In this document: piece by piece, positions 1 through 64,000 of the stretch | How positions within the stretch are numbered: the stretch's first letter is position 1 | Layout of the letters: every line of letters starts with the position of its first letter | The notes under the pieces: model-generated | The model's input: the letters and a program-made list of their open reading frames with translations, nothing else | Database searches by the model: none | What the model was told of the DNA's origin: nothing | Program-made: the position numbers and the translations under genes | NCBI GenBank assembly: GCA_035295165.1 | Contig: DATGJN010000104.1 | Span: 1-64,000, forward strand | Reading direction: 5' to 3' | Length of the DNA stretch: 64,000 bases | From: a bacterium | Lineage (GTDB): Bacteria; Sysuimicrobiota; Sysuimicrobiia; Sysuimicrobiales; Segetimicrobiaceae

Positions 1-112
1 CTGTCCTCGAGGGTCACGTCCGTCTCCCTCCTTCCGAAACCCGCCAGGTCTCGGTTGGAGTATTCGGAGGCTGGACTGTGACCCTCTTGCTGTCACGGGA
101 GGTAGCCCTCCA

Positions 113-124
113 AGTGTTAACACT
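113..124. promoter_or_regulatory. 12-bp perfect palindrome upstream of serine hydrolase
   Basis: The bases AGTGTTAACACT form a perfect palindrome about 60 bases before the start codon at 187. It is AT-rich in a GC-rich context, as operators for dimeric repressors often are. No regulator gene lies next to it, so an operator role is inference. Confidence 0.3.
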
Positions 125-186
125 ACGTCCAAACAGTACACACTAGGCCGCGTGCGTGCCGGTCACGGACGTCAAAGGAGCGTGTA

Positions 187-1533
187 ATGGAGCGACAGGT
201 CCAGCACAGACTCACCCCGACCACGATCGCGGATTTCGAGCGCCGTATGGCGAGCGCGCTCGTCGAGTGGCCGACGCCGGGGCTCCAGGCCGCGGTGTTG
301 GTCGACGGCGACGTGGTCTGGACCCACGCCGCCGGCGTGGCTCGGTTTGACCCGACCGAACCGCTCACCACCGAGCATCTGCACCGCATCGGGTCCATTA
401 CGAAGCTGTTCACCGCGCATGCCATCCTCATTCTCCACGATGAGGGGAAACTGCACATCGATGATCCTGTCTCGAAGTGGCTGCCCGAGTTTCGACCGTC
501 GGGACCGACCGTGACATTGCGGCACATCCTGTGTCACGGTTCGGAGATCCCGGCCGAGGGCGGACGCAATGTCTGGGAGTCCGGCATCTTTCCGGACGAA
601 GCCGAGTTTCGCCGCATGATCGCGACGTTTCAGCCGGTCGCCGCTCCGATGATGCACTTGAAGTACTCCAATGCGGCTTTTTCCATGCTGGGGTTGGTGG
701 TCGAGGCGGCGGCCGGTGGCGCGTACGAAGCGTTCGTGCTGGATCGGATCGTGCGCCCGCTCGGCATGGGCGCGACGCGCTTTCATCTGACCGGCGACGC
801 AGGCCAGCCGTTTGCCCAGGGACATTTCATACCTCCGTTGGAGCGGCGGTTTGAACCGACGCCGCACCAGGAACTCCGCGCGTATTCGGCCTGCGGTATG
901 TTGCTGTCCACGCCGACGGATGTGCTGGCGCTGGCGAAGGCGCAGTGGGCGCCGCCCTCGCTGCTGTCGCCTGGGGTGGCGGCCGAGGCGCGCCGCGTGC
1001 ACCTCATCGATCCTGAGGTCCCCGGGTGGAAAGTCGGATACGGCCTGGGCTGGCGACAACTGCGCCGGGGTGAGCGTGTCTATATCGGGCACAGCGGATC
1101 GTATCTCGGCAATCGGTGCGCGCTTGAGATCTCATGCGAGGACCGTGTCGCCGCCGCGGTGTTTTCCACCGTCGGCGGGAGCGACGCACCGATCGAGCTG
1201 GCGATGGACTTCGTCGACGCGGTACGAACCGCGCAGGCCCGCGCCGCGGGTTCGCTCGGCGCCGACACGGTGCCGGCAGACCTTCGCCCGTTGCTCGGCC
1301 ACTATGCCATGCATCGGTGGTACGAGGCGACGATAGGATACGACGGCCGCCAGTTGGTGTTCTCGAGCGGCCTGGATGCACGCGCGGGTGTGCCCCTCGC
1401 GCCAATCGCACCGGGCCGCTTGCGCATCTTGGCGGGACGGGCTGTCGGCGAGGACCTCGTGGTGAATGAACGGGCCTCGGACGGGACCGTCCTCGAGTTT
1501 TCGTTCGGAGGGTCGCGCATGCGTCGCCTCTGA
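187..1533 (+). CDS. serine hydrolase, beta-lactamase / class C-like family
   Basis: Predicted serine-dependent hydrolase of the AmpC/PBP4-like/D-aminopeptidase fold, 448 residues. The three family motifs are present in order: SxxK as S70-I-T-K73 (nucleophile and base), YxN as Y160-S-N162, and HSG at 302-304 in place of KTG. There is no clear signal peptide, so it is probably cytoplasmic. The C-terminal part beyond about residue 350 looks like the beta-barrel extension seen in D-aminopeptidase and esterase relatives. AAAGGAG about six bases before ATG supports the start. It lies 82 bases before a peptide-type ABC binding protein, so it may cleave an imported peptide or amide; the substrate cannot be told from sequence. 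Confidence 0.9.
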   Translation: MERQVQHRLTPTTIADFERRMASALVEWPTPGLQAAVLVDGDVVWTHAAGVARFDPTEPLTTEHLHRIGSITKLFTAHAILILHDEGKLHIDDPVSKWLPEFRPSGPTVTLRHILCHGSEIPAEGGRNVWESGIFPDEAEFRRMIATFQPVAAPMMHLKYSNAAFSMLGLVVEAAAGGAYEAFVLDRIVRPLGMGATRFHLTGDAGQPFAQGHFIPPLERRFEPTPHQELRAYSACGMLLSTPTDVLALAKAQWAPPSLLSPGVAAEARRVHLIDPEVPGWKVGYGLGWRQLRRGERVYIGHSGSYLGNRCALEISCEDRVAAAVFSTVGGSDAPIELAMDFVDAVRTAQARAAGSLGADTVPADLRPLLGHYAMHRWYEATIGYDGRQLVFSSGLDARAGVPLAPIAPGRLRILAGRAVGEDLVVNERASDGTVLEFSFGGSRMRRL

Positions 1534-1615
1534 GATCGGCACAGATCGACACCGCCACGTGCGTCGCGGTCCACGTGGCGGCACGCTCGACCAGGGTGAA
1601 AGGGGGAATGTGGTG

Positions 1616-3244
1616 ATGACGAACGTGGCACGGCACACTCGCGTGTTGCTTCGCTGCGCGGTGGTGGTCGCGTTGATCGGGCTCTCGCTGTCAACGGCGG
1701 GAGGGTGGGGGGCCGCGACGGAAGCGCCGCCCGGACCGAACAATACCTTTGTGTGGGCGTCGCGGGTGATGGATAAGACGAACCCGCTCTTGGACATGGA
1801 TCTCGACCGCGTGCCGCTGTGGACGTTCGACGGGCTCGTGTCCTTTGACGGCAGCCTCGAGCCGCACGGTGCCCTGGCGCAGTCCTGGGACGTCAGCAAC
1901 GGGGGCAAGACATACGTGTTCCATTTGCGCAAGGGCGTGACGTGGCATGATGGGCAGCCGTTCACCGCAGACGACGTGGTGTTCACAGTCCAGGCGGCGC
2001 TCGATCCCAAGAACAAGTCATACATGGCGCCCGCGTTCATGGTCGCCGGGAAGCCGGTTACGGTGACGAAAGTCGACGCCGACACGGTCCGCTTCGATCT
2101 CCCGCAACCGTCGAACACGTTTCTTTTCATGATGTGGCGGCAGAACAGCGTGATCGTGCCGAAACACCTCTTGGCTGGCGTCGATCTGCAAACGACCCCG
2201 TTTGATCTCAAGCCGATCGGCACCGGGCCGTACATGGTGGTCAAGTACGTGCCGAAGCAACAGGTGATCCTCAAGGCCAACCCCAACTATTTCGGGGGCG
2301 CGCCGAAGATCCAGTACTGGGTGTTCAAGGAGTTGGAGGATCAGAACGCCGCGCTCGCGGCCCTTGGCAGCGGCGAGGTGACGGCAGCGGGGTTGGGCGG
2401 GAAAGCCGCGCTGACGGCCGCCGCCAAGATGCCGCACGTCAAGATCCATGGGTACGACGCCGGATGGATCTTCGCGCTGGTATTCAATGTGCGTCGCGCC
2501 CCGCTCAACGACAAGAGCGTGCGACAGGCGGTGGCTTACGCCATCAATCGGCAACAACTCGTCAAGACAATCGCCGGCGCGGACACCACGGTTGCGACAT
2601 CGTTGATCGGACCGCCCGGCACCTGGCAGTACGATGCAGGCGTGACGACGTACGGCTTCAATCCCGCGAAGGCGAAGGCGCTCCTGGCTCAGGATGGGTG
2701 GAAGGCCGCCGGTGGAGGCGGTGTGCTCGAGAAGGCAGGCAAGCCACTGACGCTTACCATCTCCATCCAGGCCAGGGCGACGGACTCCGACCCGATGCCC
2801 TTCGCCGTCGCGATTCAGAAAGAGTTGTCCGACGTCGGTTTCAAGGTGAACATCGTGCAGCTCGACCGCGCGTCCCTGCAGCCGAAGCTGCTGAACGACC
2901 ACGACTTTGACGCCTACCTCTGGTGGGACGGTTATTCCTTCGTGCCGGACGTCAGCGCGTTCTGGCTGACCAAGTCCGCCGATCCCACGGGCTACGCGTC
3001 ACCGCGGCTTGATGCGTTGATCGACAAGGCGAACACGACGCCCGATCGAGCGGCGCGGAAGGCGACCTTGGACGAGATTGCGCAGCAGGTCGCGGGGGAC
3101 GTGCCAATGATCCCCCTATACTATTATCGGGGACACGTGGGCATCCAGGATGTCGTCGGCGGCGTCCCGCAGCCGTCGGGCGCGGATCCGAACAACACCG
3201 GCATCTTCTACCGGGTTCAGGATCTGACCCTGAACCGTCATTGA
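1616..3244 (+). CDS. ABC importer substrate-binding protein, family 5 (peptide/nickel type)
   Basis: Extracytoplasmic solute-binding protein of the DppA/OppA/NikA family, 542 residues. An N-terminal signal peptide with a hydrophobic core is visible at about residues 8-30, followed by the family 5 fold, including the hallmark stretch around FHLRKGVTWHDGQPFTADDV. ATG at 1616 follows AGGGGG; a GTG three bases earlier is possible. The permeases follow at 3327 and 4301. A long hairpin separates this gene from the first permease, which would fit higher expression of the binding protein. Ligand unknown; dipeptides or oligopeptides are most common in the family. Confidence 0.92.
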   Translation: MTNVARHTRVLLRCAVVVALIGLSLSTAGGWGAATEAPPGPNNTFVWASRVMDKTNPLLDMDLDRVPLWTFDGLVSFDGSLEPHGALAQSWDVSNGGKTYVFHLRKGVTWHDGQPFTADDVVFTVQAALDPKNKSYMAPAFMVAGKPVTVTKVDADTVRFDLPQPSNTFLFMMWRQNSVIVPKHLLAGVDLQTTPFDLKPIGTGPYMVVKYVPKQQVILKANPNYFGGAPKIQYWVFKELEDQNAALAALGSGEVTAAGLGGKAALTAAAKMPHVKIHGYDAGWIFALVFNVRRAPLNDKSVRQAVAYAINRQQLVKTIAGADTTVATSLIGPPGTWQYDAGVTTYGFNPAKAKALLAQDGWKAAGGGGVLEKAGKPLTLTISIQARATDSDPMPFAVAIQKELSDVGFKVNIVQLDRASLQPKLLNDHDFDAYLWWDGYSFVPDVSAFWLTKSADPTGYASPRLDALIDKANTTPDRAARKATLDEIAQQVAGDVPMIPLYYYRGHVGIQDVVGGVPQPSGADPNNTGIFYRVQDLTLNRH

Positions 3245-3251
3245 CCCACTC

Positions 3252-3297
3252 GCGCCGGAGGCTGGCACCCTCGCGAGGGCGCCAGTCTTCCGGCGCG
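3252..3297 (+). terminator. long GC hairpin between binding protein and permease genes
   Basis: The arms GCGCCGGAGGCTGGC and GCCAGTCTTCCGGCGC pair almost completely around a CCCTCGCGAGGG core. There is no T-run and the next gene is co-directional only 30 bases away. An mRNA-stabilising or attenuating element inside the operon is more likely than a full terminator. Confidence 0.6.
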
Positions 3298-3326
3298 TCC
3301 TGGGCGCGCCCGATCGCTAGCCTGTG

Positions 3327-4304
3327 ATGGCTGCGTATCTCACCAGACGCCTCGTCCAGAGTCTGTTCATCCTTTTCGCGGTCAGCCTTGCGTCGTTCTG
3401 GATCTTGCGGGCCGCCCCCGGCGACCCGGTGGAGATGTATCTGTCGGAGCCCTTTCATCAAACGCCGCCCGCCGTGATCGCGGCGGTGCGGCATCAACTC
3501 GGGCTCGACCAACCCACCTACGTGCAGTACGGGCGCTGGCTCGCCGCTTTTCTGCGCGGGGATATGGGATACAGTCTGGTGACCCACGCGGCCGTCGCCG
3601 GTGAAATCGCCGATGCCCTGCCGAAGACGTTCTTGCTCATGAGCGTCGCCACGGGGTTTGGGCTGCTCGCGGGGATCCTGCTCGGCGTGTGGTCGGCCCT
3701 GCGGCCCAATGGCGCCGCCGACACCGTGTTGGCCAGCTTTGCGGCCGTGGGGTTCGCGGTCCCTCAGTTCTGGGTGGGGTTGGTGCTGATCTACCTGTTG
3801 AGTTACGTGTGGCCGATGTTGCCGTCGTCGGGCATGATGAATGCGTATGCGCTCAGCCCGACGACTCGCGACGTGGCAGTCCATCTCGTCCTCCCGGCGG
3901 CGACCCTCGCGGTCAACGAGGTCGCCTACTGGCAGCGATACCAGCGGGATAGTCTCCTCAAGGAGTTGACCGCGGAGTACGTTCGCACCGCCCGCGCGAA
4001 GGGGCTTCGCGGCATCGTGGTGGTGTTTCGGCACGCCTGGCCGAACTCGCTGGTCGCGATCGTCACGCTGCTCGGCCTGTCGCTGACTCGCCTGATCGCA
4101 GGATCGTACATCGTGGAGACGATCTTCTCGTGGCCGGGAATGGGCTATTTGGGGATTTCGGCCGTCGACAATCGCGACTACCCCGTGGTCATGGCGATCC
4201 TGATGGTATCGGCGGTCCTGACCTTGGCCGGCAACTTCCTCGCGGACCTGTTGCACACGGTGGTCGATCCTCGGGTCCGTCTTCCCGCAGCGAAGCCGCG
4301 ATGA
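3327..4304 (+). CDS. ABC importer permease, DppB type
   Basis: Inner-membrane permease of the peptide ABC importer, 325 residues. It starts with the typical basic N-terminus followed by a hydrophobic helix (YLTRRLVQSLFILFAVS), and shows about six membrane segments. The EAA loop that docks the ATPase is seen around residues 218-240 (YVRTARAKGL, then PNSL). ATG 3327 is chosen over GTG 3324. Its stop overlaps the start of the second permease as ATGA, indicating translational coupling. No ATPase genes (DppD/DppF type) follow; they may lie outside the window or be supplied by another locus. Confidence 0.92.
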   Translation: MAAYLTRRLVQSLFILFAVSLASFWILRAAPGDPVEMYLSEPFHQTPPAVIAAVRHQLGLDQPTYVQYGRWLAAFLRGDMGYSLVTHAAVAGEIADALPKTFLLMSVATGFGLLAGILLGVWSALRPNGAADTVLASFAAVGFAVPQFWVGLVLIYLLSYVWPMLPSSGMMNAYALSPTTRDVAVHLVLPAATLAVNEVAYWQRYQRDSLLKELTAEYVRTARAKGLRGIVVVFRHAWPNSLVAIVTLLGLSLTRLIAGSYIVETIFSWPGMGYLGISAVDNRDYPVVMAILMVSAVLTLAGNFLADLLHTVVDPRVRLPAAKPR

Positions 4305-5167
4305 CGGCGCCTCCGCGGTCGCCTACACGCGTACGCCTCGGCGCGCGCCGCTTCCGACGCAACCGTCGCGCCGTGGTCGGGTTGGGCGTGCTGATCGTGC
4401 TCGCCGTGGTCACGCTGTGCCCGGGTCTCCTCACCAGCCGCACACCGAATGACGTGGACCTCACCCACAGCCTGGTGCCGCCGGACGCGCAGCATTGGTT
4501 TGGCACGGACAACGTGGGCCGCGACTATCTGGCGCGCGCTCTCTACGGCGGCCGTGTGTCCATGGCAATCGGCCTCGCGGCCATGGCGATCTCCGTGGTC
4601 GTTGGCACGGTGGTGGGGAGCGTCGCCGGCTACGTCGCGGGGTACACCGACGAGGCGATCAGTCGGGCAGTGGATTTTGTCCTCTCCCTGCCGCTATTCT
4701 ACGTTATCGTTGTGATCGAAATGATCTTCCACCCGGGGGCCGTGGGGTTGGTCGTCCTGATCGGGCTCACCTCGTGGATGGTGGTGGCCCGTCTCGTCCG
4801 CGGGTTGGTGCTGAGCGAGAAGGAGACGGAGTACGTGCAGGCCGCCCGGGCGATGGGCGCACCGGCGGCGCGCGTCATCATCCTCCATCTGTTGCCGAAC
4901 ATCTTGGGCCCGGTCATCGTGACGGCTAGCTTCAATGTTGGCAATGCGATCCTGCTCGAGTCCGCGTTGAGCTTTCTCGGCGTCGGGATCCAGCCTCCGC
5001 AGGCGACGTGGGGCAACATGATCATCGGGGCCCAAACGTACCTCTTCAGCGCGCCGTGGATCGCGATCTTCCCCGGGATCTTGATCACCGCGACCGTGAT
5101 GGCGTTCATGTTCGTGGGAGACGGGCTGCGGGATGCCTTTGACGTGAGGATGTCGGTGACGCGATGA
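4301..5167 (+). CDS. ABC importer permease, DppC type
   Basis: Second permease of the peptide-type importer, 288 residues. After a basic N-terminus and first helix comes the family signature HWFGTDNVGRDYLAR at about residues 65-79, then five more membrane segments. The EAA loop around AARAMGAPAARVIILHLLPN is intact. It is the last gene of the operon seen here, and its ATG overlaps the stop of the DppB-like gene. The lack of cognate ATPase genes directly downstream is unusual for this family. Confidence 0.92.
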   Translation: MTAPPRSPTRVRLGARRFRRNRRAVVGLGVLIVLAVVTLCPGLLTSRTPNDVDLTHSLVPPDAQHWFGTDNVGRDYLARALYGGRVSMAIGLAAMAISVVVGTVVGSVAGYVAGYTDEAISRAVDFVLSLPLFYVIVVIEMIFHPGAVGLVVLIGLTSWMVVARLVRGLVLSEKETEYVQAARAMGAPAARVIILHLLPNILGPVIVTASFNVGNAILLESALSFLGVGIQPPQATWGNMIIGAQTYLFSAPWIAIFPGILITATVMAFMFVGDGLRDAFDVRMSVTR

Positions 5168-5583
5168 GCGCTCGGCGGCACCCCGGTGCGCAACTCCGCG
5201 TCCATGCCGGAAGCCGCGGCTCATTCGCCCAGCAGCGCGTGCCCCGGCCGGCGCGCCGACAGGAGCCACGTCGCAGAACTGCACGACGTCCGTGACACAT
5301 TCGAGGTACGATGTCCGTTCATGCCAGCGTGCTCGGCAGCTGATATGCCGTCCAAGCATGATGACTACAACTGGGTCGCCACCGCGTGGTCGGGGAGATC
5401 GCGGATGAAGCGGCGGTAGATGGTGTCAAGGCGTCCCACTGACGGGTCGCAGCCTGCGACCATGCGCACAAGGCCGCATACGATGCGGAGTGGACGGCAG
5501 GGTCCTTCACCGATGCGCGGCACCAGTGCGCGCTCACCGTGGCCCGCATGCAGTATGCTCTTGGAGCCGCGCAGTCGCTGGCG
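5168..5583. other. intergenic stretch, no supported gene
   Basis: No convincing gene lies here. A plus-strand frame open from about 5443 encodes a protein-like run (for example KAAYDAEWTAG and ARMQYALGAAQSLAL) but has no start signal upstream and runs into the antisense small gene at 5584. It could be the remnant of a decayed gene. Confidence 0.3.
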
Positions 5584-5853
5584 TTATGTCGCTCTAGTAT
5601 CTGGCTCGGTATGGTGTGCCCGGAGGGGGGTGTGCGCCAGTCGAGCCGCGTCAGAGAGACTGTCGATGAGTTTGCGGCGGGCAGTTGTTGCGTGGTCCAT
5701 TGCCTCGATGGGCGTCACCGCCGAACCCTCCATCACGGTGAGAATCGATCCTTTCCCCGTACGCACGATGCGCCAGACAAATGTGGCATCCACCTGCCTC
5801 AGCAGTACCGTGAACGCGTAGCCGCCCCAGTAGTCAGTGCCGAGCAATCCCAT
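5584..5853 (-). CDS. small hypothetical protein (89 aa)
   Basis: The 89-residue product is not recognised. Its N-terminal half (MGLLGTDYWGGYAFTVLLRQ) has a natural mix of aromatic and aliphatic residues and predicted beta strands; the C-terminal half is helical and polar. GGGAG abuts the ATG, which is too close for an ideal ribosome site, so the true start may differ. It stands alone between the peptide permease and a LysE-type exporter. Codon third positions are GC-rich but less so than in the core genes. Confidence 0.45.
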   Translation of the reverse strand: MGLLGTDYWGGYAFTVLLRQVDATFVWRIVRTGKGSILTVMEGSAVTPIEAMDHATTARRKLIDSLSDAARLAHTPLRAHHTEPDTRAT

Positions 5854-6360
5854 CTCCCTGCCCCGCGATTAGTTGATTCTATTTTGATGAAGCCACAGAT
5901 CAGGGTACGGTACACGCTCGAAGAGGTCCATCGGGTGAATGCAGTATTTCCATGTGATTGGGCCGGGACGTCGTAGGGTCATGGTACTTGAACAACGCGA
6001 TCGCCGCTCAGGAGATCTCGACCCGCCCAGCGGGCAGCCGAACGGGTGAGTTCACCGGCTCGGCCCAGGAACCCCGATACCGGGACCCCTCGTTAAGCAC
6101 CGTCCGTTACCAGAAACTTGAGCGCCGCCAGAACATATCGTGGGCCGGGAGTTCGACCACCGGCGTCCGGGCCGCGTTCCAGACAAACAGACGGAACGAG
6201 GGCGGGGAGGGCCGGGGGCGAAGGTTGAAGAGCGACGCCGCGACTTGGCGAGAGGACGGCTCCCACGACGGAAGGAGTTCCCGTATCAGCACACGGAATC
6301 TTGGTTCGATTGGACCGCCGCGACATCGCAGGTAGCAGGGACGCGCAACGGAGGGCCGCC
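5854..6360. other. intergenic stretch of about 500 bases
   Basis: No open frame with a ribosome site, and no hairpin or repeat I can support. Base composition is more mixed than in neighbouring genes. The end of the stretch holds GGAGG at 6350, the ribosome site of the LysE-type gene. Confidence 0.4.
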
Positions 6361-6972
6361 GTGGGCATCGACTTCCTCGTTACCTCCCTGATCGTGGTTG
6401 TTTCACCCGGCACGGGCGTTCTCTATACGCTGGCGGCTGGCCTCTCGCGGGGATCCCGCGCCAGCGTCGTCGCGGCATTTGGATGCACTCTCGGCATCGT
6501 CCCGCACATGGTTGCCGCGATCATGGGCCTCGCAGCGCTGTTGCATACGAGCGCGGTCGCGTTCCAGAGCTTCAAATACCTCGGCGTGGCCTATCTCCTC
6601 TATCTCGCCCGGAACACGCTGAAGGAGCACGGGGCACTCCAGGTGGAACAGCAAGTAGGGTCCCGGTCGGCCACGCGGGTCATCATTACCGCTATCCTGA
6701 TCAACATCCTCAATCCGAAACTGTCGCTCTTCTTTCTTGCATTCCTGCCGCAGTTTGTGAGCGCGAATGACCCACATCCACTTTCGCGCATGTTCGCGCT
6801 CAGCGGCGTGTTCATGCTGATGACCTTCGTCGTTTTCGTCGGGTACGGTCTGTTCGCTGCGTCGATACGGAACCACGTGATCTCACGCCCCCGCGTGTTG
6901 ACGTGGATGCGCCGTACGTTCGCTGGCGCGTTCGTCGCGCTCGGCGCGAAACTCGCGTTTGCCCATCGCTGA
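6361..6972 (+). CDS. LysE/RhtB family exporter
   Basis: Inner-membrane exporter of amino acids or related metabolites, 203 residues, the usual size for the family. The N-terminus (GIDFLVTSLIVVVSPGTGVL) carries the conserved PGP-like helix start of LysE proteins, here PGT. About six membrane segments follow, with the typical FKYLGVAYLLYLA and ILNPKLSLFFLAFLPQF motifs. GTG 6361 is preceded by GGAGGG at a spacing of five bases; the in-frame upstream extension is basic and unlike the family. It has no obvious operon partners, so the substrate is unknown. Confidence 0.88.
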   Translation: MGIDFLVTSLIVVVSPGTGVLYTLAAGLSRGSRASVVAAFGCTLGIVPHMVAAIMGLAALLHTSAVAFQSFKYLGVAYLLYLARNTLKEHGALQVEQQVGSRSATRVIITAILINILNPKLSLFFLAFLPQFVSANDPHPLSRMFALSGVFMLMTFVVFVGYGLFAASIRNHVISRPRVLTWMRRTFAGAFVALGAKLAFAHR

Positions 6973-7237
6973 ACACGTCTTTCCGTCGCACGTCGTGACA
7001 CTGGTGTGTCCAATTACGCCTACTCCTCGAACGGTGCGTTCTTGGGCGCGATGGACGAACCACTGGAGCCGATGGGAGTACGCGCCCCCGAAGTCCTAGC
7101 GGGCGGAGCGGAGTCGCCGGCTCGAGACGTCTTCGGGCACTCAGAGACACAGATAGGGAGCGGCATCCCACGCCCGGGTGCGGGCGCTGCATCACGCTGC
7201 AGGACACGTCCGGGCCAAGTGGAAGCGACCAACAACG

Positions 7238-7411
7238 ATGAGTACTCGAAGAGGGTACGTGATCGGCGTCATTGTAGTGTGGGCGATCATCTTGGGCGCC
7301 GCTCGCGTTTCGGGCTCGGGCGAGCATGTGCGGAGCGTGGCGTTGATTTGTTTCGGGTTCGCTCTCGGAATGGTCAGCGCATTCATCGCCGCGTCGTTCC
7401 ACAAGTCGTAG
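7238..7411 (+). CDS. small membrane protein (57 aa)
   Basis: A 57-residue product with two hydrophobic helices at about residues 7-25 and 33-51, separated by a short polar loop. This looks like a small integral membrane hairpin. No family is recognised. The start ATG 7238 is preferred over an upstream extension whose composition is not membrane-like. The next small ORF begins 16 bases downstream in the same direction, so the two may be cotranscribed. Confidence 0.5.
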   Translation: MSTRRGYVIGVIVVWAIILGAARVSGSGEHVRSVALICFGFALGMVSAFIAASFHKS

Positions 7412-7427
7412 GGAGCCTGCCACGACG

Positions 7428-7616
7428 ATGACCGCCGAGAGCGCCAAAGCACTCGACGAACTTCGTCAACCCATCACCGATCAAATACGCGCTATCTGCG
7501 AGAAGGACCTCGACCGACTCATGAACCACTACGATGGGCTTCTTCGGCAGAAGGTGCTTCTGGAACAGATAATGGAAATTCCGAATTATACTGTCGTGGT
7601 GCGTCAGCGAGGGTGA
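7428..7616 (+). CDS. short ORF resembling the N-terminus of a SnoaL/DUF4440 domain
   Basis: The 62-residue product begins with two helices ending in IRAICEKDLDRLMNHYD, which resembles the first helices of SnoaL-like (ketosteroid isomerase fold) proteins. The sequence then departs from the family and stops, and the other frames downstream do not restore it. It is either a truncated remnant or an unrelated small helical protein. GGGAG lies about 12 bases before ATG. Family assignment is tentative. Confidence 0.4.
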   Translation: MTAESAKALDELRQPITDQIRAICEKDLDRLMNHYDGLLRQKVLLEQIMEIPNYTVVVRQRG

Positions 7617-7813
7617 CGAAACCACACCCCTGGTAGGGTACGCCATGCAGCGCAAGGTCTTGCGGGGGTACGGAAATGTCAAACGAGACGTGGCTTATCT
7701 TTGTCGCACTTCGCGTATTGGTCTACGTCGCGCTTGTGAGAACTGGCCTCAGCCCTCTCCGCCACTTCCGATAGTCGGTTCCTTCTCGCGGCCGCGCAGG
7801 CTCCTCCATCGGA

Positions 7814-8518
7814 TCAGGGGACCCTCACGCAAGTATAGGCCGCGTAGATCTGGGACTCGCTGTATTCGCTCTCTCGGATCTCTAGGCCGGCTCGCTCGAG
7901 CATGGGCTCCAGGAGCCAGGTGAAGGTGCTGTACTCTTCGCGCACGTGCGTTTCCAGTTCTGCACGTGTCCAGCCGATGTCCGGTCGCTGGGACGCGCGG
8001 GCGAGCCACTGCTCGAGCACGCGCTCCGTCTCGCTCGGGGCGAAAGAGTACACGAGGTCACGCACGCGGAACAGGCCCCCCGGTCGGAGCATGGCGGCAA
8101 CCCGCACCAACGCGACGGCCTTCCAGAAGTCCGGCAGGTGGTGCAGGGCGTGACGGGAGCAGACGAAGTCTGCCGGCTCTCCCTGATGGACGTAGGTAAG
8201 GAAGCCCGACCGGACACACCCGAGATTCGTGATGCCTCGTTGTTTCGCTCGCGCCTCCGCGACAGCGAGCATCGGTGCGGAGATGTCCACCGCCACCACC
8301 CGGCGGCAGAACGGTGCGACGGCCACCGCGAGGGCACCGGTACCCGCTCCCAGATCAACGAGGGTGTCGGTTCGGCCGAGGCCGAGTTCGCGCAATCGCG
8401 CCACGTCGTCGCTGGGGTCATAATCGGCCTTGCGTTCATAGCCGGCAATGTACGTCGCATCGACATGTTCGTCGCCAGCGTGGGCTAGCTCATCAAACAG
8501 CCAGGGGGTAGTCTGCAC
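7814..8518 (-). CDS. class I SAM-dependent methyltransferase
   Basis: Predicted S-adenosylmethionine-dependent methyltransferase of 234 residues. Motif I (VDLGAGTGALA) lies at about residues 54-64, an acidic end of strand 2 at VVAVDIS, and the later motif LRPGGLFRVRDLVYSF is typical of Methyltransf_11/25 folds. The N-terminus with FDELAHAGDEH and YIAGYERKA matches a group common in Actinobacteria and related soil bacteria. GTG 8518 is chosen because GGAGG lies eight bases upstream, while the longer frame to 8623 has no such site. The substrate is unknown and no biosynthetic partners are nearby. Confidence 0.85.
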   Translation of the reverse strand: MQTTPWLFDELAHAGDEHVDATYIAGYERKADYDPSDDVARLRELGLGRTDTLVDLGAGTGALAVAVAPFCRRVVAVDISAPMLAVAEARAKQRGITNLGCVRSGFLTYVHQGEPADFVCSRHALHHLPDFWKAVALVRVAAMLRPGGLFRVRDLVYSFAPSETERVLEQWLARASQRPDIGWTRAELETHVREEYSTFTWLLEPMLERAGLEIRESEYSESQIYAAYTCVRVP

Positions 8519-8724
8519 AGAACGGCCTCCGAATCCCGCCACCAGTCTTTCCGAGAAACACGCCCGATCCCCTATGAACCCGAAATTCCGCTCAGGTTCT
8601 CGAACGCCCTGCCATCGGTGCAACCGATCCGGTTTCTCCTCCGCTCGCGTCGACTCCGTGGGCGTGCATCGCGGTCACGTTCATGACAGGCGCGCGGACA
8701 GGCGATAGGACCGCACCGACGTGC

Positions 8725-8982
8725 TCAGAGTATTGCCTCGTCGATATAACACCAACGCCAGTCTTCTCCAGGTTCGAACGATTGGATGATGGGGTGGCGG
8801 GTGACATGAAAGTGTTTGGTCGCGTGGTGGTTCTTTGAGTCATCGCAACACCCGACGTGTCCGCAGGTCAAGCAGAGGCGGAGGTGCACCCAGGTGTCGC
8901 CCAGTTCCAGGCATTCCTTGCACCCTCTTCCGGACGGCGTCACCTTCCGAATTTGATCCAGATGCGTGCAGGTCGTCGCCAT
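8725..8982 (-). CDS. UBP-type zinc finger protein
   Basis: An 85-residue protein made almost entirely of a ZnF-UBP domain. Predicted zinc ligands include C5 and H7, C21 and C24, C37 and C40, C45/C46 and the histidines at 52-63, in the spacing known from ubiquitin C-terminal hydrolase zinc fingers. Such stand-alone domains occur widely in bacteria without ubiquitin; their ligand is unknown. ATG 8982 follows GGAGG closely. It lies 46 bases downstream of a truncated peroxiredoxin on the same strand. Confidence 0.85.
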   Translation of the reverse strand: MATTCTHLDQIRKVTPSGRGCKECLELGDTWVHLRLCLTCGHVGCCDDSKNHHATKHFHVTRHPIIQSFEPGEDWRWCYIDEAIL

Positions 8983-9028
8983 ACATCCTCCGATCTCGAC
9001 AGGGTGCAGTGCACTCGTTGATGCTCCG

Positions 9029-9181
9029 CTAACCAAGCACAGTGGTGCAGACTGCCGTAACGTCCTTGGGATGGGAAAACAGCACGGCCCAGGCATCGCC
9101 GATCCACGCGTGAGGGCTGATACGGCCTTCTGTGGTGTCCGCGTCAAAGTTCGGTACGGTATCACCGAGCTGGAGAGTCAT
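9029..9181 (-). pseudogene. truncated 1-Cys peroxiredoxin (AhpC/TSA) remnant
   Basis: Fifty codons match the N-terminus of 1-Cys peroxiredoxins: LGDTVPNFDADTTEG, then the active-site region FSHPKDVTAVCTTVLG, where family members read FSHPKDFTPVCTTELG. The peroxidatic cysteine is C45. A TAG follows immediately and the next bases do not continue the family in any frame before the UBP gene. About 150 further residues expected for the family are missing. The ribosome site GGAGG is still intact before ATG 9181, so a short peptide could still be made. Recent deletion is the likely cause. Confidence 0.75.
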
Positions 9182-9704
9182 CAGCCACCTCCTCACGCGC
9201 GCCCCACGGACGCGTCCGTTCCGATAACGGTCCGGACGTCGGACGTCATTCCGTGCGGCGGCTCCGCGCGTTCCGCGTGCCGGGGTCGGCCAGCTCGGGC
9301 GGGCGACGGCCTCCGTCGACCGGTGCACGGTCGCGATGCCCGGGGTGGGGGGGAGCGCAACACCCGGAAGAGCCCTAACCGGCGTCACTCCGGAGTCCAC
9401 TTCTGGGCATATACTGAGTGCCGGGCCGTTGTCGTTGCCTCGCATCTCATCGGACGGTCCCAGATCTGTACTCAATCGGCGGCCCGGCGGCTCTCTCCTT
9501 CCGTGATGCCCCGGTGGTTGTCCAATGGCGGGACGGTCCTTCCAGTACGCAGCGGACGGGGGTGTCCCGCGCCTTTCCGGATCCGGCCGAAAATAGGTCC
9601 ACTGCCCGATACCCCACGCCGCCGTCCTGAAGATATCGTCGTACTGGAAGGTGTGTTGGTCGCTTCGGATGGTGCCCACGCGGCTCATTGTGGGGGGAAG
9701 GACC
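9182..9704. other. intergenic stretch of about 520 bases
   Basis: Only antisense-like, arginine- and proline-rich frames are present. No RNA gene, repeat or terminator is recognised. It separates the divergent peroxiredoxin remnant and the secreted Rap1a-like protein, so it probably holds promoters for both, but none is clear. Confidence 0.4.
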
Positions 9705-10067
9705 ATGAACAGGGGACTGTTGGCCGGGTTCGTGGTGGGGTTGATCCTGGGCGTGGTAACGATGGCGCTGGCCCAGGGACTGCTTTGGGGATTCCTGAAC
9801 GGGAGTACGTACCGGGTGCGCACACCGGTGGAGCAGCAGGCGTACGTCGCGGGTGTCGCGGACGCGTTGCGGGTTTCGCCAAGTGACACCGTCGCGGCGC
9901 GTGCTTGTCTCGAGCAGCGGTACAGCGGCCCGCGCGTCTCCGCGGACCAGCTTCAGGAGATTGTGGGGCGGTACCTTGTGGCGCACCCCCAGAGCGCGGG
10001 TGCCCAGATGGCTGCGGTGACGATGATCGCTATCGCCGACACGTGTGAGAGTCCCACGTCTCACTAG
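9705..10067 (+). CDS. secreted or membrane-anchored protein with Rap1a/Tai-like domain
   Basis: A 120-residue protein. Residues 4-28 form a hydrophobic helix, either an uncleaved anchor or a signal peptide (cleavage could follow ALAQG). The rest (AYVAGVADAL, a conserved cysteine before EQRYSG, then VGRYLVAHPQ and a final cysteine) resembles the Rap1a/Tai family, small disulfide-linked helical proteins first known as immunity proteins. In this context an immunity role is unproven; many homologues are orphan periplasmic proteins. ATG 9705 follows GGGGGGAAGG. A strong hairpin follows the gene. Confidence 0.6.
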   Translation: MNRGLLAGFVVGLILGVVTMALAQGLLWGFLNGSTYRVRTPVEQQAYVAGVADALRVSPSDTVAARACLEQRYSGPRVSADQLQEIVGRYLVAHPQSAGAQMAAVTMIAIADTCESPTSH

Positions 10068-10141
10068 GTACAGGTACTCGTCTGTCCGCCGCCTCGTTCC
10101 GCACACATCCCGGCCCGGCCAGGGGGCGGACGACGCACAAG

Positions 10142-10209
10142 GGGCGCGAGATCCGTGGTGGGCGTGGCGGGGGGGAATCTGACCACGCCGTGCCCACGGA
10201 TCCGCGCCC
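10142..10209. terminator. bidirectional hairpin between convergent genes
   Basis: The left arm GGGCGCGAGATCCGTGG and right arm CCACGGATCCGCGCCC pair over 16 bases with one bulge. An inner GGCGTGG/CCACGCC pair extends the stem. It lies between the plus-strand secreted protein and the minus-strand winged-helix protein and could end transcription from both sides, though T-runs are lacking. Confidence 0.65.
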
Positions 10210-10245
10210 ACTAGTTAGGGTCCCGTCTTCCGTGCCGGCTTTCCC

Positions 10246-10551
10246 CTATCGTTTGTCCGATTGGCGACTGTCTCCGAAAGCAGCCGAGTGCATCGCCGCG
10301 TGCTCGGTTCCGCGCGCGGTCAGTTCATAGCACGTATCGCTCTTGCGAGACACGTACTGCTTTCGCTCCAACTCCGCGAGCGCGCGAGTCCACTCGGGGC
10401 CTTCCTTCCGCAGCCGCCCCACCGCGACCACCTGCCCCGATTTTGGACCGACGTGGCGGAAGACCTTGCCGTAGCGGATCTTCGCCCGATACGCGCTGAC
10501 AAGAATCACTTCCGCCGGTCTGCTGAGCCGCGACCTCACTTGGCTTGCCAC
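10246..10551 (-). CDS. hypothetical protein with winged-helix-like C-terminus (101 aa)
   Basis: The N-terminal half (residues 11-50) reads as beta-rich and basic. The C-terminal half (EWTRALAELERKQYVSRK, then YELTARGTEHA) resembles the recognition helix and wing of winged-helix transcription regulators, where the last strand often ends in YELTxxG. DNA binding is therefore possible but not shown. GTG 10551 is chosen because GGAGG lies five bases upstream; the longer frame to 10779 is proline-rich and not protein-like. It stands alone. Confidence 0.55.
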   Translation of the reverse strand: MASQVRSRLSRPAEVILVSAYRAKIRYGKVFRHVGPKSGQVVAVGRLRKEGPEWTRALAELERKQYVSRKSDTCYELTARGTEHAAMHSAAFGDSRQSDKR

Positions 10552-10772
10552 GTCTGCCTCCTGCGCCCTGGCGGTCTGATCGTCGTACGTCGAAAGGGGG
10601 GGCGACAGTTCGCCGCCCGAACGGGCGCAATCGGGGAGATGCCCAGCGCCCCGGTCCGTTAGACATGGGTCGGGCGCTCCGGAGCGGCCGATCGGCCGTT
10701 GGAACGGGCCAAGACGCTCGGCGCTATGGCGCAACATCGGCAGCGTATCGGAGGCAATTTTGGAGAATTTCT

Positions 10773-11231
10773 GTGGCACGAGGTTTACACGACATTCACA
10801 GATTCTTCAACGGTCCTGGGTACAGTGTGATCGTGAAGTGTCTCGCTGCAGCACGGTTCCATCGCGCGTCGATCGACGGGCCCCAGTGGAAGCGCGCACA
10901 GGACGATCGCAGGGTGTTGGCGCGTCGCGTCGACGTTCTCCTGGTCGTCTGCTGTCTGGCGGGCGTGCTGTTCATGCGAGGGGCGGCCAGCCCGGGGCAT
11001 CTATCGTCGCTGCTGCCTCCGGTGCTCCTGCCCGCCGTGGATCGCTTCGTTGGCTCCGATACGGTCGTGGCGGCGCCAGCGGGCCGGGCTCCCGCGTTCG
11101 ACCGACCCGAGACGCTTCGCACGTGGGCTCCCGTCACCGCCGCGCCCGACGCCAATCGTGTCCCGCCTCGCTCCCAGCTCGCGAGGCTTGCGCTGCCTCC
11201 TCCCGTGGCGGCCTCGCCGTCGGACCGCTGA
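10773..11231 (+). CDS. hypothetical single-pass membrane protein (152 aa)
   Basis: The frame has strong GC third-position bias and one clear hydrophobic segment at about residues 52-69 (VDVLLVVCCLAGVLF), followed by a long proline- and alanine-rich tail. No family is recognised. GTG 10773 has GGAGA six bases upstream; later GTGs at 10827 or 10833 are possible. The N-terminal part before the membrane segment is less convincing, so the true start and even the reality of the gene are uncertain. Confidence 0.4.
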   Translation: MARGLHDIHRFFNGPGYSVIVKCLAAARFHRASIDGPQWKRAQDDRRVLARRVDVLLVVCCLAGVLFMRGAASPGHLSSLLPPVLLPAVDRFVGSDTVVAAPAGRAPAFDRPETLRTWAPVTAAPDANRVPPRSQLARLALPPPVAASPSDR

Positions 11232-11377
11232 CGGCGGGCCCCGAGTTCGAACCGCGTCGCTGGCCTCGTGGACAACACTGCGAGAGATGTGCGCCACGCG
11301 GGTTCGCCGCGGTCCACGATCGTGCGAGTCATGGGAGACTGCCAATTCAAGCGACGAGCGCGGAGGAGGATACAGCC

Positions 11378-11581
11378 ATGCGCCGAGTTCTCGCAATGCT
11401 CGCCATTGGGGTGGTGACAGTTCTGGCGCCGGCCGCCGCAATGGCGCAATCGACAACCTCAGACGACACGGCACCTGCGGTCGGACCCGTGCAGGTCCAC
11501 GGCGCTGACCTCGCGCCGGCCGATCTGCAGCCGCCTGTCTACCTTCAGGGGAACGGTCAGGGCGACGGCAACGGTCAATAG
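11378..11581 (+). CDS. small secreted protein (67 aa)
   Basis: The product has a clear signal peptide: MRR, a hydrophobic core, then AAAMAQ with cleavage after AMA. The mature part is only about 43 residues, acidic and rich in Pro, Gly, Gln and Asn, and ends in a G-Q-G-D-G-N-G-Q repeat-like tail. No family is recognised. GGAGGA lies about ten bases before ATG. A hairpin follows directly. Confidence 0.65.
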   Translation: MRRVLAMLAIGVVTVLAPAAAMAQSTTSDDTAPAVGPVQVHGADLAPADLQPPVYLQGNGQGDGNGQ

Positions 11582-11612
11582 CGTTACCCGCGCCCGCGGC
11601 TCATACGGCGAC

Positions 11613-11642
11613 ACGGCCGGTGGGCTAACGCCCGCCGGCCGT
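11613..11642. terminator. bidirectional hairpin terminator
   Basis: ACGGCCGGTGGGC and GCCCGCCGGCCGT form a 13-pair stem (one G-T wobble) around the loop TAAC. It sits between the small secreted protein on the plus strand and the PrsW-family gene ending on the minus strand, so it can serve both. Confidence 0.7.
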
Positions 11643-11665
11643 ATTCTCGGTGCGGGTCTGGCCGG

Positions 11666-12637
11666 CTAGCCGTGGAGCAGTGCGCGCGCCCACCGGACCG
11701 CATCGCGGGCGTTCTCGATGTCCCGGTCTATCCCGACATTGCGCGCGCGGCGCCACTTCGCAAACGCCAGGACTGTTTGAGCGTTCTGAAGCGAGCGGGT
11801 GGCCCGATACCGGGACCGTCCCGCGGTCCTCAGCGCCTGGAGCGGTCGCGCGAGCCGGTGGACGGTGATGAGACGCGTCAACTCCTCGATGGTGACGGCC
11901 CCGGTGGCGGTCTCGTCCGCGAGCATGTGACGTAACACGTACCGCTCCCGTTCCCATCCCCACCCCATCACGATGAGGATGAGCCACGCCCCTCCCCAGT
12001 CCGCAGCCTCTCGTACGATCCCTGCGGCACGCCCCGTTGCGGCGATGTAGCCCGTGTGGCAGAGGACCGCCGCGCCGAAACCGGCGGCTGCGAGGATCCA
12101 CAGGCGCGGCGCCGTGCCGCGCACGTAGCCGAGGCTCGCCCCGAACAGGCTCGTGAACAGGCCCTGGCTCAGGCCGCCGATGAGGAGGCTCAACGCCGGG
12201 GCGGGCGCGAAGCGCGCGATCTGGCCCCCCGCCGCCATCTCGCGCACGTACGCGAGCGACTCGGCGAGGGCGAGCCCTGCGCCGACCGTCGCGCCGACAA
12301 CCATGCCGTCGAGCGCGTCGCTGAAGACGCGTCGCGCGGACAGGAACACCCCGAGCACAATCGCCGCCTTGGCCGCTTCCTCCACGAGACCGGTCCACGG
12401 GCTAAGGGGGATGTAGCGTTGCAGCGGTGGCGGGAAGATGGAGTCGGGCAGGCCCGATGCCGCCTCCACCAGTCGGATCAGGATCGGCGTCACCGCGGCG
12501 CTGAGCGTGAGCATCACCACAAGATGGTTGATCGGCTCGCGTTCGTACGGGTCGGCAATCCACAGCAGCACGACATAGCACCCGGTGAACACGACGATGA
12601 GAAGGATGGTGGCGAGGACGGGCAAGCCCAGGGGCAT
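11666..12637 (-). CDS. PrsW-family intramembrane metalloprotease
   Basis: Multi-pass membrane protein of 323 residues with about eight hydrophobic segments. The family motif EExxK is present as E86-E87-A-A-K90. The second motif, usually FxxxEN, reads LALAES with E126 and a serine where asparagine is common. A histidine near CHTGY fits the third. PrsW of Bacillus cleaves anti-sigma factors; related proteins are mostly uncharacterised. The last 80 residues are a basic, cytoplasmic helical tail not needed for the fold. ATG 12637 starts just before the first helix; an upstream GGAGG is too distant, so the start is uncertain. Confidence 0.8.
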   Translation of the reverse strand: MPLGLPVLATILLIVVFTGCYVVLLWIADPYEREPINHLVVMLTLSAAVTPILIRLVEAASGLPDSIFPPPLQRYIPLSPWTGLVEEAAKAAIVLGVFLSARRVFSDALDGMVVGATVGAGLALAESLAYVREMAAGGQIARFAPAPALSLLIGGLSQGLFTSLFGASLGYVRGTAPRLWILAAAGFGAAVLCHTGYIAATGRAAGIVREAADWGGAWLILIVMGWGWERERYVLRHMLADETATGAVTIEELTRLITVHRLARPLQALRTAGRSRYRATRSLQNAQTVLAFAKWRRARNVGIDRDIENARDAVRWARALLHG

Positions 12638-12829
12638 CGGCCGCGGGGTTCGCCGCCCCCACCGCAACTCCTCCGTCGCGCAGCGGGACGGGTGCGGCGC
12701 TCCCGTTCGTATGGCCTCAGTCTCCGCCGTTGCGGAGGAACCCGGTCGAAGCGGATGGAAGACAGCGCATCGCTCGAAACGCACGGTCAACGCAACGAGC
12801 GGTCACGCACGGACCCGGGAGCGCGATCG

Positions 12830-13720
12830 ATGGAGCGGTCGTTTCACGGCATTTTCCCGTACCTGGTCTCTCCGGTGGACGCGACGGGCCGCGTGCGGGA
12901 AGGCGTGCTCCGGCGGCTCGTCGAGCACCTCGTCGGCCAGGGCGTCCATGGGATCAGCCCGCTCGGAAGCACCGGGGAGTTTCCGTACCTGACCCCGGCG
13001 CAGCGCGAGGAGATCGTGCGGATCACGGTGAGCGCGGTGGGAGGACGCGTCCCGGTCGTACCAGGCGTGGCCGCGTACGCCACGCACGATGCGATCGCGC
13101 AGGGGCGCCGGATGGTCGACCTCGGGGTGGACGGGATCGTCCTCATTCTGCAGACCTACTTTCCGCTGCCCCGGTCTGCCGTCTTCGAGTTCTTCTCGTC
13201 CACCGCGAGGGCTGTGCCGTGCCCGATCGTGCTGTACTCGAACCCGAGGCTGCTCGGGGCGGAACTGACCCCGGAACAGGTCGTGACGCTCAGCGAGATC
13301 CCGAACATCCAGTATTTCAAGGATGCCTCGGGGGAAACCGGAAAGATCCTGACCGTCCTCAACCGCGCCGGCGACCGCGTGAAGGTGTTCAGTGCCTCCG
13401 CGCACGTGCCGCTGCTCGTCTTTCAGCTCGGCGGGGTCGGGTGGATGGCGGGACCCGCCTGTCTGTTGCCGGAGCGGTGCGTCGCGCTCTACGATCTGGC
13501 GCAGCAGGGTCGCTGGGACGAGGCCGACCGCTTGCAGCGGCGGTTGTGGTCGCTCAACGAGGTGTTTCAGCGCCACGCGCTCGCGGCGTGCGTGAAGGCC
13601 GGTCTCGAGCTTCAGGGGTTCGAGGTCGGCGATCCCATCCCGCCCGTGCCCGCGCTCAGCCCGGACGCCCGGGAAGAGCTTCGCGCAGCGCTCGCGCACG
13701 CGGGCGGTCCGATCGACTGA
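12830..13720 (+). CDS. dihydrodipicolinate synthase (DapA) family aldolase
   Basis: TIM-barrel class I aldolase of 296 residues, the usual DapA-family length. The carboxylate-binding loop is G46-S-T-G-E50, the catalytic tyrosine is Y136 in YSNP, and the Schiff-base lysine is K164 in YFKDASG. DapA itself has GTTGE; GSTGE and an isolated position argue for a catabolic member such as a 2-keto-3-deoxy-sugar acid or 4-hydroxy-2-oxoglutarate aldolase. No lysine biosynthesis genes adjoin. It is divergent from the PrsW gene. Exact substrate unknown. Confidence 0.85.
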   Translation: MERSFHGIFPYLVSPVDATGRVREGVLRRLVEHLVGQGVHGISPLGSTGEFPYLTPAQREEIVRITVSAVGGRVPVVPGVAAYATHDAIAQGRRMVDLGVDGIVLILQTYFPLPRSAVFEFFSSTARAVPCPIVLYSNPRLLGAELTPEQVVTLSEIPNIQYFKDASGETGKILTVLNRAGDRVKVFSASAHVPLLVFQLGGVGWMAGPACLLPERCVALYDLAQQGRWDEADRLQRRLWSLNEVFQRHALAACVKAGLELQGFEVGDPIPPVPALSPDAREELRAALAHAGGPID

Positions 13721-13768
13721 TCGGATTCCCTAGCGCGCCGCCGCTCCCGCGCGCGCGATGGGGACACG

Positions 13769-14257
13769 CTACCCGTGGGAAGCGGCGTACTGCCCCCGGC
13801 GCTTGGCGATCGTCTTGAGGTGGTACGGCACGTGGTCGGCGAAGTGTTCGACGAGCCACTCCAGCGTCACGAGCCCGGCTTCCGTGTGGCGGCCGGTCTG
13901 GGTCCACGCCTCCGCGGGGGCCTGCCGCAGCAGTTCCGCCGTCGGCGCACGCACAGCTCGGAATAGCGTGAGCGCGGCGTCGAGCGACGCCGACGCGTAT
14001 CCGAGGGTCTGCGCCCAGCGCCCCTGATCGAACCCGACGAGCGTGGCGCCCGGCTCGGCAAGCACGAACCGCATCCGGACCGCCGCGACCAACTCCGTGT
14101 CGGCGACGTGCACGGCGTTCTCGTGGATGCTCCAGTGCCCCGGGCCCGGACGAAAGGCCAGCTCGTCTCTCGGGATGCCGGCGACCGCGGCCTCCAAGAG
14201 GCGCGGGCCGTCGGCGTACGCGCGAATCAGCTCGGCGATGCGTTCCGGCGTCGGCAT
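13769..14257 (-). CDS. DinB family (DinB_2) protein
   Basis: A 162-residue four-helix-bundle protein of the DinB/YfiT-like group. The three histidines that bind a metal in the family can be placed at H50 (in ENAVHVADTE), H138 and H142 (in VEHFADHVPYHL). Members include bacillithiol or mycothiol transferases and many proteins of unknown function. ATG 14257 gives the normal family N-terminus; longer upstream sequence is low-complexity. It is divergent from a degraded YciI gene, a frequent neighbour of DinB proteins in soil bacteria. Confidence 0.82.
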   Translation of the reverse strand: MPTPERIAELIRAYADGPRLLEAAVAGIPRDELAFRPGPGHWSIHENAVHVADTELVAAVRMRFVLAEPGATLVGFDQGRWAQTLGYASASLDAALTLFRAVRAPTAELLRQAPAEAWTQTGRHTEAGLVTLEWLVEHFADHVPYHLKTIAKRRGQYAASHG

Positions 14258-14361
14258 CGATGCTCCCGGCGGTGACGACTTGACCGTGTGAGGTTCGCGG
14301 ACGGGACGGCGGGGCCCTGCGCGGCCGCCGCTCACCGCGGAAGAGGAGGAGCAACGGGGAG

Positions 14362-14545
14362 GAGTTCGCGTATTTGCTTGAGCCGACGCGGCCGGGCAAG
14401 CTGGTCGACCCGACGGGCGCTCGCGACGGACCAGTCCCGCGGCATCGTGGTGTTCGACGCGGTCGACGAGGATACCGCCCAAGGGATCATACAGCGCGAT
14501 CCGGCGGCCACGCGGGGCGTGTTCAGGGCGGTCCTCCAGCGCTAG
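14362..14545 (+). pseudogene. degraded YciI-like (YCII domain) gene
   Basis: Two fragments of one protein family lie in different frames. The first (about 14362-14430) reads [18 protein letters not shown], like the start of YciI-related proteins. The second (about 14432-14545) reads [20 protein letters not shown] and then [14 protein letters not shown], like the C-terminus. The central part with the catalytic-type histidine is missing, and the two pieces are joined by a frameshift. GGGGAGGAG precedes the first fragment. Internal deletion plus frameshift is the simplest explanation. Confidence 0.65.
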
Positions 14546-14645
14546 CGGGTCGTTCTGCTTCGGGGCCGTCGCCGGTGAGCGCGACTCGCGGGATTCGCGG
14601 TTGGCCGGAGGTGCGCTCGCGACAGGAGGGGAATACCAGTCGTCG

Positions 14646-16253
14646 ATGAGCGTCCTCGAGTCGCATGTCGACGTCCGTTTTGCGGAGTTCGACGAGAACC
14701 GCGCCCACCACGAAGGGCTCGCGCGGACCCTGGCCGAGCGGCTGGCGCGGGTGCGTGAGGGCGGCGGCGCCCGGGCCCGCGAACGTCAGCGCGCGCAGGG
14801 GAAGAAGACCGCGCGCGAGCGCATCGAGTCCCTGCTCGACGCGGGATCGCCGTTCCTCGAGATCGCGCCGCTTGCGGCGTGGGGGATGTACGGCGGTGAC
14901 GCCCCCGCCGCGGGGATCATCACGGGCATCGGCCGCGTGCACGGCGGTGAATGCATGATCGTGGCGAACGACGCCACGGTGAAGGGCGGCACCTACTATC
15001 CGCTCACGGTCAAGAAGCACCTCCGCGCCCAGGAGATCGCGCTCGAGAACCGGCTCCCGTGCATCTACCTCGTCGACTCCGGCGGCGCATTTCTGCCGCT
15101 GCAGGCCGAGGTGTTTCCGGACCGCGACCACTTCGGCCGGATCTTCTTCAATCAGGCTCGACTCTCCGCCAAAGGCATCCCGCAGATCGCCGCGGTGATG
15201 GGGTCCTGCACCGCCGGCGGCGCGTACGTGCCGGCGATGTCGGACGAGGCCGTGATCGTGCGGGGTACCGGCACGGTCTTCCTCGGCGGTCCGCCGCTCG
15301 TGCGGGCCGCGACCGGCGAGGAGGTGACCGCCGAGGAGTTGGGGGGCGCCGACGTGCACTGCCGCCGCAGCGGCGTGACGGACCATCTGGCGGTGGATGA
15401 CGCGCATGCGATCGCAATCGTGCGCGACATCGCCGGCACGCTGAACCGCGTCAAGGCGCCCGCGCTCGACCTCGCGGCGGCCGAGGACCCCCGGTACGAC
15501 CCGCGCGAGCTGTACGGCGTGCTGCCTCGCGACCTCCGTCGCCAGTTCGACGTCCGCGAGGTGATCGCCCGGGTCGTCGACGGGAGCCGGTTTCACGAGT
15601 TCAAGGCGCTGTATGGCACGACGCTCGTCACGGGATTCGCGCGGATCCACGGGATCCCCGTCGGCATCGTCGCGAACAACGGGGTGTTGTTCGTCGAGAG
15701 CGCCGAGAAGGGCGCGCACTTCATCGAGCTGTGCGGGCAGCGGCGGATTCCGATCGTGTTCCTCCAGAACATCACGGGGTTTATCGTCGGCCGCGAGTAC
15801 GAGGCCGCGGGAATCGCGCGGGCCGGCGCCAAGATGGTGCACGCGGTCGCGACGTGCGGCGTGCCCCGCCTGACCGTGATCATCGGCGGTTCGTACGGCG
15901 CCGGCAACTACGCGATGTGCGGACGGGCGTACGCGCCGCGGTTTCTCTGGATGTGGCCGAACGCCCGGATCTCGGTCATGGGCGGCGAGCAGGCGGCCGC
16001 GGTGCTGGCCACCATCAAGCGCGACCAGCGCGCGCGCGACGGACAGACGCTCAGCCCGGCCGAGGAGGCTTCGATCGCCGCCCCCGTGCTCGCGAAGTAC
16101 GAGGAGGAGGGCAATGCGTACTACAGCACGGCGCGCCTGTGGGACGACGGCGTGATCGACCCCGTCGACACGCGCACGGTGCTGGGGCTCGCGCTGTCCG
16201 CCACCCTCAACGCACCGGTCCGCGGGATGCGGCCCGGCGTGTTCCGCATGTAG
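14646..16253 (+). CDS. acyl-CoA carboxylase carboxyltransferase subunit (methylcrotonyl-CoA carboxylase beta type)
   Basis: Carboxyltransferase of a biotin-dependent acyl-CoA carboxylase, 535 residues, which moves CO2 from carboxybiotin to the acyl-CoA. Both crotonase-like halves are present: [20 protein letters not shown] in the N-half and [20 protein letters not shown] in the C-half, both characteristic of methylcrotonyl-CoA carboxylase rather than propionyl-CoA carboxylase. ATG 14646 is taken; GGAGGGG is about 15 bases upstream, so an upstream in-frame start is possible. Biotin carboxylase, carrier protein and HMG-CoA lyase genes follow, which supports a role in leucine/isovalerate degradation. 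Confidence 0.93.
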
Positions 16254-16258
16254 CGCCG

Positions 16259-17809
16259 ATGCGGACCGTGTTGGTCGCCAATCGCGGCGAGATCGCCGTC
16301 CGTGTCATCGGCGCGTGCCGTGAGCTGGGTCTTCGGACGGTCGCGGTATACGCGGATCCCGACCGGGACGCCCTCTACCCGCGGCTGGCCGACGACCGGG
16401 TGCCTCTTGGCGCCTCGGACCCGCTGGACACGTACCTGCACGTCGGTCGCCTGCTCGACGCGGCGCGGCGCTCGGGCGCGGACACGGTGCACCCTGGGTA
16501 CGGGTTTCTCGCGGAGTCGGCGGAGTTCGCCGCGGCGGTCCGCGAGGCGGGCCTGGTGTGGGTCGGTCCGCCCGCGGACGTGATCGCCCGCGTCGGGGAC
16601 AAGACGGAGGCGCGGCGGCTCGCAAGGCGAGCGGGGGTCCCGGTGGTGGCGGGATGTGACGCTGAGGAGACGTCGGACGCGGACCTGACGGCCGCGGCCG
16701 GCCGGATCGGATTTCCGTTGATGATCAAGGCCGCCGCGGGCGGCGGCGGCCGGGGCATGCGGCGCGTGAATGAGGCCAGCGACCTCCCGGGAGCGCTCGC
16801 GTCGGCCCGGCGCGAGGCGCGGGCGGCGTTTGGCCGGGACGCCTTGTTGTTGGAGCGCCACCTCGACGAGGTCCACCACGTGGAGGTGCAGGTTCTGGCG
16901 GACGCCACGGGGGTCGCCATGGCCCTCGGCGAGCGCGAATGCAGCGTGCAGCGCCGACACCAGAAGCTGATCGAGGAGTCGCCGTCGCCGTTCGTGACCG
17001 CGGAGCTGCGATCGCAGCTCGAACGCGCCGCCGTGGCGATCGCGGAAACGGCCGGGTACGTCAACGCGGGCACCGTGGAGTTCCTGGTAGACGCCGACCG
17101 CCGCTGGTATTTCCTGGAGGTGAATGCGCGGCTGCAGGTCGAGCACCCCGTGACCGAAATGGTGACCGGCGTGGATCTCGTCAAAGCGCAGCTGCACCTC
17201 GCCGCCGGTGACCGGCTGCCGGCGGACGGCAGCGGGCGCTCGCGGGCCCCGCGGGCGCGGGGTCACGCGATCGAGTGCCGGGTGTGCGCGGAGGACGCCG
17301 CGCACGGGTTTCGCCCGACGCCGGGACCCATTCTCGCCCTGGTGGAGCCGCATGGGCCCGGGGTGCGCGTGGACTCGGGGTTGCGCGCGGGATGGCGCGT
17401 GCCCGTCGAATACGATCCGATGCTCGCGAAGGTCATCGCCCACGCCGCGACGCGCGAGGACGCCGCAACGCGGATGGCGGACGCGCTCGGACGCTACGTC
17501 ATCCTGGGATGCCAGACGAACTTGGAATTCCTGCGCGCGGTGGTGCGGCACGACGCCTTCCGGGACGGGGAAACGACGACGCGGTTCCTGGAGCGCCATT
17601 TCGGGGCGTGGACCGGCGAGGCGGACGGGCTCGCCGCCGCGGCCGCCGCGGTGCTGACGCAGGTGCGCGACGCGGGTACGGCCGAGGCGACTGCAGCCCC
17701 AGGGGAGGGAGGATCGCCTGCCGGTAGCCCGGGCCGGGATTGGGACCCATGGTTGCGGGTCGGCCCCTGGCGCATGGGGATGTCCGGACCGCCGGGCGCG
17801 CATGAGTGA
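16259..17809 (+). CDS. biotin carboxylase subunit of acyl-CoA carboxylase
   Basis: ATP-grasp biotin carboxylase of 516 residues, charging biotin with bicarbonate. Visible motifs: N-terminal VLVANRGEIAVRV, HPGYGFLAE at 78-86, the glycine-rich ATP loop GGGGRGM at 161-167, and EVNARLQVEHPVTE near 293-306. In most methylcrotonyl-CoA carboxylases this domain is fused to the biotin carrier; here the protein ends before the carrier and the next ORF supplies it. The last 50 residues are a Gly/Ala/Pro-rich tail. Its stop overlaps the start of the carrier gene (ATG inside CATGAGTGA). Confidence 0.93.
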   Translation: MRTVLVANRGEIAVRVIGACRELGLRTVAVYADPDRDALYPRLADDRVPLGASDPLDTYLHVGRLLDAARRSGADTVHPGYGFLAESAEFAAAVREAGLVWVGPPADVIARVGDKTEARRLARRAGVPVVAGCDAEETSDADLTAAAGRIGFPLMIKAAAGGGGRGMRRVNEASDLPGALASARREARAAFGRDALLLERHLDEVHHVEVQVLADATGVAMALGERECSVQRRHQKLIEESPSPFVTAELRSQLERAAVAIAETAGYVNAGTVEFLVDADRRWYFLEVNARLQVEHPVTEMVTGVDLVKAQLHLAAGDRLPADGSGRSRAPRARGHAIECRVCAEDAAHGFRPTPGPILALVEPHGPGVRVDSGLRAGWRVPVEYDPMLAKVIAHAATREDAATRMADALGRYVILGCQTNLEFLRAVVRHDAFRDGETTTRFLERHFGAWTGEADGLAAAAAAVLTQVRDAGTAEATAAPGEGGSPAGSPGRDWDPWLRVGPWRMGMSGPPGAHE

Positions 17810-18314
17810 GGTCGTCCTTCGGGCCGGTGGCGTCGCGGCGCGGTACGAGGTATCGCGGGACGGGGACGCGTGGACCGTGCGGGTGGGGCCCCGTACGCAC
17901 CGCCTGCGACTCACCCTCCTCGAGTCCGGGGTGGCGCTCGTCGAGTCTGACGGACGGACGCACCTCCTGCATGCGGCGGCGGCGGGCGGACGCACCTTCG
18001 TGCACCTCGACGGCGTGACCCTGGACTTCGAGCCCGTGCGGCGGGGTGGCGAGCGCGGCGGCGGCGCGACAGACGATACCGGCGACCTCCGCGCGCCGAT
18101 GCCGGGTGTGGTCACCCAGGTGTTGGTGCGGGTCGGGGACACCGTCCGGACCGGGCAGCCGCTGCTCATCGTCGAAGCGATGAAGATGGAGCATGTCGTG
18201 CGCGCCGGCGGCCCCGGGGTGGTGCGCGCCGTGCGCGTCGCCGCCGGAGACCAGGTGGATGGGGGAGCCGTCGTCGCGGAGTTGGCTCCGGTCATGCCCG
18301 GCGACACGCCGTGA
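17802..18314 (+). CDS. biotin carboxyl carrier protein of acyl-CoA carboxylase
   Basis: A 170-residue protein whose C-terminal half is a biotinyl domain with the canonical EAMKMEH motif; the biotinylated lysine is K128. The N-terminal half (residues 1-80) is beta-rich and corresponds to the linker region found between biotin carboxylase and carrier domains in fused alpha subunits. The gene overlaps the biotin carboxylase by 8 bases and the HMG-CoA lyase by 4 (GTGA), so all are likely translated together. Confidence 0.92.
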   Translation: MSEVVLRAGGVAARYEVSRDGDAWTVRVGPRTHRLRLTLLESGVALVESDGRTHLLHAAAAGGRTFVHLDGVTLDFEPVRRGGERGGGATDDTGDLRAPMPGVVTQVLVRVGDTVRTGQPLLIVEAMKMEHVVRAGGPGVVRAVRVAAGDQVDGGAVVAELAPVMPGDTP

Positions 18315-19276
18315 CGGGTAAGGCCGGGGAAGCACGCGACCCGCTCCCAGACGGCCTGGCGGCGCCGTTCGCGGGGCTTCCCCGCCGGGTGCGGATCGTT
18401 GAGGTCGGCCCGCGCGACGGCCTCCAGAACGAGGCCGCCAGGCTCTCGATCGACGACAAGGTCGCGTTCGTCAGGCGCCTCGCGGCGGCGGGACTTCGGA
18501 CGATCGAGGTAGGCGCGTTCGTGCGCCCGGACCGCGTGCCGCAGATGGCCGACACCGACGCCGTGGTGCGTCGACTCGGATCGCTGGACGGCGTCGCGCT
18601 GTCCGCGCTGGTGCCCAACCGGCTCGGTATGGAGCGCGCCATTGCGTGCGGTCTGCGCGACGTGTCGGTGTTCACCGCGGCGTCAGAGGCGTTTGCGCGA
18701 CACAACATCAACATGACGATCGACGAGTCGCTCACACGGTTCGGCGAGGTCCTGACGCTTGCGGCCGAGCGCGCCATGCGTGTGCGCGCGTACGTGTCCA
18801 CGGCGTGGTGGTGCCCGTACGACGGACGCGTGAATCCGGATGCGGTGCGCCGGGTCGCGGGACGCCTGTTCGAGATGGGGTGTGGGGAGATCTCGTTGGG
18901 GGACACGATCGGCGCGGCGACGCCGGCGGACGTCGCGGCGTTGTTGGACGGTCTGGCGCGCGATCTGCCCCGAGGCGCCCTGGCGGTCCACTTCCACGAC
19001 ACGCGGGGGACGGCGCTTGCGAACGTCCTTGCCGCGCTGTTGCAGGGCGTCACCACGATCGACGCCGCGGCCGGCGGTCTCGGCGGTTGCCCGTACGCGC
19101 CCGGCGCGTCGGGCAACTTGGCGACCGAGGATCTCGTCTACATGCTGCACGGGATGGGAATTGACACCGGGGTGGACCTCGCCCGGTTGGTCGAGGCGTC
19201 GCGACCGCTTGCGCTGCTGGTCGGCCGCGCGCTGCCGTCCCGCTATCTCCAGGCCGGGCCGCCGCCGGCGGGCTGA
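18311..19276 (+). CDS. hydroxymethylglutaryl-CoA lyase
   Basis: Cleaves HMG-CoA to acetyl-CoA and acetoacetate in leucine degradation, 321 residues. The family fingerprint is complete: EVGPRDGLQN near the N-terminus with catalytic Arg-Asp, the metal-binding HFHDT, and the active-site loop GGLGGCPYAPGASGN with C260. GTG 18311 overlaps the carrier gene stop. A 26-residue N-terminal extension precedes the barrel. With the upstream carboxylase it covers methylcrotonyl-CoA onward, except for methylglutaconyl-CoA hydratase, which is not in this window. Confidence 0.95.
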   Translation: MTGKAGEARDPLPDGLAAPFAGLPRRVRIVEVGPRDGLQNEAARLSIDDKVAFVRRLAAAGLRTIEVGAFVRPDRVPQMADTDAVVRRLGSLDGVALSALVPNRLGMERAIACGLRDVSVFTAASEAFARHNINMTIDESLTRFGEVLTLAAERAMRVRAYVSTAWWCPYDGRVNPDAVRRVAGRLFEMGCGEISLGDTIGAATPADVAALLDGLARDLPRGALAVHFHDTRGTALANVLAALLQGVTTIDAAAGGLGGCPYAPGASGNLATEDLVYMLHGMGIDTGVDLARLVEASRPLALLVGRALPSRYLQAGPPPAG

Positions 19277-19356
19277 TTCAAACGTTCAGTCGACGGGGGA
19301 CGGGGCCGGTCGTGTCGAGCCGGCGCTCCTCGGTTCGTGTACGCCCGCGTCGGGGA

Positions 19357-20187
19357 TCAGGGATGGGTGCGAAGCAACATGACGACGCTCGGGAGCACCA
19401 GCAACACCGTGACGACAATGACCGCCACCACCGACGGGCCGCGCGCGGCCGTGGCGCGCCGGTCGAGGGCATCGAGGACCATGAGGCGCACGCCGTTCAG
19501 GGCGTGGTACACGACCGCTGCGACTAGAAGCGCTTCCATCGGGACGAGGTACGGCAACGCATAGCCGGTGACGGTTCGCTCGTACAGACCGGGAGCGAAG
19601 GGCACGAGGGCGATGTCCAGGATGTGAAGGAGCAAGAAGCCCAGGATCCCGATCCCGGCGACTCGGCTCAGGGCGAACGCCCATTGCCCCGGGTAGTTCC
19701 ACCATCCGAGCGGGCGGCGGCGGAGCAGGAACGTGACCAACACGCTCGCGGTCGCGAGGATTGCGAGGTAGGTGAGCGAGGCCAGCACCACCAGGCTCGC
19801 GATCAGGACGGTGGGGATCCAATCCGCCCCGGCCAGGGGGCCACCGCGTTCGCCCCGCGCTCCCGCGCCGATGGCGATCGTGCCGAGCGCGATAAACGCG
19901 AGGCCTCCCACCGCGAAGACGCCGTCGACCACCGCCCGCGCGCGGCGCAGGTGGTCGCGCAGCACCCCGTGCACCCCAACCAGACCGTGCGTCAAGGCGA
20001 GGACGAGCAGCATCCAGTCGAACACTCGCCAAGATGCGCTGCCCCACCGCCGGTTCACGAACGCCGCGCCTGTCGCGGACGGCGCATGCTGGTAGTGCAT
20101 GACAAACAGGTGTCCCAGCACAAAGGCGACCATGAGCGCGCCGCTCACACGCAGGTAGTACCACGTGAGGGCGTCGCGACCGCGCAC
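19357..20187 (-). CDS. fused succinate dehydrogenase membrane anchor (SdhD-SdhC order)
   Basis: Cytochrome b-type anchor of 276 residues with about seven membrane helices, twice the size of a normal SdhC or SdhD. Residues 1-105 resemble SdhD (WYYLRVSGALMV, GHLFVMHYQHAPS, THGLVGVHGVLRDHL). Residues 155-276 resemble SdhC (GQWAFALSRVAGIGILGFLL, LLHILDIALVPF, VVYHALNGVRLM). Candidate heme-ligand histidines are H26, H31, H67 and H189, H228. It ends the fum-sdh operon and gives the quinone site and membrane attachment for SdhAB. The fusion in this order is unusual. Confidence 0.82.
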   Translation of the reverse strand: MRGRDALTWYYLRVSGALMVAFVLGHLFVMHYQHAPSATGAAFVNRRWGSASWRVFDWMLLVLALTHGLVGVHGVLRDHLRRARAVVDGVFAVGGLAFIALGTIAIGAGARGERGGPLAGADWIPTVLIASLVVLASLTYLAILATASVLVTFLLRRRPLGWWNYPGQWAFALSRVAGIGILGFLLLHILDIALVPFAPGLYERTVTGYALPYLVPMEALLVAAVVYHALNGVRLMVLDALDRRATAARGPSVVAVIVVTVLLVLPSVVMLLRTHP

Positions 20188-20194
20188 GGGGCGA

Positions 20195-20899
20195 CTAGCG
20201 ATCGGCGGCCCCTTTCCGCAGCAACTGGATCGAGAGCAGCGGATTGATCGCGACCGGGCACGCCGTCACGCAGTTGCCTACGTCGTGACACGCGTGGACC
20301 CCGCCGTCTCCCAAGAGGAGGGGCAGGCGGTTCTTCTCGATGGGTTCACGGACGTCGGCGCTCAACACGTACGCGCGGTTCAAGGCCGCGGGTCCGAGGT
20401 AGGCGGGGTTCAGGGCCACGACGGGACAAGCGGAATAGCAGGCGCCGCAGGAGATACATCCGAGTTGCCGATCCACGACGTCGCGGACCCGCGAGTCCGG
20501 ACGGACCACGGCCGGCGTGCCGTCGCGCCCCATCATGGAAGCGTCCGTCGCCGCAAAAAAGGGGTCGACGGCCTTGTACTTGGCGAAGAACGGCGCCATG
20601 TCAACGACGAGATCCTTGATCACCGGCAGCGACCGCAGGGGTTCGACGTGGACGGGGCTCCTCAGGCGGTCCAGCCGCCGGCGGCACGCGAGATCTTCGC
20701 GGCCGTTGATCAGGACCGCGCACGATCCGCACATCCCCGCACGACACGAGTAGCGGAACCCCAGGCTGCCGTCTGCGTGCTCCAGGATCCAAAAGAGGCC
20801 GTCGAGCACGCTCATCTGTGGCTGGATCTCGACCGTGTACGACCGCCACGCGGGCCGCGCGTCGGCATCGGGGTTGAAGCGCCTGACGCGGAAGATCAC
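20195..20899 (-). CDS. sdhB: succinate dehydrogenase/fumarate reductase iron-sulfur subunit
   Basis: Iron-sulfur subunit of 234 residues passing electrons between the flavin and the quinone. The plant-type [2Fe-2S] motif CRAGMCGSC with a fourth cysteine about 15 residues on, the [4Fe-4S] motif CISCGACYSACP, and the [3Fe-4S] motif CHDVGNCVTACP are all intact. The gene overlaps the end of sdhA by 4 bases and lies 7 bases before the anchor gene. Confidence 0.95.
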   Translation of the reverse strand: MIFRVRRFNPDADARPAWRSYTVEIQPQMSVLDGLFWILEHADGSLGFRYSCRAGMCGSCAVLINGREDLACRRRLDRLRSPVHVEPLRSLPVIKDLVVDMAPFFAKYKAVDPFFAATDASMMGRDGTPAVVRPDSRVRDVVDRQLGCISCGACYSACPVVALNPAYLGPAALNRAYVLSADVREPIEKNRLPLLLGDGGVHACHDVGNCVTACPVAINPLLSIQLLRKGAADR

Positions 20900-22623
20900 G
20901 GCCGCGCGGCGTGCGGGGTCGGGAGATCGTCAGGCGTCAGGCGGTTCAGGCGCACCGGCTCGGTCCAGGGCGTGCGGTCCCGCGCTTGGCAGATGTTGAC
21001 GAGCCAGCGGGTATCGTCGCGGTCGGGGAAGTCGCGCCGCGCGTGCGACCCGCGACTCTCCTGTCGATGGCGCGCCGCGGTAGCCGTCAGGCGAGCCGCC
21101 GTCAGCAAGCTTCGCACATCGAGGGCCTGCTGCCAGGTCAGGTTCCACCGGGCGCCGGGCGGAGCCGCCACGTGCGCGGCGCGATCCTCCAGCTCGGCGA
21201 TCTCCGCCAGCGCGCGCTCGAGCCCCGGCGCGTCGCGGACGAGCCCGACATGGTCCCACATGACCCGCTGGAGGCGGTCGCGGATCTGAAACGGGCTCTC
21301 GCCGCGCTCCCGCGCCAACGGCGCGATCGCCTCGCGCTGGGCCTGCGCGGCCTCGGTCTCGTCCGGATCCGCGAAGGACCACTCGGCGCACATCCGCGCG
21401 GCGGTGCGGCCCGCCCGCGATCCAAACACACACGAGTCCGCCACTCCGTTGCCGCCGAGGCGGTTCGCCCCGTGCACCCCGCCGGCATCCTCGCCCGCCA
21501 CCAGGAGTCCCGGGAGGGACGGCACGTGACAGTCCACGTCGATCCGCGCACCGCCCATGTGGAAGTGCGCCGTTGGGATCACCTCCACCGGGCCGGCGCA
21601 GAGGTCGTAGCCGACCTCCGCGCAGCGCTTCACCATGCCGGGGAAGTTGCGCGCGACGAACTCGGCACCCAGCGGGGACGCATCCAGCAGCACTCCGCCC
21701 GCGGGGGTGCCGCGGCCAGCCATGATCTCCAGGTAGCTCGCCCGCGCGACGAGATCCCGGGTGGCGCGCTCCATTCGCAGCGCGTCGTACCGCACCATGA
21801 AACGCTCGCCTTGCGCGTTGAGCAGCCACGCCCCGGCGCCTCGGAGACCCTCCTCCAACACCATGCCGGACAGCCGCGACGCGCCGGCGAGCAACCCGGT
21901 GGGGTGGAATTGCATCATCTCCATATCAATGAGGTCGCACCCGGCCCGGTACGCCATGGCGTAGCCGTCCCCGGTCTTCTCCAGCGACGGCGCGGAGTAT
22001 GTGTACATCCGCGGTCCCCCGCCGGTGGCGAGCAGCACCACGCGGGCACGGGCCAGGACAAACGCACCCGTCTGCTGTTGCAGCAGCAGTGCGCCGGTGA
22101 TCCGATGCCCCGCGCGGTCGTGGATCAGCTCCACCGCACGCGTTTCATCGAGCACGCGGATCCGCCGCGCGAACAGCTGGTCGTGGAGCCGGCTCACGAT
22201 TTCGATCCCGGTCAGGTCCCCGCGATGGACGGTCCGGTCGAACGACTGGCCGGCGAACGCCTTCTGATGGATCTGCCCGTCCTCGCGGCGATCGAAAAAA
22301 CACCCGACCTTCGTCTCCAGCTTCCGGATGACGTCGGGGGCCTCGGAGACAAGAGCCCAGGCGAGATCCTGGTTGTTGAGGAATTGGCCTCCCGCAAGGG
22401 TGTCGCGAAAGTGTCGCTCGACCGAATCGCGCGGGTCCAAGGCGGCGTTGAACCCGCCCTGCACGAGCCGCGTGCATCCGCTCTTCCCGACCAAGCCCTT
22501 GGCCACGACCGTGATGTCGAGTCGCGGTTCCAGGTCGTACGCGTGCAGGGCGGCCAGCAGGCCCGCCCCGCCGCTGCCGAGGATCAGGACGTCGCACCGG
22601 AGCTCTTCCCACTCACGGCTCAT
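20896..22623 (-). CDS. sdhA: succinate dehydrogenase/fumarate reductase flavoprotein subunit
   Basis: FAD-binding catalytic subunit, 575 residues. The dinucleotide fold LILGSGGAGLLAA is at 13-25, and active-site elements FHPTG, TRDLVARA, HFHMGG and NRLGGNGVADSCVFG are intact. The usual covalent flavin histidine (SHTxxAQGG in E. coli) is replaced: the aligned stretch is SGCTRLVQGG, with C50 at the histidine position. FAD is therefore probably not attached through histidine, which in E. coli FrdA mutants blocks succinate oxidation but not fumarate reduction. ATG 22623 is chosen for the normal N-terminus. Fumarase genes lie immediately upstream. Confidence 0.93.
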   Translation of the reverse strand: MSREWEELRCDVLILGSGGAGLLAALHAYDLEPRLDITVVAKGLVGKSGCTRLVQGGFNAALDPRDSVERHFRDTLAGGQFLNNQDLAWALVSEAPDVIRKLETKVGCFFDRREDGQIHQKAFAGQSFDRTVHRGDLTGIEIVSRLHDQLFARRIRVLDETRAVELIHDRAGHRITGALLLQQQTGAFVLARARVVLLATGGGPRMYTYSAPSLEKTGDGYAMAYRAGCDLIDMEMMQFHPTGLLAGASRLSGMVLEEGLRGAGAWLLNAQGERFMVRYDALRMERATRDLVARASYLEIMAGRGTPAGGVLLDASPLGAEFVARNFPGMVKRCAEVGYDLCAGPVEVIPTAHFHMGGARIDVDCHVPSLPGLLVAGEDAGGVHGANRLGGNGVADSCVFGSRAGRTAARMCAEWSFADPDETEAAQAQREAIAPLARERGESPFQIRDRLQRVMWDHVGLVRDAPGLERALAEIAELEDRAAHVAAPPGARWNLTWQQALDVRSLLTAARLTATAARHRQESRGSHARRDFPDRDDTRWLVNICQARDRTPWTEPVRLNRLTPDDLPTPHAARP

Positions 22624-23218
22624 CGCGGAGCCCCAATCGTCGGTAAACATCCGCCAGGCGCGCGTGGGCCCGTTGCGCAACGTCGCGGTACATGCTCTCG
22701 CCGTGCGCGTCCATCGCGACGATCAGCGGACCGAACGCCCGGACGCGAAACTGCCAGAGGCACTCCGGCATCAGATCTTCCCAGTAGACGTGTTCGATCG
22801 CCTCGACCTGTTCGGTTTCCACGGACGCGGCGCCGCCGACAATCGCCAAATAGACGCCGCCATGGCGCGTCAGGGCGGCGCTGCTCTCGTCGGAGAGGCC
22901 GCCTTTCCCGATGATCGCGCGGACGCCGCAGACGCGCAGCACATCCTCGGTGAACCGGTCCATCCGCATGCTGGTCGTCGTCCCCACGGTCATCGCTTCG
23001 TACCCGCTCGCCGCCGTCGCGCTGCGACGGACGTTCGGCGCGACGTGTAGGAGCGCGCCTCCGCGCAGGTCGACGGGCGACGGTTGCGCCTGATCAAACA
23101 TGCGGATCAACGTGGCGTCGCGAATCCCCCAGACGATGCCGTCAAGCAGGACGGTGTCGCCGACGCGCAACGCCCGCACCGCGTCCTCGGAGAGCGGGGT
23201 CTCGAGCCGGTGCTCCAT
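22613..23218 (-). CDS. class I fumarate hydratase (or related hydro-lyase) beta subunit
   Basis: Beta subunit (FumA C-terminal domain) of a two-subunit, iron-sulfur class I fumarase, 201 residues. It shows LRVGDTVLLDGIVWGIRDA, GPT-like AASGYEAMTVGTTTSMRMDR and IGKGGLSDE, all typical of the swivelling domain. It interconverts fumarate and malate together with the alpha subunit. Tartrate dehydratase is a close relative, but the position between fumarase alpha and sdhA favours fumarase. It overlaps sdhA by 11 bases and follows the alpha subunit by 2 bases. Confidence 0.9.
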   Translation of the reverse strand: MEHRLETPLSEDAVRALRVGDTVLLDGIVWGIRDATLIRMFDQAQPSPVDLRGGALLHVAPNVRRSATAASGYEAMTVGTTTSMRMDRFTEDVLRVCGVRAIIGKGGLSDESSAALTRHGGVYLAIVGGAASVETEQVEAIEHVYWEDLMPECLWQFRVRAFGPLIVAMDAHGESMYRDVAQRAHARLADVYRRLGLRDEP

Positions 23219-23220
23219 CG

Positions 23221-24120
23221 TTAGTACGTAATCTCCACGCGCCCGTCGCGGTACACGCGGGCGCGTCGGCGTTCGCCGCGCCAGCACTGCATGTTGATCG
23301 CCACCGGGTTCAGCGTGATGTGTGTCCACGCCGTCTCGATGTGCAGATCGAGCGCCGTGGTATCGCCTCCCAGGCCCATCGGACCGATGCCCGTGCTGTT
23401 GATCGCGTCGAGCAGTTCGCACTCGAGCGCGGCCACCTCCGGATCGGGGTGGCGCTGGCCGATCGGCCGCAGCGTCGCTTTCTTCGCGAGCGTCACGCAG
23501 AGATCCGAGGACCCGCCGATGCCGACCCCGATGATCGTCGGCGGGCACGGTCGACCGCCGGCGCCCACGCTGGTTTCGAGCACGAACTTCTTGATGCCGG
23601 CGATTCCGTCGGCGGGCAGCAGCATCTTCAAGAAGGACATGCTCTCCGACCCCGATCCCTTCGGCATCATCAGAATGTCGATATGGTCGATCGCGTCGGA
23701 GAACTCCACGTGCACGACCGGCACACTCTCTCCGGTGCTCGTCTGTCGGTTCTCCCGACGGATCGGAGAGACGATGCTCGATCGCAGCGGCGTCTCCGTG
23801 GTCGCCCGCTCCACCCCGCGGCGCAGCGCATCGATCATGCGAACGCCGTCGATCGACACGCCCCGCCCAATTGTGATCCAAAAGATCGGGATCCCCGTGT
23901 CCTGGCACACCAGCGTCTGCTTGCGGTCCGACACCTCGATCGCCTTGAGCATCGTGCCAAGGATCCCGCGCGCCACCGGGTTTGACTCGCGCGTCTGGGC
24001 GTCTCGCAGCCCCTGACGGATGTCGGGGGGGATGTCGATTTGCGCGTCCACGTAGAGTCGGCGCCCAATCTCCTCGAAGAGGGCATCGCGTTCGGGCGTG
24101 TCGAGCGACAGATCAATCAT
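23221..24120 (-). CDS. class I fumarate hydratase (or related hydro-lyase) alpha subunit
   Basis: Alpha subunit of the two-subunit class I fumarase, 299 residues, carrying the [4Fe-4S] cluster. Candidate cluster cysteines are in VCQDTGIPIF, GGRPCPPTIIGVGIGG and SDLCVTLAKK, the three positions conserved in the family. AGGAG is seven bases before ATG 24120; an ATG 15 bases further upstream overlaps the ribosome site itself and is rejected. It heads the fum-sdh cluster, 159 bases after livF on the same strand, and may be cotranscribed with the liv genes or have its own promoter. Confidence 0.9.
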   Translation of the reverse strand: MIDLSLDTPERDALFEEIGRRLYVDAQIDIPPDIRQGLRDAQTRESNPVARGILGTMLKAIEVSDRKQTLVCQDTGIPIFWITIGRGVSIDGVRMIDALRRGVERATTETPLRSSIVSPIRRENRQTSTGESVPVVHVEFSDAIDHIDILMMPKGSGSESMSFLKMLLPADGIAGIKKFVLETSVGAGGRPCPPTIIGVGIGGSSDLCVTLAKKATLRPIGQRHPDPEVAALECELLDAINSTGIGPMGLGGDTTALDLHIETAWTHITLNPVAINMQCWRGERRRARVYRDGRVEITY

Positions 24121-24279
24121 GAGTGGACTCCTCATATCCTCTCGGTGCCGTTCTCATGTCCGCTTGGACCCCGCGCCGGCCGCGACGCGCTCGCCGGTCC
24201 GTCGGTGCCGCGCGTGCTCGGTGAGGGTGCGCGCATGCCTGCGGTCCGTTCCCGATACACCGCCTGCGCGCGCCCGCGT

Positions 24280-24960
24280 CTACAGTCCCATGTACGCGGC
24301 GCGCACGCCGGGGTCATCGTACACCTCCGCCGCCGATCCGGACAGCACGATCCGTCCCCCCTCCATGACGTACGCGCGGTCCGCCACGGCGAGGGCGTTC
24401 TCGACGTCCTGTTCGACCAGCAGCACGCTCGTCCCCTCGGCGCGGATCTGGACGAGGACGTCCAGCATCGCCGCCGTGACAAGCGGCGACAGCCCAAACG
24501 ACAGCTCGTCGATGCAGAGGACCTTCGGGCGGGACATCAACGCCCGACCGATCGCGCACATCTGCTGCTCGCCCCCGGAGAGGGTGCCGGCCAACTGGCG
24601 GCGCCGTTCGTGCAGCCGCGGCAGGATCTCGTAGACATGTGCGAGCGTCGCCGGGATGCCGGCGTCGCGCCGGAGGTACCCGCCCATGAGCAGATTCTCC
24701 TCCACCGTCATCGAGCCGAACAACCGCCGGCCCTGGGGCACGAGCGTCAGTCCGCGCGCCGTGACATCCGGCGGTTCGAGCCCCGCGACCGGCCTACCGG
24801 CGAGCGAGACCGCGCCCCCCCACGGCGGCACGAGGCCCGTCAGCGCGAGCATCGTCGTCGTCTTCCCGGCCCCATTGTTGCCGAGCAGGGTCACAATCTC
24901 GCCCTGGGCGACGTCCAACGTCACGTTCCACAGGACCTGGATCGCCCCGTAGCCGGCCAT
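24280..24960 (-). CDS. livF: branched-chain amino acid ABC importer ATPase LivF
   Basis: ABC ATPase of 226 residues. Walker A GNNGAGKTT is at 27-35, the signature LSGGEQQ and the Walker B region VLCIDELSFGLSP are typical of LivF. The annotated ATG starts inside the first strand: relatives begin about ten residues earlier, and here the in-frame codons just upstream encode IALLEIRDL, the expected N-terminus, with GGAGG before an ATC codon at 24987. The true start may therefore be non-canonical. It is the last liv gene. Confidence 0.9.
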   Translation of the reverse strand: MAGYGAIQVLWNVTLDVAQGEIVTLLGNNGAGKTTTMLALTGLVPPWGGAVSLAGRPVAGLEPPDVTARGLTLVPQGRRLFGSMTVEENLLMGGYLRRDAGIPATLAHVYEILPRLHERRRQLAGTLSGGEQQMCAIGRALMSRPKVLCIDELSFGLSPLVTAAMLDVLVQIRAEGTSVLLVEQDVENALAVADRAYVMEGGRIVLSGSAAEVYDDPGVRAAYMGL

Positions 24961-24973
24961 GAGGTCCCGGATT

Positions 24974-25777
24974 TCAAGGAGCGCGATCGCCGTCCCTCCC
25001 GGTGTCGGCCCGCGGAGCTCGATGGGCCCACGGGCCGCTCCGCTGTCGGCGACGGGAGTAGTGCTCGCCGAAGTAGGCGGCGACGACCTGCGGGTCGCGG
25101 ACGACGTCCGCCGGGCTGCCCTCGGCGAGCAGCTGTCCGTGGTGCATGACGACCACGCGGTGCGAGAGCCCCATGATGACCTTCATCAGGTGCTCGATGA
25201 CGATGAGGGAGACCCCGCTGCGGTGCACGGCGCGGACGAGCTCGAGCGCTGCTTCCATCTCGCCGGGGTTGAGGCCCGCCATCGCCTCGTCCAAGAGCAG
25301 CACGGACGGCCGGATGGCGAGCGCCCGCGCGAGCTGGACGCGCTTCTGCTCGGCCAGGCCGATCTCGCCGGTCGTCCGGTCGGCGAGCCCGCTGAGGCCG
25401 ACAAACTCCAGCACCTCGTCAGCGCGTTCCGCGGCCGCGCGGCGATCGGTTCGCCCACCGAACAGCGCCCCCACGAGCACGTTCTCGCGCACGGTCATCT
25501 CCTTGAAGACCCGGACGATCTGGAACGTCCGGGCGATCCCCATGTGCACGATGGCGAACGGCGGCCGGCCCGTCACTTCCCGCGCGCCCAAAAAGATGTG
25601 GCCGGCCGTGGGCCGGTACGCGCCGGCGATCAGGTTCATCAGCGTGGTCTTCCCGGCGCCGTTCGGGCCGATCAGCCCGAGGATCTCTTGGGCCTTGAGC
25701 TCCAGCGAGACCGCGCGGACCGCCTGCAGCCCGCCGAAGGACTTGGATACGCCCTCGAGCCGGAGCGCCGTACTCAT
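24974..25777 (-). CDS. livG: branched-chain amino acid ABC importer ATPase LivG
   Basis: ABC ATPase of 267 residues, partner of LivF. Walker A GPNGAGKTTLMN lies near residue 37, the LivG hallmark IARTFQIVRVFKEMTVRENV is clear, and Walker B is VLLLDEAMAGLNPGE. The signature motif reads IGLAEQKRVQLARAL instead of LSxGxQ, a modest change. The last 30 residues after FGEHY are arginine-rich and not family-like. ATGA overlap links it to livM upstream. Confidence 0.92.
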   Translation of the reverse strand: MSTALRLEGVSKSFGGLQAVRAVSLELKAQEILGLIGPNGAGKTTLMNLIAGAYRPTAGHIFLGAREVTGRPPFAIVHMGIARTFQIVRVFKEMTVRENVLVGALFGGRTDRRAAAERADEVLEFVGLSGLADRTTGEIGLAEQKRVQLARALAIRPSVLLLDEAMAGLNPGEMEAALELVRAVHRSGVSLIVIEHLMKVIMGLSHRVVVMHHGQLLAEGSPADVVRDPQVVAAYFGEHYSRRRQRSGPWAHRAPRADTGRDGDRAP

Positions 25778-26799
25778 ACGCGAAGCCGCCGGGTGCCCTC
25801 GAACAGCGAACGCCACGACAGGCCCTGTTGCCCCGTGAGATACGGCCAGACGCCGCGCGGCAGGAACAGGACGATCACGACGATGACGACTCCCAGGAAC
25901 AGCGTGTGGGCGGTCAGCAGATTCGCCCAGAGGTACTGGTCGACGATCTCGACGAGAAACGCGCCGACGACGGGGCCCCAGAGCGTCCCCGCGCCGCCGA
26001 CCAGCGTGAGCACCACCATGGTCAGGCTGTAGAGCGGGTCGAAGACCGACGGGGGATTCACGAACGTGATCCAGACCGCGTACACGCTGCCCACGAGGGC
26101 GGCCACGATCGCGGAGAGGCCCCAGCACGCGGTCTTGTAGTAGGTCGCGTTGACGCCGCACGCCGCCGCCGCGTGTTCGTCCTGCCTGATCATGCGGCAG
26201 GCGTATCCCCACGAGCCCCGGAGGATCACGTGGGTGATGAGCAGCGCCAGCCCCAAGACGGCGGCCATCAAGTAGTAGACGTCGGTGTCCCCGATCGGCA
26301 CGCGCAGAATGATGCCGTTCGGGCCCCCGACCCACGGCACCATGATGACGATCTGGCCGAGGGCCTGCGCGGTCCCGAGGGTGGCGATCGCGAAGTAGTG
26401 GCCGTTCAACCGTAGCACGATCGGGCCGATGACCGCCGCGAAGGCGAGCGCGGCGAGCGCGGACGCGCCGAGCGCCGGCAACAGCGTCCAGTGCAGGTGA
26501 GCCACGAGCGCGGCCGTGACGTACGCCCCGATCCCGAAGAACGCCACGTTCCCGACGGAGGGGTAGCCGCAGAGCCCGCCGATCAGGTTCCAGGAGAGCG
26601 CGAGCGCCATGTACATGAGAATCGTCGTCGCTTCGCGCAGGGGATACCCGGAGGCAACGAGCGGGGTCGCCAGCACCGCAATGCCGAACCCGACGGGGAG
26701 GGCGACGCGCAGCACGGCCGCCCGTCCGGCCCGGCGCGCCGCGCCGGCTGCCGGACGCAGTGCGTCCGCGGGCGCCGGCGATCTCGCGGGCAAGCTCAC
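25774..26799 (-). CDS. livM: branched-chain amino acid ABC importer permease LivM
   Basis: Membrane permease of 341 residues with about ten hydrophobic segments. Family motifs include ALSWNLIGGLCGYPSVGN and GHYFAIATLGTAQALGQI, and the ATPase-docking loop is around SWGYACRMIRQDEHAAAACG. The first 28 residues are Ala/Arg/Pro-rich and precede the first helix. GTG 26799 overlaps the livH stop (GTGA), and its own stop overlaps the livG start. Confidence 0.93.
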   Translation of the reverse strand: MSLPARSPAPADALRPAAGAARRAGRAAVLRVALPVGFGIAVLATPLVASGYPLREATTILMYMALALSWNLIGGLCGYPSVGNVAFFGIGAYVTAALVAHLHWTLLPALGASALAALAFAAVIGPIVLRLNGHYFAIATLGTAQALGQIVIMVPWVGGPNGIILRVPIGDTDVYYLMAAVLGLALLITHVILRGSWGYACRMIRQDEHAAAACGVNATYYKTACWGLSAIVAALVGSVYAVWITFVNPPSVFDPLYSLTMVVLTLVGGAGTLWGPVVGAFLVEIVDQYLWANLLTAHTLFLGVVIVVIVLFLPRGVWPYLTGQQGLSWRSLFEGTRRLRV

Positions 26800-27665
26800 G
26801 CGGTCACCCGGCCCCCCAGGCCGCGCGGGCGCAGCGCCAGGATGAACACGAGCATGATGAAGGCGGCGGCATCGACCGCGCCGGAGCCGATGACCACGGA
26901 CGCGACCGATTCGACCATGCCGAGGACCAACCCACCGAGCAGGGGGCCGTAGACGTTGCCGAGGCCCCCGAGGCACGTCACGACGAAGGCCCGCAGCGTC
27001 AGGCCTCCGCCGATCTGGGGCGAGAAGGGGAAATTCACGCTGTACAGCGCGCCGGCCACGCCAGCCAGGCCGCAGCCGAGACCCATCGTGAGCGCGAACA
27101 CTATCGGAAGCCGGACGCCCATCAGGCTGGCCGCGTCCAGATCCATTCCCGTGGCGTTGATCGCGCGGCCCATCCGGGTGTGGTGCATGAACCGCGCGAG
27201 CGCGACGGTCATGACGAGAGCGGCCGCGAGCACGGCGACCCGCGTGTACGGGATCGTGAGCGCACCGATCGCGAGGCTGGTCGCGCTGTACGACGTGATG
27301 ACCGCCCGCGGGTCCGCCGTCCACAGGAGAATCCCGATGTTCACAAGCACGTAGTCGATGCCGAACGTGAGGAGCAGGGTCAGGAAGAACTGGCCGCGCA
27401 TCACCCGGTTCAGCAGGTACCGCTGCATCAGGAACCCGAGCACGGCGAGGACGGCGAAGTCGATCGGGATGCTGAGCAGCGGGTCGAGGTGCAGCGGGGA
27501 CGTCAACAGCATCCACGTGAGATAGGCGCCGAGCATGATGAACGACCCGTGCGCCAGATTGACGATGTTGAGGATGCCCCACTCGAGCGAGAACGCTAGC
27601 GCGCTGAGGGCGTACACTCCTCCGAGCAAGAGGCCGTTGACGATGATCTGCGGCCAGATCTCCAC
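26796..27665 (-). CDS. livH: branched-chain amino acid ABC importer permease LivH
   Basis: Membrane permease of 289 residues. The N-terminus (NGLLLGGVYALSALAFSLEW and NIVNLAHGSFIMLGAYLTW) matches LivH closely, and the EAA-like loop is at RMGRAINATGMDLDAASLMG. Start codon is GTG. It forms the translocation path with LivM. A long hairpin separates it from livK upstream. Confidence 0.94.
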   Translation of the reverse strand: MEIWPQIIVNGLLLGGVYALSALAFSLEWGILNIVNLAHGSFIMLGAYLTWMLLTSPLHLDPLLSIPIDFAVLAVLGFLMQRYLLNRVMRGQFFLTLLLTFGIDYVLVNIGILLWTADPRAVITSYSATSLAIGALTIPYTRVAVLAAALVMTVALARFMHHTRMGRAINATGMDLDAASLMGVRLPIVFALTMGLGCGLAGVAGALYSVNFPFSPQIGGGLTLRAFVVTCLGGLGNVYGPLLGGLVLGMVESVASVVIGSGAVDAAAFIMLVFILALRPRGLGGRVTA

Positions 27666-27690
27666 CGGTCGCCTACCGGCCCGCGGCCGA

Positions 27691-27726
27691 CCCGCCGGGT
27701 CCGCGCGCCGTGCGCGGCCCGGCGGG
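27691..27726 (-). terminator. long GC hairpin between livK and livH
   Basis: CCCGCCGGG and CCCGGCGGG (9 pairs) followed by CCGCGC and GCGCGG (6 pairs) form a 15-pair stem with one bulged base and a 5-base loop. No T-run follows on the minus strand. It may stabilise livK mRNA or partly terminate so that the binding protein is made in excess over the permeases. Confidence 0.65.
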
Positions 27727-27737
27727 TGAGCGCCTGA

Positions 27738-28967
27738 TCAGCGCTGGGCCCAGCTGGGCATCGGGAACTTGAGGTTGGCGAGGTACTTCTGCGGCCAGAT
27801 CGGCACGGGCGCCCCGTTCTGAATCTGGACCGCCGCCCCCAGCTGATTGTCCTCGTGCCAGTTGTTGTCGAAGTGCACAAATCCGGCGATGGTCGCGAAG
27901 GTGGTGTTGAGGAACGCGGCGCCGACCTTCGCGGGGTCGGTGCTGTTCGACTTCGCGATCGCCTCCACCAGGAGCTCGACGCCCTCCGCGGCGTCGCCCA
28001 CGTGGTAGTCCGGGATGTACCCGCGCTTCGCCTTGAACCCCGCGACGAACTGCTGGGTGTTCCCGAAGTACGGGTCTGTGTAGTTGACCTGCGGCAGCCA
28101 CGGCGACGGGCCAATCACGTACTCGGCGTCCTTGCCGAGCGCCTTGACGTAGTCGGGCGTGGGCGGCGCGACCGTGAAGGCCAGCGCCTTGAAGTTGAGG
28201 CCGTTCTGCTTCGCCTGCCTGGTGATCAGGATCGCATCTTCGATGTGCCCCGAACTCATCAGCACGTCAGCGTTCAGCGGCTTGATCTGGGCCACGAGCG
28301 AGGAGACGTCCGTCGTGGCGGCCGGGTACTGGAAGTCGCCGAGCACCCGGATGCCCTTGTTCTTCATGTACGCGACCGCCCCCTCGGCGACGCCGACGCT
28401 GAACGAGTCGTCGGCGTGCATCATGACCGCGGTCTTAATACCGCTTTGCTTCGCCAGGAGCGCGTCCACGATCGGGTACATGTACTGGTAGTCGTACATG
28501 ATCGGTCCGATCACGTTCTTGTTGCCGGACGTCCAGATGACCTTCGCGACGCCTTCGTCGGCCATCATGACCGCGCCGAGCTTGCTGCTGATCGCCGCGG
28601 CCGCGATCGTGTTGTCGGACGAATACGGCCCGAGGATCAGCGAGATGTGGTCTTGGGTCACGAGCTTCTCGATCAACGCGGCGGACTGGGCGGGTTTGCT
28701 CTCGTCGTCGTAGTACTTGATCGGGGCCAGCTTGTACGCCACACCGTTGATCTTCACCCCGCCGTGTGCGTTGATCCAGTCGACGGCGAAGTCGTAGCCG
28801 TCGGTGGTGAGCTTGCCGGCCGCCGCCAAGCTGCCCGTGTTCGAGATGGCCGCGCCCAGCCTGATCGTGTGGCTCACGTCCTGCGGGGAGGCCGTTCCCT
28901 GGAACCCGATGGTCACCAGCAAGACCAGCGCTACCGCGGCGGCGATGCTCCCGAGCGTTAGCCGCAT
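27738..28967 (-). CDS. livK: branched-chain amino acid ABC importer substrate-binding protein
   Basis: Periplasmic-binding-protein type I receptor of 409 residues, first gene of the liv operon. A signal peptide covers about residues 1-28, with no lipobox cysteine. The two-lobed Leu/Ile/Val-binding fold is shown by IRLGAAISNTGSLAAAGK, YYDDESKPAQSAALIEKLVT and LGPYSSDNTIAAA. The C-terminal half has many aromatic residues. Ligands in this family also include urea, amides and aromatic compounds, but the neighbouring leucine-degradation genes fit branched-chain amino acids. Confidence 0.92.
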   Translation of the reverse strand: MRLTLGSIAAAVALVLLVTIGFQGTASPQDVSHTIRLGAAISNTGSLAAAGKLTTDGYDFAVDWINAHGGVKINGVAYKLAPIKYYDDESKPAQSAALIEKLVTQDHISLILGPYSSDNTIAAAAISSKLGAVMMADEGVAKVIWTSGNKNVIGPIMYDYQYMYPIVDALLAKQSGIKTAVMMHADDSFSVGVAEGAVAYMKNKGIRVLGDFQYPAATTDVSSLVAQIKPLNADVLMSSGHIEDAILITRQAKQNGLNFKALAFTVAPPTPDYVKALGKDAEYVIGPSPWLPQVNYTDPYFGNTQQFVAGFKAKRGYIPDYHVGDAAEGVELLVEAIAKSNSTDPAKVGAAFLNTTFATIAGFVHFDNNWHEDNQLGAAVQIQNGAPVPIWPQKYLANLKFPMPSWAQR

Positions 28968-28999
28968 CCGTCGTCACCCCACTTCCTGGTGAGGATCGC

Positions 29000-29033
29000 G
29001 GGCCGGCGGACGAGTCCCAGTCGCCGCCGGCCC
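29000..29033 (-). promoter_or_regulatory. 10-bp perfect inverted repeat in the livK leader
   Basis: GGGCCGGCGG and CCGCCGGCCC pair perfectly around a 14-base loop, 33 bases before the livK start codon. It lies in the divergent region between livK and the GTPase gene. It could be a leader hairpin of the liv transcript or a protein-binding site; no known riboswitch class is recognised. Confidence 0.4.
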
Positions 29034-29204
29034 GTGTGCACCCGTTGCGCCTGCAAGCCGTTATGCGCGATATGGGAAAGGCTTGCGGTGAGTTCCGCCC
29101 ACCGGGGCCGAATCCCTGCCGTGGCCGGGCCGCCGCGGGGCGCCGGAGCGGGCTCGGGCGTCGGCGCGGTCGCGGCGCGCGTCGTGTTCAGCCCCGCCAG
29201 CCTC

Positions 29205-29213
29205 TGCTACAAT
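29205..29213 (+). promoter_or_regulatory. extended -10 promoter of the DRG-like GTPase
   Basis: TGCTACAAT is a near-perfect extended -10 box; no good -35 is seen. Transcription would start near 29220, about five bases before ATG 29225, so the mRNA is predicted to be leaderless or nearly so. Confidence 0.6.
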
Positions 29214-29224
29214 AGGCGCAGACG

Positions 29225-30199
29225 ATGCCCGCGAATCTCACGCCGCAGTATCTCGAGGCCGAGCGCCGGTACCGCCAGGCCACCACCCCCGAGGAGCAGC
29301 TCGCCGCCCTCGAGGAGATGATGGCCACGATCCCCAAGCACAAGGGGACCGAACACATGCGCGCCGATATCCGGCGCCGCATGGCCAAAACGCGCACCGA
29401 CGCCGCGCGCCGCAAGGCGGCCGGCGGGAAGGGGCCGACCTGGCACCACGTGCCCCGCGAGGGCGCCGGCCAGGTCGTGCTCGTGGGCCCCCCGAACGCC
29501 GGCAAGTCGCGGCTGCTCGCGGCCCTCAGCCACGCGACCCCGGTCGTCGCGCCGTATCCCTTCTCGACGCGCATGCCGCTGCCCGGCATGGTGCCGTTCG
29601 AGGACGTGCAGGTCCAGCTCGTGGACCTCCCGCCGATCGCGCACGAGACCGCGGAGCCGTGGCTCCTGGCGCTGGTGCGCCAGGCGGACGGGGCGCTCTT
29701 GGTCGCGGACCTGGCCGACGACGACGTCCTGTCGGCGATCGAGACCGCGCTCGACATCGCGTCGCAGTTCCGCGTGCAGCTGGGTCGGCGCGGCGCGGGC
29801 GAGGACGTCGTCCCGAGCCTGATGGTCGCAACGAAACTGGATGCCGACGGCGCCGAGGCGCGGCTCGACATCGTCCGCGAAGCGTGGGGCGAGCGCTTTG
29901 AGATCCTGGCGGTGTCGGCCGAGGCCGGGACGAACTTGGAAACGCTGCGGCGCGAGCTGTTTCACCTGCTGCACGTGATCCGCGTCTATACGAAGGCGCC
30001 GGGCCAGCGTGCCGACCGGTCGGTCCCGTTCGTGTTGCCGAGAGGCGCCACGGTGGCGGATGCTTCCGCGGCCGTGCACAAGGACTTCGCGGAGCGGCTC
30101 AAGTATGCCCGCATCTGGGGCGCGCGCACGTTCGAGGGCCAGATGGTGCAGCGCGAGCACGTCCTCGAGGACGGCGACGTGCTGGAGCTGCACGCGTGA
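29225..30199 (+). CDS. DRG/OBG-like GTPase with C-terminal TGS domain
   Basis: GTP-binding protein of 324 residues. An N-terminal helical region (residues 1-75) precedes the G domain: G1 is GPPNAGKS at 88-95, G3 is DLPP at 134-137, and G4 reads TKLD at 203-206 where NKxD is usual. The last 70 residues (FVLPRGATVADASAAVHKDF onward) form a TGS domain. This layout resembles the eukaryotic and archaeal DRG proteins and their bacterial relatives, thought to act on ribosomes. The changed G4 may alter nucleotide selectivity. No ribosome site is visible, consistent with a leaderless transcript. Confidence 0.85.
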   Translation: MPANLTPQYLEAERRYRQATTPEEQLAALEEMMATIPKHKGTEHMRADIRRRMAKTRTDAARRKAAGGKGPTWHHVPREGAGQVVLVGPPNAGKSRLLAALSHATPVVAPYPFSTRMPLPGMVPFEDVQVQLVDLPPIAHETAEPWLLALVRQADGALLVADLADDDVLSAIETALDIASQFRVQLGRRGAGEDVVPSLMVATKLDADGAEARLDIVREAWGERFEILAVSAEAGTNLETLRRELFHLLHVIRVYTKAPGQRADRSVPFVLPRGATVADASAAVHKDFAERLKYARIWGARTFEGQMVQREHVLEDGDVLELHA

Positions 30200-30235
30200 C
30201 CGGCATGCCGGTGTGGATCGGGAGGATGGTGGCGC

Positions 30236-30679
30236 ATGGCACGGGTTGAAGCCTCGACGCTGATTCGGGCCCCGCTCGACCAGGTGTACACGGTCGCGAA
30301 ACGCGTGGAAGACTTTCCACGGTTCATGCCCGACCTCGAGCGCGTGACGGTGCTCGAGCGCGCCGGCGACGTGCCCACGGCGACGGAGTGGGTGGGCGTG
30401 GTCGAGGGGCGCAAGATCCGCTGGATCGAGGACGACGTCTGGGACGACGCGCGCCACGTCTGCCGGTTCCGTCAGCGGGACGGCGATTTCGAGCGGTACG
30501 AGGGCGAGTGGACCTTTCAGCCGGAGGGCGACGGCACGCGTACCGCGATCGCGGTGGAGTTCGAGTTCGGGATCCCGCTGATCGGTGGGCTGCTCAGCCA
30601 GCTCCTCCGCGTAAAGATGAAGGAAAATCTCGACGGCATGCTTGCGGCGCTCCGCGGCCAACTCGAGACGCCGCGCTGA
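30236..30679 (+). CDS. SRPBCC (polyketide cyclase/COQ10-like) family protein
   Basis: A 147-residue START-like fold protein. The N-terminal pattern ASTLIRAPLDQVYTVAKRVE and DFPRFMPDLERVTVLE is typical of Polyketide_cyc2/COQ10-type proteins, and the last 40 residues form the long C-terminal helix. Such proteins bind hydrophobic ligands such as quinones or lipids. GGAGG lies about ten bases before ATG. It follows the GTPase by 36 bases and is probably cotranscribed. No function can be assigned. Confidence 0.82.
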   Translation: MARVEASTLIRAPLDQVYTVAKRVEDFPRFMPDLERVTVLERAGDVPTATEWVGVVEGRKIRWIEDDVWDDARHVCRFRQRDGDFERYEGEWTFQPEGDGTRTAIAVEFEFGIPLIGGLLSQLLRVKMKENLDGMLAALRGQLETPR

Positions 30680-30833
30680 TCGCCGGGCCTGCGCGCGGCG
30701 GCGTCACGGCCGGCCGTGCGCTATGATGGACAGGGTGCGGCCGCCGATTCGCGGAGCGCCCGCGTCGCGGGATGAAAGGAAATCCCCCCCTGGCGCAGAA
30801 TCTTGCCGCGGATTGGTCGCGGAAAGGTGGATC

Positions 30834-31955
30834 ATGATGCCGACCACGTCGCAGCAAGTCGTGCCGATTGCGCAGCCCCAGGTCACCGATGAGGAGAAGC
30901 GTCGGGTGATCGAGGTGCTGGAGTCGGGGCACCTTGTCGCGGGGCGGTGGGTGCGAGCGTTCGAAGGGGCCTTCGCCGCGTACGTGGGGGCCGCGCACGC
31001 CGTGGCCACGTCGTCCGGGACCACCGCGTTGATGGTTGCGGTCGAGGCCACGGGGATCGCGCCCGGGGCGCGGGTGATCACGACGCCGTTTTCCTTCGGG
31101 GCGACCGCGAACGCGTTGTTGCACCGCGGCGCACGCCCGGTGTTCGTGGACATCGACCCCGTGACCTACAACCTCGACCCTGACGCCGTCGCCGAGGAGC
31201 TCGACCGGTCACCCGACGTGCAGGGTATCCTGCTCGTCCACCTCTACGGGCTGCCGTGCCGAATGGACGCATTTCTGGATCTGGCGCGGGCGCGCGGCCT
31301 CGTCTTGATCGAGGACGCGGCGCAGGCGCACGGGGCGGAGTTTCGGGGGCGGCGGGTCGGGGGATTCGGGGCGGCGAGTGTGTTCAGCCTGTACCCGACC
31401 AAGAATCTGATGACCGGCGAAGGCGGCATGCTGCTCACGAACGACGATACGGTGGCCGACCGGGCGCGGCTCCTGGTCAACTGCGGCAGCCGGACCCAGT
31501 ACGTGTACGAGGTCCTCGGATACAACTTCCGCATGACCGAGATCGCCGGTGCGCTCGGGACGGTCCAGTTGCCGCTTCTGGACGCGCGCAACGCCCGGCG
31601 GCGCGCGAACGGCGCCCGCCTCCGGGCGGGCCTCGCGGACCTCGACTGGCTGGTGCTGCCGTCCGAACCGCCGGGGTGCCGGCACGTCTTCCATCAATAT
31701 ACGATCCGCGTGCCGCGGGTGCGCGACCGACTGATCCGGCATCTCGACGCCCACGGCATCGGCAACCGCGTCTACTACCCGGTCCCGATCCACCGGACTC
31801 CGCTGTACGAACGCGAAGGCTACGGGGCCGGCCGGTTCCCCGAGGCGGAGCGGGCCGCCGCGGAAGTGGTGAGCATCCCAGTGCATCCCGCGCTCGACGA
31901 CGAGGCGCTCGATCGGGTGATCCGCACGATCCGCAGCTTCGACCCGCGCGGTTGA
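30834..31955 (+). CDS. DegT/DnrJ/EryC1/StrS family sugar aminotransferase
   Basis: PLP-dependent aminotransferase of 373 residues acting on nucleotide-linked keto sugars. Visible elements: TSSGTTALMVAVEATG (phosphate-binding loop), LVHLYGLPCRMD, EDAAQAHGAEFRG with the PLP-stacking Asp, and the Schiff-base lysine K190 in YPTKNLMTGEGGM. GGAAAGGTGG precedes ATG 30834. The oxidoreductase 10 bases downstream would make the keto sugar substrate, as in WbpB/WbpE-type pairs. No glycosyltransferases lie nearby, so the final glycan is unknown. Confidence 0.92.
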   Translation: MMPTTSQQVVPIAQPQVTDEEKRRVIEVLESGHLVAGRWVRAFEGAFAAYVGAAHAVATSSGTTALMVAVEATGIAPGARVITTPFSFGATANALLHRGARPVFVDIDPVTYNLDPDAVAEELDRSPDVQGILLVHLYGLPCRMDAFLDLARARGLVLIEDAAQAHGAEFRGRRVGGFGAASVFSLYPTKNLMTGEGGMLLTNDDTVADRARLLVNCGSRTQYVYEVLGYNFRMTEIAGALGTVQLPLLDARNARRRANGARLRAGLADLDWLVLPSEPPGCRHVFHQYTIRVPRVRDRLIRHLDAHGIGNRVYYPVPIHRTPLYEREGYGAGRFPEAERAAAEVVSIPVHPALDDEALDRVIRTIRSFDPRG

Positions 31956-31965
31956 GGAGGCGCTC

Positions 31966-32895
31966 ATGAGCCGGGGGATCCGCGTCGGGGTCGTGGGCCT
32001 CGGCCAGTGGGGCCAACACCACGTGCGGATCTACCATCACCTACCGGACGTCGACCTGGTCGGCATCGTCGACACCGCCTCGCGCCAGGTCGGCGCGTTT
32101 TCTCGGCGGTACCAGATCCCGGGGTACGAAGACTACCGCGCGCTGTTCGGCAAGGTCGACGCGGTCAGCCTGGTCGTCCCCACGGCGCTGCACTATGAGA
32201 TCGCGCGCGAGTTCTTGAACCGCGGCGTGCACGTGCTGGTGGAGAAGCCGATCACCACGACGGTGGAAGAAGCAGCGGAGCTGGTCGACATCGCGCAGCG
32301 GCGCGGCCTGACCCTGCTCGTCGGCCACGTCGAACGCTTCAAGCCCGCGGTGCAGGCGCTGCGCGAGCAGGTGACCGAGCCGCTGTTCGTGCAGGTTCGC
32401 CGGGTCCGGATGTGGGATCCCAGACGCGTGATGGATGTGGGCGTGGTCCTGGACTTAATGATCCACGACCTCGATATCATCCTCACGCTGCTGCGCTCGT
32501 CGGTGACGCGGGTCAGCGCGATCGGCGCCGCGATCCACGGCGACGATGAAGATCTCGCGGTCGCGCACCTGACGCTCGAGAGCGGGTGTCTCGCAAGCTT
32601 CGTTGCGAGCCGCATCTCCCCGGTGAAGGCGGCGGAACTCGAGATCACGCTGCCGGACGGGCTCGTGCACCTCAACTACCTCAGCCAGCAGATCACCGTC
32701 CGGCGCAGCGGGACGCAGCGGCGGACCGTGGTGAAGGGGGAGGAGCCGCTGCGGGCGGAGCTGACGCACTTCGTGGACTGCGTTCGGGACGGGGCGCCGC
32801 CGTTGGTCCCGGGCGAGCACGGTCTGCGTGCGCTCGAGGTCGCGCAGCGGATCCTCGAACGGATGACGTTAATTACCCCGCGAGTCGCCGTATAG
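31966..32895 (+). CDS. Gfo/Idh/MocA family oxidoreductase
   Basis: NAD(P)-dependent sugar oxidoreductase of 309 residues. The Rossmann motif VGVVGLGQWGQHH is at about 7-19, the family EKP motif lies in VLVEKPITTTVEEA, and the catalytic-region MIHDLDI follows the beta-sheet domain start. In pair with the adjacent DegT aminotransferase it probably oxidises a UDP-sugar at C3 before transamination. GAGGAG lies just before ATG. Confidence 0.9.
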   Translation: MSRGIRVGVVGLGQWGQHHVRIYHHLPDVDLVGIVDTASRQVGAFSRRYQIPGYEDYRALFGKVDAVSLVVPTALHYEIAREFLNRGVHVLVEKPITTTVEEAAELVDIAQRRGLTLLVGHVERFKPAVQALREQVTEPLFVQVRRVRMWDPRRVMDVGVVLDLMIHDLDIILTLLRSSVTRVSAIGAAIHGDDEDLAVAHLTLESGCLASFVASRISPVKAAELEITLPDGLVHLNYLSQQITVRRSGTQRRTVVKGEEPLRAELTHFVDCVRDGAPPLVPGEHGLRALEVAQRILERMTLITPRVAV

Positions 32896-32919
32896 CCGGC
32901 GCGCCCTGCCGGGTGCGCG

Positions 32920-33156
32920 CTACGCTGGCACCGTGACGCACGTGACGACCCGTGCGACGCCTTCGATCGTGCGGATGTGCGCGTCCACGAGCAGGGCGAT
33001 CTCGCGCGTGGCGTGCGTCCGAACCACCGCCAGCACGTCGTACTCACCCATGACGGCGTGGGCCTCGTCGATCCCGGGCAACGCACGCAGCAGCCGCGCG
33101 ACCTCGGCGGGCGTGTTCCGTTCAAGTTTGATGAGGAGAAACGCGGTCTCGGGCAT
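32920..33156 (-). CDS. stand-alone Lrp/AsnC ligand-binding (RAM) domain protein
   Basis: A 78-residue protein formed only of the RAM/ACT-like effector domain of Lrp/AsnC regulators (LPGIDEAHAVMGEYDVLAVV, then IRTIEGVARVVTCVTV). It has no DNA-binding helix-turn-helix. Such single-domain proteins assemble into octamers and may bind amino acids or modulate full-length Lrp proteins. It is divergent from the AIR-synthase-like gene by 77 bases. ATG 33156 has a weak ribosome site. Confidence 0.8.
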   Translation of the reverse strand: MPETAFLLIKLERNTPAEVARLLRALPGIDEAHAVMGEYDVLAVVRTHATREIALLVDAHIRTIEGVARVVTCVTVPA

Positions 33157-33233
33157 CCCGTCGTCGTGATTCTCCGTTCCGTGACGAAGTCCTATGGGCG
33201 GCGCGGGCAACGACGCCGCACGGAGGTGCCGCG

Positions 33234-34241
33234 ATGACGCAGCTGCCGGTTGGAAAAGTGCCGCCCGACCTGCTGCGGCGGTTCGTGTACCCGCACCTGG
33301 GCTCACGGCGCCCCGACGTGTTCGTACGCGCGGGGATCGGCGAGGACTGCGCGTCGGTCACGTTTGGCGACGAGGTCGCCGTGCTGACCACCGATCCGAT
33401 CACGGGGGTTGGGCAGGACCTCGGGTGGTACGCGGTGTGCGTGGCGACGAACGATCTCGCGGCGGCGGGCGCCGAGCCGGTCGCGCTGATGGTGACGGTG
33501 CTCCTCCGGCCCGGACAATCCGTGGAGGATCTGGCCCGGGTGATGCAGGATGCGGGGCGGGCCGCCGAGTCGCTCGGGGTCGAAATCGTCGGCGGGCACA
33601 GCGAGGTGACGAGCGGGATCGACCGCACCATCGTGGTGGTGACCGCGGTCGGGCGTGCGCCGCGCGATGCGGTGCTCCGCAGCGGAGGTGCGCACGCCGG
33701 GGACGGTCTGGTGCTGACCAAGGGCGCCGGCATCGAAGGGACGGCGATCCTCGCCGCGGATCTCGAGGCCCGCCTGCGGCCCGCGCTCGGTGACGCGCTC
33801 GTGGATCGCGCGCGGGCGTTCCGCGGCCGGATCAGCGTGCTGCCGGAGGGCCGCGCCGCGACGCGGGCGGGGGCCCGCGCGATGCACGACGTCACCGAGG
33901 GTGGGGTGCTCGGGGCGGTGCACGAGATGGCGGTGGCGTCAGGGATCGGCGTGTGGCTCGACGCGGACCGCGTGCCGGTGCCCGAGGAGACCGCCGCGAT
34001 CTGCGCGCACTTCGGCGCTGACCCATTGGCGCTGATCGGCAGCGGGGCGCTGCTCATCGCAACACCGGACCCCGAGCGCGTCCTCGCGGCCGTCGCCGCG
34101 GCCGGCGCGCCGGCCGCGGTCATCGGCGCATTCCGCGCAGCGGCGCCGCCGGTGGTGCGTCGAGCGGGGCGCGAGGCGCCGCTCGCGCCGCCGGCCCGCG
34201 ACGAGCTGTGGCGGATTCTCGAAGAGGCCGCGCGCGCCTAG
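33234..34241 (+). CDS. AIR synthase-related (HypE/PurM/ThiL superfamily) protein
   Basis: A 335-residue protein with both halves of the PurM fold. The N-terminal ATP/Mg-binding part shows RAGIGEDCASVTFGD and the conserved TDP (TTDPITGVGQDLG), followed by VCVATNDLAAAGAEPVALM. The C-terminal half has MHDVTEGGVLGAVHEMA, typical of HypE-like members. No hydrogenase maturation genes are near, so it is not clearly HypE; it is also distinct from the ThiL at 41.9 kb. Function unknown. Its TAG stop shares the palindrome CTAG with the convergent permease gene. Confidence 0.85.
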   Translation: MTQLPVGKVPPDLLRRFVYPHLGSRRPDVFVRAGIGEDCASVTFGDEVAVLTTDPITGVGQDLGWYAVCVATNDLAAAGAEPVALMVTVLLRPGQSVEDLARVMQDAGRAAESLGVEIVGGHSEVTSGIDRTIVVVTAVGRAPRDAVLRSGGAHAGDGLVLTKGAGIEGTAILAADLEARLRPALGDALVDRARAFRGRISVLPEGRAATRAGARAMHDVTEGGVLGAVHEMAVASGIGVWLDADRVPVPEETAAICAHFGADPLALIGSGALLIATPDPERVLAAVAAAGAPAAVIGAFRAAAPPVVRRAGREAPLAPPARDELWRILEEAARA

Positions 34242-35026
34242 CCCTCGGCCCGGGCGAGGCGCCCCGAGCTGCGCGAGCGCTCCACCATCCACGCGAACGC
34301 GCCCGCGGCAAGCGCGAAGTAGACGAGGTTCTCGGCGCCGGCGATGCCGAGGAACCGCCAATTTACACCGGGCGTGTCGAGCGCCCGCCGCGCGGCTTCG
34401 AACACGAACGTCGGCGGCAGGGCGTACGCGACCGCGCGGAGACTCGGCGGCAACGCCGAGAGCGGGAAGAACGCCGCGGTCAGGGGTTGGAAGAGGAAGA
34501 CCATCCCCCACGCGAGCGCCTGGATGCGGGTGCCGATCTGGAAGATCACCCCCAACAGGACGAGGCCGACCGACCACGCGAAGAGCGTGAGATTCGCGAA
34601 GAACAGCGCCAAGTTAACAACGCCCAGCCGCAGCATGTCGAAGTGAAACCCCCAGGCCGCGATCGCGCAGATGCCACAGAAGATCACGAGCGTCTTGAGC
34701 AGTCCCGAGAGCATGTGCGCCACGATGTACTCGGGGATCGACAGCGGCGCGACGAACATGTTGCTCAGGTTATGCGACCAGATGTTCCATAGGCTGCCCA
34801 CCGTCAGCGAGTACTGGTTGATGCGGATGACCTCCCACAACAACAACCCGAGGATCAGGTAGGATCCGGTGTTGGCGTTTGTGACGCCGACGAGAAACCG
34901 CGAAACGAACCCGAAGACCACCACAGTAATCAGGGACGTGTAGAATAGATCCACGATCACCTCGAGCGACCGCCGGGTGATGTATACTTCCTGCAGCAGC
35001 ACCGCCTTGATACGTTCACTCCACAC
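34238..35026 (-). CDS. ABC-2 type exporter permease
   Basis: Membrane component of 262 residues with six hydrophobic segments in the ABC2_membrane pattern, including the conserved region FQPLTAAFFPLSALPPSLRA before the last helices. It resembles permeases of NodJ/DrrB type that export lipids, drugs or glycans. GTG 35026 lies inside the end of the ATPase gene, an 11-base overlap. Substrate unknown. Confidence 0.9.
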   Translation of the reverse strand: MWSERIKAVLLQEVYITRRSLEVIVDLFYTSLITVVVFGFVSRFLVGVTNANTGSYLILGLLLWEVIRINQYSLTVGSLWNIWSHNLSNMFVAPLSIPEYIVAHMLSGLLKTLVIFCGICAIAAWGFHFDMLRLGVVNLALFFANLTLFAWSVGLVLLGVIFQIGTRIQALAWGMVFLFQPLTAAFFPLSALPPSLRAVAYALPPTFVFEAARRALDTPGVNWRFLGIAGAENLVYFALAAGAFAWMVERSRSSGRLARAEG

Positions 35027-35942
35027 GGCTGCCTCCCCGCGCGATGCTGAGGAACACGTCCTCCAGCGTCGGTTTCTTCACGTCGATGTCGGTGATCCAG
35101 ACCCCCGTCTCGCCGACGTCGAAAATCAGGCTCGGGAGCGCCTGTTCCGTTGTCTCGATCGACACCGCGTACGGCTGCGTGAACCGGAAGCGTTGCCCGC
35201 GTGCCATCAGGAACCGCTCCACGGCCGCGCGGTCTCCGTCGAACGTCAGCGTGAGGGTCGCGGTGCGAATGCGCTTCGTCAGGCCGAGCGGCGTGTCGTG
35301 GGCGAAGATCCGGCCGCGGTCGAGAAAGATCACGTCGTCGCAGATCCGGGTGACCTCGTGCATGTCGTGGCTGGTGTACAGGATCGACACCCCTGACGTG
35401 CGCCGGATCTCTTCGATCAGCGCCAGCGTCTTGTCCGCGATGTCGGGGTCCAGCGCGGCGGTTGGCTCGTCCATCAGGATCAGCTCCGGGTCGTTCAGCA
35501 GCGCCTTGATGAGATTGACGCGGGTGCGCTGGCCGGCCGAGAGATCCCAATAGCGGGCGGGCAGGAGCTCGGTGATCCCGAAGTAGGACGCCAGCGCGTC
35601 GATCTTCGGCTTCGGCCGGCGAATCGCGTACAGGTGGGCGAACACCTCGAGGTTTTCCCATACGGAGAGTCGTCCCTGCAGTGTGTTGAACGACGACGCG
35701 AAGTTGATCCGCTGCAGACACGCGCTGCGGTGCCGCCGGAATTCCTGCCCGAAGTACACGATGCGTCCCGACGTCGGCGTGATCGAGCCGAGCAGCATGT
35801 GGATCGTCGTCGTCTTGCCCGCGCCGTTCGGGCCGAGCAGCCCCACGATGCGTCCTTTCGGGATCGTGAACGACACACCGTCCACGGCCTTCGCACGGTG
35901 GAACACCTTGACCAGGTTGTGTACTTCGAGGAGCGTGTCCAT
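35016..35942 (-). CDS. ABC-2 type exporter ATPase
   Basis: ATPase of 308 residues partnering the ABC-2 permease. Walker A GPNGAGKTT is at 37-45, the signature is LSAGQRTRVNLIKAL, Walker B is LILMDEPTAALDPD, and the H-loop is in SILYTSHDMHEV. The 90-residue C-terminal domain (after DRGRIFAHDTPLGL) is the one common in drug and polysaccharide exporters of this group. ATG 35942 is used; a start nine bases earlier is possible. It is preceded by a short leader ORF and a promoter. Confidence 0.9.
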   Translation of the reverse strand: MDTLLEVHNLVKVFHRAKAVDGVSFTIPKGRIVGLLGPNGAGKTTTIHMLLGSITPTSGRIVYFGQEFRRHRSACLQRINFASSFNTLQGRLSVWENLEVFAHLYAIRRPKPKIDALASYFGITELLPARYWDLSAGQRTRVNLIKALLNDPELILMDEPTAALDPDIADKTLALIEEIRRTSGVSILYTSHDMHEVTRICDDVIFLDRGRIFAHDTPLGLTKRIRTATLTLTFDGDRAAVERFLMARGQRFRFTQPYAVSIETTEQALPSLIFDVGETGVWITDIDVKKPTLEDVFLSIARGGSRVE

Positions 35943-36053
35943 GGGCACCACGTTGTCGCGAGAATTGGGCGTACACGCCGCGCACCGCCCGGGCGGCGCC
36001 TGGGCAAGCGGACGGGACGAGCCACGAGCGTCGCCCGCGGCCGGGGGTGGATG

Positions 36054-36131
36054 TCAGGTCTGGGGAATCGTGATGGGGTACCGCAACCGTCCGGCCGGAG
36101 TGACGAAACGTTTGCGAAGACCCATGCGCAT
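36054..36131 (-). CDS. 25-codon leader ORF upstream of the ABC-2 exporter
   Basis: The small ORF encodes MRMGLRKRFV followed by TPAGRLRYPITIPQT and a stop. It has an ideal ribosome site (AGGAGG about six bases before ATG) and lies between a good promoter and the exporter ATPase, 111 bases upstream of that gene. The product is basic, with five arginines among 25 residues. It could be a regulatory leader peptide or a small functional peptide; no family is recognised. Confidence 0.5.
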   Translation of the reverse strand: MRMGLRKRFVTPAGRLRYPITIPQT

Positions 36132-36164
36132 GTCGTCACCTCCTGCGGACGGATAACTAGCACG

Positions 36165-36193
36165 ATTTTGGCATGGAGGTCGGTCGAAGTCAA
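36165..36193 (-). promoter_or_regulatory. promoter of the leader ORF and ABC-2 exporter
   Basis: On the minus strand, -35 TTGACT (36188-36193) and -10 CAAAAT (36165-36170) are separated by 17 bases. Transcription would begin near 36158, about 27 bases before the leader ORF start. Confidence 0.6.
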
Positions 36194-36295
36194 CGGTGGC
36201 CGATGGTCCGTTCGCCCACAGGCCCGACAACGGGAAGACCCCGGGTCATCCGTGGCGTCCGCGGGCTCCGCGCGCGCATGCAACCGTGCCGCCGG

Positions 36296-36323
36296 TTGCG
36301 CGCGCGCGATCGTATGGTATACT
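36296..36323 (+). promoter_or_regulatory. promoter of the thiamin salvage operon
   Basis: -35 TTGCGC (36296-36301) and -10 TATACT (36318-36323) are 16 bases apart, with TGG just before the -10 box making it an extended -10. Transcription would start near 36330, immediately before the TPP riboswitch. Confidence 0.7.
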
Positions 36324-36334
36324 CGACTCGTAGA

Positions 36335-36439
36335 CAACCACATAGCGTGGGGGAGCTTGGGACGACCAGGCTGAGAGGATGGCTGAGATCGCCATCGACC
36401 CCGGAACCTGATCTGGGTAATGCCAGCGGAGGGAGGTTG
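36335..36439 (+). ncRNA. TPP riboswitch (THI element)
   Basis: The conserved cores are present: GGCTGAGA in the pyrimidine-binding arm and GAACCTGATCTGGGTAATGC followed by CAGCGGAGGGA in the pyrophosphate arm. CAACC at 36335 and GGTTG at 36435 close helix P1. It lies directly after a promoter and before a nine-gene thiamin salvage operon, as expected. Confidence 0.97.
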
Positions 36440-36443
36440 ACCG

Positions 36444-36472
36444 AGCGCCGTCCCGATTCCGGGGGCGGCGCT
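36444..36472 (+). promoter_or_regulatory. riboswitch expression platform hairpin
   Basis: AGCGCCG and CGGCGCT pair over 7 bases, with CCC/GGG extending the stem, just after helix P1. It may end transcription or hide the G-rich stretch at 36461-36468 that could serve as ribosome site. No T-run follows, so control of translation is at least as likely. Confidence 0.5.
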
Positions 36473-36492
36473 GTTGCGTCTTGGACACGAAG

Positions 36493-37299
36493 ATGCCTGC
36501 AAAACTCGAAGTCGAGGGCGTGGTCAAACGGTTTCCCGCGGCGGCAAGCGCCAGCGGCGGTCCGTTGTCGGCCGGCGCGGGTCGGGGCTGGATCGAGGCG
36601 CTCGGCGGCGTGTCGTTGCACGTCGAGGAGCGCGAGTTTGTCACGCTGTTGGGTCCGAGCGGCTGCGGCAAGAGCACGCTCTGCAACATCGTCGCCGGGC
36701 TGTATGCCGCCGACGCGGGGACGGTGCGGCTCGACGGGGCGCCGCTCGCCGGGACGCGGGGTCGCATCGCGTACATGCAGCAAAAAGACCTCCTGCTACC
36801 GTGGCGCACCGTGCTCCACAACGCGACGCTCGGCCTTGAGGTGCAGGGCGTGCGCGGGCCCGCCGCGCGCGCGGAGGCGCTCGAGCTCTTGCGCACGTTC
36901 GGTCTGGACGGCTTCGAGCGCGCCTACCCGTCTGCGCTCTCCGGTGGCATGCGTCAGCGGGTCGCCCTGGTCCGGACCCTGTTGTGTCGGCGCGAGATGC
37001 TGGTGCTCGACGAACCGTTCGGCGCCCTCGACGCGATGACGCGCTCGGCGATGCAGGACTATCTCCTCCGGCTCCGCGGGGAGTTCCGCCGGACGGTTCT
37101 GTTCATCACGCACGATGTCGAGGAAGCGGTGTTGCTGTCGGATCGCATCTACGTGCTCACGGGACGCCCGGGCCGGGTGCGCGCAACGGTACCGGTCGCG
37201 GTACCGAGGCCGCGCTGGCCGGTGGACGAGGGCGTGGTACGCCTCAAGGGCGAGATCCTCGACATGTTACGGGCCGAGCCGGCGGGGACCCTCGGATGA
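36493..37299 (+). CDS. thiamin-precursor ABC importer ATPase (ThiZ type)
   Basis: ABC ATPase of 268 residues of the nitrate/sulfonate/taurine-like group. Walker [11 protein letters not shown]-loop MQQKDLLLPWRTV, signature LSGGMRQRVALVR and Walker B MLVLDEPFGALDAMTR are intact. An insert of about 20 residues near position 20-35 extends the N-terminal strand. Being first behind a TPP riboswitch and followed by a permease and an HMP-type binding protein, it is most likely the ThiZ-like energiser of pyrimidine (HMP or formylaminopyrimidine) uptake. TTG 36481 is an alternative start. Confidence 0.88.
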   Translation: MPAKLEVEGVVKRFPAAASASGGPLSAGAGRGWIEALGGVSLHVEEREFVTLLGPSGCGKSTLCNIVAGLYAADAGTVRLDGAPLAGTRGRIAYMQQKDLLLPWRTVLHNATLGLEVQGVRGPAARAEALELLRTFGLDGFERAYPSALSGGMRQRVALVRTLLCRREMLVLDEPFGALDAMTRSAMQDYLLRLRGEFRRTVLFITHDVEEAVLLSDRIYVLTGRPGRVRATVPVAVPRPRWPVDEGVVRLKGEILDMLRAEPAGTLG

Positions 37300-38165
37300 G
37301 CGCCGTGGATCCCCGCCACGTCGCGACGGCGTCCGACGAGGCTCATGCCAGGGGCCGCACCGTCGCCGGGTGGGCGGCCGCGGTCGCCGGGCGATCCGTC
37401 CGCTGGGGCGGACGGATCGCCCCCCCGGCCGCGCTGTTCGTCGCGCTCCTCGTCGTGTGGGAGTGGGCGGTGCGTGCGTTCAGCATTCCGGCGTACATTC
37501 TGCCGCCGCCGAGCCGGATCGCGGGAGTGCTCCTGACCGATCGCGCGCTGTTGCTCGGGGACGCGGCGGTCACGCTGGAGGAGGTCCTGGCGGGGTTCGC
37601 GGTCGCGTTCGCGGTAGGGATCGTCCTGGCCCTGGCGATCTTCTCGTCGCGGACGGTGGAGCGGGCGGTGTATCCGCTCGTCGTTGCCAGTCAGACGGTT
37701 CCGGTGTTTGCGATTGCGCCGCTCCTGATCGTCTGGTTTGGGTACGGGATGGCGTCGAAGGTGGCGATGGCGGCGCTGATCGTCTTCTTTCCGATCGTCG
37801 TCAACACGGTGGATGGCCTGCGGGCTGCGGACGAAGATCTCGTCAACCTGCTGCGCATTCTCGGGGCGGACCGCCGGCGGATCTTGTTCACGATCCGCGT
37901 GCCGGCGGCGCTGCCGTTCGTGTTCTCTGGGGTGCGCATCGCGGTCGCGACGAGCGTGATCGGGGCGGTCATCGGCGAGTGGGTCGGGGCGACGCAGGGG
38001 CTCGGGTTCGCGATGATTCACGCGAACGCCCAACTCCACATCGATCGGGTCTTCGCGGCGATCGTGTACCTGAGCGCCATGGCGCTCGCACTCTTCGGCG
38101 CCGTCTCCGGGGTGGAGTGGGTCGCGCTGCCGTGGCACCGCGCGGCGCGCGCGGGCGGGCGCTGA
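37296..38165 (+). CDS. thiamin-precursor ABC importer permease (ThiX type)
   Basis: Inner-membrane permease of 289 residues with six to seven helices. The segment FSIPAYILPPPSRIAGVLL and the EAA loop LLRILGADRRRILFTIRVPAALP are typical of SsuC/ThiX permeases. A 45-residue polar N-terminal extension precedes the first helix. ATGA overlap couples it to the ATPase gene. It works with the ATPase at 36493 and the binding protein at 38249. Confidence 0.9.
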   Translation: MSAVDPRHVATASDEAHARGRTVAGWAAAVAGRSVRWGGRIAPPAALFVALLVVWEWAVRAFSIPAYILPPPSRIAGVLLTDRALLLGDAAVTLEEVLAGFAVAFAVGIVLALAIFSSRTVERAVYPLVVASQTVPVFAIAPLLIVWFGYGMASKVAMAALIVFFPIVVNTVDGLRAADEDLVNLLRILGADRRRILFTIRVPAALPFVFSGVRIAVATSVIGAVIGEWVGATQGLGFAMIHANAQLHIDRVFAAIVYLSAMALALFGAVSGVEWVALPWHRAARAGGR

Positions 38166-38248
38166 GATCGTGCCTCGCCGCTAGCCCCCGGCGGGGCGCA
38201 TAGGGCGCCGCGGCGGTCACGTCGCGGGGCAGGTCGAGGAGGTGGAGG

Positions 38249-39223
38249 GTGGCAGGATTGACTGTGAGGGGAGTCGCGGTCCTCACCGCGCTCGTCGCGA
38301 CAGCGATGGTGCTGGTCCCCGGTCCGGGCCGGGCGACGGCGCCGGACCCGGTCACGTTCATGCTCGATTGGTTCCCGAACCCGGACCACGTCCCGTTGTA
38401 CGCTGCGCTCGGCCAGGGCTACTTCACACAGGCCGGCCTCCGCGTGGCGGTGCAGGTGCCCGCGAACGCCGACGATCCGCTGAAGCTCGCGGCGGTCGGC
38501 CGCGTGGACGTCGCTGTGAACTACGAGCCGAACGTCGTGATCGCGCGCGCGCAGGGGTTGCCGGTGAAGAGCATCGGCGTCCTGATCGGGCAGCCATTGA
38601 CGACCATCATGTTCCTCGCATCCGCGGGCATTCGGGCGCCGAAGGACCTCGTCGGGCGCCGCGTCGGGTTTGCGGTGACGGGGTACCAGGACGCGATCGT
38701 CGACCAGGTCGTGCACAGCGACGGCGCCGCGGAGTCGAACTTGAAGATGGTCAACGTCGGCTTCGACCTCGTCCCCGCGCTGCTGACCCACAAGGTGGAT
38801 GCGGTCGTCGGCGCCTACCGGAACGTTGAGCGGGTGCAGATCGAGATGCAGGGCCAGACGGTGGGCATGTTCGAACCGGAGCGGTACGGCGTGCCGACGT
38901 TCTACGAGCTGGTCTTGATCGCGCGCGACGGCGAAATCGCGTCGCGGCGGAGGGTGCTCCAGCGGTTCGTCGGTGCGGTGGCGCGCGGCCTCGCGTTCAC
39001 GGAGACCCATCCCGACGCGGCGTTTCAGGAGTACGCGCGTCTGAACCCAAGGCTGAACGACGCCTTCAACCGGCGATCGTTCGAGGCGACGCTTCCGTAC
39101 TACGCTCGTACGCAGGATCAACGCGCCGAGCGGTGGGACACGTTCAGCCGGTGGATGGCGTCCCACAAGGTCATCGCCACGGCGGTACCGGCGGCGGATC
39201 TGTTCGTCAATCTGACGCCGTAG
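38249..39223 (+). CDS. ABC importer substrate-binding protein, ThiY/NMT1 family
   Basis: Binding protein of 324 residues with a signal peptide over about residues 1-30. The mature start FMLDWFPNPDHVPLYAALGQGYF is the hallmark of ThiY and NMT1/THI5-like proteins that bind hydroxymethylpyrimidine or N-formyl-aminomethylpyrimidine. GAGGAGGTGGAGGG precedes GTG 38249. TenA 36 bases downstream deaminates aminopyrimidine, which points to salvage of degraded thiamin. Confidence 0.92.
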   Translation: MAGLTVRGVAVLTALVATAMVLVPGPGRATAPDPVTFMLDWFPNPDHVPLYAALGQGYFTQAGLRVAVQVPANADDPLKLAAVGRVDVAVNYEPNVVIARAQGLPVKSIGVLIGQPLTTIMFLASAGIRAPKDLVGRRVGFAVTGYQDAIVDQVVHSDGAAESNLKMVNVGFDLVPALLTHKVDAVVGAYRNVERVQIEMQGQTVGMFEPERYGVPTFYELVLIARDGEIASRRRVLQRFVGAVARGLAFTETHPDAAFQEYARLNPRLNDAFNRRSFEATLPYYARTQDQRAERWDTFSRWMASHKVIATAVPAADLFVNLTP

Positions 39224-39259
39224 CGAGGCGCACGTGGCGGAGACGGGGGACCACGCAGC

Positions 39260-39928
39260 ATGAGCCTGTTTGCACGGCTCCAGGAGGACGCGGCGGCGCT
39301 TCGGGAGCAGGTGCAGACCCATCCGTTCGTCGTAGGACTCGGGGACGGAACGCTGCCCGGGGACCGCTACCAGTTCTACCTGCGTCAGGACTACCGGTTC
39401 CTGGGCGAGTACGGCCGCGTGCTGGCGCTGGCGGTCGCGCGGGCGGACGATCTTGCCATCGCGTCTCGTTTCGCCGACATTCTCAACCTGACCCTCAACG
39501 TCGAGATGGACCTGCACCGCGAGAGCTGCTGGGCCGCCGGCATCTCGCCGGAGGCGCTCGAAGACACGCGGCCCGCGCCCGCGACCCAGGCGTACACGAA
39601 TCATCTCCGCGTCGTTGCGGAGACGGGGGATCTCGCCGCGATCCTCGCCGCCGTATTGCCGTGCGCCTATGGGTACTGGGAAGTCGCGTGTCGGCTGCGG
39701 ACGGGCGGGCTCCCCGAGACGCAGCCGCTGTACGCGAACTGGATCCGCATGTACACCTCGGAGGAGTACGGGGCGATGGCCCAGTGGATGGCCGGGCTGT
39801 TCGACCGGCTCGCCACGGACCTCCCGTCGTCGCGCGAGGCCGCGTTGCGCGACGTGTTTTTGACGAGCCAGCGGTACGAGTACCTGTTCTGGGAGATGGC
39901 ATGGCGAATGGAGGAGTGGTCGATATGA
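39260..39928 (+). CDS. tenA: thiaminase II / aminopyrimidine aminohydrolase TenA
   Basis: TenA converts aminopyrimidine from broken-down thiamin to hydroxymethylpyrimidine. The 222-residue protein has the catalytic C135 in LPCAYGYWE, D44 in LRQDYRFL and a glutamate at about 212 (FWEMAW), at nearly the same positions as in Bacillus subtilis TenA. Its product would be phosphorylated by ThiD at the end of the operon. The stop overlaps the thiW start. Confidence 0.95.
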   Translation: MSLFARLQEDAAALREQVQTHPFVVGLGDGTLPGDRYQFYLRQDYRFLGEYGRVLALAVARADDLAIASRFADILNLTLNVEMDLHRESCWAAGISPEALEDTRPAPATQAYTNHLRVVAETGDLAAILAAVLPCAYGYWEVACRLRTGGLPETQPLYANWIRMYTSEEYGAMAQWMAGLFDRLATDLPSSREAALRDVFLTSQRYEYLFWEMAWRMEEWSI

Positions 39929-40443
39929 TACGACAGGATTCGGCGGATCACGGATCGCACCTCAGACGGCTCGTCCTCGCCGCGATGTTTGCGGCGATCG
40001 CGACGGCGCTCGGACCCTTGAGCATTCCCGTCGGCCCGGCGCGCGTGGCCCCGTTTCAGCACACGGTCAACGCGGTGGCGGGTGTCCTGCTCGGCCCATG
40101 GTACGCCGCCGGCGCAGCACTCGTGACGGCCCTGCTGCGCTACAGTCTCCACACCGGCACGCTGTTCGCGTTTCCGGGCAGCCCGTTCGGAGCGCTGGTG
40201 GTGGGCTACGCGTACCGCGTCTTCCGCAACGACGCGGCCGCGTTGTGCGAGCCGATCGGGACCGGCCTGATCGGAGCGACGATCGCGGCGTTGATGTTTC
40301 AGCCGCTGGTAGGGTCCCACCACACCTGGGCCTGGTTCCAGACTGCATTTCTGTCGGCGAGCATTCCTGGAACGCTGCTCGGCTACGTGGTGCTCCGGGC
40401 GCTCCGTCGCCTGCCGGCGATGAAGGCATGGCGGGCGGCGTGA
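39925..40443 (+). CDS. thiW: ThiW family thiazole-precursor transporter
   Basis: Integral membrane protein of 172 residues with five to six helices. The sequence PLSIPVGPARVAPFQHTVNA followed by GVLLGPWYAAGAAL is the ThiW signature. ThiW is the predicted substrate-capture subunit of an ECF-type importer for hydroxyethylthiazole; the shared EcfAT energising module is not in this window. It lies directly before thiM, which phosphorylates the thiazole. Confidence 0.93.
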   Translation: MIRQDSADHGSHLRRLVLAAMFAAIATALGPLSIPVGPARVAPFQHTVNAVAGVLLGPWYAAGAALVTALLRYSLHTGTLFAFPGSPFGALVVGYAYRVFRNDAAALCEPIGTGLIGATIAALMFQPLVGSHHTWAWFQTAFLSASIPGTLLGYVVLRALRRLPAMKAWRAA

Positions 40444-41246
40444 CCGAGCCGGCGCCGCTCGCGGCGGCGGATCTGCTGGCGCGCGTGCGCGAACGGCACC
40501 CGCTGGTCCATCACATTACGAACGTCGTCACCGTGAACGATGTCGCCAATGTGACCCTCGCGGTGGGCGCATCCCCCGTGATGGCGCATGCGGCGGAAGA
40601 GGTCGAGGAGATGGTGGCGGCCGCGGGCGCCCTGGTGCTCAACATCGGCACGCTGACCGCCCAGGTCGTCGAGGTGATGCTGTTGGCGGGACGCCGTGCG
40701 AACGCCGCAGGGGTGCCGGTCGTGCTGGATCCGGTCGGTGCGGGCGCCACCGCGTTCCGTACCGCGCAGTCGCGCCGCCTGCTGGACGCCGTACGCGTCG
40801 CCTGTGTGCGGGGGAATGCGGGGGAGGTGGCCGCGTTGGCCGGACGTCCCGGGGGAGTACGGGGCGTGGACGCGGCGGGACGGGTGGACGCGCTGGACGA
40901 CCTGGCGCGCGCACTGGCGCGCGCCACGGGTGCGGTCGTCGCCGCAACCGGCCGGGTGGACCTGCTTACTGACGGCCGACGCACCGTGCGGATCGAAAAC
41001 GGGCACGCCTTGCTGGCGCAGATCACGGGGAGCGGTTGCATGGCCACCGCGGTCGTCGGTGCGTTCTGCGCGGTCGAGCCCGACACGCTGAACGCAGCCG
41101 CGGCGGGACTGACCTGCTTCGAGGTCGCCGCGGAGCGGGCCGCGGAGGCATCGCCCGGCCCCGGCACGTTTCGCGTGCGGCTGCTTGACGCGCTCGCGGC
41201 GCTCGACGGCGCCGCCGTCACCCGCGCGGCGAGGATCCGGGCATGA
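40440..41246 (+). CDS. thiM: hydroxyethylthiazole kinase
   Basis: Phosphorylates hydroxyethylthiazole for thiamin salvage, 268 residues. The N-terminal VHHITNVVTVNDVANVTLAV and the ribokinase-like phosphate loop AQITGSGCMATAVVGAF with catalytic cysteine are conserved, as is VLDPVGAGAT. GTG 40440 overlaps the thiW stop (GTGA), matching the coupling used elsewhere in this operon; ATG 40428 is an alternative. Confidence 0.95.
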   Translation: MTEPAPLAAADLLARVRERHPLVHHITNVVTVNDVANVTLAVGASPVMAHAAEEVEEMVAAAGALVLNIGTLTAQVVEVMLLAGRRANAAGVPVVLDPVGAGATAFRTAQSRRLLDAVRVACVRGNAGEVAALAGRPGGVRGVDAAGRVDALDDLARALARATGAVVAATGRVDLLTDGRRTVRIENGHALLAQITGSGCMATAVVGAFCAVEPDTLNAAAAGLTCFEVAAERAAEASPGPGTFRVRLLDALAALDGAAVTRAARIRA

Positions 41247-41884
41247 CGGTGCGCGGCGACTGGCGGGTCTACGTCATCACCGATGCCCCGCGGGCACGGG
41301 GGCGGTCCCACCTCGACGTTGGCGAGGCCGCCGTGCGCGGCGGCGCCACCGCGCTGCAGTTGCGGATGAAGGACGAACCGGCCCGCACGGTGGTGGAGAC
41401 GGCGCGCCGACTCGCCTCGATCTGTCGTGCCGCCGGGGTCACGTTCATCGTGAACGACCGCGTGGACGTCGCCATCGCCGCCGGGGCCGACGGCGTGCAC
41501 GTCGGACAGGACGATCTCCCGGCGGCGGCGGCCCGGGCAGTGCTCGGGCGCGGCCCGTTGCTCGGCGTCTCGGCGGCGACCCGCGAAGAGGCGGACGAGG
41601 CCGGGCGGGCCGGCGCGGACTACCTCGGCGTGGGTGCGGTCTACGCGACGGCGACGAAGGCCGACGCGGGGGCGCCCGTGGGGCTTCGCCGCATCGAGGA
41701 GATCCGTCGGACGACCGCGCTGCCGATCGTCGGCATCGGCGGCATCACGATCGAGAACGCGGCGGCCGTGATCCGCGCCGGCGCCGTCGGGGTCGCGGTG
41801 ATTACGGCGGTCACCCTCGCCGACGACATGGTCGAGGCGACCCGGAGGCTGCGGGAGCACGTCGATGCCGCGCTCCTCGGCTGA
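41243..41884 (+). CDS. thiE: thiamine-phosphate synthase
   Basis: Couples hydroxymethylpyrimidine pyrophosphate and thiazole phosphate to thiamin phosphate, 213 residues. The pyrophosphate-binding QLRMKD, FIVNDRVDVAIAAGADGVHV, GQDDLP and GIGGI motifs of the TIM barrel are all present. ATGA overlap with thiM. The product is used by ThiL encoded next. Confidence 0.96.
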   Translation: MTVRGDWRVYVITDAPRARGRSHLDVGEAAVRGGATALQLRMKDEPARTVVETARRLASICRAAGVTFIVNDRVDVAIAAGADGVHVGQDDLPAAAARAVLGRGPLLGVSAATREEADEAGRAGADYLGVGAVYATATKADAGAPVGLRRIEEIRRTTALPIVGIGGITIENAAAVIRAGAVGVAVITAVTLADDMVEATRRLREHVDAALLG

Positions 41885-41897
41885 CCGGAGCCGCCCG

Positions 41898-42896
41898 ATG
41901 GGCGGACTTGGAGAGTTCGCGTTGATCGACAGGTTGAGCCGCTTGGTGCCGACCGTTGGCCCCGGCGTTACGACCGGTGTCGGCGACGACACAGCGGTGC
42001 TGTCGTTTCCCGGTCGCGCGCTGGCCACGTGCGATGCGCAGGTGGAGGGTGTCCACTTCCGGTTCGGCCTGAGCACCCCGGCGGACGTCGGCTGGCGCGC
42101 GCTCGCCGTCAACGTGAGCGATATCGCTGCCATGGGGGGAACGCCGCGGTACGCGCTCGTCTCCCTGCTGGTGCCGCGTCGGGCGCGGCTCCGCGACATC
42201 GAGGGGATCTACCGCGGGTTGGGTCAGGCGGCGCGGGCCTACGGGGTCGTGGTCGCCGGCGGGAACGTCTCTGGCACCGACGGGCCGATCGTCGTGGACG
42301 TGACCGTGCTCGGGAACGCCGGGCGGACGCTCACTCGGGGCGGCGCGCGCCCGGCGGACGGCCTGTGGGTCACGGGGTCCGTGGGGAAGGCGGCGGCGGG
42401 GTTGTTCCTGGCGGGCCACCCGCGTGTGCGGGTGCCGGGCGGGCGCGCGCTCCGCGCCGCCTATCGTCGGCCGGTGCCGCGGGTCGCGGCCGGTCGGGCT
42501 CTGTCAGCCAGCGCGGCGGTGACGGCGGCGATCGACATCAGCGACGGGACCGCCGCCGATCTGCTCCACGTGCTGGAGGCATCCGGGGTCGGTGTGCGGC
42601 TGGACGTGAGCCGCGTGCCCGTGCCGCCGGGGCTCGCCGAGGCGGCCGCCGCCGCCCGGGTTGATCCGTCCACCTGGGCGCTCGGGGGCGGAGAGGACTT
42701 TGAGTTGCTGTTCACGGCGCGGCCGTCGTTTGACCGCTCGGCGGCGGCCGTCGCGCGCGCGGCTGGCGTGCCGGTGACCCGGATCGGCGAGATCGTGCCG
42801 AGCCGCGGCGGTCGGTGGGTCATTGGACCGACCGGACGGCGAACGCCTCTTATCGCAGCCGGCTGGGATCACCTGAAGGCACGCACGCGTTTGTAG
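41898..42896 (+). CDS. thiL: thiamine-monophosphate kinase
   Basis: Phosphorylates thiamin phosphate to the cofactor TPP, 332 residues. The PurM-like motifs GVGDDTAVLSF, TCDAQVEGVHFRFG, AVNVSDIAAMGGTPRYALV and IDISDGTAADLLHVLE mark it as true ThiL. ATG 41898 is chosen because GGAG lies seven bases upstream and relatives begin with GExxLI; ATG 41865 inside thiE is possible. Confidence 0.95.
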   Translation: MGGLGEFALIDRLSRLVPTVGPGVTTGVGDDTAVLSFPGRALATCDAQVEGVHFRFGLSTPADVGWRALAVNVSDIAAMGGTPRYALVSLLVPRRARLRDIEGIYRGLGQAARAYGVVVAGGNVSGTDGPIVVDVTVLGNAGRTLTRGGARPADGLWVTGSVGKAAAGLFLAGHPRVRVPGGRALRAAYRRPVPRVAAGRALSASAAVTAAIDISDGTAADLLHVLEASGVGVRLDVSRVPVPPGLAEAAAAARVDPSTWALGGGEDFELLFTARPSFDRSAAAVARAAGVPVTRIGEIVPSRGGRWVIGPTGRRTPLIAAGWDHLKARTRL

Positions 42897-42920
42897 CAGA
42901 GCCGCTGGGGGAGGGATCCG

Positions 42921-43715
42921 ATGCACATTCCACGCGCGCTTTCGATCGCCGGATCGGATTCCGGCGGCGGCGCCGGCATCCAGGCGGACCTCAAGACATT
43001 CTCCGCGCTCGGCGTGTTTGGCATGACGGCGATCACCGCGGTCACGGCGCAGAATACGACGGCCGTCACCGCCGTCGCGGAGATCCCGCCCGGCGTGGTC
43101 GTCGCACAGATCGATGCGGTCGTTACGGACATCGGGGTGGACGCGGCGAAGACGGGCATGCTCGCCAACGCGGCGATCATCGCGGCGGTAGCGTCAAGCA
43201 TCCGGCGCCACGGCATTCGCGCGTTCGTCGTCGACCCCGTGATGATCTCGAAGAGCGGCGCCGTGCTGCTGCAACCCGAGGCGGTAGACGCGTTGCGACG
43301 GGAGATTCTGCCGCTCGCCCTCGTGGTGACGCCGAACCTGCACGAGGCACGTGCGTTGATTGGACGCGAGATCCGGACGCTTGTCGAGATGGAAGACGCG
43401 GCGCGCGCGGTGGCCGCGCTCGGACCCCGGTACGTGGTCGTCAAGGGCGGGCATCTCGAAGGCGCGGCGGTGGACGTGCTGTACGACGGCCGTGCGGTCG
43501 AGCGGCTCGAGGCGCCTCGGGTGGCTACGCCCCACACGCACGGCACCGGGTGCGTCTTCTCCGCAGCGATCACCGCGCTGCTCGCGCGCGGCGCGGAGGT
43601 CCCCGACGCGGTGCGGACGGCGAAACAGTTCATCACGCGGGCGATCGAGACCTCGCTGCCGCTGGGCCACGGGCACGGGCCGGCAAACCCGCTGCACGCG
43701 GCGTGCGAGGGATGA
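42921..43715 (+). CDS. thiD: hydroxymethylpyrimidine/phosphomethylpyrimidine kinase
   Basis: Phosphorylates hydroxymethylpyrimidine twice, 264 residues. The ribokinase-fold motifs SIAGSDSGGGAGIQADLKTF, DPVMISKSGAVLL and HTHGTGCVFSAAITALLARG are complete. It ends the riboswitch-controlled operon. With tenA, thiM and thiE it forms a full salvage route; de novo genes thiC and thiG are not in the window. Confidence 0.96.
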   Translation: MHIPRALSIAGSDSGGGAGIQADLKTFSALGVFGMTAITAVTAQNTTAVTAVAEIPPGVVVAQIDAVVTDIGVDAAKTGMLANAAIIAAVASSIRRHGIRAFVVDPVMISKSGAVLLQPEAVDALRREILPLALVVTPNLHEARALIGREIRTLVEMEDAARAVAALGPRYVVVKGGHLEGAAVDVLYDGRAVERLEAPRVATPHTHGTGCVFSAAITALLARGAEVPDAVRTAKQFITRAIETSLPLGHGHGPANPLHAACEG

Positions 43716-43959
43716 TAGGGGAAGACACCGCGGACGGCGGCCATGCGAATGCCCAGCGGCTTCGCGTGCCGGGCCGCACCGACACGGCACAATCCGCCGG
43801 GGTCGTCGCCAGTATTCCCCGAGTCGTTCCTCGGTTGGGTTCCCAGCGCGCGGGAGCAGCGTCGGTGCGTCAGGACGGACAGACAACAGCGGCGGCAGGA
43901 GGACGGTATGCGGTTGAGAATGCTTGGTGGAAGCCTCGGATGGACGGGCGGGAGATGGC

Positions 43960-44571
43960 ATGCTCTACGACAAGCACGTGCCAATCGCTGAGTCCGCGCT
44001 GCTCGTCATCGACGCCCAGGACTCATTCAAGGCAACGGACCGGTGGGAGCGGCGCAACAATCGCGAATTCGAACGAAACGTGGCGCGACTGATCGCCCTC
44101 TACCGTGACCACAGCCTACCCATCGTCTACTTCCTTCACAACGATAGCGACCCGGGGTTCGAGAAGACCAGCCCCTACTACAAGCTCATGGATTTCCTGG
44201 CGCCGCGGGCGTCGGAGCCGGTGGTGCACAAGGAGACGCGGAATGTCTTTACGAGCACGGGGTTGCCGGCGCTCCTGCTGGAGAAAGGTGTGCGCCGCGT
44301 CGTGATCACCGGCATTCAAATGGAGCAATGCTGCGAGACATCGGCCCGCGTCGGGGCCGACCTTGGTTACGCGGTAGATTTCGTCACCGAAGCGACGATG
44401 ACGTTTCCCATCCCGAACCACGACCGGCCCGGGGACGAACTGGATGTCGACGCGATTCGCGAGCGGACGGAATATGTTCTCCGCGGCCGCTTTGCGCATA
44501 TTACCACGATCAGCGCCATCGCCAAGGAATTGGAGGCGTCGCGACCGTCGGCCCGCACAGCCAAAGCGTAG
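43960..44571 (+). CDS. isochorismatase-like cysteine hydrolase
   Basis: Cysteine hydrolase of 203 residues. The catalytic triad of the family can be placed at D18 (VIDAQDSF), K91 (VVHKETRNVF) and C124 or C125 (GIQMEQCCETSAR). Relatives include nicotinamidase, N-carbamoylsarcosine amidase and isochorismatase. The double cysteine at the nucleophile position is unusual. GGAGATG precedes ATG 43960. It begins about 245 bases after the thiamin operon and has no clear pathway partner, so the substrate is unknown. Confidence 0.88.
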   Translation: MLYDKHVPIAESALLVIDAQDSFKATDRWERRNNREFERNVARLIALYRDHSLPIVYFLHNDSDPGFEKTSPYYKLMDFLAPRASEPVVHKETRNVFTSTGLPALLLEKGVRRVVITGIQMEQCCETSARVGADLGYAVDFVTEATMTFPIPNHDRPGDELDVDAIRERTEYVLRGRFAHITTISAIAKELEASRPSARTAKA

Positions 44572-44757
44572 TCTCTACTCCGCCGCACTCTGCCAAGACT
44601 CCCTCTGTCGATCCGATGCGCCGCTCAACCACCTGTTGGCCGCCTCGGTTTCGCTGAACCATATGAGATGCAGGTTTACCGCGAGAAGCGAGGAACTTTT
44701 CGAAAACGCAGCGCGCTTCATCACCGGCAACACGACACAGCGGAGGGGGGACGGTCC

Positions 44758-45114
44758 ATGCGTGCACTGGCAATCGCGGCCGCGGTCCTTGCCGTGGGCA
44801 GCGCCATTGTGCCGCCCAGCTTTGGCGCCGACTTGACGGTGACACTGGTGTCGATCACGCCTAAAGTTAGCCACGGCCAACGCTCAACGCTCGTGATCAA
44901 GACTCAGCCCGGCGTCACGTGTGAAGGATACATCTCGTCAGGGGGCAAAGGAGGGACCGAACTAGGCCACCTGCCGAGCCGGAAAGCGAACGCCACCGGG
45001 CAAATCACATGGATGTGGCCAACGGCGGGAAAGGCCGGACAGCGCAACGCGCACGTGGACTGCACGAGCGGCTCACAGACCGCCTCGGTCGACGCGCCGT
45101 TCGAAGTCATCTAA
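44758..45114 (+). CDS. small secreted protein, Ig-like (118 aa)
   Basis: A signal peptide (residues 1-23, cleavage after FGA) is followed by a beta-rich domain of about 95 residues with two cysteines (GVTCEGYI and HVDCTSG) that could form a disulfide. The pattern resembles small Ig-like secreted domains found widely in soil bacteria without known function. GGAGGGGGG lies about ten bases before ATG. It converges with the molybdopterin oxidoreductase gene. Confidence 0.7.
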   Translation: MRALAIAAAVLAVGSAIVPPSFGADLTVTLVSITPKVSHGQRSTLVIKTQPGVTCEGYISSGGKGGTELGHLPSRKANATGQITWMWPTAGKAGQRNAHVDCTSGSQTASVDAPFEVI

Positions 45115-45291
45115 CGGCAACCGGTTCCCTTGCGGACGGGCACTCGGGGCCTCTCGGCTCGGGGCGTCTTTGTGCCCCCGGCGACGTGCCGAACGCCGTC
45201 TTGCCGCGGCCATGTTCGGACCATCCAGAGGGCGCGCCGCAACGCGCCTCGAGCCTGGCTACGCGGCGAGCCGGCGCCCGGCCTCCTTCGG

Positions 45292-47691
45292 CTACCCTTC
45301 CTGAGGCGGCGCGAACGCCGTGATCGCGGGTGGCGTCCCAACGTACTTCTCGACCTGTACCAGGACGGAGTTCGTCGGGTTCCCGCCCGAGAGTTGCGAG
45401 CTCGGCCCGTCGGAGGTCAGGTTGTTCGCGTTGCCGTGCCGGTCGAGCGTCCCGACGCGGCCGGGCGCGAGCGGATCGTACCACCCGCCCTGCCGAAAGA
45501 CGACCACGCCACGGCGCGTGCGCGCCGTGACGACGGCGCCGGCAAGCGTCTGACCCCGCCCGTTGAACACGCGGACGATGTCGCCGTTCGCGATCCCGCG
45601 CGCAGAGGCATCCGCAGGGTTGATCCAGATCGGCTCCCGCGCGCCGACTTCGTACTGCTGGCGCAGCCGCGTCTGGTCGAGCTGCGAGTGCAGCCGGTCC
45701 ACGGGGTGCGGAGACAGCATGTGCAGCGGGAACTGCGCCGCCTGCGGGCTGCCGAGCCACTCCGACGGCGGAACCCACGTGGCGTGGGGCGGCGTGTCGT
45801 CGTACTTGAACGACGCGATCTTTTCGGAGTAGATCTCGACCTTGCCCGACGCGGTGCCGAGGGGATGGTTGGCGGGATCGGCGCGGAAGTCGGCGTACGC
45901 CACCGCCTGGTTCGCACTGTCGGGAACGGGAAACTCAAGGTACCCTTGCCGCCAGAACGTATCGAAGTCGGGCATGGTCAGCCCGCGCTCCTGTGCTTGC
46001 TGCTGGGCGACGCCGTACAGCTGTCGCAGCCACGCGTTTTCGTCTTTGCCCTCGGTGTACTGCGCCCCGAACCCGAGGCGCTGGGCCAGCGCGGCGCAGA
46101 TGTCGAAGTCGTGCCGCGCCTCGAACACCGGCGCGACCGCCTGCTGCATCGCCACGATGTAGCGATCGGTGGCGAGCAGATCGTTGCGCTCGAGCAGCGA
46201 CGTCGCCGGCAGGACGATGTCCGCGTGCTTCGCCGTCGGGGTCCAGGCGTATTCGTTGACGATGATCACCTCGGGGCGCTGGATCGCCTGGATCACGCGG
46301 TTCGTGTACTGCGCCTGGTTGAAGTTGTTCATCCCGGCCCAGTAGATCATCTTGATATCGGGATAGGTGATCGTCTGCCCGTTGTAGGTCACGCTCTTGC
46401 CGGGGCTGGACACCAAGTCGACCCAGAGGTTCAAGGGGACGAAGTCCTTGACCGGGTTTGTCCCCCCAGACAGCCCGGGCATCCTCGGCGCGGTTCCCAC
46501 CGACACGCCCAGGCCCCCCGGAAAGTCGGTCTGCACGCCGCCGCCCGGGAGCCCAATCTGCCCCAGCATCGCGGCGAGCGTGATCATCATCCAGATCGGC
46601 TGCTCCCCATGAGACGCGCGCTGCAGGGAATACCCGCCGATCAGCATGGTGCGGGACTTGCCCATGCGATGGGCCAGGTCGCGGATCGTCGCCGCCGGAA
46701 TATCGGTGATCGGCGCGGCCCACTCCGGCGATTTCGGCTGCCCGTCAACCTTCCCGCTGAGGTACTCGGCGAACTTGTCGAAGCCGACCGTGTACTTGTC
46801 CAGGAACGCCTTGTCGTACAGATTCTCCGTGTACAGCACGTGCGCAAGCCCAAGGAGCAGCGCCGTGTCGGTGTTCGGGCGGATCGCCAACCGTGTTGTG
46901 CGGAGATACTGATCGGTGTACCCTTCGATGGGGTTGATCGATACGATTGGAATCTTCGCGTCCCGGAGCTGCGCGAGCCAGCCCATGTCGAGATGGAGGA
47001 AGCTCGCGCCGGCTTGGATCTTGACGTTGACTAGCGGATCGTAGCCGAGCAACACCACCAGCGTGCTGTTCTTGAGGATCACCGGCCAGGCCGACTGCCT
47101 GGGCGCCGGGTCGCCGACGATGTAGGGCGTGATCACCGGCAACACGGGCGCGCTGTACGAGTTGATGCGGTAGACGTTCCCGCCGTACATGTTGAACATC
47201 CGCTGGAGCGCCGCGCCGGCACCGTGGAAGTTGCCCGGGTTCTGCCAGCCGGACGCCGCCGAATAGATTGCGCGGTTCCCGTACTGGGTCTTCACGCGTT
47301 TGATCTCGTCGGCGACGAGATCGAGCGCGTCGTCCCAGGACACACGCACGAACGGCTCCACCCCACGCATCGTGGTGTCGCTGCGCGACCGGTTCCGATA
47401 GAAGCCCTGTCGTATCATCGGGTATTTGACACGGTTCGGCCCGTACAGGAGGTCGGGCAGGACCGTGACCATCGAGTTCGGGTCCGGATCCTTGTCAAAC
47501 GGCAGCGTGCGGACGAGGCGTCCCCCGACGACCTGTGCCACAAACGGGCCCCAGTGCGCGACGCTGAGGGAGGTCTTGGTCGCGGCATCCGCGGCTTCGC
47601 CGGGCGTCAGTCTCACTAACGGGGCCGCCGCCAAAGCGCCCGCCGTCAACCCGGCCTGCCTGAGGAACGTCCGTCTTGTGATCGGATTCAT
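45292..47691 (-). CDS. Tat-exported molybdopterin oxidoreductase (DMSO/TMAO/BSO reductase type)
   Basis: Molybdopterin-dinucleotide enzyme of 799 residues. A Tat signal (R6-R7-T-F-L) starts the protein, so it is exported folded. There is no N-terminal [4Fe-4S] cysteine motif, and a serine in NSYSAP (S180) is the likely molybdenum ligand, both features of the DMSO/TMAO/biotin sulfoxide reductase group. C-terminal cofactor-binding elements (HPVDRLHSQLDQT, RREPIWINP-like AREPIWINPADA, RHGNANNLTSD) are intact. GGGAGGGAG precedes ATG 47691. No cytochrome or chaperone gene adjoins, so its electron partner is unknown. Confidence 0.92.
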   Translation of the reverse strand: MNPITRRTFLRQAGLTAGALAAAPLVRLTPGEAADAATKTSLSVAHWGPFVAQVVGGRLVRTLPFDKDPDPNSMVTVLPDLLYGPNRVKYPMIRQGFYRNRSRSDTTMRGVEPFVRVSWDDALDLVADEIKRVKTQYGNRAIYSAASGWQNPGNFHGAGAALQRMFNMYGGNVYRINSYSAPVLPVITPYIVGDPAPRQSAWPVILKNSTLVVLLGYDPLVNVKIQAGASFLHLDMGWLAQLRDAKIPIVSINPIEGYTDQYLRTTRLAIRPNTDTALLLGLAHVLYTENLYDKAFLDKYTVGFDKFAEYLSGKVDGQPKSPEWAAPITDIPAATIRDLAHRMGKSRTMLIGGYSLQRASHGEQPIWMMITLAAMLGQIGLPGGGVQTDFPGGLGVSVGTAPRMPGLSGGTNPVKDFVPLNLWVDLVSSPGKSVTYNGQTITYPDIKMIYWAGMNNFNQAQYTNRVIQAIQRPEVIIVNEYAWTPTAKHADIVLPATSLLERNDLLATDRYIVAMQQAVAPVFEARHDFDICAALAQRLGFGAQYTEGKDENAWLRQLYGVAQQQAQERGLTMPDFDTFWRQGYLEFPVPDSANQAVAYADFRADPANHPLGTASGKVEIYSEKIASFKYDDTPPHATWVPPSEWLGSPQAAQFPLHMLSPHPVDRLHSQLDQTRLRQQYEVGAREPIWINPADASARGIANGDIVRVFNGRGQTLAGAVVTARTRRGVVVFRQGGWYDPLAPGRVGTLDRHGNANNLTSDGPSSQLSGGNPTNSVLVQVEKYVGTPPAITAFAPPQEG

Positions 47692-48026
47692 CGCGGTTCT
47701 CCCTCCCAAGGGGCCATGCGCTATGGTGCTTGTCGCCTGCCGTCCTTCGGCGCGTGCCGCGCCGCCGACCCTGCTTCCCTCGGCGTCACGCCGCCGACCC
47801 GCGTACCGTCACTTTCAACAATATCGGCGGCCCGTGCGCCCGGGTATCCGCTCGCTACCTGATATTGCGCTGACTGGCGCGCTGGGGCGGGGAAGCGGCG
47901 TTGGGGGCGCGCGGGACCGTAGCCGCCTCTGACGCCCCCGAGCGACGCGGGCGGGGATGAGCCGAATTGCGAATATCGTTGATATAATTGGTCGGAAACG
48001 AACTCTTGCGAAGGGGTGCTGACGTC
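47692..48026. other. divergent intergenic region, oxidoreductase / hslO
   Basis: About 335 bases with no gene. The ribosome site of the minus-strand oxidoreductase lies at its left end and the extended -10 promoter of hslO at its right end. The middle is GC-rich with one AT-richer patch near 47810-47870, which may hold the oxidoreductase promoter, but no box is convincing. Confidence 0.5.
47980..47988 (+). promoter_or_regulatory. extended -10 promoter of hslO
   Basis: TGATATAAT is a perfect extended -10 element. No clear -35 box is present at the proper distance. Transcription would start near 47995, about 30 bases before the TTG start codon. Confidence 0.7.
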
Positions 48027-48926
48027 TTGGACGACTACATGATTCGAGGCACGGCCGCCGGCGAGCAGATCCGGGCCGTCGCGACCGTGACCACCCAGAT
48101 GGTCGAGGACGCCCGGATCCGGCACACGGCCTCCGCCACCGCCACGGCGGCGCTGGGGCGCAGCCTGACCGCGGCTGCGTTGCTGGGCGCAGGTCTCAAG
48201 GACGGCCACTCCGTGCTGCTGCGGGTGCTGGGCGACGGGCCGATCGGGGCGATCGTCGCCCAGGCCGACGCTCACGGGCGTGTCCGCGGATATGCCATGA
48301 ATCCGCAGGCGGATCTGCCCGACACGCCGGCGCGCAAGCTCGACGTCGGCGGGCTCGTGGGGAAGCGGGGCACGCTGCATGTGACGCGGGACGTCGGGCT
48401 GCGCAGCCCATATCACGGATCGGCGCCGCTCGTCTCGGGCGAGATCGCCGAAGACCTTGCCGCGTACTTTTCCCGGTCGGAGCAGCTGCCGTCCGTCGTG
48501 GCGCTGGGGGTGCTGGTCGCGCCGGACCTCCACGTCCTCGCGGCGGGTGGACTGTGCGTGCAGGTGTTGCCCGGCGCGTCCGACGGCGTCGTGGCCGATC
48601 TCGAGGCGCGGGCGAAGCGGATGCCCCCGATCACGGAGCTCGTGGCCGACGGGCGCACGCCCGAGGAGATCCTCACGGCCGCGCTGGGCGGGCTGGATCC
48701 GTCGTTTGGGGAGATCAGCCCGGTCAGGTTCCACTGCCGGTGCACACGGCAGCGCGTTGAGGAGATGCTCATCAGCTTGGGGGCACAGGAACTGGAAGCG
48801 CTGTTGAACCAGGAGGGTCAGGCGGAGGTGACGTGCCGGTTCTGCGGTGACCGCTACGTGCTGGGGCGGGATGAGCTGGAAGCGCTGATTGCCGACCTGA
48901 CGCGCGGCACCGCGCGTGTCATGTGA
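48027..48926 (+). CDS. hslO: Hsp33 redox-regulated chaperonin
   Basis: Redox-activated holdase, 299 residues. The C-terminal zinc switch CxC-X27-33-CxxC is present as HCRCTRQRV and TCRFCGDRY. TTG 48027 is chosen because it gives the standard N-terminus (DDYMIRGTAAGEQIRA) and AAGGGGTG lies about nine bases upstream. Oxidation of the four cysteines releases zinc and activates the chaperone. The gene is convergent with rpmB and its stop codon sits in a terminator loop. Confidence 0.95.
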   Translation: MDDYMIRGTAAGEQIRAVATVTTQMVEDARIRHTASATATAALGRSLTAAALLGAGLKDGHSVLLRVLGDGPIGAIVAQADAHGRVRGYAMNPQADLPDTPARKLDVGGLVGKRGTLHVTRDVGLRSPYHGSAPLVSGEIAEDLAAYFSRSEQLPSVVALGVLVAPDLHVLAAGGLCVQVLPGASDGVVADLEARAKRMPPITELVADGRTPEEILTAALGGLDPSFGEISPVRFHCRCTRQRVEEMLISLGAQELEALLNQEGQAEVTCRFCGDRYVLGRDELEALIADLTRGTARVM

Positions 48927-48939
48927 GCACGCGCGGTGC
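48907..48939. terminator. bidirectional hairpin over the hslO stop codon
   Basis: GCACCGCGCGTG and CACGCGCGGTGC form a perfect 12-pair stem with a 9-base loop containing the hslO TGA. It lies 13 bases beyond the rpmB stop on the other strand, so it can terminate both convergent genes. Confidence 0.75.
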
Positions 48940-48951
48940 CGAACGCCGCGA

Positions 48952-49143
48952 TCAGGCGACCCGCTTGACCTTACCGGACTTCAGGCAGGCGGTGCACACC
49001 AGGGCGCGTTGCGGGGCGCCCTTGAGCACGATCCGGATCCGCTGCAGGTTCGGCAGAAAGCGCCGCTTGGTCTTGTGGTGCGAGTGACTGACAAGGTAGC
49101 CGGTGCTGGGCGATTTGCCGCACACGGCGCAACGACGTGCCAT
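48952..49143 (-). CDS. rpmB: 50S ribosomal protein L28
   Basis: Ribosomal protein L28, 63 residues. It keeps the zinc-binding cysteine pairs (CAVCGKS near the N-terminus and CTACLKSGK near the C-terminus) of the C+ form, and the central [23 protein letters not shown] lies upstream of ATG. A promoter with an extended -10 lies about 35 bases before the start. Divergent from recG. Confidence 0.97.
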
Positions 49144-49175
49144 GGAAGATCCTCCCCTTCAATGTGCCGCGCATC

Positions 49176-49205
49176 AGTGTACCACAGGACCGTGAGCAGG
49201 GGCAA
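49176..49205 (-). promoter_or_regulatory. promoter of rpmB
   Basis: On the minus strand, -35 TTGCCC (49200-49205) and -10 TACACT (49176-49181) are 18 bases apart, with TGG before the -10 box (extended -10). Transcription would start near 49169. Confidence 0.65.
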
Positions 49206-49297
49206 CGGGCCCGGCGTAGAAGTGCCTCCGCAGTCACGCGCATCCGGCCAGGCACGCCCCGGAGCGACGGCGCACTACGACGCAGGAGGCGGGCGGC

Positions 49298-51478
49298 ATG
49301 GCGAACGTCCGGAGGGCTAAGGTCCTGGCCGCGCCTCGCCAGGCGGCCCCCGCGTCGGCCACGCTCGACCAGGCGCCTGCGTCCTCCGCGGCCCGCGTCA
49401 TCGGCCTCTCCTCTCCCGTGCAGTACGCTCGCGGCGTCGGCCCCGCGCGGGCGCGCCTGCTCGAGGAACGCCTCGGCATCGCGACGATCGGTGACCTCCT
49501 GTACCGGTTGCCCCGGCGCGTCGAAGACCGCAGCCGTCTCCGCCGGATCTATGATCTGGCGCACGGGACCGTGGAGACCGTCCAGGGGACCGTCGTACAG
49601 ATCCGTCAGTTCCGGCCGCGCCGGCGGCGCCTCGTCATCGTGAAGGCGGCCGTCACCGACGGATCCGGGATCCTGCACGTCGTCTGGTACAACCAGGGCT
49701 ACATCGTGCGGCAGTTGCCGGCGGGGACCCGCGTGGTGCTGCACGGGCGCGTGCAGCGACAGGCTGGCGAGATCCAGATGACCGCGCCGGAGTTCGAGGC
49801 GATCGAGGACGGGGAGGACACGCTCCACGTCGGGCGGATCGTGCCGGTGTACCCCGGCACGGAAGGGCTCAGTCAGCGCGCGATGCGCACGATTGTCGCC
49901 CGGGCGTTGGAAGACCATGCTCGCTCGCTGCGCGAGTGGCTCCCCGAGGCGCTGCGGGCGCGGCACGGTCTGCCGGAGCTGGAGCGGGCGATCCGGCAGG
50001 CCCACTTTCCGGATACGCAGGCCGACCACGACGAGGCCCGCGGCCGGCTGGTCTACGAGGAGTTGCTCCTGTTCCAGTTGTTGATCCTCCGGCAGAAGGC
50101 GTCGCGGGACGCGGAACCCCGGGGCGTCACGTACGGGGATGCCCGCGAGCTCGTCGCGCGGTTTCACCGAGGGCTCCCGTACACGCTCACGGGCGCGCAG
50201 TACCGGGTGATGACCGACATCCTGCATGACATGGATGGGCGTCATCCGATGAACCGCCTGTTGCAGGGCGACGTCGGCTCCGGCAAAACAGTGGTCGCGG
50301 CCACCGCGCTGTTGCGGTGCGTCGGCGGAGGGGCGCAGGGCGCGCTGATGGCGCCTACGGAGATTCTCGCCGGCCAGCACTACCTGACGCTCCGCGGCCT
50401 GCTGGCGCCGCTCGGACTCACGGTCACGCTGCTCGTCGGCGGCCTCAGCCGCGCGGCGCGCGAGGACGCGCTGGAGGAGGTGCGCGACGGCCGCGCCGAC
50501 ATCGTCATCGGCACGCATGCCCTTATCGAGGGCGACGTCGCGTTCCACCGGCTCGGCTTGGTGGTGGTCGACGAACAACACCGGTTCGGGGTCTCGCAGC
50601 GGGCCGCGCTGCGCTACAAGGGGGAGCGGCCCGACGTGCTGGTGATGACGGCGACCCCGATTCCGCGGACGCTCGCGCTCACGCTGTACGGCGACCTGGA
50701 CGTGTCGGTTCTAGACGAACTGCCGCCCGGTCGATCGCCGATCCGCACCTACGCCCGCGCCACGGCCCAGCGTCCGAAGATCTATGAGTTCGTCCGGGAC
50801 CAGGTCGCGCACGGGCGTCAGGCTTACATCGTCTGCCCCCTGATCGAAGAGTCCGACAAGCTGCAGGCCGAGGCGGCGACCGCGCTCGGGGCGCGTCTTG
50901 CGGAAACGGTGCTGCGCGGCGTGCGCGTGGACGTGCTCCACGGGCGGATGAAGGTGGACGAGCGCGACCGCGCGATGCGGTCGCTCCGGGACGGGCGCAC
51001 CGACGTGCTCGTGGCCACGACGGTGATCGAAGTCGGCATCGACGTCCCGAACGCGGCGGTGATGGTGATCGAGGACGCCGATCGGTTCGGCCTGTCCCAG
51101 CTCCACCAGCTGCGCGGGCGCGTCGGCCGCGGCACGCACCAATCGTCGTGCATCCTCGTCGGCGATCCGAAGACCGAGGACGGACAGGCGCGCCTCGAGG
51201 CGATGGTCGCCACGACGGACGGCTTCCGGATCGCGCAGCGAGACCTCGAGCTGCGCGGCGTGGGCGAGCTGCTCGGCGATCGGCGGCAGCACGGCGTCAG
51301 CGACCTCCGCGTCGCCGATCTGCTGCGCGATCACGCGTGGCTCGAGCGGGCGCGCCAGGATGCGGCGGCTTTGCTCTCCCGGGACCCGGCCCTACGGCGC
51401 CCCGAGCACCGAGACGTGGCGTCCGCCCTGCACGCGCGGTTTGGGGCCGCGCGGCCCGAGAACGCGAGGGTGGGCTAG
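49298..51478 (+). CDS. recG: ATP-dependent DNA helicase RecG
   Basis: Branch-migrating helicase that rescues stalled replication forks, 726 residues. The wedge/OB domain occupies roughly residues 60-260. Helicase motifs follow: I (GDVGSGKT, 324-331), Ia (MAPTEILAGQHY), II (DEQH), III (TATPIPRT), V/VI (TTVIEVGIDVPNA and QLHQLRGRVGRG). The N-terminal 35 residues are Ala-rich. The stop overlaps the rsmD start as TAGTG. Confidence 0.97.
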   Translation: MANVRRAKVLAAPRQAAPASATLDQAPASSAARVIGLSSPVQYARGVGPARARLLEERLGIATIGDLLYRLPRRVEDRSRLRRIYDLAHGTVETVQGTVVQIRQFRPRRRRLVIVKAAVTDGSGILHVVWYNQGYIVRQLPAGTRVVLHGRVQRQAGEIQMTAPEFEAIEDGEDTLHVGRIVPVYPGTEGLSQRAMRTIVARALEDHARSLREWLPEALRARHGLPELERAIRQAHFPDTQADHDEARGRLVYEELLLFQLLILRQKASRDAEPRGVTYGDARELVARFHRGLPYTLTGAQYRVMTDILHDMDGRHPMNRLLQGDVGSGKTVVAATALLRCVGGGAQGALMAPTEILAGQHYLTLRGLLAPLGLTVTLLVGGLSRAAREDALEEVRDGRADIVIGTHALIEGDVAFHRLGLVVVDEQHRFGVSQRAALRYKGERPDVLVMTATPIPRTLALTLYGDLDVSVLDELPPGRSPIRTYARATAQRPKIYEFVRDQVAHGRQAYIVCPLIEESDKLQAEAATALGARLAETVLRGVRVDVLHGRMKVDERDRAMRSLRDGRTDVLVATTVIEVGIDVPNAAVMVIEDADRFGLSQLHQLRGRVGRGTHQSSCILVGDPKTEDGQARLEAMVATTDGFRIAQRDLELRGVGELLGDRRQHGVSDLRVADLLRDHAWLERARQDAAALLSRDPALRRPEHRDVASALHARFGAARPENARVG

Positions 51479-52035
51479 TGCGGGTCACCGCAGGTGTCGC
51501 GAAGGGGACGCGGCTCCGCACGGCCGCACGCGCCGCGACGCGCCCCACGTCGGACATGGTCAAAGAGGCGGTGTTCAACGCGCTCACGCCCCGTTTGGAG
51601 GGCGCCCGCGTGCTGGATCTGTTTGCCGGCACCGGAGGGCTCGGCATCGAGGCACTGAGCCGTGGGGCGCAGGACGCGGTGTTCGTCGAACGCGACCCGC
51701 GCAGCGCGGCGGTGATCCGCGAGAACCTGCGCACCGCCCGACTCGAGGCGCGTGCGTCGGTCCGGCGGGCCAACGCGCTGACCGCGGTCGCGGCGCTTGC
51801 GCGCGAGGGGGAACGGTTCGACGTCGTGGTCCTGGACCCGCCGTACGGGCAGGGATTGCAGGCGCGCGCGCTGGAGGCCGTGGCCGCGTCGGGCGTGCTC
51901 GCCGAGGGCGCGGTGGCCGTCGCGGAGGGGCACTGGCGCGACGATCCCGGCGAAATCGCAGGGTTGCGGCGGACGCGGACGGCGCGCTACGGGGAAACCG
52001 GCGTGTGGTTCTACGAACCCGACGGAGGCGCGTGA
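51478..52035 (+). CDS. rsmD: 16S rRNA (guanine(966)-N(2))-methyltransferase RsmD
   Basis: Methyltransferase of 185 residues. The SAM motif VLDLFAGTGGLGIEALSRG and the catalytic DPPY (VVLDPPYGQG) are conserved, and the basic N-terminus (AGVAKGTRLRTAARAATRPT) contacts rRNA. GTG 51478 overlaps the recG stop. coaD overlaps its end by one base, the usual rsmD-coaD pairing. Confidence 0.95.
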   Translation: MRVTAGVAKGTRLRTAARAATRPTSDMVKEAVFNALTPRLEGARVLDLFAGTGGLGIEALSRGAQDAVFVERDPRSAAVIRENLRTARLEARASVRRANALTAVAALAREGERFDVVVLDPPYGQGLQARALEAVAASGVLAEGAVAVAEGHWRDDPGEIAGLRRTRTARYGETGVWFYEPDGGA

Positions 52036-52532
52036 TGGCGCGAACCCAGACGGCGCTCTATCCGGGCACCTTCGATCCCGTACACAACGGCCACCTCGAC
52101 ATCATCGTGCGCGCCCGGCAAATCTTCGGGCGGGTCATCGTCGGGGTGCTGACGAACATCGAGAAGGACACGCTGTTTCCGGCCGACGTGCGGGTCGCGA
52201 TGCTGCGCGCCGCGATCACCCGGCCGACGGGCATCGAGGTGCGGCCGTTCCACGGCCTCACGGTCGAGTTCGCCCGGCGCGTCGGAGCGCGCGTGATTGT
52301 GCGAGGGCTGCGGGCCATGATGGACTTTGAGTACGAGCTGAAGATGGCCGCGATGAACAAACGGTTGAGTCCGGAGATCGAGACCGTGTTCATGATGACG
52401 AGCCCCGAACTGGCATACCTCAGCTCCACGCTGATTCGCGAGGTGTCCGCGTTCGGGGGATCTGTGGCGGGACTCGTCCCGGCCGGCGTCGTGCGGCGCC
52501 TGCGCCGGATCACATCTTCGCACGCGAGGTGA
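52035..52532 (+). CDS. coaD: phosphopantetheine adenylyltransferase
   Basis: Penultimate enzyme of coenzyme A synthesis, 165 residues, the standard size. The nucleotidyltransferase motif YPGTFDPVHNGHLD near the N-terminus and the SSTLIRE motif near the C-terminus are intact. Its single-base overlap with rsmD implies coupled translation. Confidence 0.97.
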   Translation: MARTQTALYPGTFDPVHNGHLDIIVRARQIFGRVIVGVLTNIEKDTLFPADVRVAMLRAAITRPTGIEVRPFHGLTVEFARRVGARVIVRGLRAMMDFEYELKMAAMNKRLSPEIETVFMMTSPELAYLSSTLIREVSAFGGSVAGLVPAGVVRRLRRITSSHAR

Positions 52533-52538
52533 GGACGC

Positions 52539-53054
52539 ATGGCCACTTCCAAGAGTACGCCGTCGCCCCGGTCCGCGACCGAGTGTCTTGATGCGCTCGA
52601 GGCGCTGCTCGAGTCCGGGGGCTCGATCTTCGGGCGCCGGTCGCGCACCGACGAGGCGCGCCAGTTGGTCGCCGAGCTCCGCGCGCTCGTGTCTCAGGGG
52701 ACCGCGCGCGCCCAGCAGGTGCAGGCGGAGGCCGAGGCCGTGCTGCGGCGCGCCCAAGACGAGGCGCGGCGCATCGTCCTCGAGGCCCAGGAGCGCGCCC
52801 GCGGGGGGGTGGACGCGGAGGTGGTGCGGGGCGCCGAGCTCGAGGCGCAGGAGGTCCGCACGGAGGCGCGGCGCGAGGCGGACGATGTGCGGCGGCAGGC
52901 CGATCTGTACGCACTCAAGATCTTCGAGCGGCTCGACGCCGAGGTGTCGCGCGTCCTCTCCACGATCAAGCGCGGCAAGGCGATCCTGGGCGACCGCAAC
53001 GGAGCCGGTCCCGCGTCGGGGCGCCTTGACAACGAGAAAATGGCGTCCGTATAA
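52539..53054 (+). CDS. coiled-coil protein between coaD and yceD
   Basis: A 171-residue, mostly helical protein. Residues 55-125 form a long Ala/Glu/Arg-rich coiled coil (QAEAEAVLRRAQDEARRIVL) like those of ATP synthase b subunits or DivIVA-type proteins. A C-terminal patch (ALKIFERLDAEVSRVLSTIK) is more conserved-looking. Similar proteins sit between coaD and yceD in many Firmicutes-like genomes, where they are often annotated as ATPase; no nucleotide-binding motif is seen here. Function unknown. Confidence 0.8.
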   Translation: MATSKSTPSPRSATECLDALEALLESGGSIFGRRSRTDEARQLVAELRALVSQGTARAQQVQAEAEAVLRRAQDEARRIVLEAQERARGGVDAEVVRGAELEAQEVRTEARREADDVRRQADLYALKIFERLDAEVSRVLSTIKRGKAILGDRNGAGPASGRLDNEKMASV

Positions 53055-53055
53055 T
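53026..53055 (+). promoter_or_regulatory. strong sigma-70 promoter of the yceD-rpmF-fab operon
   Basis: Consensus -35 TTGACA (53026-53031) and consensus -10 TATAAT (53050-53055) are 18 bases apart. They overlap the end of the coiled-coil gene. Transcription would start near 53062, 45 bases before yceD. It is the best promoter match in the window. Confidence 0.9.
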
Positions 53056-53106
53056 GAGCCGGTGTGCCCGGGAGCGATACCCGGGCACGCGGCGTGAGGT
53101 GGGGGC

Positions 53107-53703
53107 GTGCGCGCGTACGTCGGGGACGTGCTCGTTGAGCCGGGCGCGGCGCGGACGGTGGTGTTCTGCGAACGGCTGCATCCACCGTCCGACGAGGTGA
53201 CGCTGCCGGACCCGGTCCGGGGCGAGCTCGTGGTGAGCGGGACCGGGCGCACGGTACGCGTGCACGGTCGGGTGCAAGCGACCGCCGGGCTGATCTGTGG
53301 TGCGTGCCTGACCCGGTTTGCGCTGCCGCTCGACGTCGAGGTCGATGAGGAGTTTGCCCGTCCCCCCGCCCGAGCGGACCGCGACCTCGCGGCCGAGCAG
53401 GCGCTTGGACCGGACGACTTCGTCTCCCCGATCGAACCGGGCGACGTGGTGGATTTGACCGAGGTGATCCGCCAGCACCTGACGCTCGCGCTTCCGATCG
53501 CCCCGCGGTGCTCGCCGGCCTGCCGCGGGCTCTGCCCGACGTGCGGCGCCGACCGTAACACCGGACCGTGCGGCTGCGAGGCCGACGAGATTGACCCTCG
53601 GTTGCAGGCGCTGCGGGAGTGGGCGGGGACGACAGAGAGCTCGTCTCCGGGCAACAAGAAGCGGACGCGCGGGACCGAGCGCCGGCGCGGAGAAGGAGAG
53701 TGA
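53107..53703 (+). CDS. YceD/DUF177 family protein
   Basis: A 198-residue member of the DUF177 family encoded just before rpmF, as in most bacteria and plant chloroplast genomes. CGACLTRF gives the conserved CxxC, and a second cysteine group (CSPACRGLCPTCG) near the C-terminus is typical of the zinc-binding forms. In plants and E. coli the family is linked to 23S rRNA accumulation. The last 35 residues are a charged tail. Confidence 0.92.
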   Translation: MRAYVGDVLVEPGAARTVVFCERLHPPSDEVTLPDPVRGELVVSGTGRTVRVHGRVQATAGLICGACLTRFALPLDVEVDEEFARPPARADRDLAAEQALGPDDFVSPIEPGDVVDLTEVIRQHLTLALPIAPRCSPACRGLCPTCGADRNTGPCGCEADEIDPRLQALREWAGTTESSSPGNKKRTRGTERRRGEGE

Positions 53704-53706
53704 CCG

Positions 53707-53907
53707 ATGGGACTGACGAAGCGGCGGTTCAGCAAGTCGAGGACGGCCAAGCGGCGCGCCCACTTCAAGGTGCACGCGGTGACCCTCGTGCGCTGTCCGA
53801 AGTGCCATGCGCCGATGGTGCCGCACCGAGTCTGCCCGACGTGCGGGACGTACGCCGGGCGACAGGTCCTCGAGGTGCGGGAGGACGAGGAGAAGTCGAA
53901 GGCCTGA
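53707..53907 (+). CDS. rpmF: 50S ribosomal protein L32
   Basis: Ribosomal protein L32, 66 residues. The basic N-terminus (KRRFSKSRTAKRRAHFK) and the zinc ribbon CPKCHAP with CPTCGTY are typical. GGAGAAGGAG precedes the ATG by a few bases; the gap to yceD is three bases. Confidence 0.97.
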   Translation: MGLTKRRFSKSRTAKRRAHFKVHAVTLVRCPKCHAPMVPHRVCPTCGTYAGRQVLEVREDEEKSKA

Positions 53908-53927
53908 GCGGTCGGGCCGTCGACTCG

Positions 53928-54968
53928 ATGAATACGCGGGCACGCGGAATGCGGGTGGCAGTCGACGCGATGGGTGGCGACCACGCGCCGCGCGAGATCG
54001 TGGCGGGCGCGGTCGAGGCAGCGCGGACCCTCGGGGTCGACGTGACCCTCGTCGGGCCGACCCGTCTGCTGGAGGAGGAGCTCCGCCACGCGGGCGGATC
54101 GCAGGGAGTGCGCATCGAGGAGGCGCCCGAGGTCATCGAGATGGCCGAGGCGCCGGCCATGGCGCTCCGTCGGAAACGGCGGGCGTCGATCCCCGTCGCG
54201 GTCGACCTCGTGCATCGCGGGGAGGCCGACGCGATGGTGAGCGCCGGCAACACCGGCGCGGCGATGGCGGCCGCCCTGTTCGGCTTGGGCCGCGTCGAGG
54301 GCATCGACCGCCCGGCGATCGCGGCCGCCCTGCCCACCACCCGCGGACGGGCCATTCTCGTGGACGTCGGTGCGAACGTCGATTGCCGGCCAAAGCATCT
54401 CGTACAGTTCGCGGTCATGGGCAGCGTCTACGCGCGCGTCCTCGGCATCTCGGAGCCTCGGGTCGGCGTGCTCAGCAACGGCACCGAAGAGACGAAGGGC
54501 AACGATCTTGTGATTCGGGCCGGCGAGCTCCTCCGGCAATCCGGCCTGCGGTTCATCGGGAACGTCGAAGGGCGGGAGTTCTTCGACGGGGTCGCCGACG
54601 TCGTGGTGTGCGACGGGTTCGTCGGGAACCTGGTGCTGAAGTTCGGGGAAGGGCTGGCGCTGGGGATCTTCACGCTGCTGCGGGAGGAGCTCACCCGCGG
54701 GGTGCGCGTGCGGCTCGGCGTCCTGCTCGCGGCGCCCGGGCTGCGGGCGGTGCGACGACGCATGGACTATACCGAGTACGGGGGGGCCCCGCTGCTCGGC
54801 GTGAACGGCGTCTGCATCATCAGCCACGGCAGTTCGAAGGCGAAGGCGATCCGCAACGCCGTCGCGCTGGCCGCCGAGTCGGTGCGCGCGCGGATGGTCG
54901 ACGCGATTCGCGAGGACGTGGGCCGGCTCGCGGAGCCCGCGGTCTCTCAGGGCATTCGCGCGGACTAG
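53928..54968 (+). CDS. plsX: phosphate acyltransferase PlsX
   Basis: Converts acyl-ACP to acyl-phosphate for phospholipid synthesis, 346 residues from this start. The N-terminal VAVDAMGGDHAP, then SAGNTGAAMAAALF, VDVGANVDCRP and GNVEGREFFDGVADVVVCDG are family hallmarks. ATG 53949 is an equally good start and gives the more usual N-terminus. rpmF-plsX-fab is a common order; fabH, normally next, is absent. Confidence 0.95.
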   Translation: MNTRARGMRVAVDAMGGDHAPREIVAGAVEAARTLGVDVTLVGPTRLLEEELRHAGGSQGVRIEEAPEVIEMAEAPAMALRRKRRASIPVAVDLVHRGEADAMVSAGNTGAAMAAALFGLGRVEGIDRPAIAAALPTTRGRAILVDVGANVDCRPKHLVQFAVMGSVYARVLGISEPRVGVLSNGTEETKGNDLVIRAGELLRQSGLRFIGNVEGREFFDGVADVVVCDGFVGNLVLKFGEGLALGIFTLLREELTRGVRVRLGVLLAAPGLRAVRRRMDYTEYGGAPLLGVNGVCIISHGSSKAKAIRNAVALAAESVRARMVDAIREDVGRLAEPAVSQGIRAD

Positions 54969-55027
54969 GAGCGCATCGGTGACCTTCCCCTCCGAACCCG
55001 CCCGGGGTCCCCAAGCGCGCGCAGTGT

Positions 55028-55045
55028 CCCCGCGCACTCGCGGGG
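55028..55045 (+). promoter_or_regulatory. hairpin sequestering the fabD ribosome site
   Basis: CCCCGCG and CGCGGGG pair perfectly around the loop CACT, ending 11 bases before the fabD GTG. The 3' arm holds the only G-rich stretch that could bind 16S rRNA, so folding could limit fabD translation. Confidence 0.45.
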
Positions 55046-55056
55046 TGGCCTAGCCG

Positions 55057-56016
55057 GTGCGACTCGCCGCGGTGTTTCCCGGACAGGGCGCGCAGTACGT
55101 CGGCATGGGGCGGGAGCTGGCGGAGCGGTGCACGCCGGCGCGCGAGGTGTTCGACCGTGCGGGCGCGGCGCTGGGGTTCGACGTGCTGGCGTTGTGCGCC
55201 GCCGGATCGGAGGAGGCACTTCGCGCGACCGCGAATACGCAACCCGCGATCCTCGTCACCAGCCTCGCGTGCCTGGCTGCGATGCCGTTCCAGCCGGATT
55301 GTGCCGCCGGACTGAGCCTCGGAGAATACACAGCCCTCGTCTGCGCCGGCGCGCTGGAGATGGAGGACGCAGTAAAGCTGGTGCGCCTGCGCGGCATCTA
55401 CATGCAGGAGGCGTGTGCGGGACGTGACACGATGATGGCGGCGGTGATCGGCTTGACCCCAGCACAGGCGCGCGGCGCCTGCGCGCCGCACGCGCACCTC
55501 GGGGTTGCGGAGCCCTCCAACTTCAACAGCCCGGGCCAGGTCGTGATCGGCGGTGACGCCGCGGCGGTACGGGCAGCGCTCGAGACCGCGAAAACGCTCG
55601 GCGCCCGCCGGGCGATGCCGCTGGCGGTGAGCGCCCCCTTCCATACGAGCCTGATGCGGCCGGCGGCCGATCGCCTTGCCGGGGAGCTCGAGCGAACGCC
55701 GATCCGGCCGGCGCGCATTCCCGTCTTCGCAAACGTCTCGGCGGCGCCGGTCCGCACGGCCGATGAGATCCGGCGGGCGCTGCTGGCGCAGATGGCGTCG
55801 CCCGTGCTGTGGGAGCAGTCGGTCCGCGCCATGCACGCCGCCGGCGTGCGCGCGTTCGTGGAGTTCGGCCCCGGAACGACGCTCGGCGGCATGATTCGCC
55901 GCACGGTCGAGGCCGAGGTGTGGCACGTCGAAGACCTCGCATCGCGCGAGACCACGGCGGCGGCGCTGGCCCGCGCGACGGGTTCGCTCGCCCACCCCAA
56001 GCCCTCGCTGGGATGA
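55057..56016 (+). CDS. fabD: malonyl-CoA:ACP transacylase
   Basis: Loads malonyl groups on acyl carrier protein, 319 residues. VFPGQGAQYVGMG, the nucleophile motif GLSLGEY, the catalytic histidine in SAPFHTSLM and the NVSAAPV loop are present. GTG start; no strong free ribosome site, see the adjacent hairpin. It is followed by fabG, acpP and fabF. Confidence 0.96.
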   Translation: MRLAAVFPGQGAQYVGMGRELAERCTPAREVFDRAGAALGFDVLALCAAGSEEALRATANTQPAILVTSLACLAAMPFQPDCAAGLSLGEYTALVCAGALEMEDAVKLVRLRGIYMQEACAGRDTMMAAVIGLTPAQARGACAPHAHLGVAEPSNFNSPGQVVIGGDAAAVRAALETAKTLGARRAMPLAVSAPFHTSLMRPAADRLAGELERTPIRPARIPVFANVSAAPVRTADEIRRALLAQMASPVLWEQSVRAMHAAGVRAFVEFGPGTTLGGMIRRTVEAEVWHVEDLASRETTAAALARATGSLAHPKPSLG

Positions 56017-56044
56017 AGGGGACGTCTGGAGGCGGGGCCCTCTG

Positions 56045-56092
56045 ATGCGGACATGGCAGGACACGGACGTCGTGAGGCGGCGGATCGGGTGA
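56045..56092 (+). CDS. possible 15-codon micro-ORF coupled to fabG
   Basis: The frame encodes [15 protein letters not shown] and ends in TGA that overlaps the fabG GTG as GTGA. GGAGG at 56028 lies 12 bases before its ATG, whereas fabG itself lacks a good ribosome site. It may serve to bring ribosomes to fabG by termination-reinitiation. No conservation can be judged here. Confidence 0.3.
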
Positions 56093-56835
56093 GCGCGGAC
56101 ACGCGGGTCGCGCTGGTCACGGGGGCATCGGGCGGCATCGGCGGAGCGATCGCGGAGCGGCTCGCGTGCGACGGTGTCGCGGTGGCGGTGCACTACCGTG
56201 GCAACGCGGCCGGTGCGGAACAGACGCTGCGCCGGATCACGGATGCCGGCGGGACCGGCGTGCTGCTGCGCGGCGACGTGACGTCTGCCGAGGCCTGCCG
56301 GAAGCTCTGCGCCGAGGCCCTCGAGTGGCGGGGCCGGTTGGACATCCTGGTCAACAACGCCGGGCTGACGAAGGATGGTCTGCTGCTCCGCATGAAGGAC
56401 GAGGATTGGCACGAGATCTTGGCGATCAACCTGCACGGGACGTTCTACTGCACCCGCGCCGTGCTACGGGAAATGGTCCGCCAGCGACGGGGCCGTATCA
56501 TCAACATCAGCTCGATCGTCGCGGAGGTCGGGAACGTGGGGCAGGCGAACTACATCGCGGCCAAGGCGGGCGTCATCGGGTTCACCAAGGCGATCGCGTG
56601 GGAAGTGGCCGCGCGGGGGATCACCGCGAACGTGATCGCCCCCGGGTATGTCGAGACGGTCTTGACCGCGGGGTTGAGCGAGGAACAGCGCGCGCGGGTG
56701 TTGAGCCACATCCCGATGGGTCGGACGGGGCGACCGGAAGAAGTCGCCGCAGCGGTGGCGTTCTTAGCGTCGGACGAAGCGTCGTACATTACGGGACAAG
56801 TCTTGAACGTGGACGGCGGGTGCGTGATGCGGTAG
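56089..56835 (+). CDS. fabG: 3-oxoacyl-ACP reductase
   Basis: NADPH-dependent ketoreductase of fatty acid elongation, 248 residues from GTG 56089. Rossmann motif TGASGGIG is at 11-18, NNAG follows strand 4, catalytic Ser is in NISSIV and Tyr/Lys in NYIAAK. GTG 56089 gives the canonical N-terminus and length; ATG 56053 would add 12 residues not typical of FabG. Confidence 0.95.
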
Positions 56836-56921
56836 ACGGCAACGCCGCGCTCCGGGCCGAATGTAGCGCGGCAGCGTGGCAGCGGGCGGTACAGCGGACG
56901 GAAGACTCAGGGGGTGGTAGG

Positions 56922-57170
56922 ATGGCACCGGTGTTCGATCGGGTCAAGGCGATCGTCGTAGAGCAGTTGGGCGTCGAGGCGGGGGAGGTGACGCCGCAGT
57001 CCAAGTTCGTGGAGGACCTCGGCGCGGATTCGCTCGACGTGGTCGAACTGGTGATGGCGCTCGAGGAGGAGTTCGACCTAGAAATCCCCGACGAAGACGC
57101 CGAGAAGATCGCCACGGTCGGGGAGGCCGTGAAGTACATCGAGAGTCACACCGAGGCGCCGGCAGAGTAG
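56922..57170 (+). CDS. acpP: acyl carrier protein
   Basis: Acidic carrier of 82 residues. The phosphopantetheine attachment serine is S37 in [22 protein letters not shown]-rich stretch (GGGGTGGTAGG) precedes ATG 56922. It lies 86 bases after fabG and 54 before fabF; acpP in many bacteria is expressed above its neighbours. Confidence 0.97.
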
Positions 57171-57224
57171 CCGCGTGGGCTCGGAGATTGCGAGGGGCGA
57201 CAGCCTGGACACGATGGAGCGGAA

Positions 57225-58463
57225 ATGGGTCGGCGCGTAGCCGTTACCGGTGTCGGTGTCGTCAGCCCGATCGGCACGGGTAAGGACGCGTTCTGGAACG
57301 CCCTCATGGAGGGGCGGTCGGGCGTGCGCCGGATCGTGTCCTTTGATCCCACGCCGTTCGACTGCCAGATCGCGGCGGAAGTGGCCGATTTCGATCCGTC
57401 GGCGTACCTCGATCGGAAGGAAGTTCGCCGCAACGACCGGTTCGTGCATCTCGCGATCGCCGCGACGCGGCTGGCCCTGGACGACGCGGGGTTTGCGATC
57501 GGCCCGCAGAACCGTGACCGCGTGGGCGTCGTGATCGGGTCAGGCATCGGCGGGGCGCACACCTGGGAAGAGCAACACGACATCCTCAGGGACCGGGGCC
57601 CCGGCCGCGTCAGTCCGTTCTTCGCCCCGATGATGATCATCAACATGGCCTCGGGCGCCGTCAGTATCCAGGTGGGCGCGCGCGGCCCGAACTTCTCGAT
57701 CGTGTCCGCCTGCGCCACGGGCGGGCACGCGGTCGGCGAAGCGCTGCGCATCATTCAACGGGGCGGTGCCGACGCGATGATCTGCGGCGGGGCGGAGGCA
57801 GCGATCACCCCGTTGAGCCTGGCGGGGTTCTGCTCGATGAAAGCGCTCAGTCTGCGCAACGATGCACCTGCGCAGGCGTGCCGCCCGTTCGATGCCGGTC
57901 GGGACGGGTTCGTCATGGGAGAAGGCGCGGGCGTCGTGCTGTTGGAGGCATGGGAACACGCGGAGCGCCGCGGCGCCCGGATCTATGCGGAGCTCGCGGG
58001 GTACGGCATGAGCGCGGATGCGTACCACATCACCCAGCCAGACCCCGAAGGAGACGGCGCAGGGCGGGCGATCGAAATGGCCCTCGACGACGCGCGCGTC
58101 GAGCCGGCCGAGATCGGCTACATCAACGCCCACGGCACGAGTACGGTGTACAACGACAAGTTTGAGACGCTCGCGATCAAGCGCGTGTTCGGCGACGCCG
58201 CGAAGCGCATCCCGGTCAGCTCGACCAAATCGATGACCGCCCATCTCCTGGGCGCCGCCGGCGGGGTCGAGCTGATCGCCTGCGCCCTTGCGATCGAGCG
58301 TGAGAAACTGCCGCCGACGATCAACTACGAAGTGCCCGATCCCGACTGCGACCTGGACTACATTCCCAACGTCGCCCGCGCGGCACGCGTGGACATCGCG
58401 ATGTCGAACGCGTTCGGCTTCGGCGGCCACAACGCGATCCTGATCGTGCGGAGGCCGTCCTGA
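57225..58463 (+). CDS. fabF: 3-oxoacyl-ACP synthase II
   Basis: Elongating condensing enzyme, 412 residues. The Cys-His-His triad is C163 (SACATGG), H303 (NAHGTST) and H340 ([13 protein letters not shown]), with K335. GFGGHNA closes the active site. With no fabH nearby, initiation must use a FabH encoded elsewhere or another route. Confidence 0.96.
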
Positions 58464-58465
58464 CT

Positions 58466-59212
58466 GTGAACGGACTGCCCCCTGGCAGTCCCGGCGTGCT
58501 GTCGCCGGAACGGGAAGCGCTATTGGCCGAACTCGAGACGAAGCTCGACGTGCGCTTTCGCGATCGGTCGCTGCTGCACACAGCGCTCGTCCACGGGTCC
58601 GTGGGCTCCGACGCCCGCAGCCAACACGGTGACAACTACGAGCGGTTGGAGTTCCTCGGCGACGCTGTCCTGAACCTGGCGATCAGCGACCACCTGTACC
58701 GGATGTTCCCAACTCGTCTCGAGGGCGATCTCGCGCGGCTGCGCGCGGCGGTCGTCAGCGAGGGGCCGCTGGCGCACGTGGCACGGGCGATGGACCTCGG
58801 GCGATACTTGGTGCTGGGCCGCGGGGAAGAAAAGGGCGGCGGGCGCAGCCGAGTGTCGCTGCTCGCCGACGTGCTCGAGGCCGTCGTCGGCGCGGTGTAC
58901 GTCGACTCGGGCTACGGCGTGGCGCACCACTGCGTGATGCGGTGGTTCGCCGAGGACCTGGCGCGACTCGAAGAGCCGGGGGAAGGGGACTACAAGAGCC
59001 AGTTGCAGGAACTCGTTCAGCAGCGGGAACGCCGCCTGCCCCGGTACCGGATCACGGGCCAGGAGGGACCCGACCACAGCCGCGTCTTCGTGGCGGTCGT
59101 CGAGGTGAGCGGGCGGACCCTCGGCGAGGGTCGGGGCCGGAGCAAGAAGGAGGCCGAGCAGGCGGCCGCCCAGGAAGCGCTGGTGCAGCTTCGGCGGGGC
59201 CAGGCCGGGTGA
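58466..59212 (+). CDS. rnc: ribonuclease III
   Basis: Double-strand-specific endoribonuclease, 248 residues. The catalytic signature [13 protein letters not shown] and the second acidic group in [18 protein letters not shown] are intact; residues 170-245 form a double-strand RNA-binding domain ([16 protein letters not shown] start). GTG start, two bases after fabF. fabF-rnc adjacency is common in Firmicutes-like genomes. Confidence 0.96.
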
Positions 59213-59727
59213 AGCAGCTGTGGGCGCCGTGGAGGCTTCAGTACATTAAAGCGTCCCGGACCGAGGGGTGCATCTTCTGCTCGCTCCCGAGCGAGGGGCG
59301 CGACCGGGAGCACGGTGTCCTGTATCAGGGCCGGCACGCGTTCGTCATCCTGAATGCGTTCCCCTATAACTCGAGCCACCTGATGGTCGTGCCGCGGCGG
59401 CACGTGGCGCGCCCCGACGTCCTCACCGCGGACGAACGGCTCGAGCTGTTCCATCTGATGACGGCGTCGATGCAGGCGGTCACCGGAGAGTACCGGCCCG
59501 AGGGCTTCAACGTCGGCATGAATTTGGGACGCGCCGCGGGTGCCGGGATCGATGACCACCTGCACATCCACGTGGTGCCCCGCTGGATTGGCGACACCAA
59601 CTTCATGCCCGTGGTCGGCGAGGTGAAGGTGTTGCCGGAGGATCTGACCGCGACCTACGACCGCCTGGTGGGACCGCTCAAGGTGGCCGCGGAACGGGAC
59701 GATCCGGGCCGAACGCGGGACGACTGA
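59209..59727 (+). CDS. HIT family hydrolase / Ap4A phosphorylase-like
   Basis: Histidine-triad protein of 172 residues. The motif [10 protein letters not shown] is complete, and an N-terminal CIFCSLP gives the zinc-binding CxxC of the Ap4A-phosphorylase-like branch found in actinobacteria and Firmicutes-like genomes. GTG overlaps the rnc stop (GTGA). It likely cleaves dinucleoside polyphosphates or adenylylated substrates. Confidence 0.92.
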
Positions 59728-59816
59728 TCCCACCGCCCCGTTTTACCCGACGGTGTGGCGTCGAACCCCTGCCGCGCCCCGCGTAGCAGCGATGTGATAC
59801 GCGCAGGCACGCTGCT

Positions 59817-59825
59817 TGCTATCAT
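59817..59825 (+). promoter_or_regulatory. extended -10 promoter of the Att-type ABC operon
   Basis: TGCTATCAT is an extended -10 box without clear -35. The expected transcript start at 59831 or 59832 coincides with the GTG start codon at 59832, implying a leaderless mRNA. Confidence 0.6.
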
Positions 59826-59831
59826 GGAAGG

Positions 59832-60773
59832 GTGCGTCCCCGCGTTTACAACAGGGTTTCAGACCTGCGGCGTCGAGCCATCGTGGTGCTATCGGTCGGG
59901 CTGCTGGTCGGGGTCCTCACGTCCGGTCTGTGGCCCCTCCGCGCGCCCGGTGCGGCGCAGGGTGGGCCACCGTCAAGAGCCGGAACGGCTGCGGCGGCGG
60001 TGGCCGACACCGCCGCGCCACCGCTGGCGCTCACGGACCGATCCGCGCGGCTGCTCGGGGTCACCGCCGGCGATCTCGTGGAGCTGTCGCTCACGGCGGC
60101 GGGGCCGTGGCGTGCGTTTCGCGTGGCACAGATCTACCGCCCGGCCGAATACCCGACCGAAATCTCGCGCACGCGCGTAGACGTGCGGCTCCACCTGCCG
60201 GATCTCCAAGCGCTCGACGGCGGCCGAGATGACGTGGACAGCATCGTCGTCCGCGTGCGACCGCCGGCGCGCGGGACCGACGTGACGGCCCGCCTCAACG
60301 CGTTTCCGCTCGGATTCCGCGCCTACACCGCCGCGGACCTGGCGGCACGCGGGTCCACCACCTTCGAAGTGATCGCGCGCTTCCACCGTGCCATCAGTGT
60401 CGTCACGATCGTCGCAAGCAGCGTGTTCCTCCTTGCCATCATGACTCTCCGCGGCGAGGAGATGCGGCGCCAGGTGGGGTTGATGCGGCTCGTCGGGATC
60501 TCGCGTCGCAGCGTCGCGGCCGCGGTGCTCCTGATCGCGTCCGGGGTCGCGCTCGCGGGCAGCCTCGTCGGTGTCGGGCTCGGGTACGTTCTGTCGGCCG
60601 CGATCAACCTCTACTACCAGCGGCTGTTCGACACGCCGCTCGTGTTCTCGCAGATCACCTGGCCGCTCGTGGCCGAGGCGGTCGCGCTGTCGGTGGTGCT
60701 CGGGGTCGCGGCGGGCGCCGCGACCGCGTGGCGGCTGCTCCGGCGCCGGCCGCTCGATCAACTCGGGCGGTAG
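59832..60773 (+). CDS. FtsX-like ABC permease (AttF/AttG type), first
   Basis: Membrane protein of 313 residues. A first helix at about 15-36 is followed by an extracytoplasmic domain (60-190) and three helices near 193-213, 230-255 and 275-300, the FtsX/MacB topology. The motif MRRQVGLMRLVGISRRSV after the second helix is typical of FtsX. It begins an operon with a second permease, a LolD-like ATPase and a CrtC/AttH-domain protein. Start GTG 59832 has no ribosome site, in keeping with a leaderless message. Confidence 0.85.
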   Translation: MRPRVYNRVSDLRRRAIVVLSVGLLVGVLTSGLWPLRAPGAAQGGPPSRAGTAAAAVADTAAPPLALTDRSARLLGVTAGDLVELSLTAAGPWRAFRVAQIYRPAEYPTEISRTRVDVRLHLPDLQALDGGRDDVDSIVVRVRPPARGTDVTARLNAFPLGFRAYTAADLAARGSTTFEVIARFHRAISVVTIVASSVFLLAIMTLRGEEMRRQVGLMRLVGISRRSVAAAVLLIASGVALAGSLVGVGLGYVLSAAINLYYQRLFDTPLVFSQITWPLVAEAVALSVVLGVAAGAATAWRLLRRRPLDQLGR

Positions 60774-60780
60774 CCCCGCG

Positions 60781-62007
60781 ATGACCGCACTCGGGTTCCT
60801 CGCCTCGCGGACGCTGCGCCGAAACCCGGTCCGCACCGCGCTCGTGGTGCTCGGGCTGTGCGTGACCGGCGCGCTGCTGCTCGACATGACGATGCTGGCG
60901 GGTGGGTTGGAGGCAAGCCTCGGCCAGCTCCTCGGCCGTCTCGGGTTCGCGATTCGCGTCGTCCCGAAAGGCACGTTGCCGTTCTCCGGGGACGCGCAGA
61001 TCCCGGATGCGGATCGGCTCGCCGCGGGCATCGCGGGACGTCCCGGCGTCACGGCCGCGGTCCCGGTCGTCGCGACCAACGTCTACGTCGGCCGGGGGCG
61101 CGCGACGTTTGCCTCGTTCGCGCTCGGCGTCCCGGACGGCGGCAGCGGGGTGTACACGGTGCTGCAGGGCCGCGACCTTCCGAGCGGAGGGCGCGACGAA
61201 CCCCCGAACGGGACGGGCGCCACGGTGGCCGTCGTCGTCAATCGGAACATGGCGCATCTCGACGGGGTGCGGATCGGCGACGACCTGGTGCTGTCCGGCG
61301 CGCCGGTCCCCGGGCTGAACGGGGCGTCCGGGTCGCTGCGCGCGCGGGTCGTCGGCATCGCAGACTTCTACGTCGATCTCGCGACCCAGCGGTCGATCGC
61401 GCTGCGCACCATGGATCTCCGCCGGGTGCGGGATGTCGCGCCGGGCGCCGCGTCGCTGATTCTGGTCCGAATCTCGGACCCCGCACGCGTCGGCGCGGTG
61501 GTCGCGTGGACTAACGCGCGCGATCCCCGTGTCGATGCGCTGAGCGTCGGGCGATTCATCGCACGGGCGGGCGGGCGGCTCACCTACTTCAACCAGTTCG
61601 CGCTGATCCTCAGCACCCTCAGCCTCGCGGTGTCCTTCCTGCTGATCACGGCGATCGTGACGCTGTCGCTCGGCGAGCGCCTCGGAGAAATCGCCGTCCT
61701 GCGCGCGCTCGGGATGACGCGGAGTCGCGTCGGGGCCGTGATCGTCCTCGAGGGGGTGGCCCTCAGTGTCGTCAGTCTGCCGGGCGCGTTCCTGCTCGGA
61801 CTCGGGATCAGCGGCAACCTCGATGCGATCCTGCGCGGTGCGCCCGGGGTGCCGGAGAGCCTCCACTTCTTCACGTTGACCGCGGCGGCCGTGACCCGCA
61901 CCGTCGCGCTGCTGATCGGGACCGGGGCGGCCGGCGGTCTGTACCCCGCCGTGGTCGCGTCTCGCCTCAGGATCGCCACGACGCTGCACGCGGAGGTGCA
62001 GTCGTGA
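60781..62007 (+). CDS. FtsX-like ABC permease (AttF/AttG type), second
   Basis: Membrane protein of 408 residues with MacB-like layout: one N-terminal helix (about 18-42), a 230-residue periplasmic domain and three C-terminal helices. The FtsX motif reads SLGERLGEIAVLRALGMTRS. It lies seven bases after the first permease, and its TGA overlaps the ATPase GTG. The two permeases probably form a heterodimer. Confidence 0.88.
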   Translation: MTALGFLASRTLRRNPVRTALVVLGLCVTGALLLDMTMLAGGLEASLGQLLGRLGFAIRVVPKGTLPFSGDAQIPDADRLAAGIAGRPGVTAAVPVVATNVYVGRGRATFASFALGVPDGGSGVYTVLQGRDLPSGGRDEPPNGTGATVAVVVNRNMAHLDGVRIGDDLVLSGAPVPGLNGASGSLRARVVGIADFYVDLATQRSIALRTMDLRRVRDVAPGAASLILVRISDPARVGAVVAWTNARDPRVDALSVGRFIARAGGRLTYFNQFALILSTLSLAVSFLLITAIVTLSLGERLGEIAVLRALGMTRSRVGAVIVLEGVALSVVSLPGAFLLGLGISGNLDAILRGAPGVPESLHFFTLTAAAVTRTVALLIGTGAAGGLYPAVVASRLRIATTLHAEVQS

Positions 62008-62717
62008 TCGCCGGGCGCAACGGGGCGGCCGGCGGTCCGGAGGCGACGGGACGCGTGGTCGTGTCGGCCCGCGATGTCGCGAAACACTACGAGATGCCGG
62101 GCGGTGTCGTGCACGCGCTCCGGGGCGTGAGCCTCGAGGTCGAACGCGGCGTCTGCCTTGCGATCCTTGGCCCCAGCGGGTGCGGCAAATCCACGCTCTT
62201 GCACCTCCTCGGTGGGGTGGACGTGCCGACCGCGGGACGCGTCGACGTGCTCGGCCACGACACGGCACACCTGACGGACGCAGCGCTGGCGCGGCTGCGG
62301 CTGTTCCACATCGGGTTTGTGTTTCAACGATTTTTCCTGCTGCCGATGCTGACGGCCGAGGAGAACGTGCTGCTGCCGATGATGGAGGCCGGCGTGCCGC
62401 AGGCCGAGCGGCGCGACCGCGCCAGGGCGCTGCTCGGGCGCGTCGGCCTAGCGGCCCGGGTGCACCACCGCCCCGGCCAGCTCAGCGGGGGCGAGATGCA
62501 GCGCGCGGCGATTGCGCGGGCCCTCGCGAATCGCCCCCAGATCGTGCTCGCGGACGAGCCTACCGGTGAGCTCGACGAGGCGACCGGTCACGAGATCGGC
62601 GCGCTGCTGCATGACCTGAGCCGCGACGGGATCGCGGTCGTGATGGTGACCCATAACCCCGAGCTCGCGGGGATGGCGGACCGCGCGGTCCGGATGAAGG
62701 ACGGCGCGATCGCATGA
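62004..62717 (+). CDS. LolD/MacB-type ABC ATPase (AttE type)
   Basis: ATPase of 237 residues of the o228/LolD family that powers FtsX-type permeases. Walker [10 protein letters not shown], signature [15 protein letters not shown], Walker [14 protein letters not shown] and the H-loop VMVTHNPE are intact. Overlaps join it to the permease upstream (GTGA) and to the AttH-like gene downstream (ATGA), so all four products are made together. Confidence 0.92.
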
Positions 62718-64000
62718 CACGGGTGCCTTGGCTGCTCGCCTGGCGCAGCTTGGCGGACCGGCCGTGGCGGGCCGCGCTCCTGCTGCTGGGGTACGGCATG
62801 GGCGTTGCCGTGATGATTTCGCTGCTCTCGGTGGGGGAGGCGCTGCTCGCGCAGGCGCGTGATCCCAACCTCGCCGCCGGCGGCGATCTCGTCCTGTTGC
62901 CTGCGGGTGTCGACCCCGCGGTGCTGAAGGTCAACGGCGTAACCGGCCTCTATTTCTCGATTCCGAACGCCGCGTTCGTCACCCGTGAGGTGCTGCTCGG
63001 GCCGCGGTTCGGCGCCGCGGTCGCGAGCGCGGCGCCCGAGATGCGCGACCGCCAAATCTACGTCCGCGTGCGCGCGCGAGTCGCGCCGGCCGTCGCGTCG
63101 GCGGGCGTGCCGTCGCTCGACCGCGCCGCCGGTGCGCACGAGGGCGTGCCCGGCGCGTCGGATACCAGGGCGGACCGCGCGTGGCTGAATCCCGTCTCGA
63201 CGGCCTTCTACGATCGGATCGACGGGTTCCACGAACCCACGGCGGCAGAGCGGGCGACGTGGGCCGAGTGGGACTACCTGACCTTTCTGGATCCGGCGTC
63301 CCGGACGTACGGCTATCTCACGCTGTTCGCCGGCGGAACGGGACGGGGGGCGATCGTGTTGCGCCTCCGGCGACCGGGGCAGCCGGTCGAGGACGTTGTC
63401 GTTGCGGCGGCCGTCAGGCCGCGCGATCTTGCGACGGCGACCGCGGCCCAGCGGATCGGCCCGGCACGCGTCTGGGTCTCGTCAGGCGGCTATCGGATCG
63501 TGGTGCGCGACCCTCGGCTCGACGCCGACCTGACGCTCACACCGGTCCCCGGTCTGTACCTGCCGCCCGCGGAAACCGAGGAGAGCGCGTTGCGATCAGG
63601 CTACGTCGTCCCGGTGCTGCGTGGATGGCTCACCGGTACGATCGCCACGCGAGGCGGGGTGCTGCGTTTGACGCGCGCCGAAGCGTACCACGACCACAAC
63701 TGGGGCACGTGGCGCGGCGTCACCTGGGAATGGGGAGAGGCGTCCGCCGGGACCGGCGCGATGCTCTACGGCGCGCTGCACGCCCCGGAAGAGGGCCTCG
63801 CCGCCGCCGTGCGCCCGGCGGCGCTGTTCCTGTGGGCGCCAGAGACCGCCGCCGCTAACGGTTTCGTAGGCGTGTTCGAGGTGAAGCGTCTCGCCTACCA
63901 CGGGTGGCACGCCGGGCCGGTGATGCGGGGCCGCCACGTGCGCGTTCCGGGCGAGATCGACCTCGACGCCGCGTCCGGTTCTGACCGGGTCCACGTACGC
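62714..64000 (+). CDS. FtsX-like N-terminus fused to CrtC/AttH lipocalin domain (cut by window edge)
   Basis: Open to the last base, 429 codons seen. Residues 1-60 (LAWRSLADRPWRAALLLLG, then a membrane helix to about 45) look like the N-terminus of an FtsX/MacB permease. The remainder is beta-rich, and Y325-H-D-H-N-W-G331 is the signature of the CrtC/AttH family (carotenoid hydratase-like lipocalin fold). AttH proteins are known partners of AttEFG ABC systems; fusion to a membrane anchor would tie the lipocalin to the transporter. C-terminus and further helices lie outside. Confidence 0.8.
   Translation, partial: MTRVPWLLAWRSLADRPWRAALLLLGYGMGVAVMISLLSVGEALLAQARDPNLAAGGDLVLLPAGVDPAVLKVNGVTGLYFSIPNAAFVTREVLLGPRFGAAVASAAPEMRDRQIYVRVRARVAPAVASAGVPSLDRAAGAHEGVPGASDTRADRAWLNPVSTAFYDRIDGFHEPTAAERATWAEWDYLTFLDPASRTYGYLTLFAGGTGRGAIVLRLRRPGQPVEDVVVAAAVRPRDLATATAAQRIGPARVWVSSGGYRIVVRDPRLDADLTLTPVPGLYLPPAETEESALRSGYVVPVLRGWLTGTIATRGGVLRLTRAEAYHDHNWGTWRGVTWEWGEASAGTGAMLYGALHAPEEGLAAAVRPAALFLWAPETAAANGFVGVFEVKRLAYHGWHAGPVMRGRHVRVPGEIDLDAASGSDRVHVR

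Follow-up and report, generated by a model that had tools for sequence, protein, structure and literature searches.

The window, by which we mean the whole 64,000-nucleotide stretch that was analysed, carries on its minus strand an operon for a relative of respiratory complex II joined to a hydratase of the class I fumarase family, in the order fumA-fumB-sdhA-sdhB-sdhCD, head to tail, with overlapping gene ends at FumB/SdhA and SdhA/SdhB. The flavoprotein, an SdhA homologue of 575 amino acids (20896..22623, minus strand), matches the FAD_binding_2 (253 bits) and Succ_DH_flav_C (102 bits) domains and begins with an ATG that overlaps the FumB stop codon. The iron-sulfur subunit SdhB (20195..20899, minus strand), whose start overlaps the SdhA stop (GTGA), has the cysteine motifs for a [2Fe-2S], a [4Fe-4S] and a [3Fe-4S] cluster. 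The membrane anchor is a single fused protein of 276 amino acids (19357..20187, minus strand; TIGR02968, TIGR02970, PF01127) in which an SdhD-like half (residues 8-88) precedes an SdhC-like half (residues 167-266), and the histidines in its motifs THGLVGVHG and VYHALNGVRLM are candidate heme ligands. With these cluster motifs and candidate heme histidines in place, the complex looks able, as far as sequence allows a judgement, to pass electrons between flavin and quinone. The SdhC/SdhD fusion recurs in close relatives of the window complex; in another subclade, the plasmid-borne members encode SdhC and SdhD separately.

The hydratase is encoded as an alpha subunit (23221..24135, minus strand; PF05681, 302.6 bits) and a beta subunit (22613..23218, minus strand; PF05683, 113.5 bits) of the class I fumarase/tartrate-dehydratase type. 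Upstream, co-directional and about 145 bp before fumA, lies a set of ABC transporter genes, all on the minus strand: a LivF-type ATPase (24280..24960), a LivG-type ATPase (24974..25777, start approximate), a LivM-type permease (25774..26772, start approximate) and a LivH-type permease (26796..27665), the last three assigned from translation, followed by a LivK-type periplasmic binding protein (27738..28967; Peripla_BP_6, 169.5 bits) that is a candidate importer of the substrate of the complex. Convergent with the operon, on the plus strand at 14601-19276, is a 3-methylcrotonyl-CoA-carboxylase-like set (carboxyltransferase, biotin carboxylase and biotin carrier protein) and then an HMG-CoA-lyase-like gene, which in translation resemble leucine degradation.

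Covalent attachment of FAD to a histidine is a textbook feature of respiratory complex II. The preliminary description of this locus held that a cysteine replaces the FAD-linking histidine of SdhA/FrdA, and codon, alignment and clade conservation all agree that it does. The residue is C50, encoded by TGC at 22476-22474 on the minus strand, within a flavin loop in which residues 44-57 read L V G K S G C T R L V Q G G. The motif SGCTRLVQGG is there as described, but it occupies 22453..22482 (minus strand; placed by alignments, a codon check and the helix start in the AlphaFold model), and the interval first given for it, 22464-22493, covers residues 45-54. Nor does a neighbouring histidine offer itself as the flavin link, since there is none in the loop from K42 to G57, and the replacement stands.

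The register of this assignment deserves some care. In alignments made with HMMER to solved SdhA and FrdA chains, the FAD-linking histidine falls either opposite or beside C50, because the preceding loop is one residue longer: seven residues separate the conserved lysine from the cysteine in 53 of 53 Cys-type sequences, and six separate it from the histidine in 48 of 50 His-type sequences. Cysteine and histidine alike directly precede a conserved Thr/Ser, six residues before the first glycine of QGG/EGG, and in AlphaFold models C50 opens a short helix (H50-53) just as H43 of a canonical relative (L066) opens the same helix (H43-46). We therefore treat C50 as the equivalent of the histidine. 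The model of the window SdhA has a pLDDT of 92.7. In a comparison that takes in secondary structure and fold matches of AlphaFold models, M. smegmatis Sdh1 is its closest match in the PDB, and the complex II flavoproteins of mitochondria and of E. coli, FrdA included, follow closely. In the alignment, cysteine occupies the position in 57 of 57 clade members and histidine in all 60 of the more distant His-type relatives; judged on this record, C50 is neither a sequencing error nor a product of chance.

The Cys type shares much with E. coli SdhABCD, FrdABCD and M. smegmatis Sdh1: the fold (TM 0.81-0.92) and FAD domain, an SdhB with three iron-sulfur clusters, a heme-type anchor, and the residues His240, Glu258, Arg289, His353 and Arg388, all of which are retained. 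It differs from canonical SdhA/FrdA, to which it is about 30-42% identical, in the extra loop residue before the cysteine and in a second substitution. The remaining active-site motifs had been taken to be intact, and this does not hold. In the stretch L256-E257-E258 (21850..21858, minus strand), alignment to 1nek places E257 at the substrate-binding threonine (EcSdhA T254 / FrdA T244), where glutamate is found in 57 of 57 Cys-type sequences and Thr/Ser in 60 of 60 of the His type; E258 falls at the position of the proton-shuttle glutamate (FrdA E245). These E. coli residue numbers and roles agree with the titles of PDB entries, among them FrdA E245Q and E49Q. Further residues are specific to the clade (R52, V54, K216, R286, R333, D379 and G393), the flavin-loop residue is glutamine as in EcSdhA (Q50) as opposed to the glutamate of FrdA (E49), and active-site residues are nearly constant across the Cys-type subclades.

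Relatives were gathered from a scan of genome contigs, which gave 80, and from further phylum-wide and plasmid searches. Cys-type members share about 50-82% identity with the window SdhA (57 aligned), and in a maximum-likelihood tree 51 of them lie on one side of a single branch with an SH-aLRT value of 100, the tree being the product of a quick search, with long branches between groups and no NadB or methanogen TfrA rows. By the taxon labels as given, several of which belong to metagenome-assembled genomes, the clade extends over Bacillota, Actinomycetota, Chloroflexota, Planctomycetota, Pseudomonadota, Acidobacteriota and haloarchaea. A more distant relative (L031, genome G003) has the loop KLGRCGSSAITSGG, with neither histidine nor cysteine at the usual position.

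RefSeq calls the plasmid-borne members just "FAD-binding protein", and the window SdhA falls short of every curated NCBIfam cut-off for SdhA, FrdA, TfrA and NadB, including those of TIGR01812 (454 bits against 567) and TIGR01816 (360 bits against 727). Its top NCBIfam model is TfrA NF004900, at 552.7 bits against a cut-off of 718; identity with TfrAB was rejected on that score and on the partner subunit, as TfrB carries a long C-terminal extension that the window SdhB does not (SdhB has 234 residues and matches only positions 7-214 of a 488-position model), and the operon also has a membrane anchor. Identity with NadB was likewise rejected. NadB and the soluble fumarate reductases belong to the same superfamily and also lack the FAD-linking histidine, with FAD bound non-covalently, but they are soluble and have neither SdhB nor a membrane anchor, whereas the window complex has both; the NadB model scored 348.5 bits against a cut-off of 452.75, and no NadB above its cut-off was found in the 13 genomes searched. 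The intact SdhB and heme-type anchor genes therefore place the protein among respiratory enzymes rather than NadB-like flavoproteins. Its domains, SDH-like fold, anchor and SdhB with three cluster motifs make it a complex II flavoprotein, and it departs from the covalent-FAD succinate dehydrogenases in lacking the 8alpha-FAD histidine, the substrate-binding threonine and an NCBIfam SdhA/FrdA score above cut-off. The Cys-type complex is a separate, widespread and unnamed branch of complex II relatives.

The hydratase is a regular neighbour of this branch. Neighbourhoods were compared at a fixed distance of 5 kb around 46 Cys-type and 16 His-type loci; FumA lies within that distance in 40 of the 46 and in none of the 16 (p = 3e-10, this and the later p-value being indicative only, as the loci are related to each other). 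Although the linked two-subunit hydratase is of the same family as class I fumarase and L(+)-tartrate dehydratase, the SDH-linked FumA sequences form a clade of their own (SH-aLRT 100), apart from the other class I fumarases of the same genomes and excluding 22 such sequences of the phylum, among them a second copy in the window genome itself (contig C35). Flavoprotein and hydratase thus appear to have been inherited together. In one genome (G028) a hydratase pair of the SDH-linked clade sits beside its own ABC transporter genes (contig C37, locus L195), away from the contig with the Cys-type complex (C87).

Elsewhere in the clade other enzymes stand in this position. In haloarchaeal and Rubrobacter loci (L053, L116, L120 and L043), which have no FumAB, the Cys-type flavoprotein is adjoined by a gene of the argininosuccinate-lyase family, whose matches below cut-off include the coenzyme M enzyme XcbC and which may be an alternative hydratase. 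In one subclade of eight loci (L055-L058, L060, L061, L064 and L087), from proteobacteria and one Acidobacteria MAG, the place of FumAB is taken by an acyl-CoA ligase, usually accompanied by an enoyl-CoA hydratase, which suggests that the same two steps take place there in a CoA-dependent form. Because of this subclade, substrates may differ within the clade.

Genes for sulfonate metabolism are the other recurrent neighbours. SuyA/SuyB lies within 5 kb of 17 of the 46 Cys-type loci and of none of the 16 His-type loci (p = 3e-3, to be read with the same reserve), and TauE within 5 kb of 15 of 46 against 0 of 16, so that linkage to SuyAB and to sulfite export runs across the clade. The linked SuyA/SuyB have the two-gene form of the UxaA family, an arrangement particular to sulfolactate sulfo-lyase (PMC6336799), and they are accompanied by sulfolactate-dehydrogenase-like genes (NF040650 as top model, below its cut-off) and by SlcC-like, YeiH, SoxC, hydroxyacid-dehydrogenase and sulfolactaldehyde-reductase genes; SuyAB and ComC assignments here are family resemblances below curated cut-offs, and lyase could not be told from dehydratase by the cysteine patterns of the SuyB-like proteins. 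In 10 of 19 genomes whose Cys-type locus has no SuyAB, a SuyB-like gene with 63% identity or more lies elsewhere. One of the SuyB-like genes away from the complex (66% identity) belongs to the genome (G045) of the sister of the window lineage, L034, whose flavoprotein is 74% identical to that of the window and whose locus has a sulfolactate-dehydrogenase-like gene and an NMT1-type ABC transporter.

The same families, SlcC/ComC/SuyAB/TauE, make up the sulfolactate mineralisation cluster described for Chromohalobacter and Paracoccus (PMC12421959), and they flank many of the Cys-type complexes; the cluster resembles the Cys-type clusters of P. versutus and P. ferrooxidans, with which we would identify it. 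The clusters described so far start from sulfolactate, DHPS or sulfosugars, and in the available portions of the open-access literature we found no description of a complex II relative as part of a sulfolactate cluster. Degradation of 3-sulfopropionate is called unreported in a 2024 paper, which makes an exception for one thesis, on Roseovarius nubinhibens, cited without genes for the route from 3-sulfopropionate through sulfoacrylate to sulfolactate (PMC11489063).

The rest of the window genome was examined through targeted searches. It has a separate His-type SdhA (G000, contig C20), a FumC above its cut-off (C76) and the second class I fumarase already mentioned, and the Cys-type complex is therefore probably accessory, and dispensable for the TCA cycle. 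SdhE was not found in this genome; as the genome also encodes a canonical His-type SdhA, this result carries little weight. No SuyB-like gene of more than 40% identity and no Xsc above its cut-off was found there, and the combination of SuyAB with a sulfolactate dehydrogenase was absent. A UxaA-family pair on contig C116 was rejected as SuyAB (36% identity, sugar-acid neighbours, and a second gene of 343 amino acids against about 115), as was an Ldh_2 gene on C85 as sulfolactate dehydrogenase (top model NF040650, 272 bits against a cut-off of 500, with neighbours that are not sulfonate-like); the closest ComC-like gene, at 42%, lies outside a sulfonate context.

A separate clade, a co-inherited hydratase and frequent desulfonation genes together point to an enzyme that oxidises a succinate analogue, with the product then hydrated. 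We infer the direction, the substrate and the flavin state of the complex, alongside the observed residue, clade, operon, linkage and genome counterparts, and we lean towards reading it as a membrane-bound, quinone-linked dehydrogenase for a succinate-like acid other than succinate, with 3-sulfopropionate as the candidate substrate for the clade. The flavoprotein would remove two hydrogens, converting X-CH2-CH2-COO- to X-CH=CH-COO-; the electrons would leave the flavin by way of the three iron-sulfur clusters in SdhB and reach quinone via the heme-type anchor; and the class I fumarase-type hydratase encoded alongside would add water to give the 2-hydroxy acid X-CH2-CH(OH)-COO-. The best candidate for X across the clade is SO3-, in which case 3-sulfopropionate would become 3-sulfoacrylate and then 3-sulfolactate, which SuyAB would split into pyruvate and sulfite. 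Bilophila is able to respire 3-sulfopropionate. A counter-point to the sulfonate is that glutamate in place of the carboxylate-binding threonine seems ill-suited to a doubly anionic substrate: next to Glu257 a second anionic group should be disfavoured if nothing neutralises the charge, which, as a guess, the clade-specific R286 or R52 might do.

In the window lineage the substrate may be another succinate analogue, as the desulfonation step was not found there. That this lineage uses methylsuccinate, say, or another 3-substituted propionate, with the sulfonate confined to other subclades, is a variant compatible with the general reading, and we give it an appreciable though less than even chance. 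It accords with the absence of SuyAB from the window genome and its nearest relatives, with a change of transporter from one close relative to another (SBP_bac_5/Opp-type in L032 and NMT1-type in L132 and L137, against LivK-type in the window), and with the acyl-CoA ligase of one subclade; the sulfonate-like gene complement of the sister L034 and the near-invariance of the active site between subclades tell against it.

The preliminary description had suggested that this complex may run as a fumarate reductase, or else have a different flavin linkage. A dedicated quinol:fumarate reductase would have a low-potential, non-covalent FAD, would receive fumarate made from malate by the neighbouring fumarase, and would serve anaerobic or electron-sink metabolism. 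Most loci do have a fumarase beside the complex. The flavin potential drops by about 90-150 mV when the covalent bond to FAD is lost, and relatives whose FAD is bound non-covalently reduce fumarate without oxidising succinate (PMC9557727). The surroundings and the active site, however, speak otherwise: sulfite exporters and sulfolactate genes lie nearby, the flavin-loop residue is that of EcSdhA rather than that of FrdA, and the glutamate that replaces the active-site threonine in all members is unlike anything in the aligned His-type enzymes. The clade is also present in Bacillus, Paracoccus, Methylobacterium, Rhodococcus and haloarchaea, which are known as aerobes. Nor is it supported that the organism's own SDH has been converted in this way, given the separate His-type SdhA, FumC and second class I fumarase in the genome, and given the separate clade of the complex, its own hydratase clade and the frequent desulfonation genes. 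Fumarate reduction is the weaker reading beside a succinate-analogue dehydrogenase, and we consider it improbable. Equally unlikely is an ordinary succinate dehydrogenase that has lost its histidine link and forms, with a fumarase of the ordinary kind, a module taking succinate to malate when C4-dicarboxylates are imported. In its favour one could cite the fumarase partner, the LivK-type importer upstream, and the conservation of the overall fold, the Fe-S motifs, the heme-type anchor and the majority of the active-site residues. Against it stand the enzymes already present in the genome (His-type SdhA, FumC, another FumA), the covalent FAD held necessary for succinate oxidation (PMC9557727), the change from threonine to glutamate at the substrate site and the linkage of many relatives to desulfonation genes.

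Under the favoured reading of a succinate-analogue dehydrogenase, the FAD would be either non-covalent or linked to C50 as 8alpha-S-cysteinyl FAD. A flavin linkage other than histidine is possible because the replacing residue is invariably cysteine; where many residues should serve a non-covalent FAD, such invariance is compatible with a cysteinyl link. The most specific form of the proposal, a complex II branch that is a 3-sulfopropionate:quinone oxidoreductase with cysteinyl FAD and that, with its co-evolved hydratase, would supply the missing genes of 3-sulfopropionate and homotaurine degradation in bacteria and haloarchaea, is doubtful.

Covalent FAD raises the flavin potential and permits succinate oxidation (PMC9557727), and a clade that spans several phyla with an invariant cysteine and intact electron-transfer partners offers a direct test of the rule of covalent histidyl FAD. 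The Cys-type operons also supply candidate genes for the degradation of 3-sulfopropionate, and annotation of such proteins as succinate dehydrogenase or fumarate reductase should be avoided.
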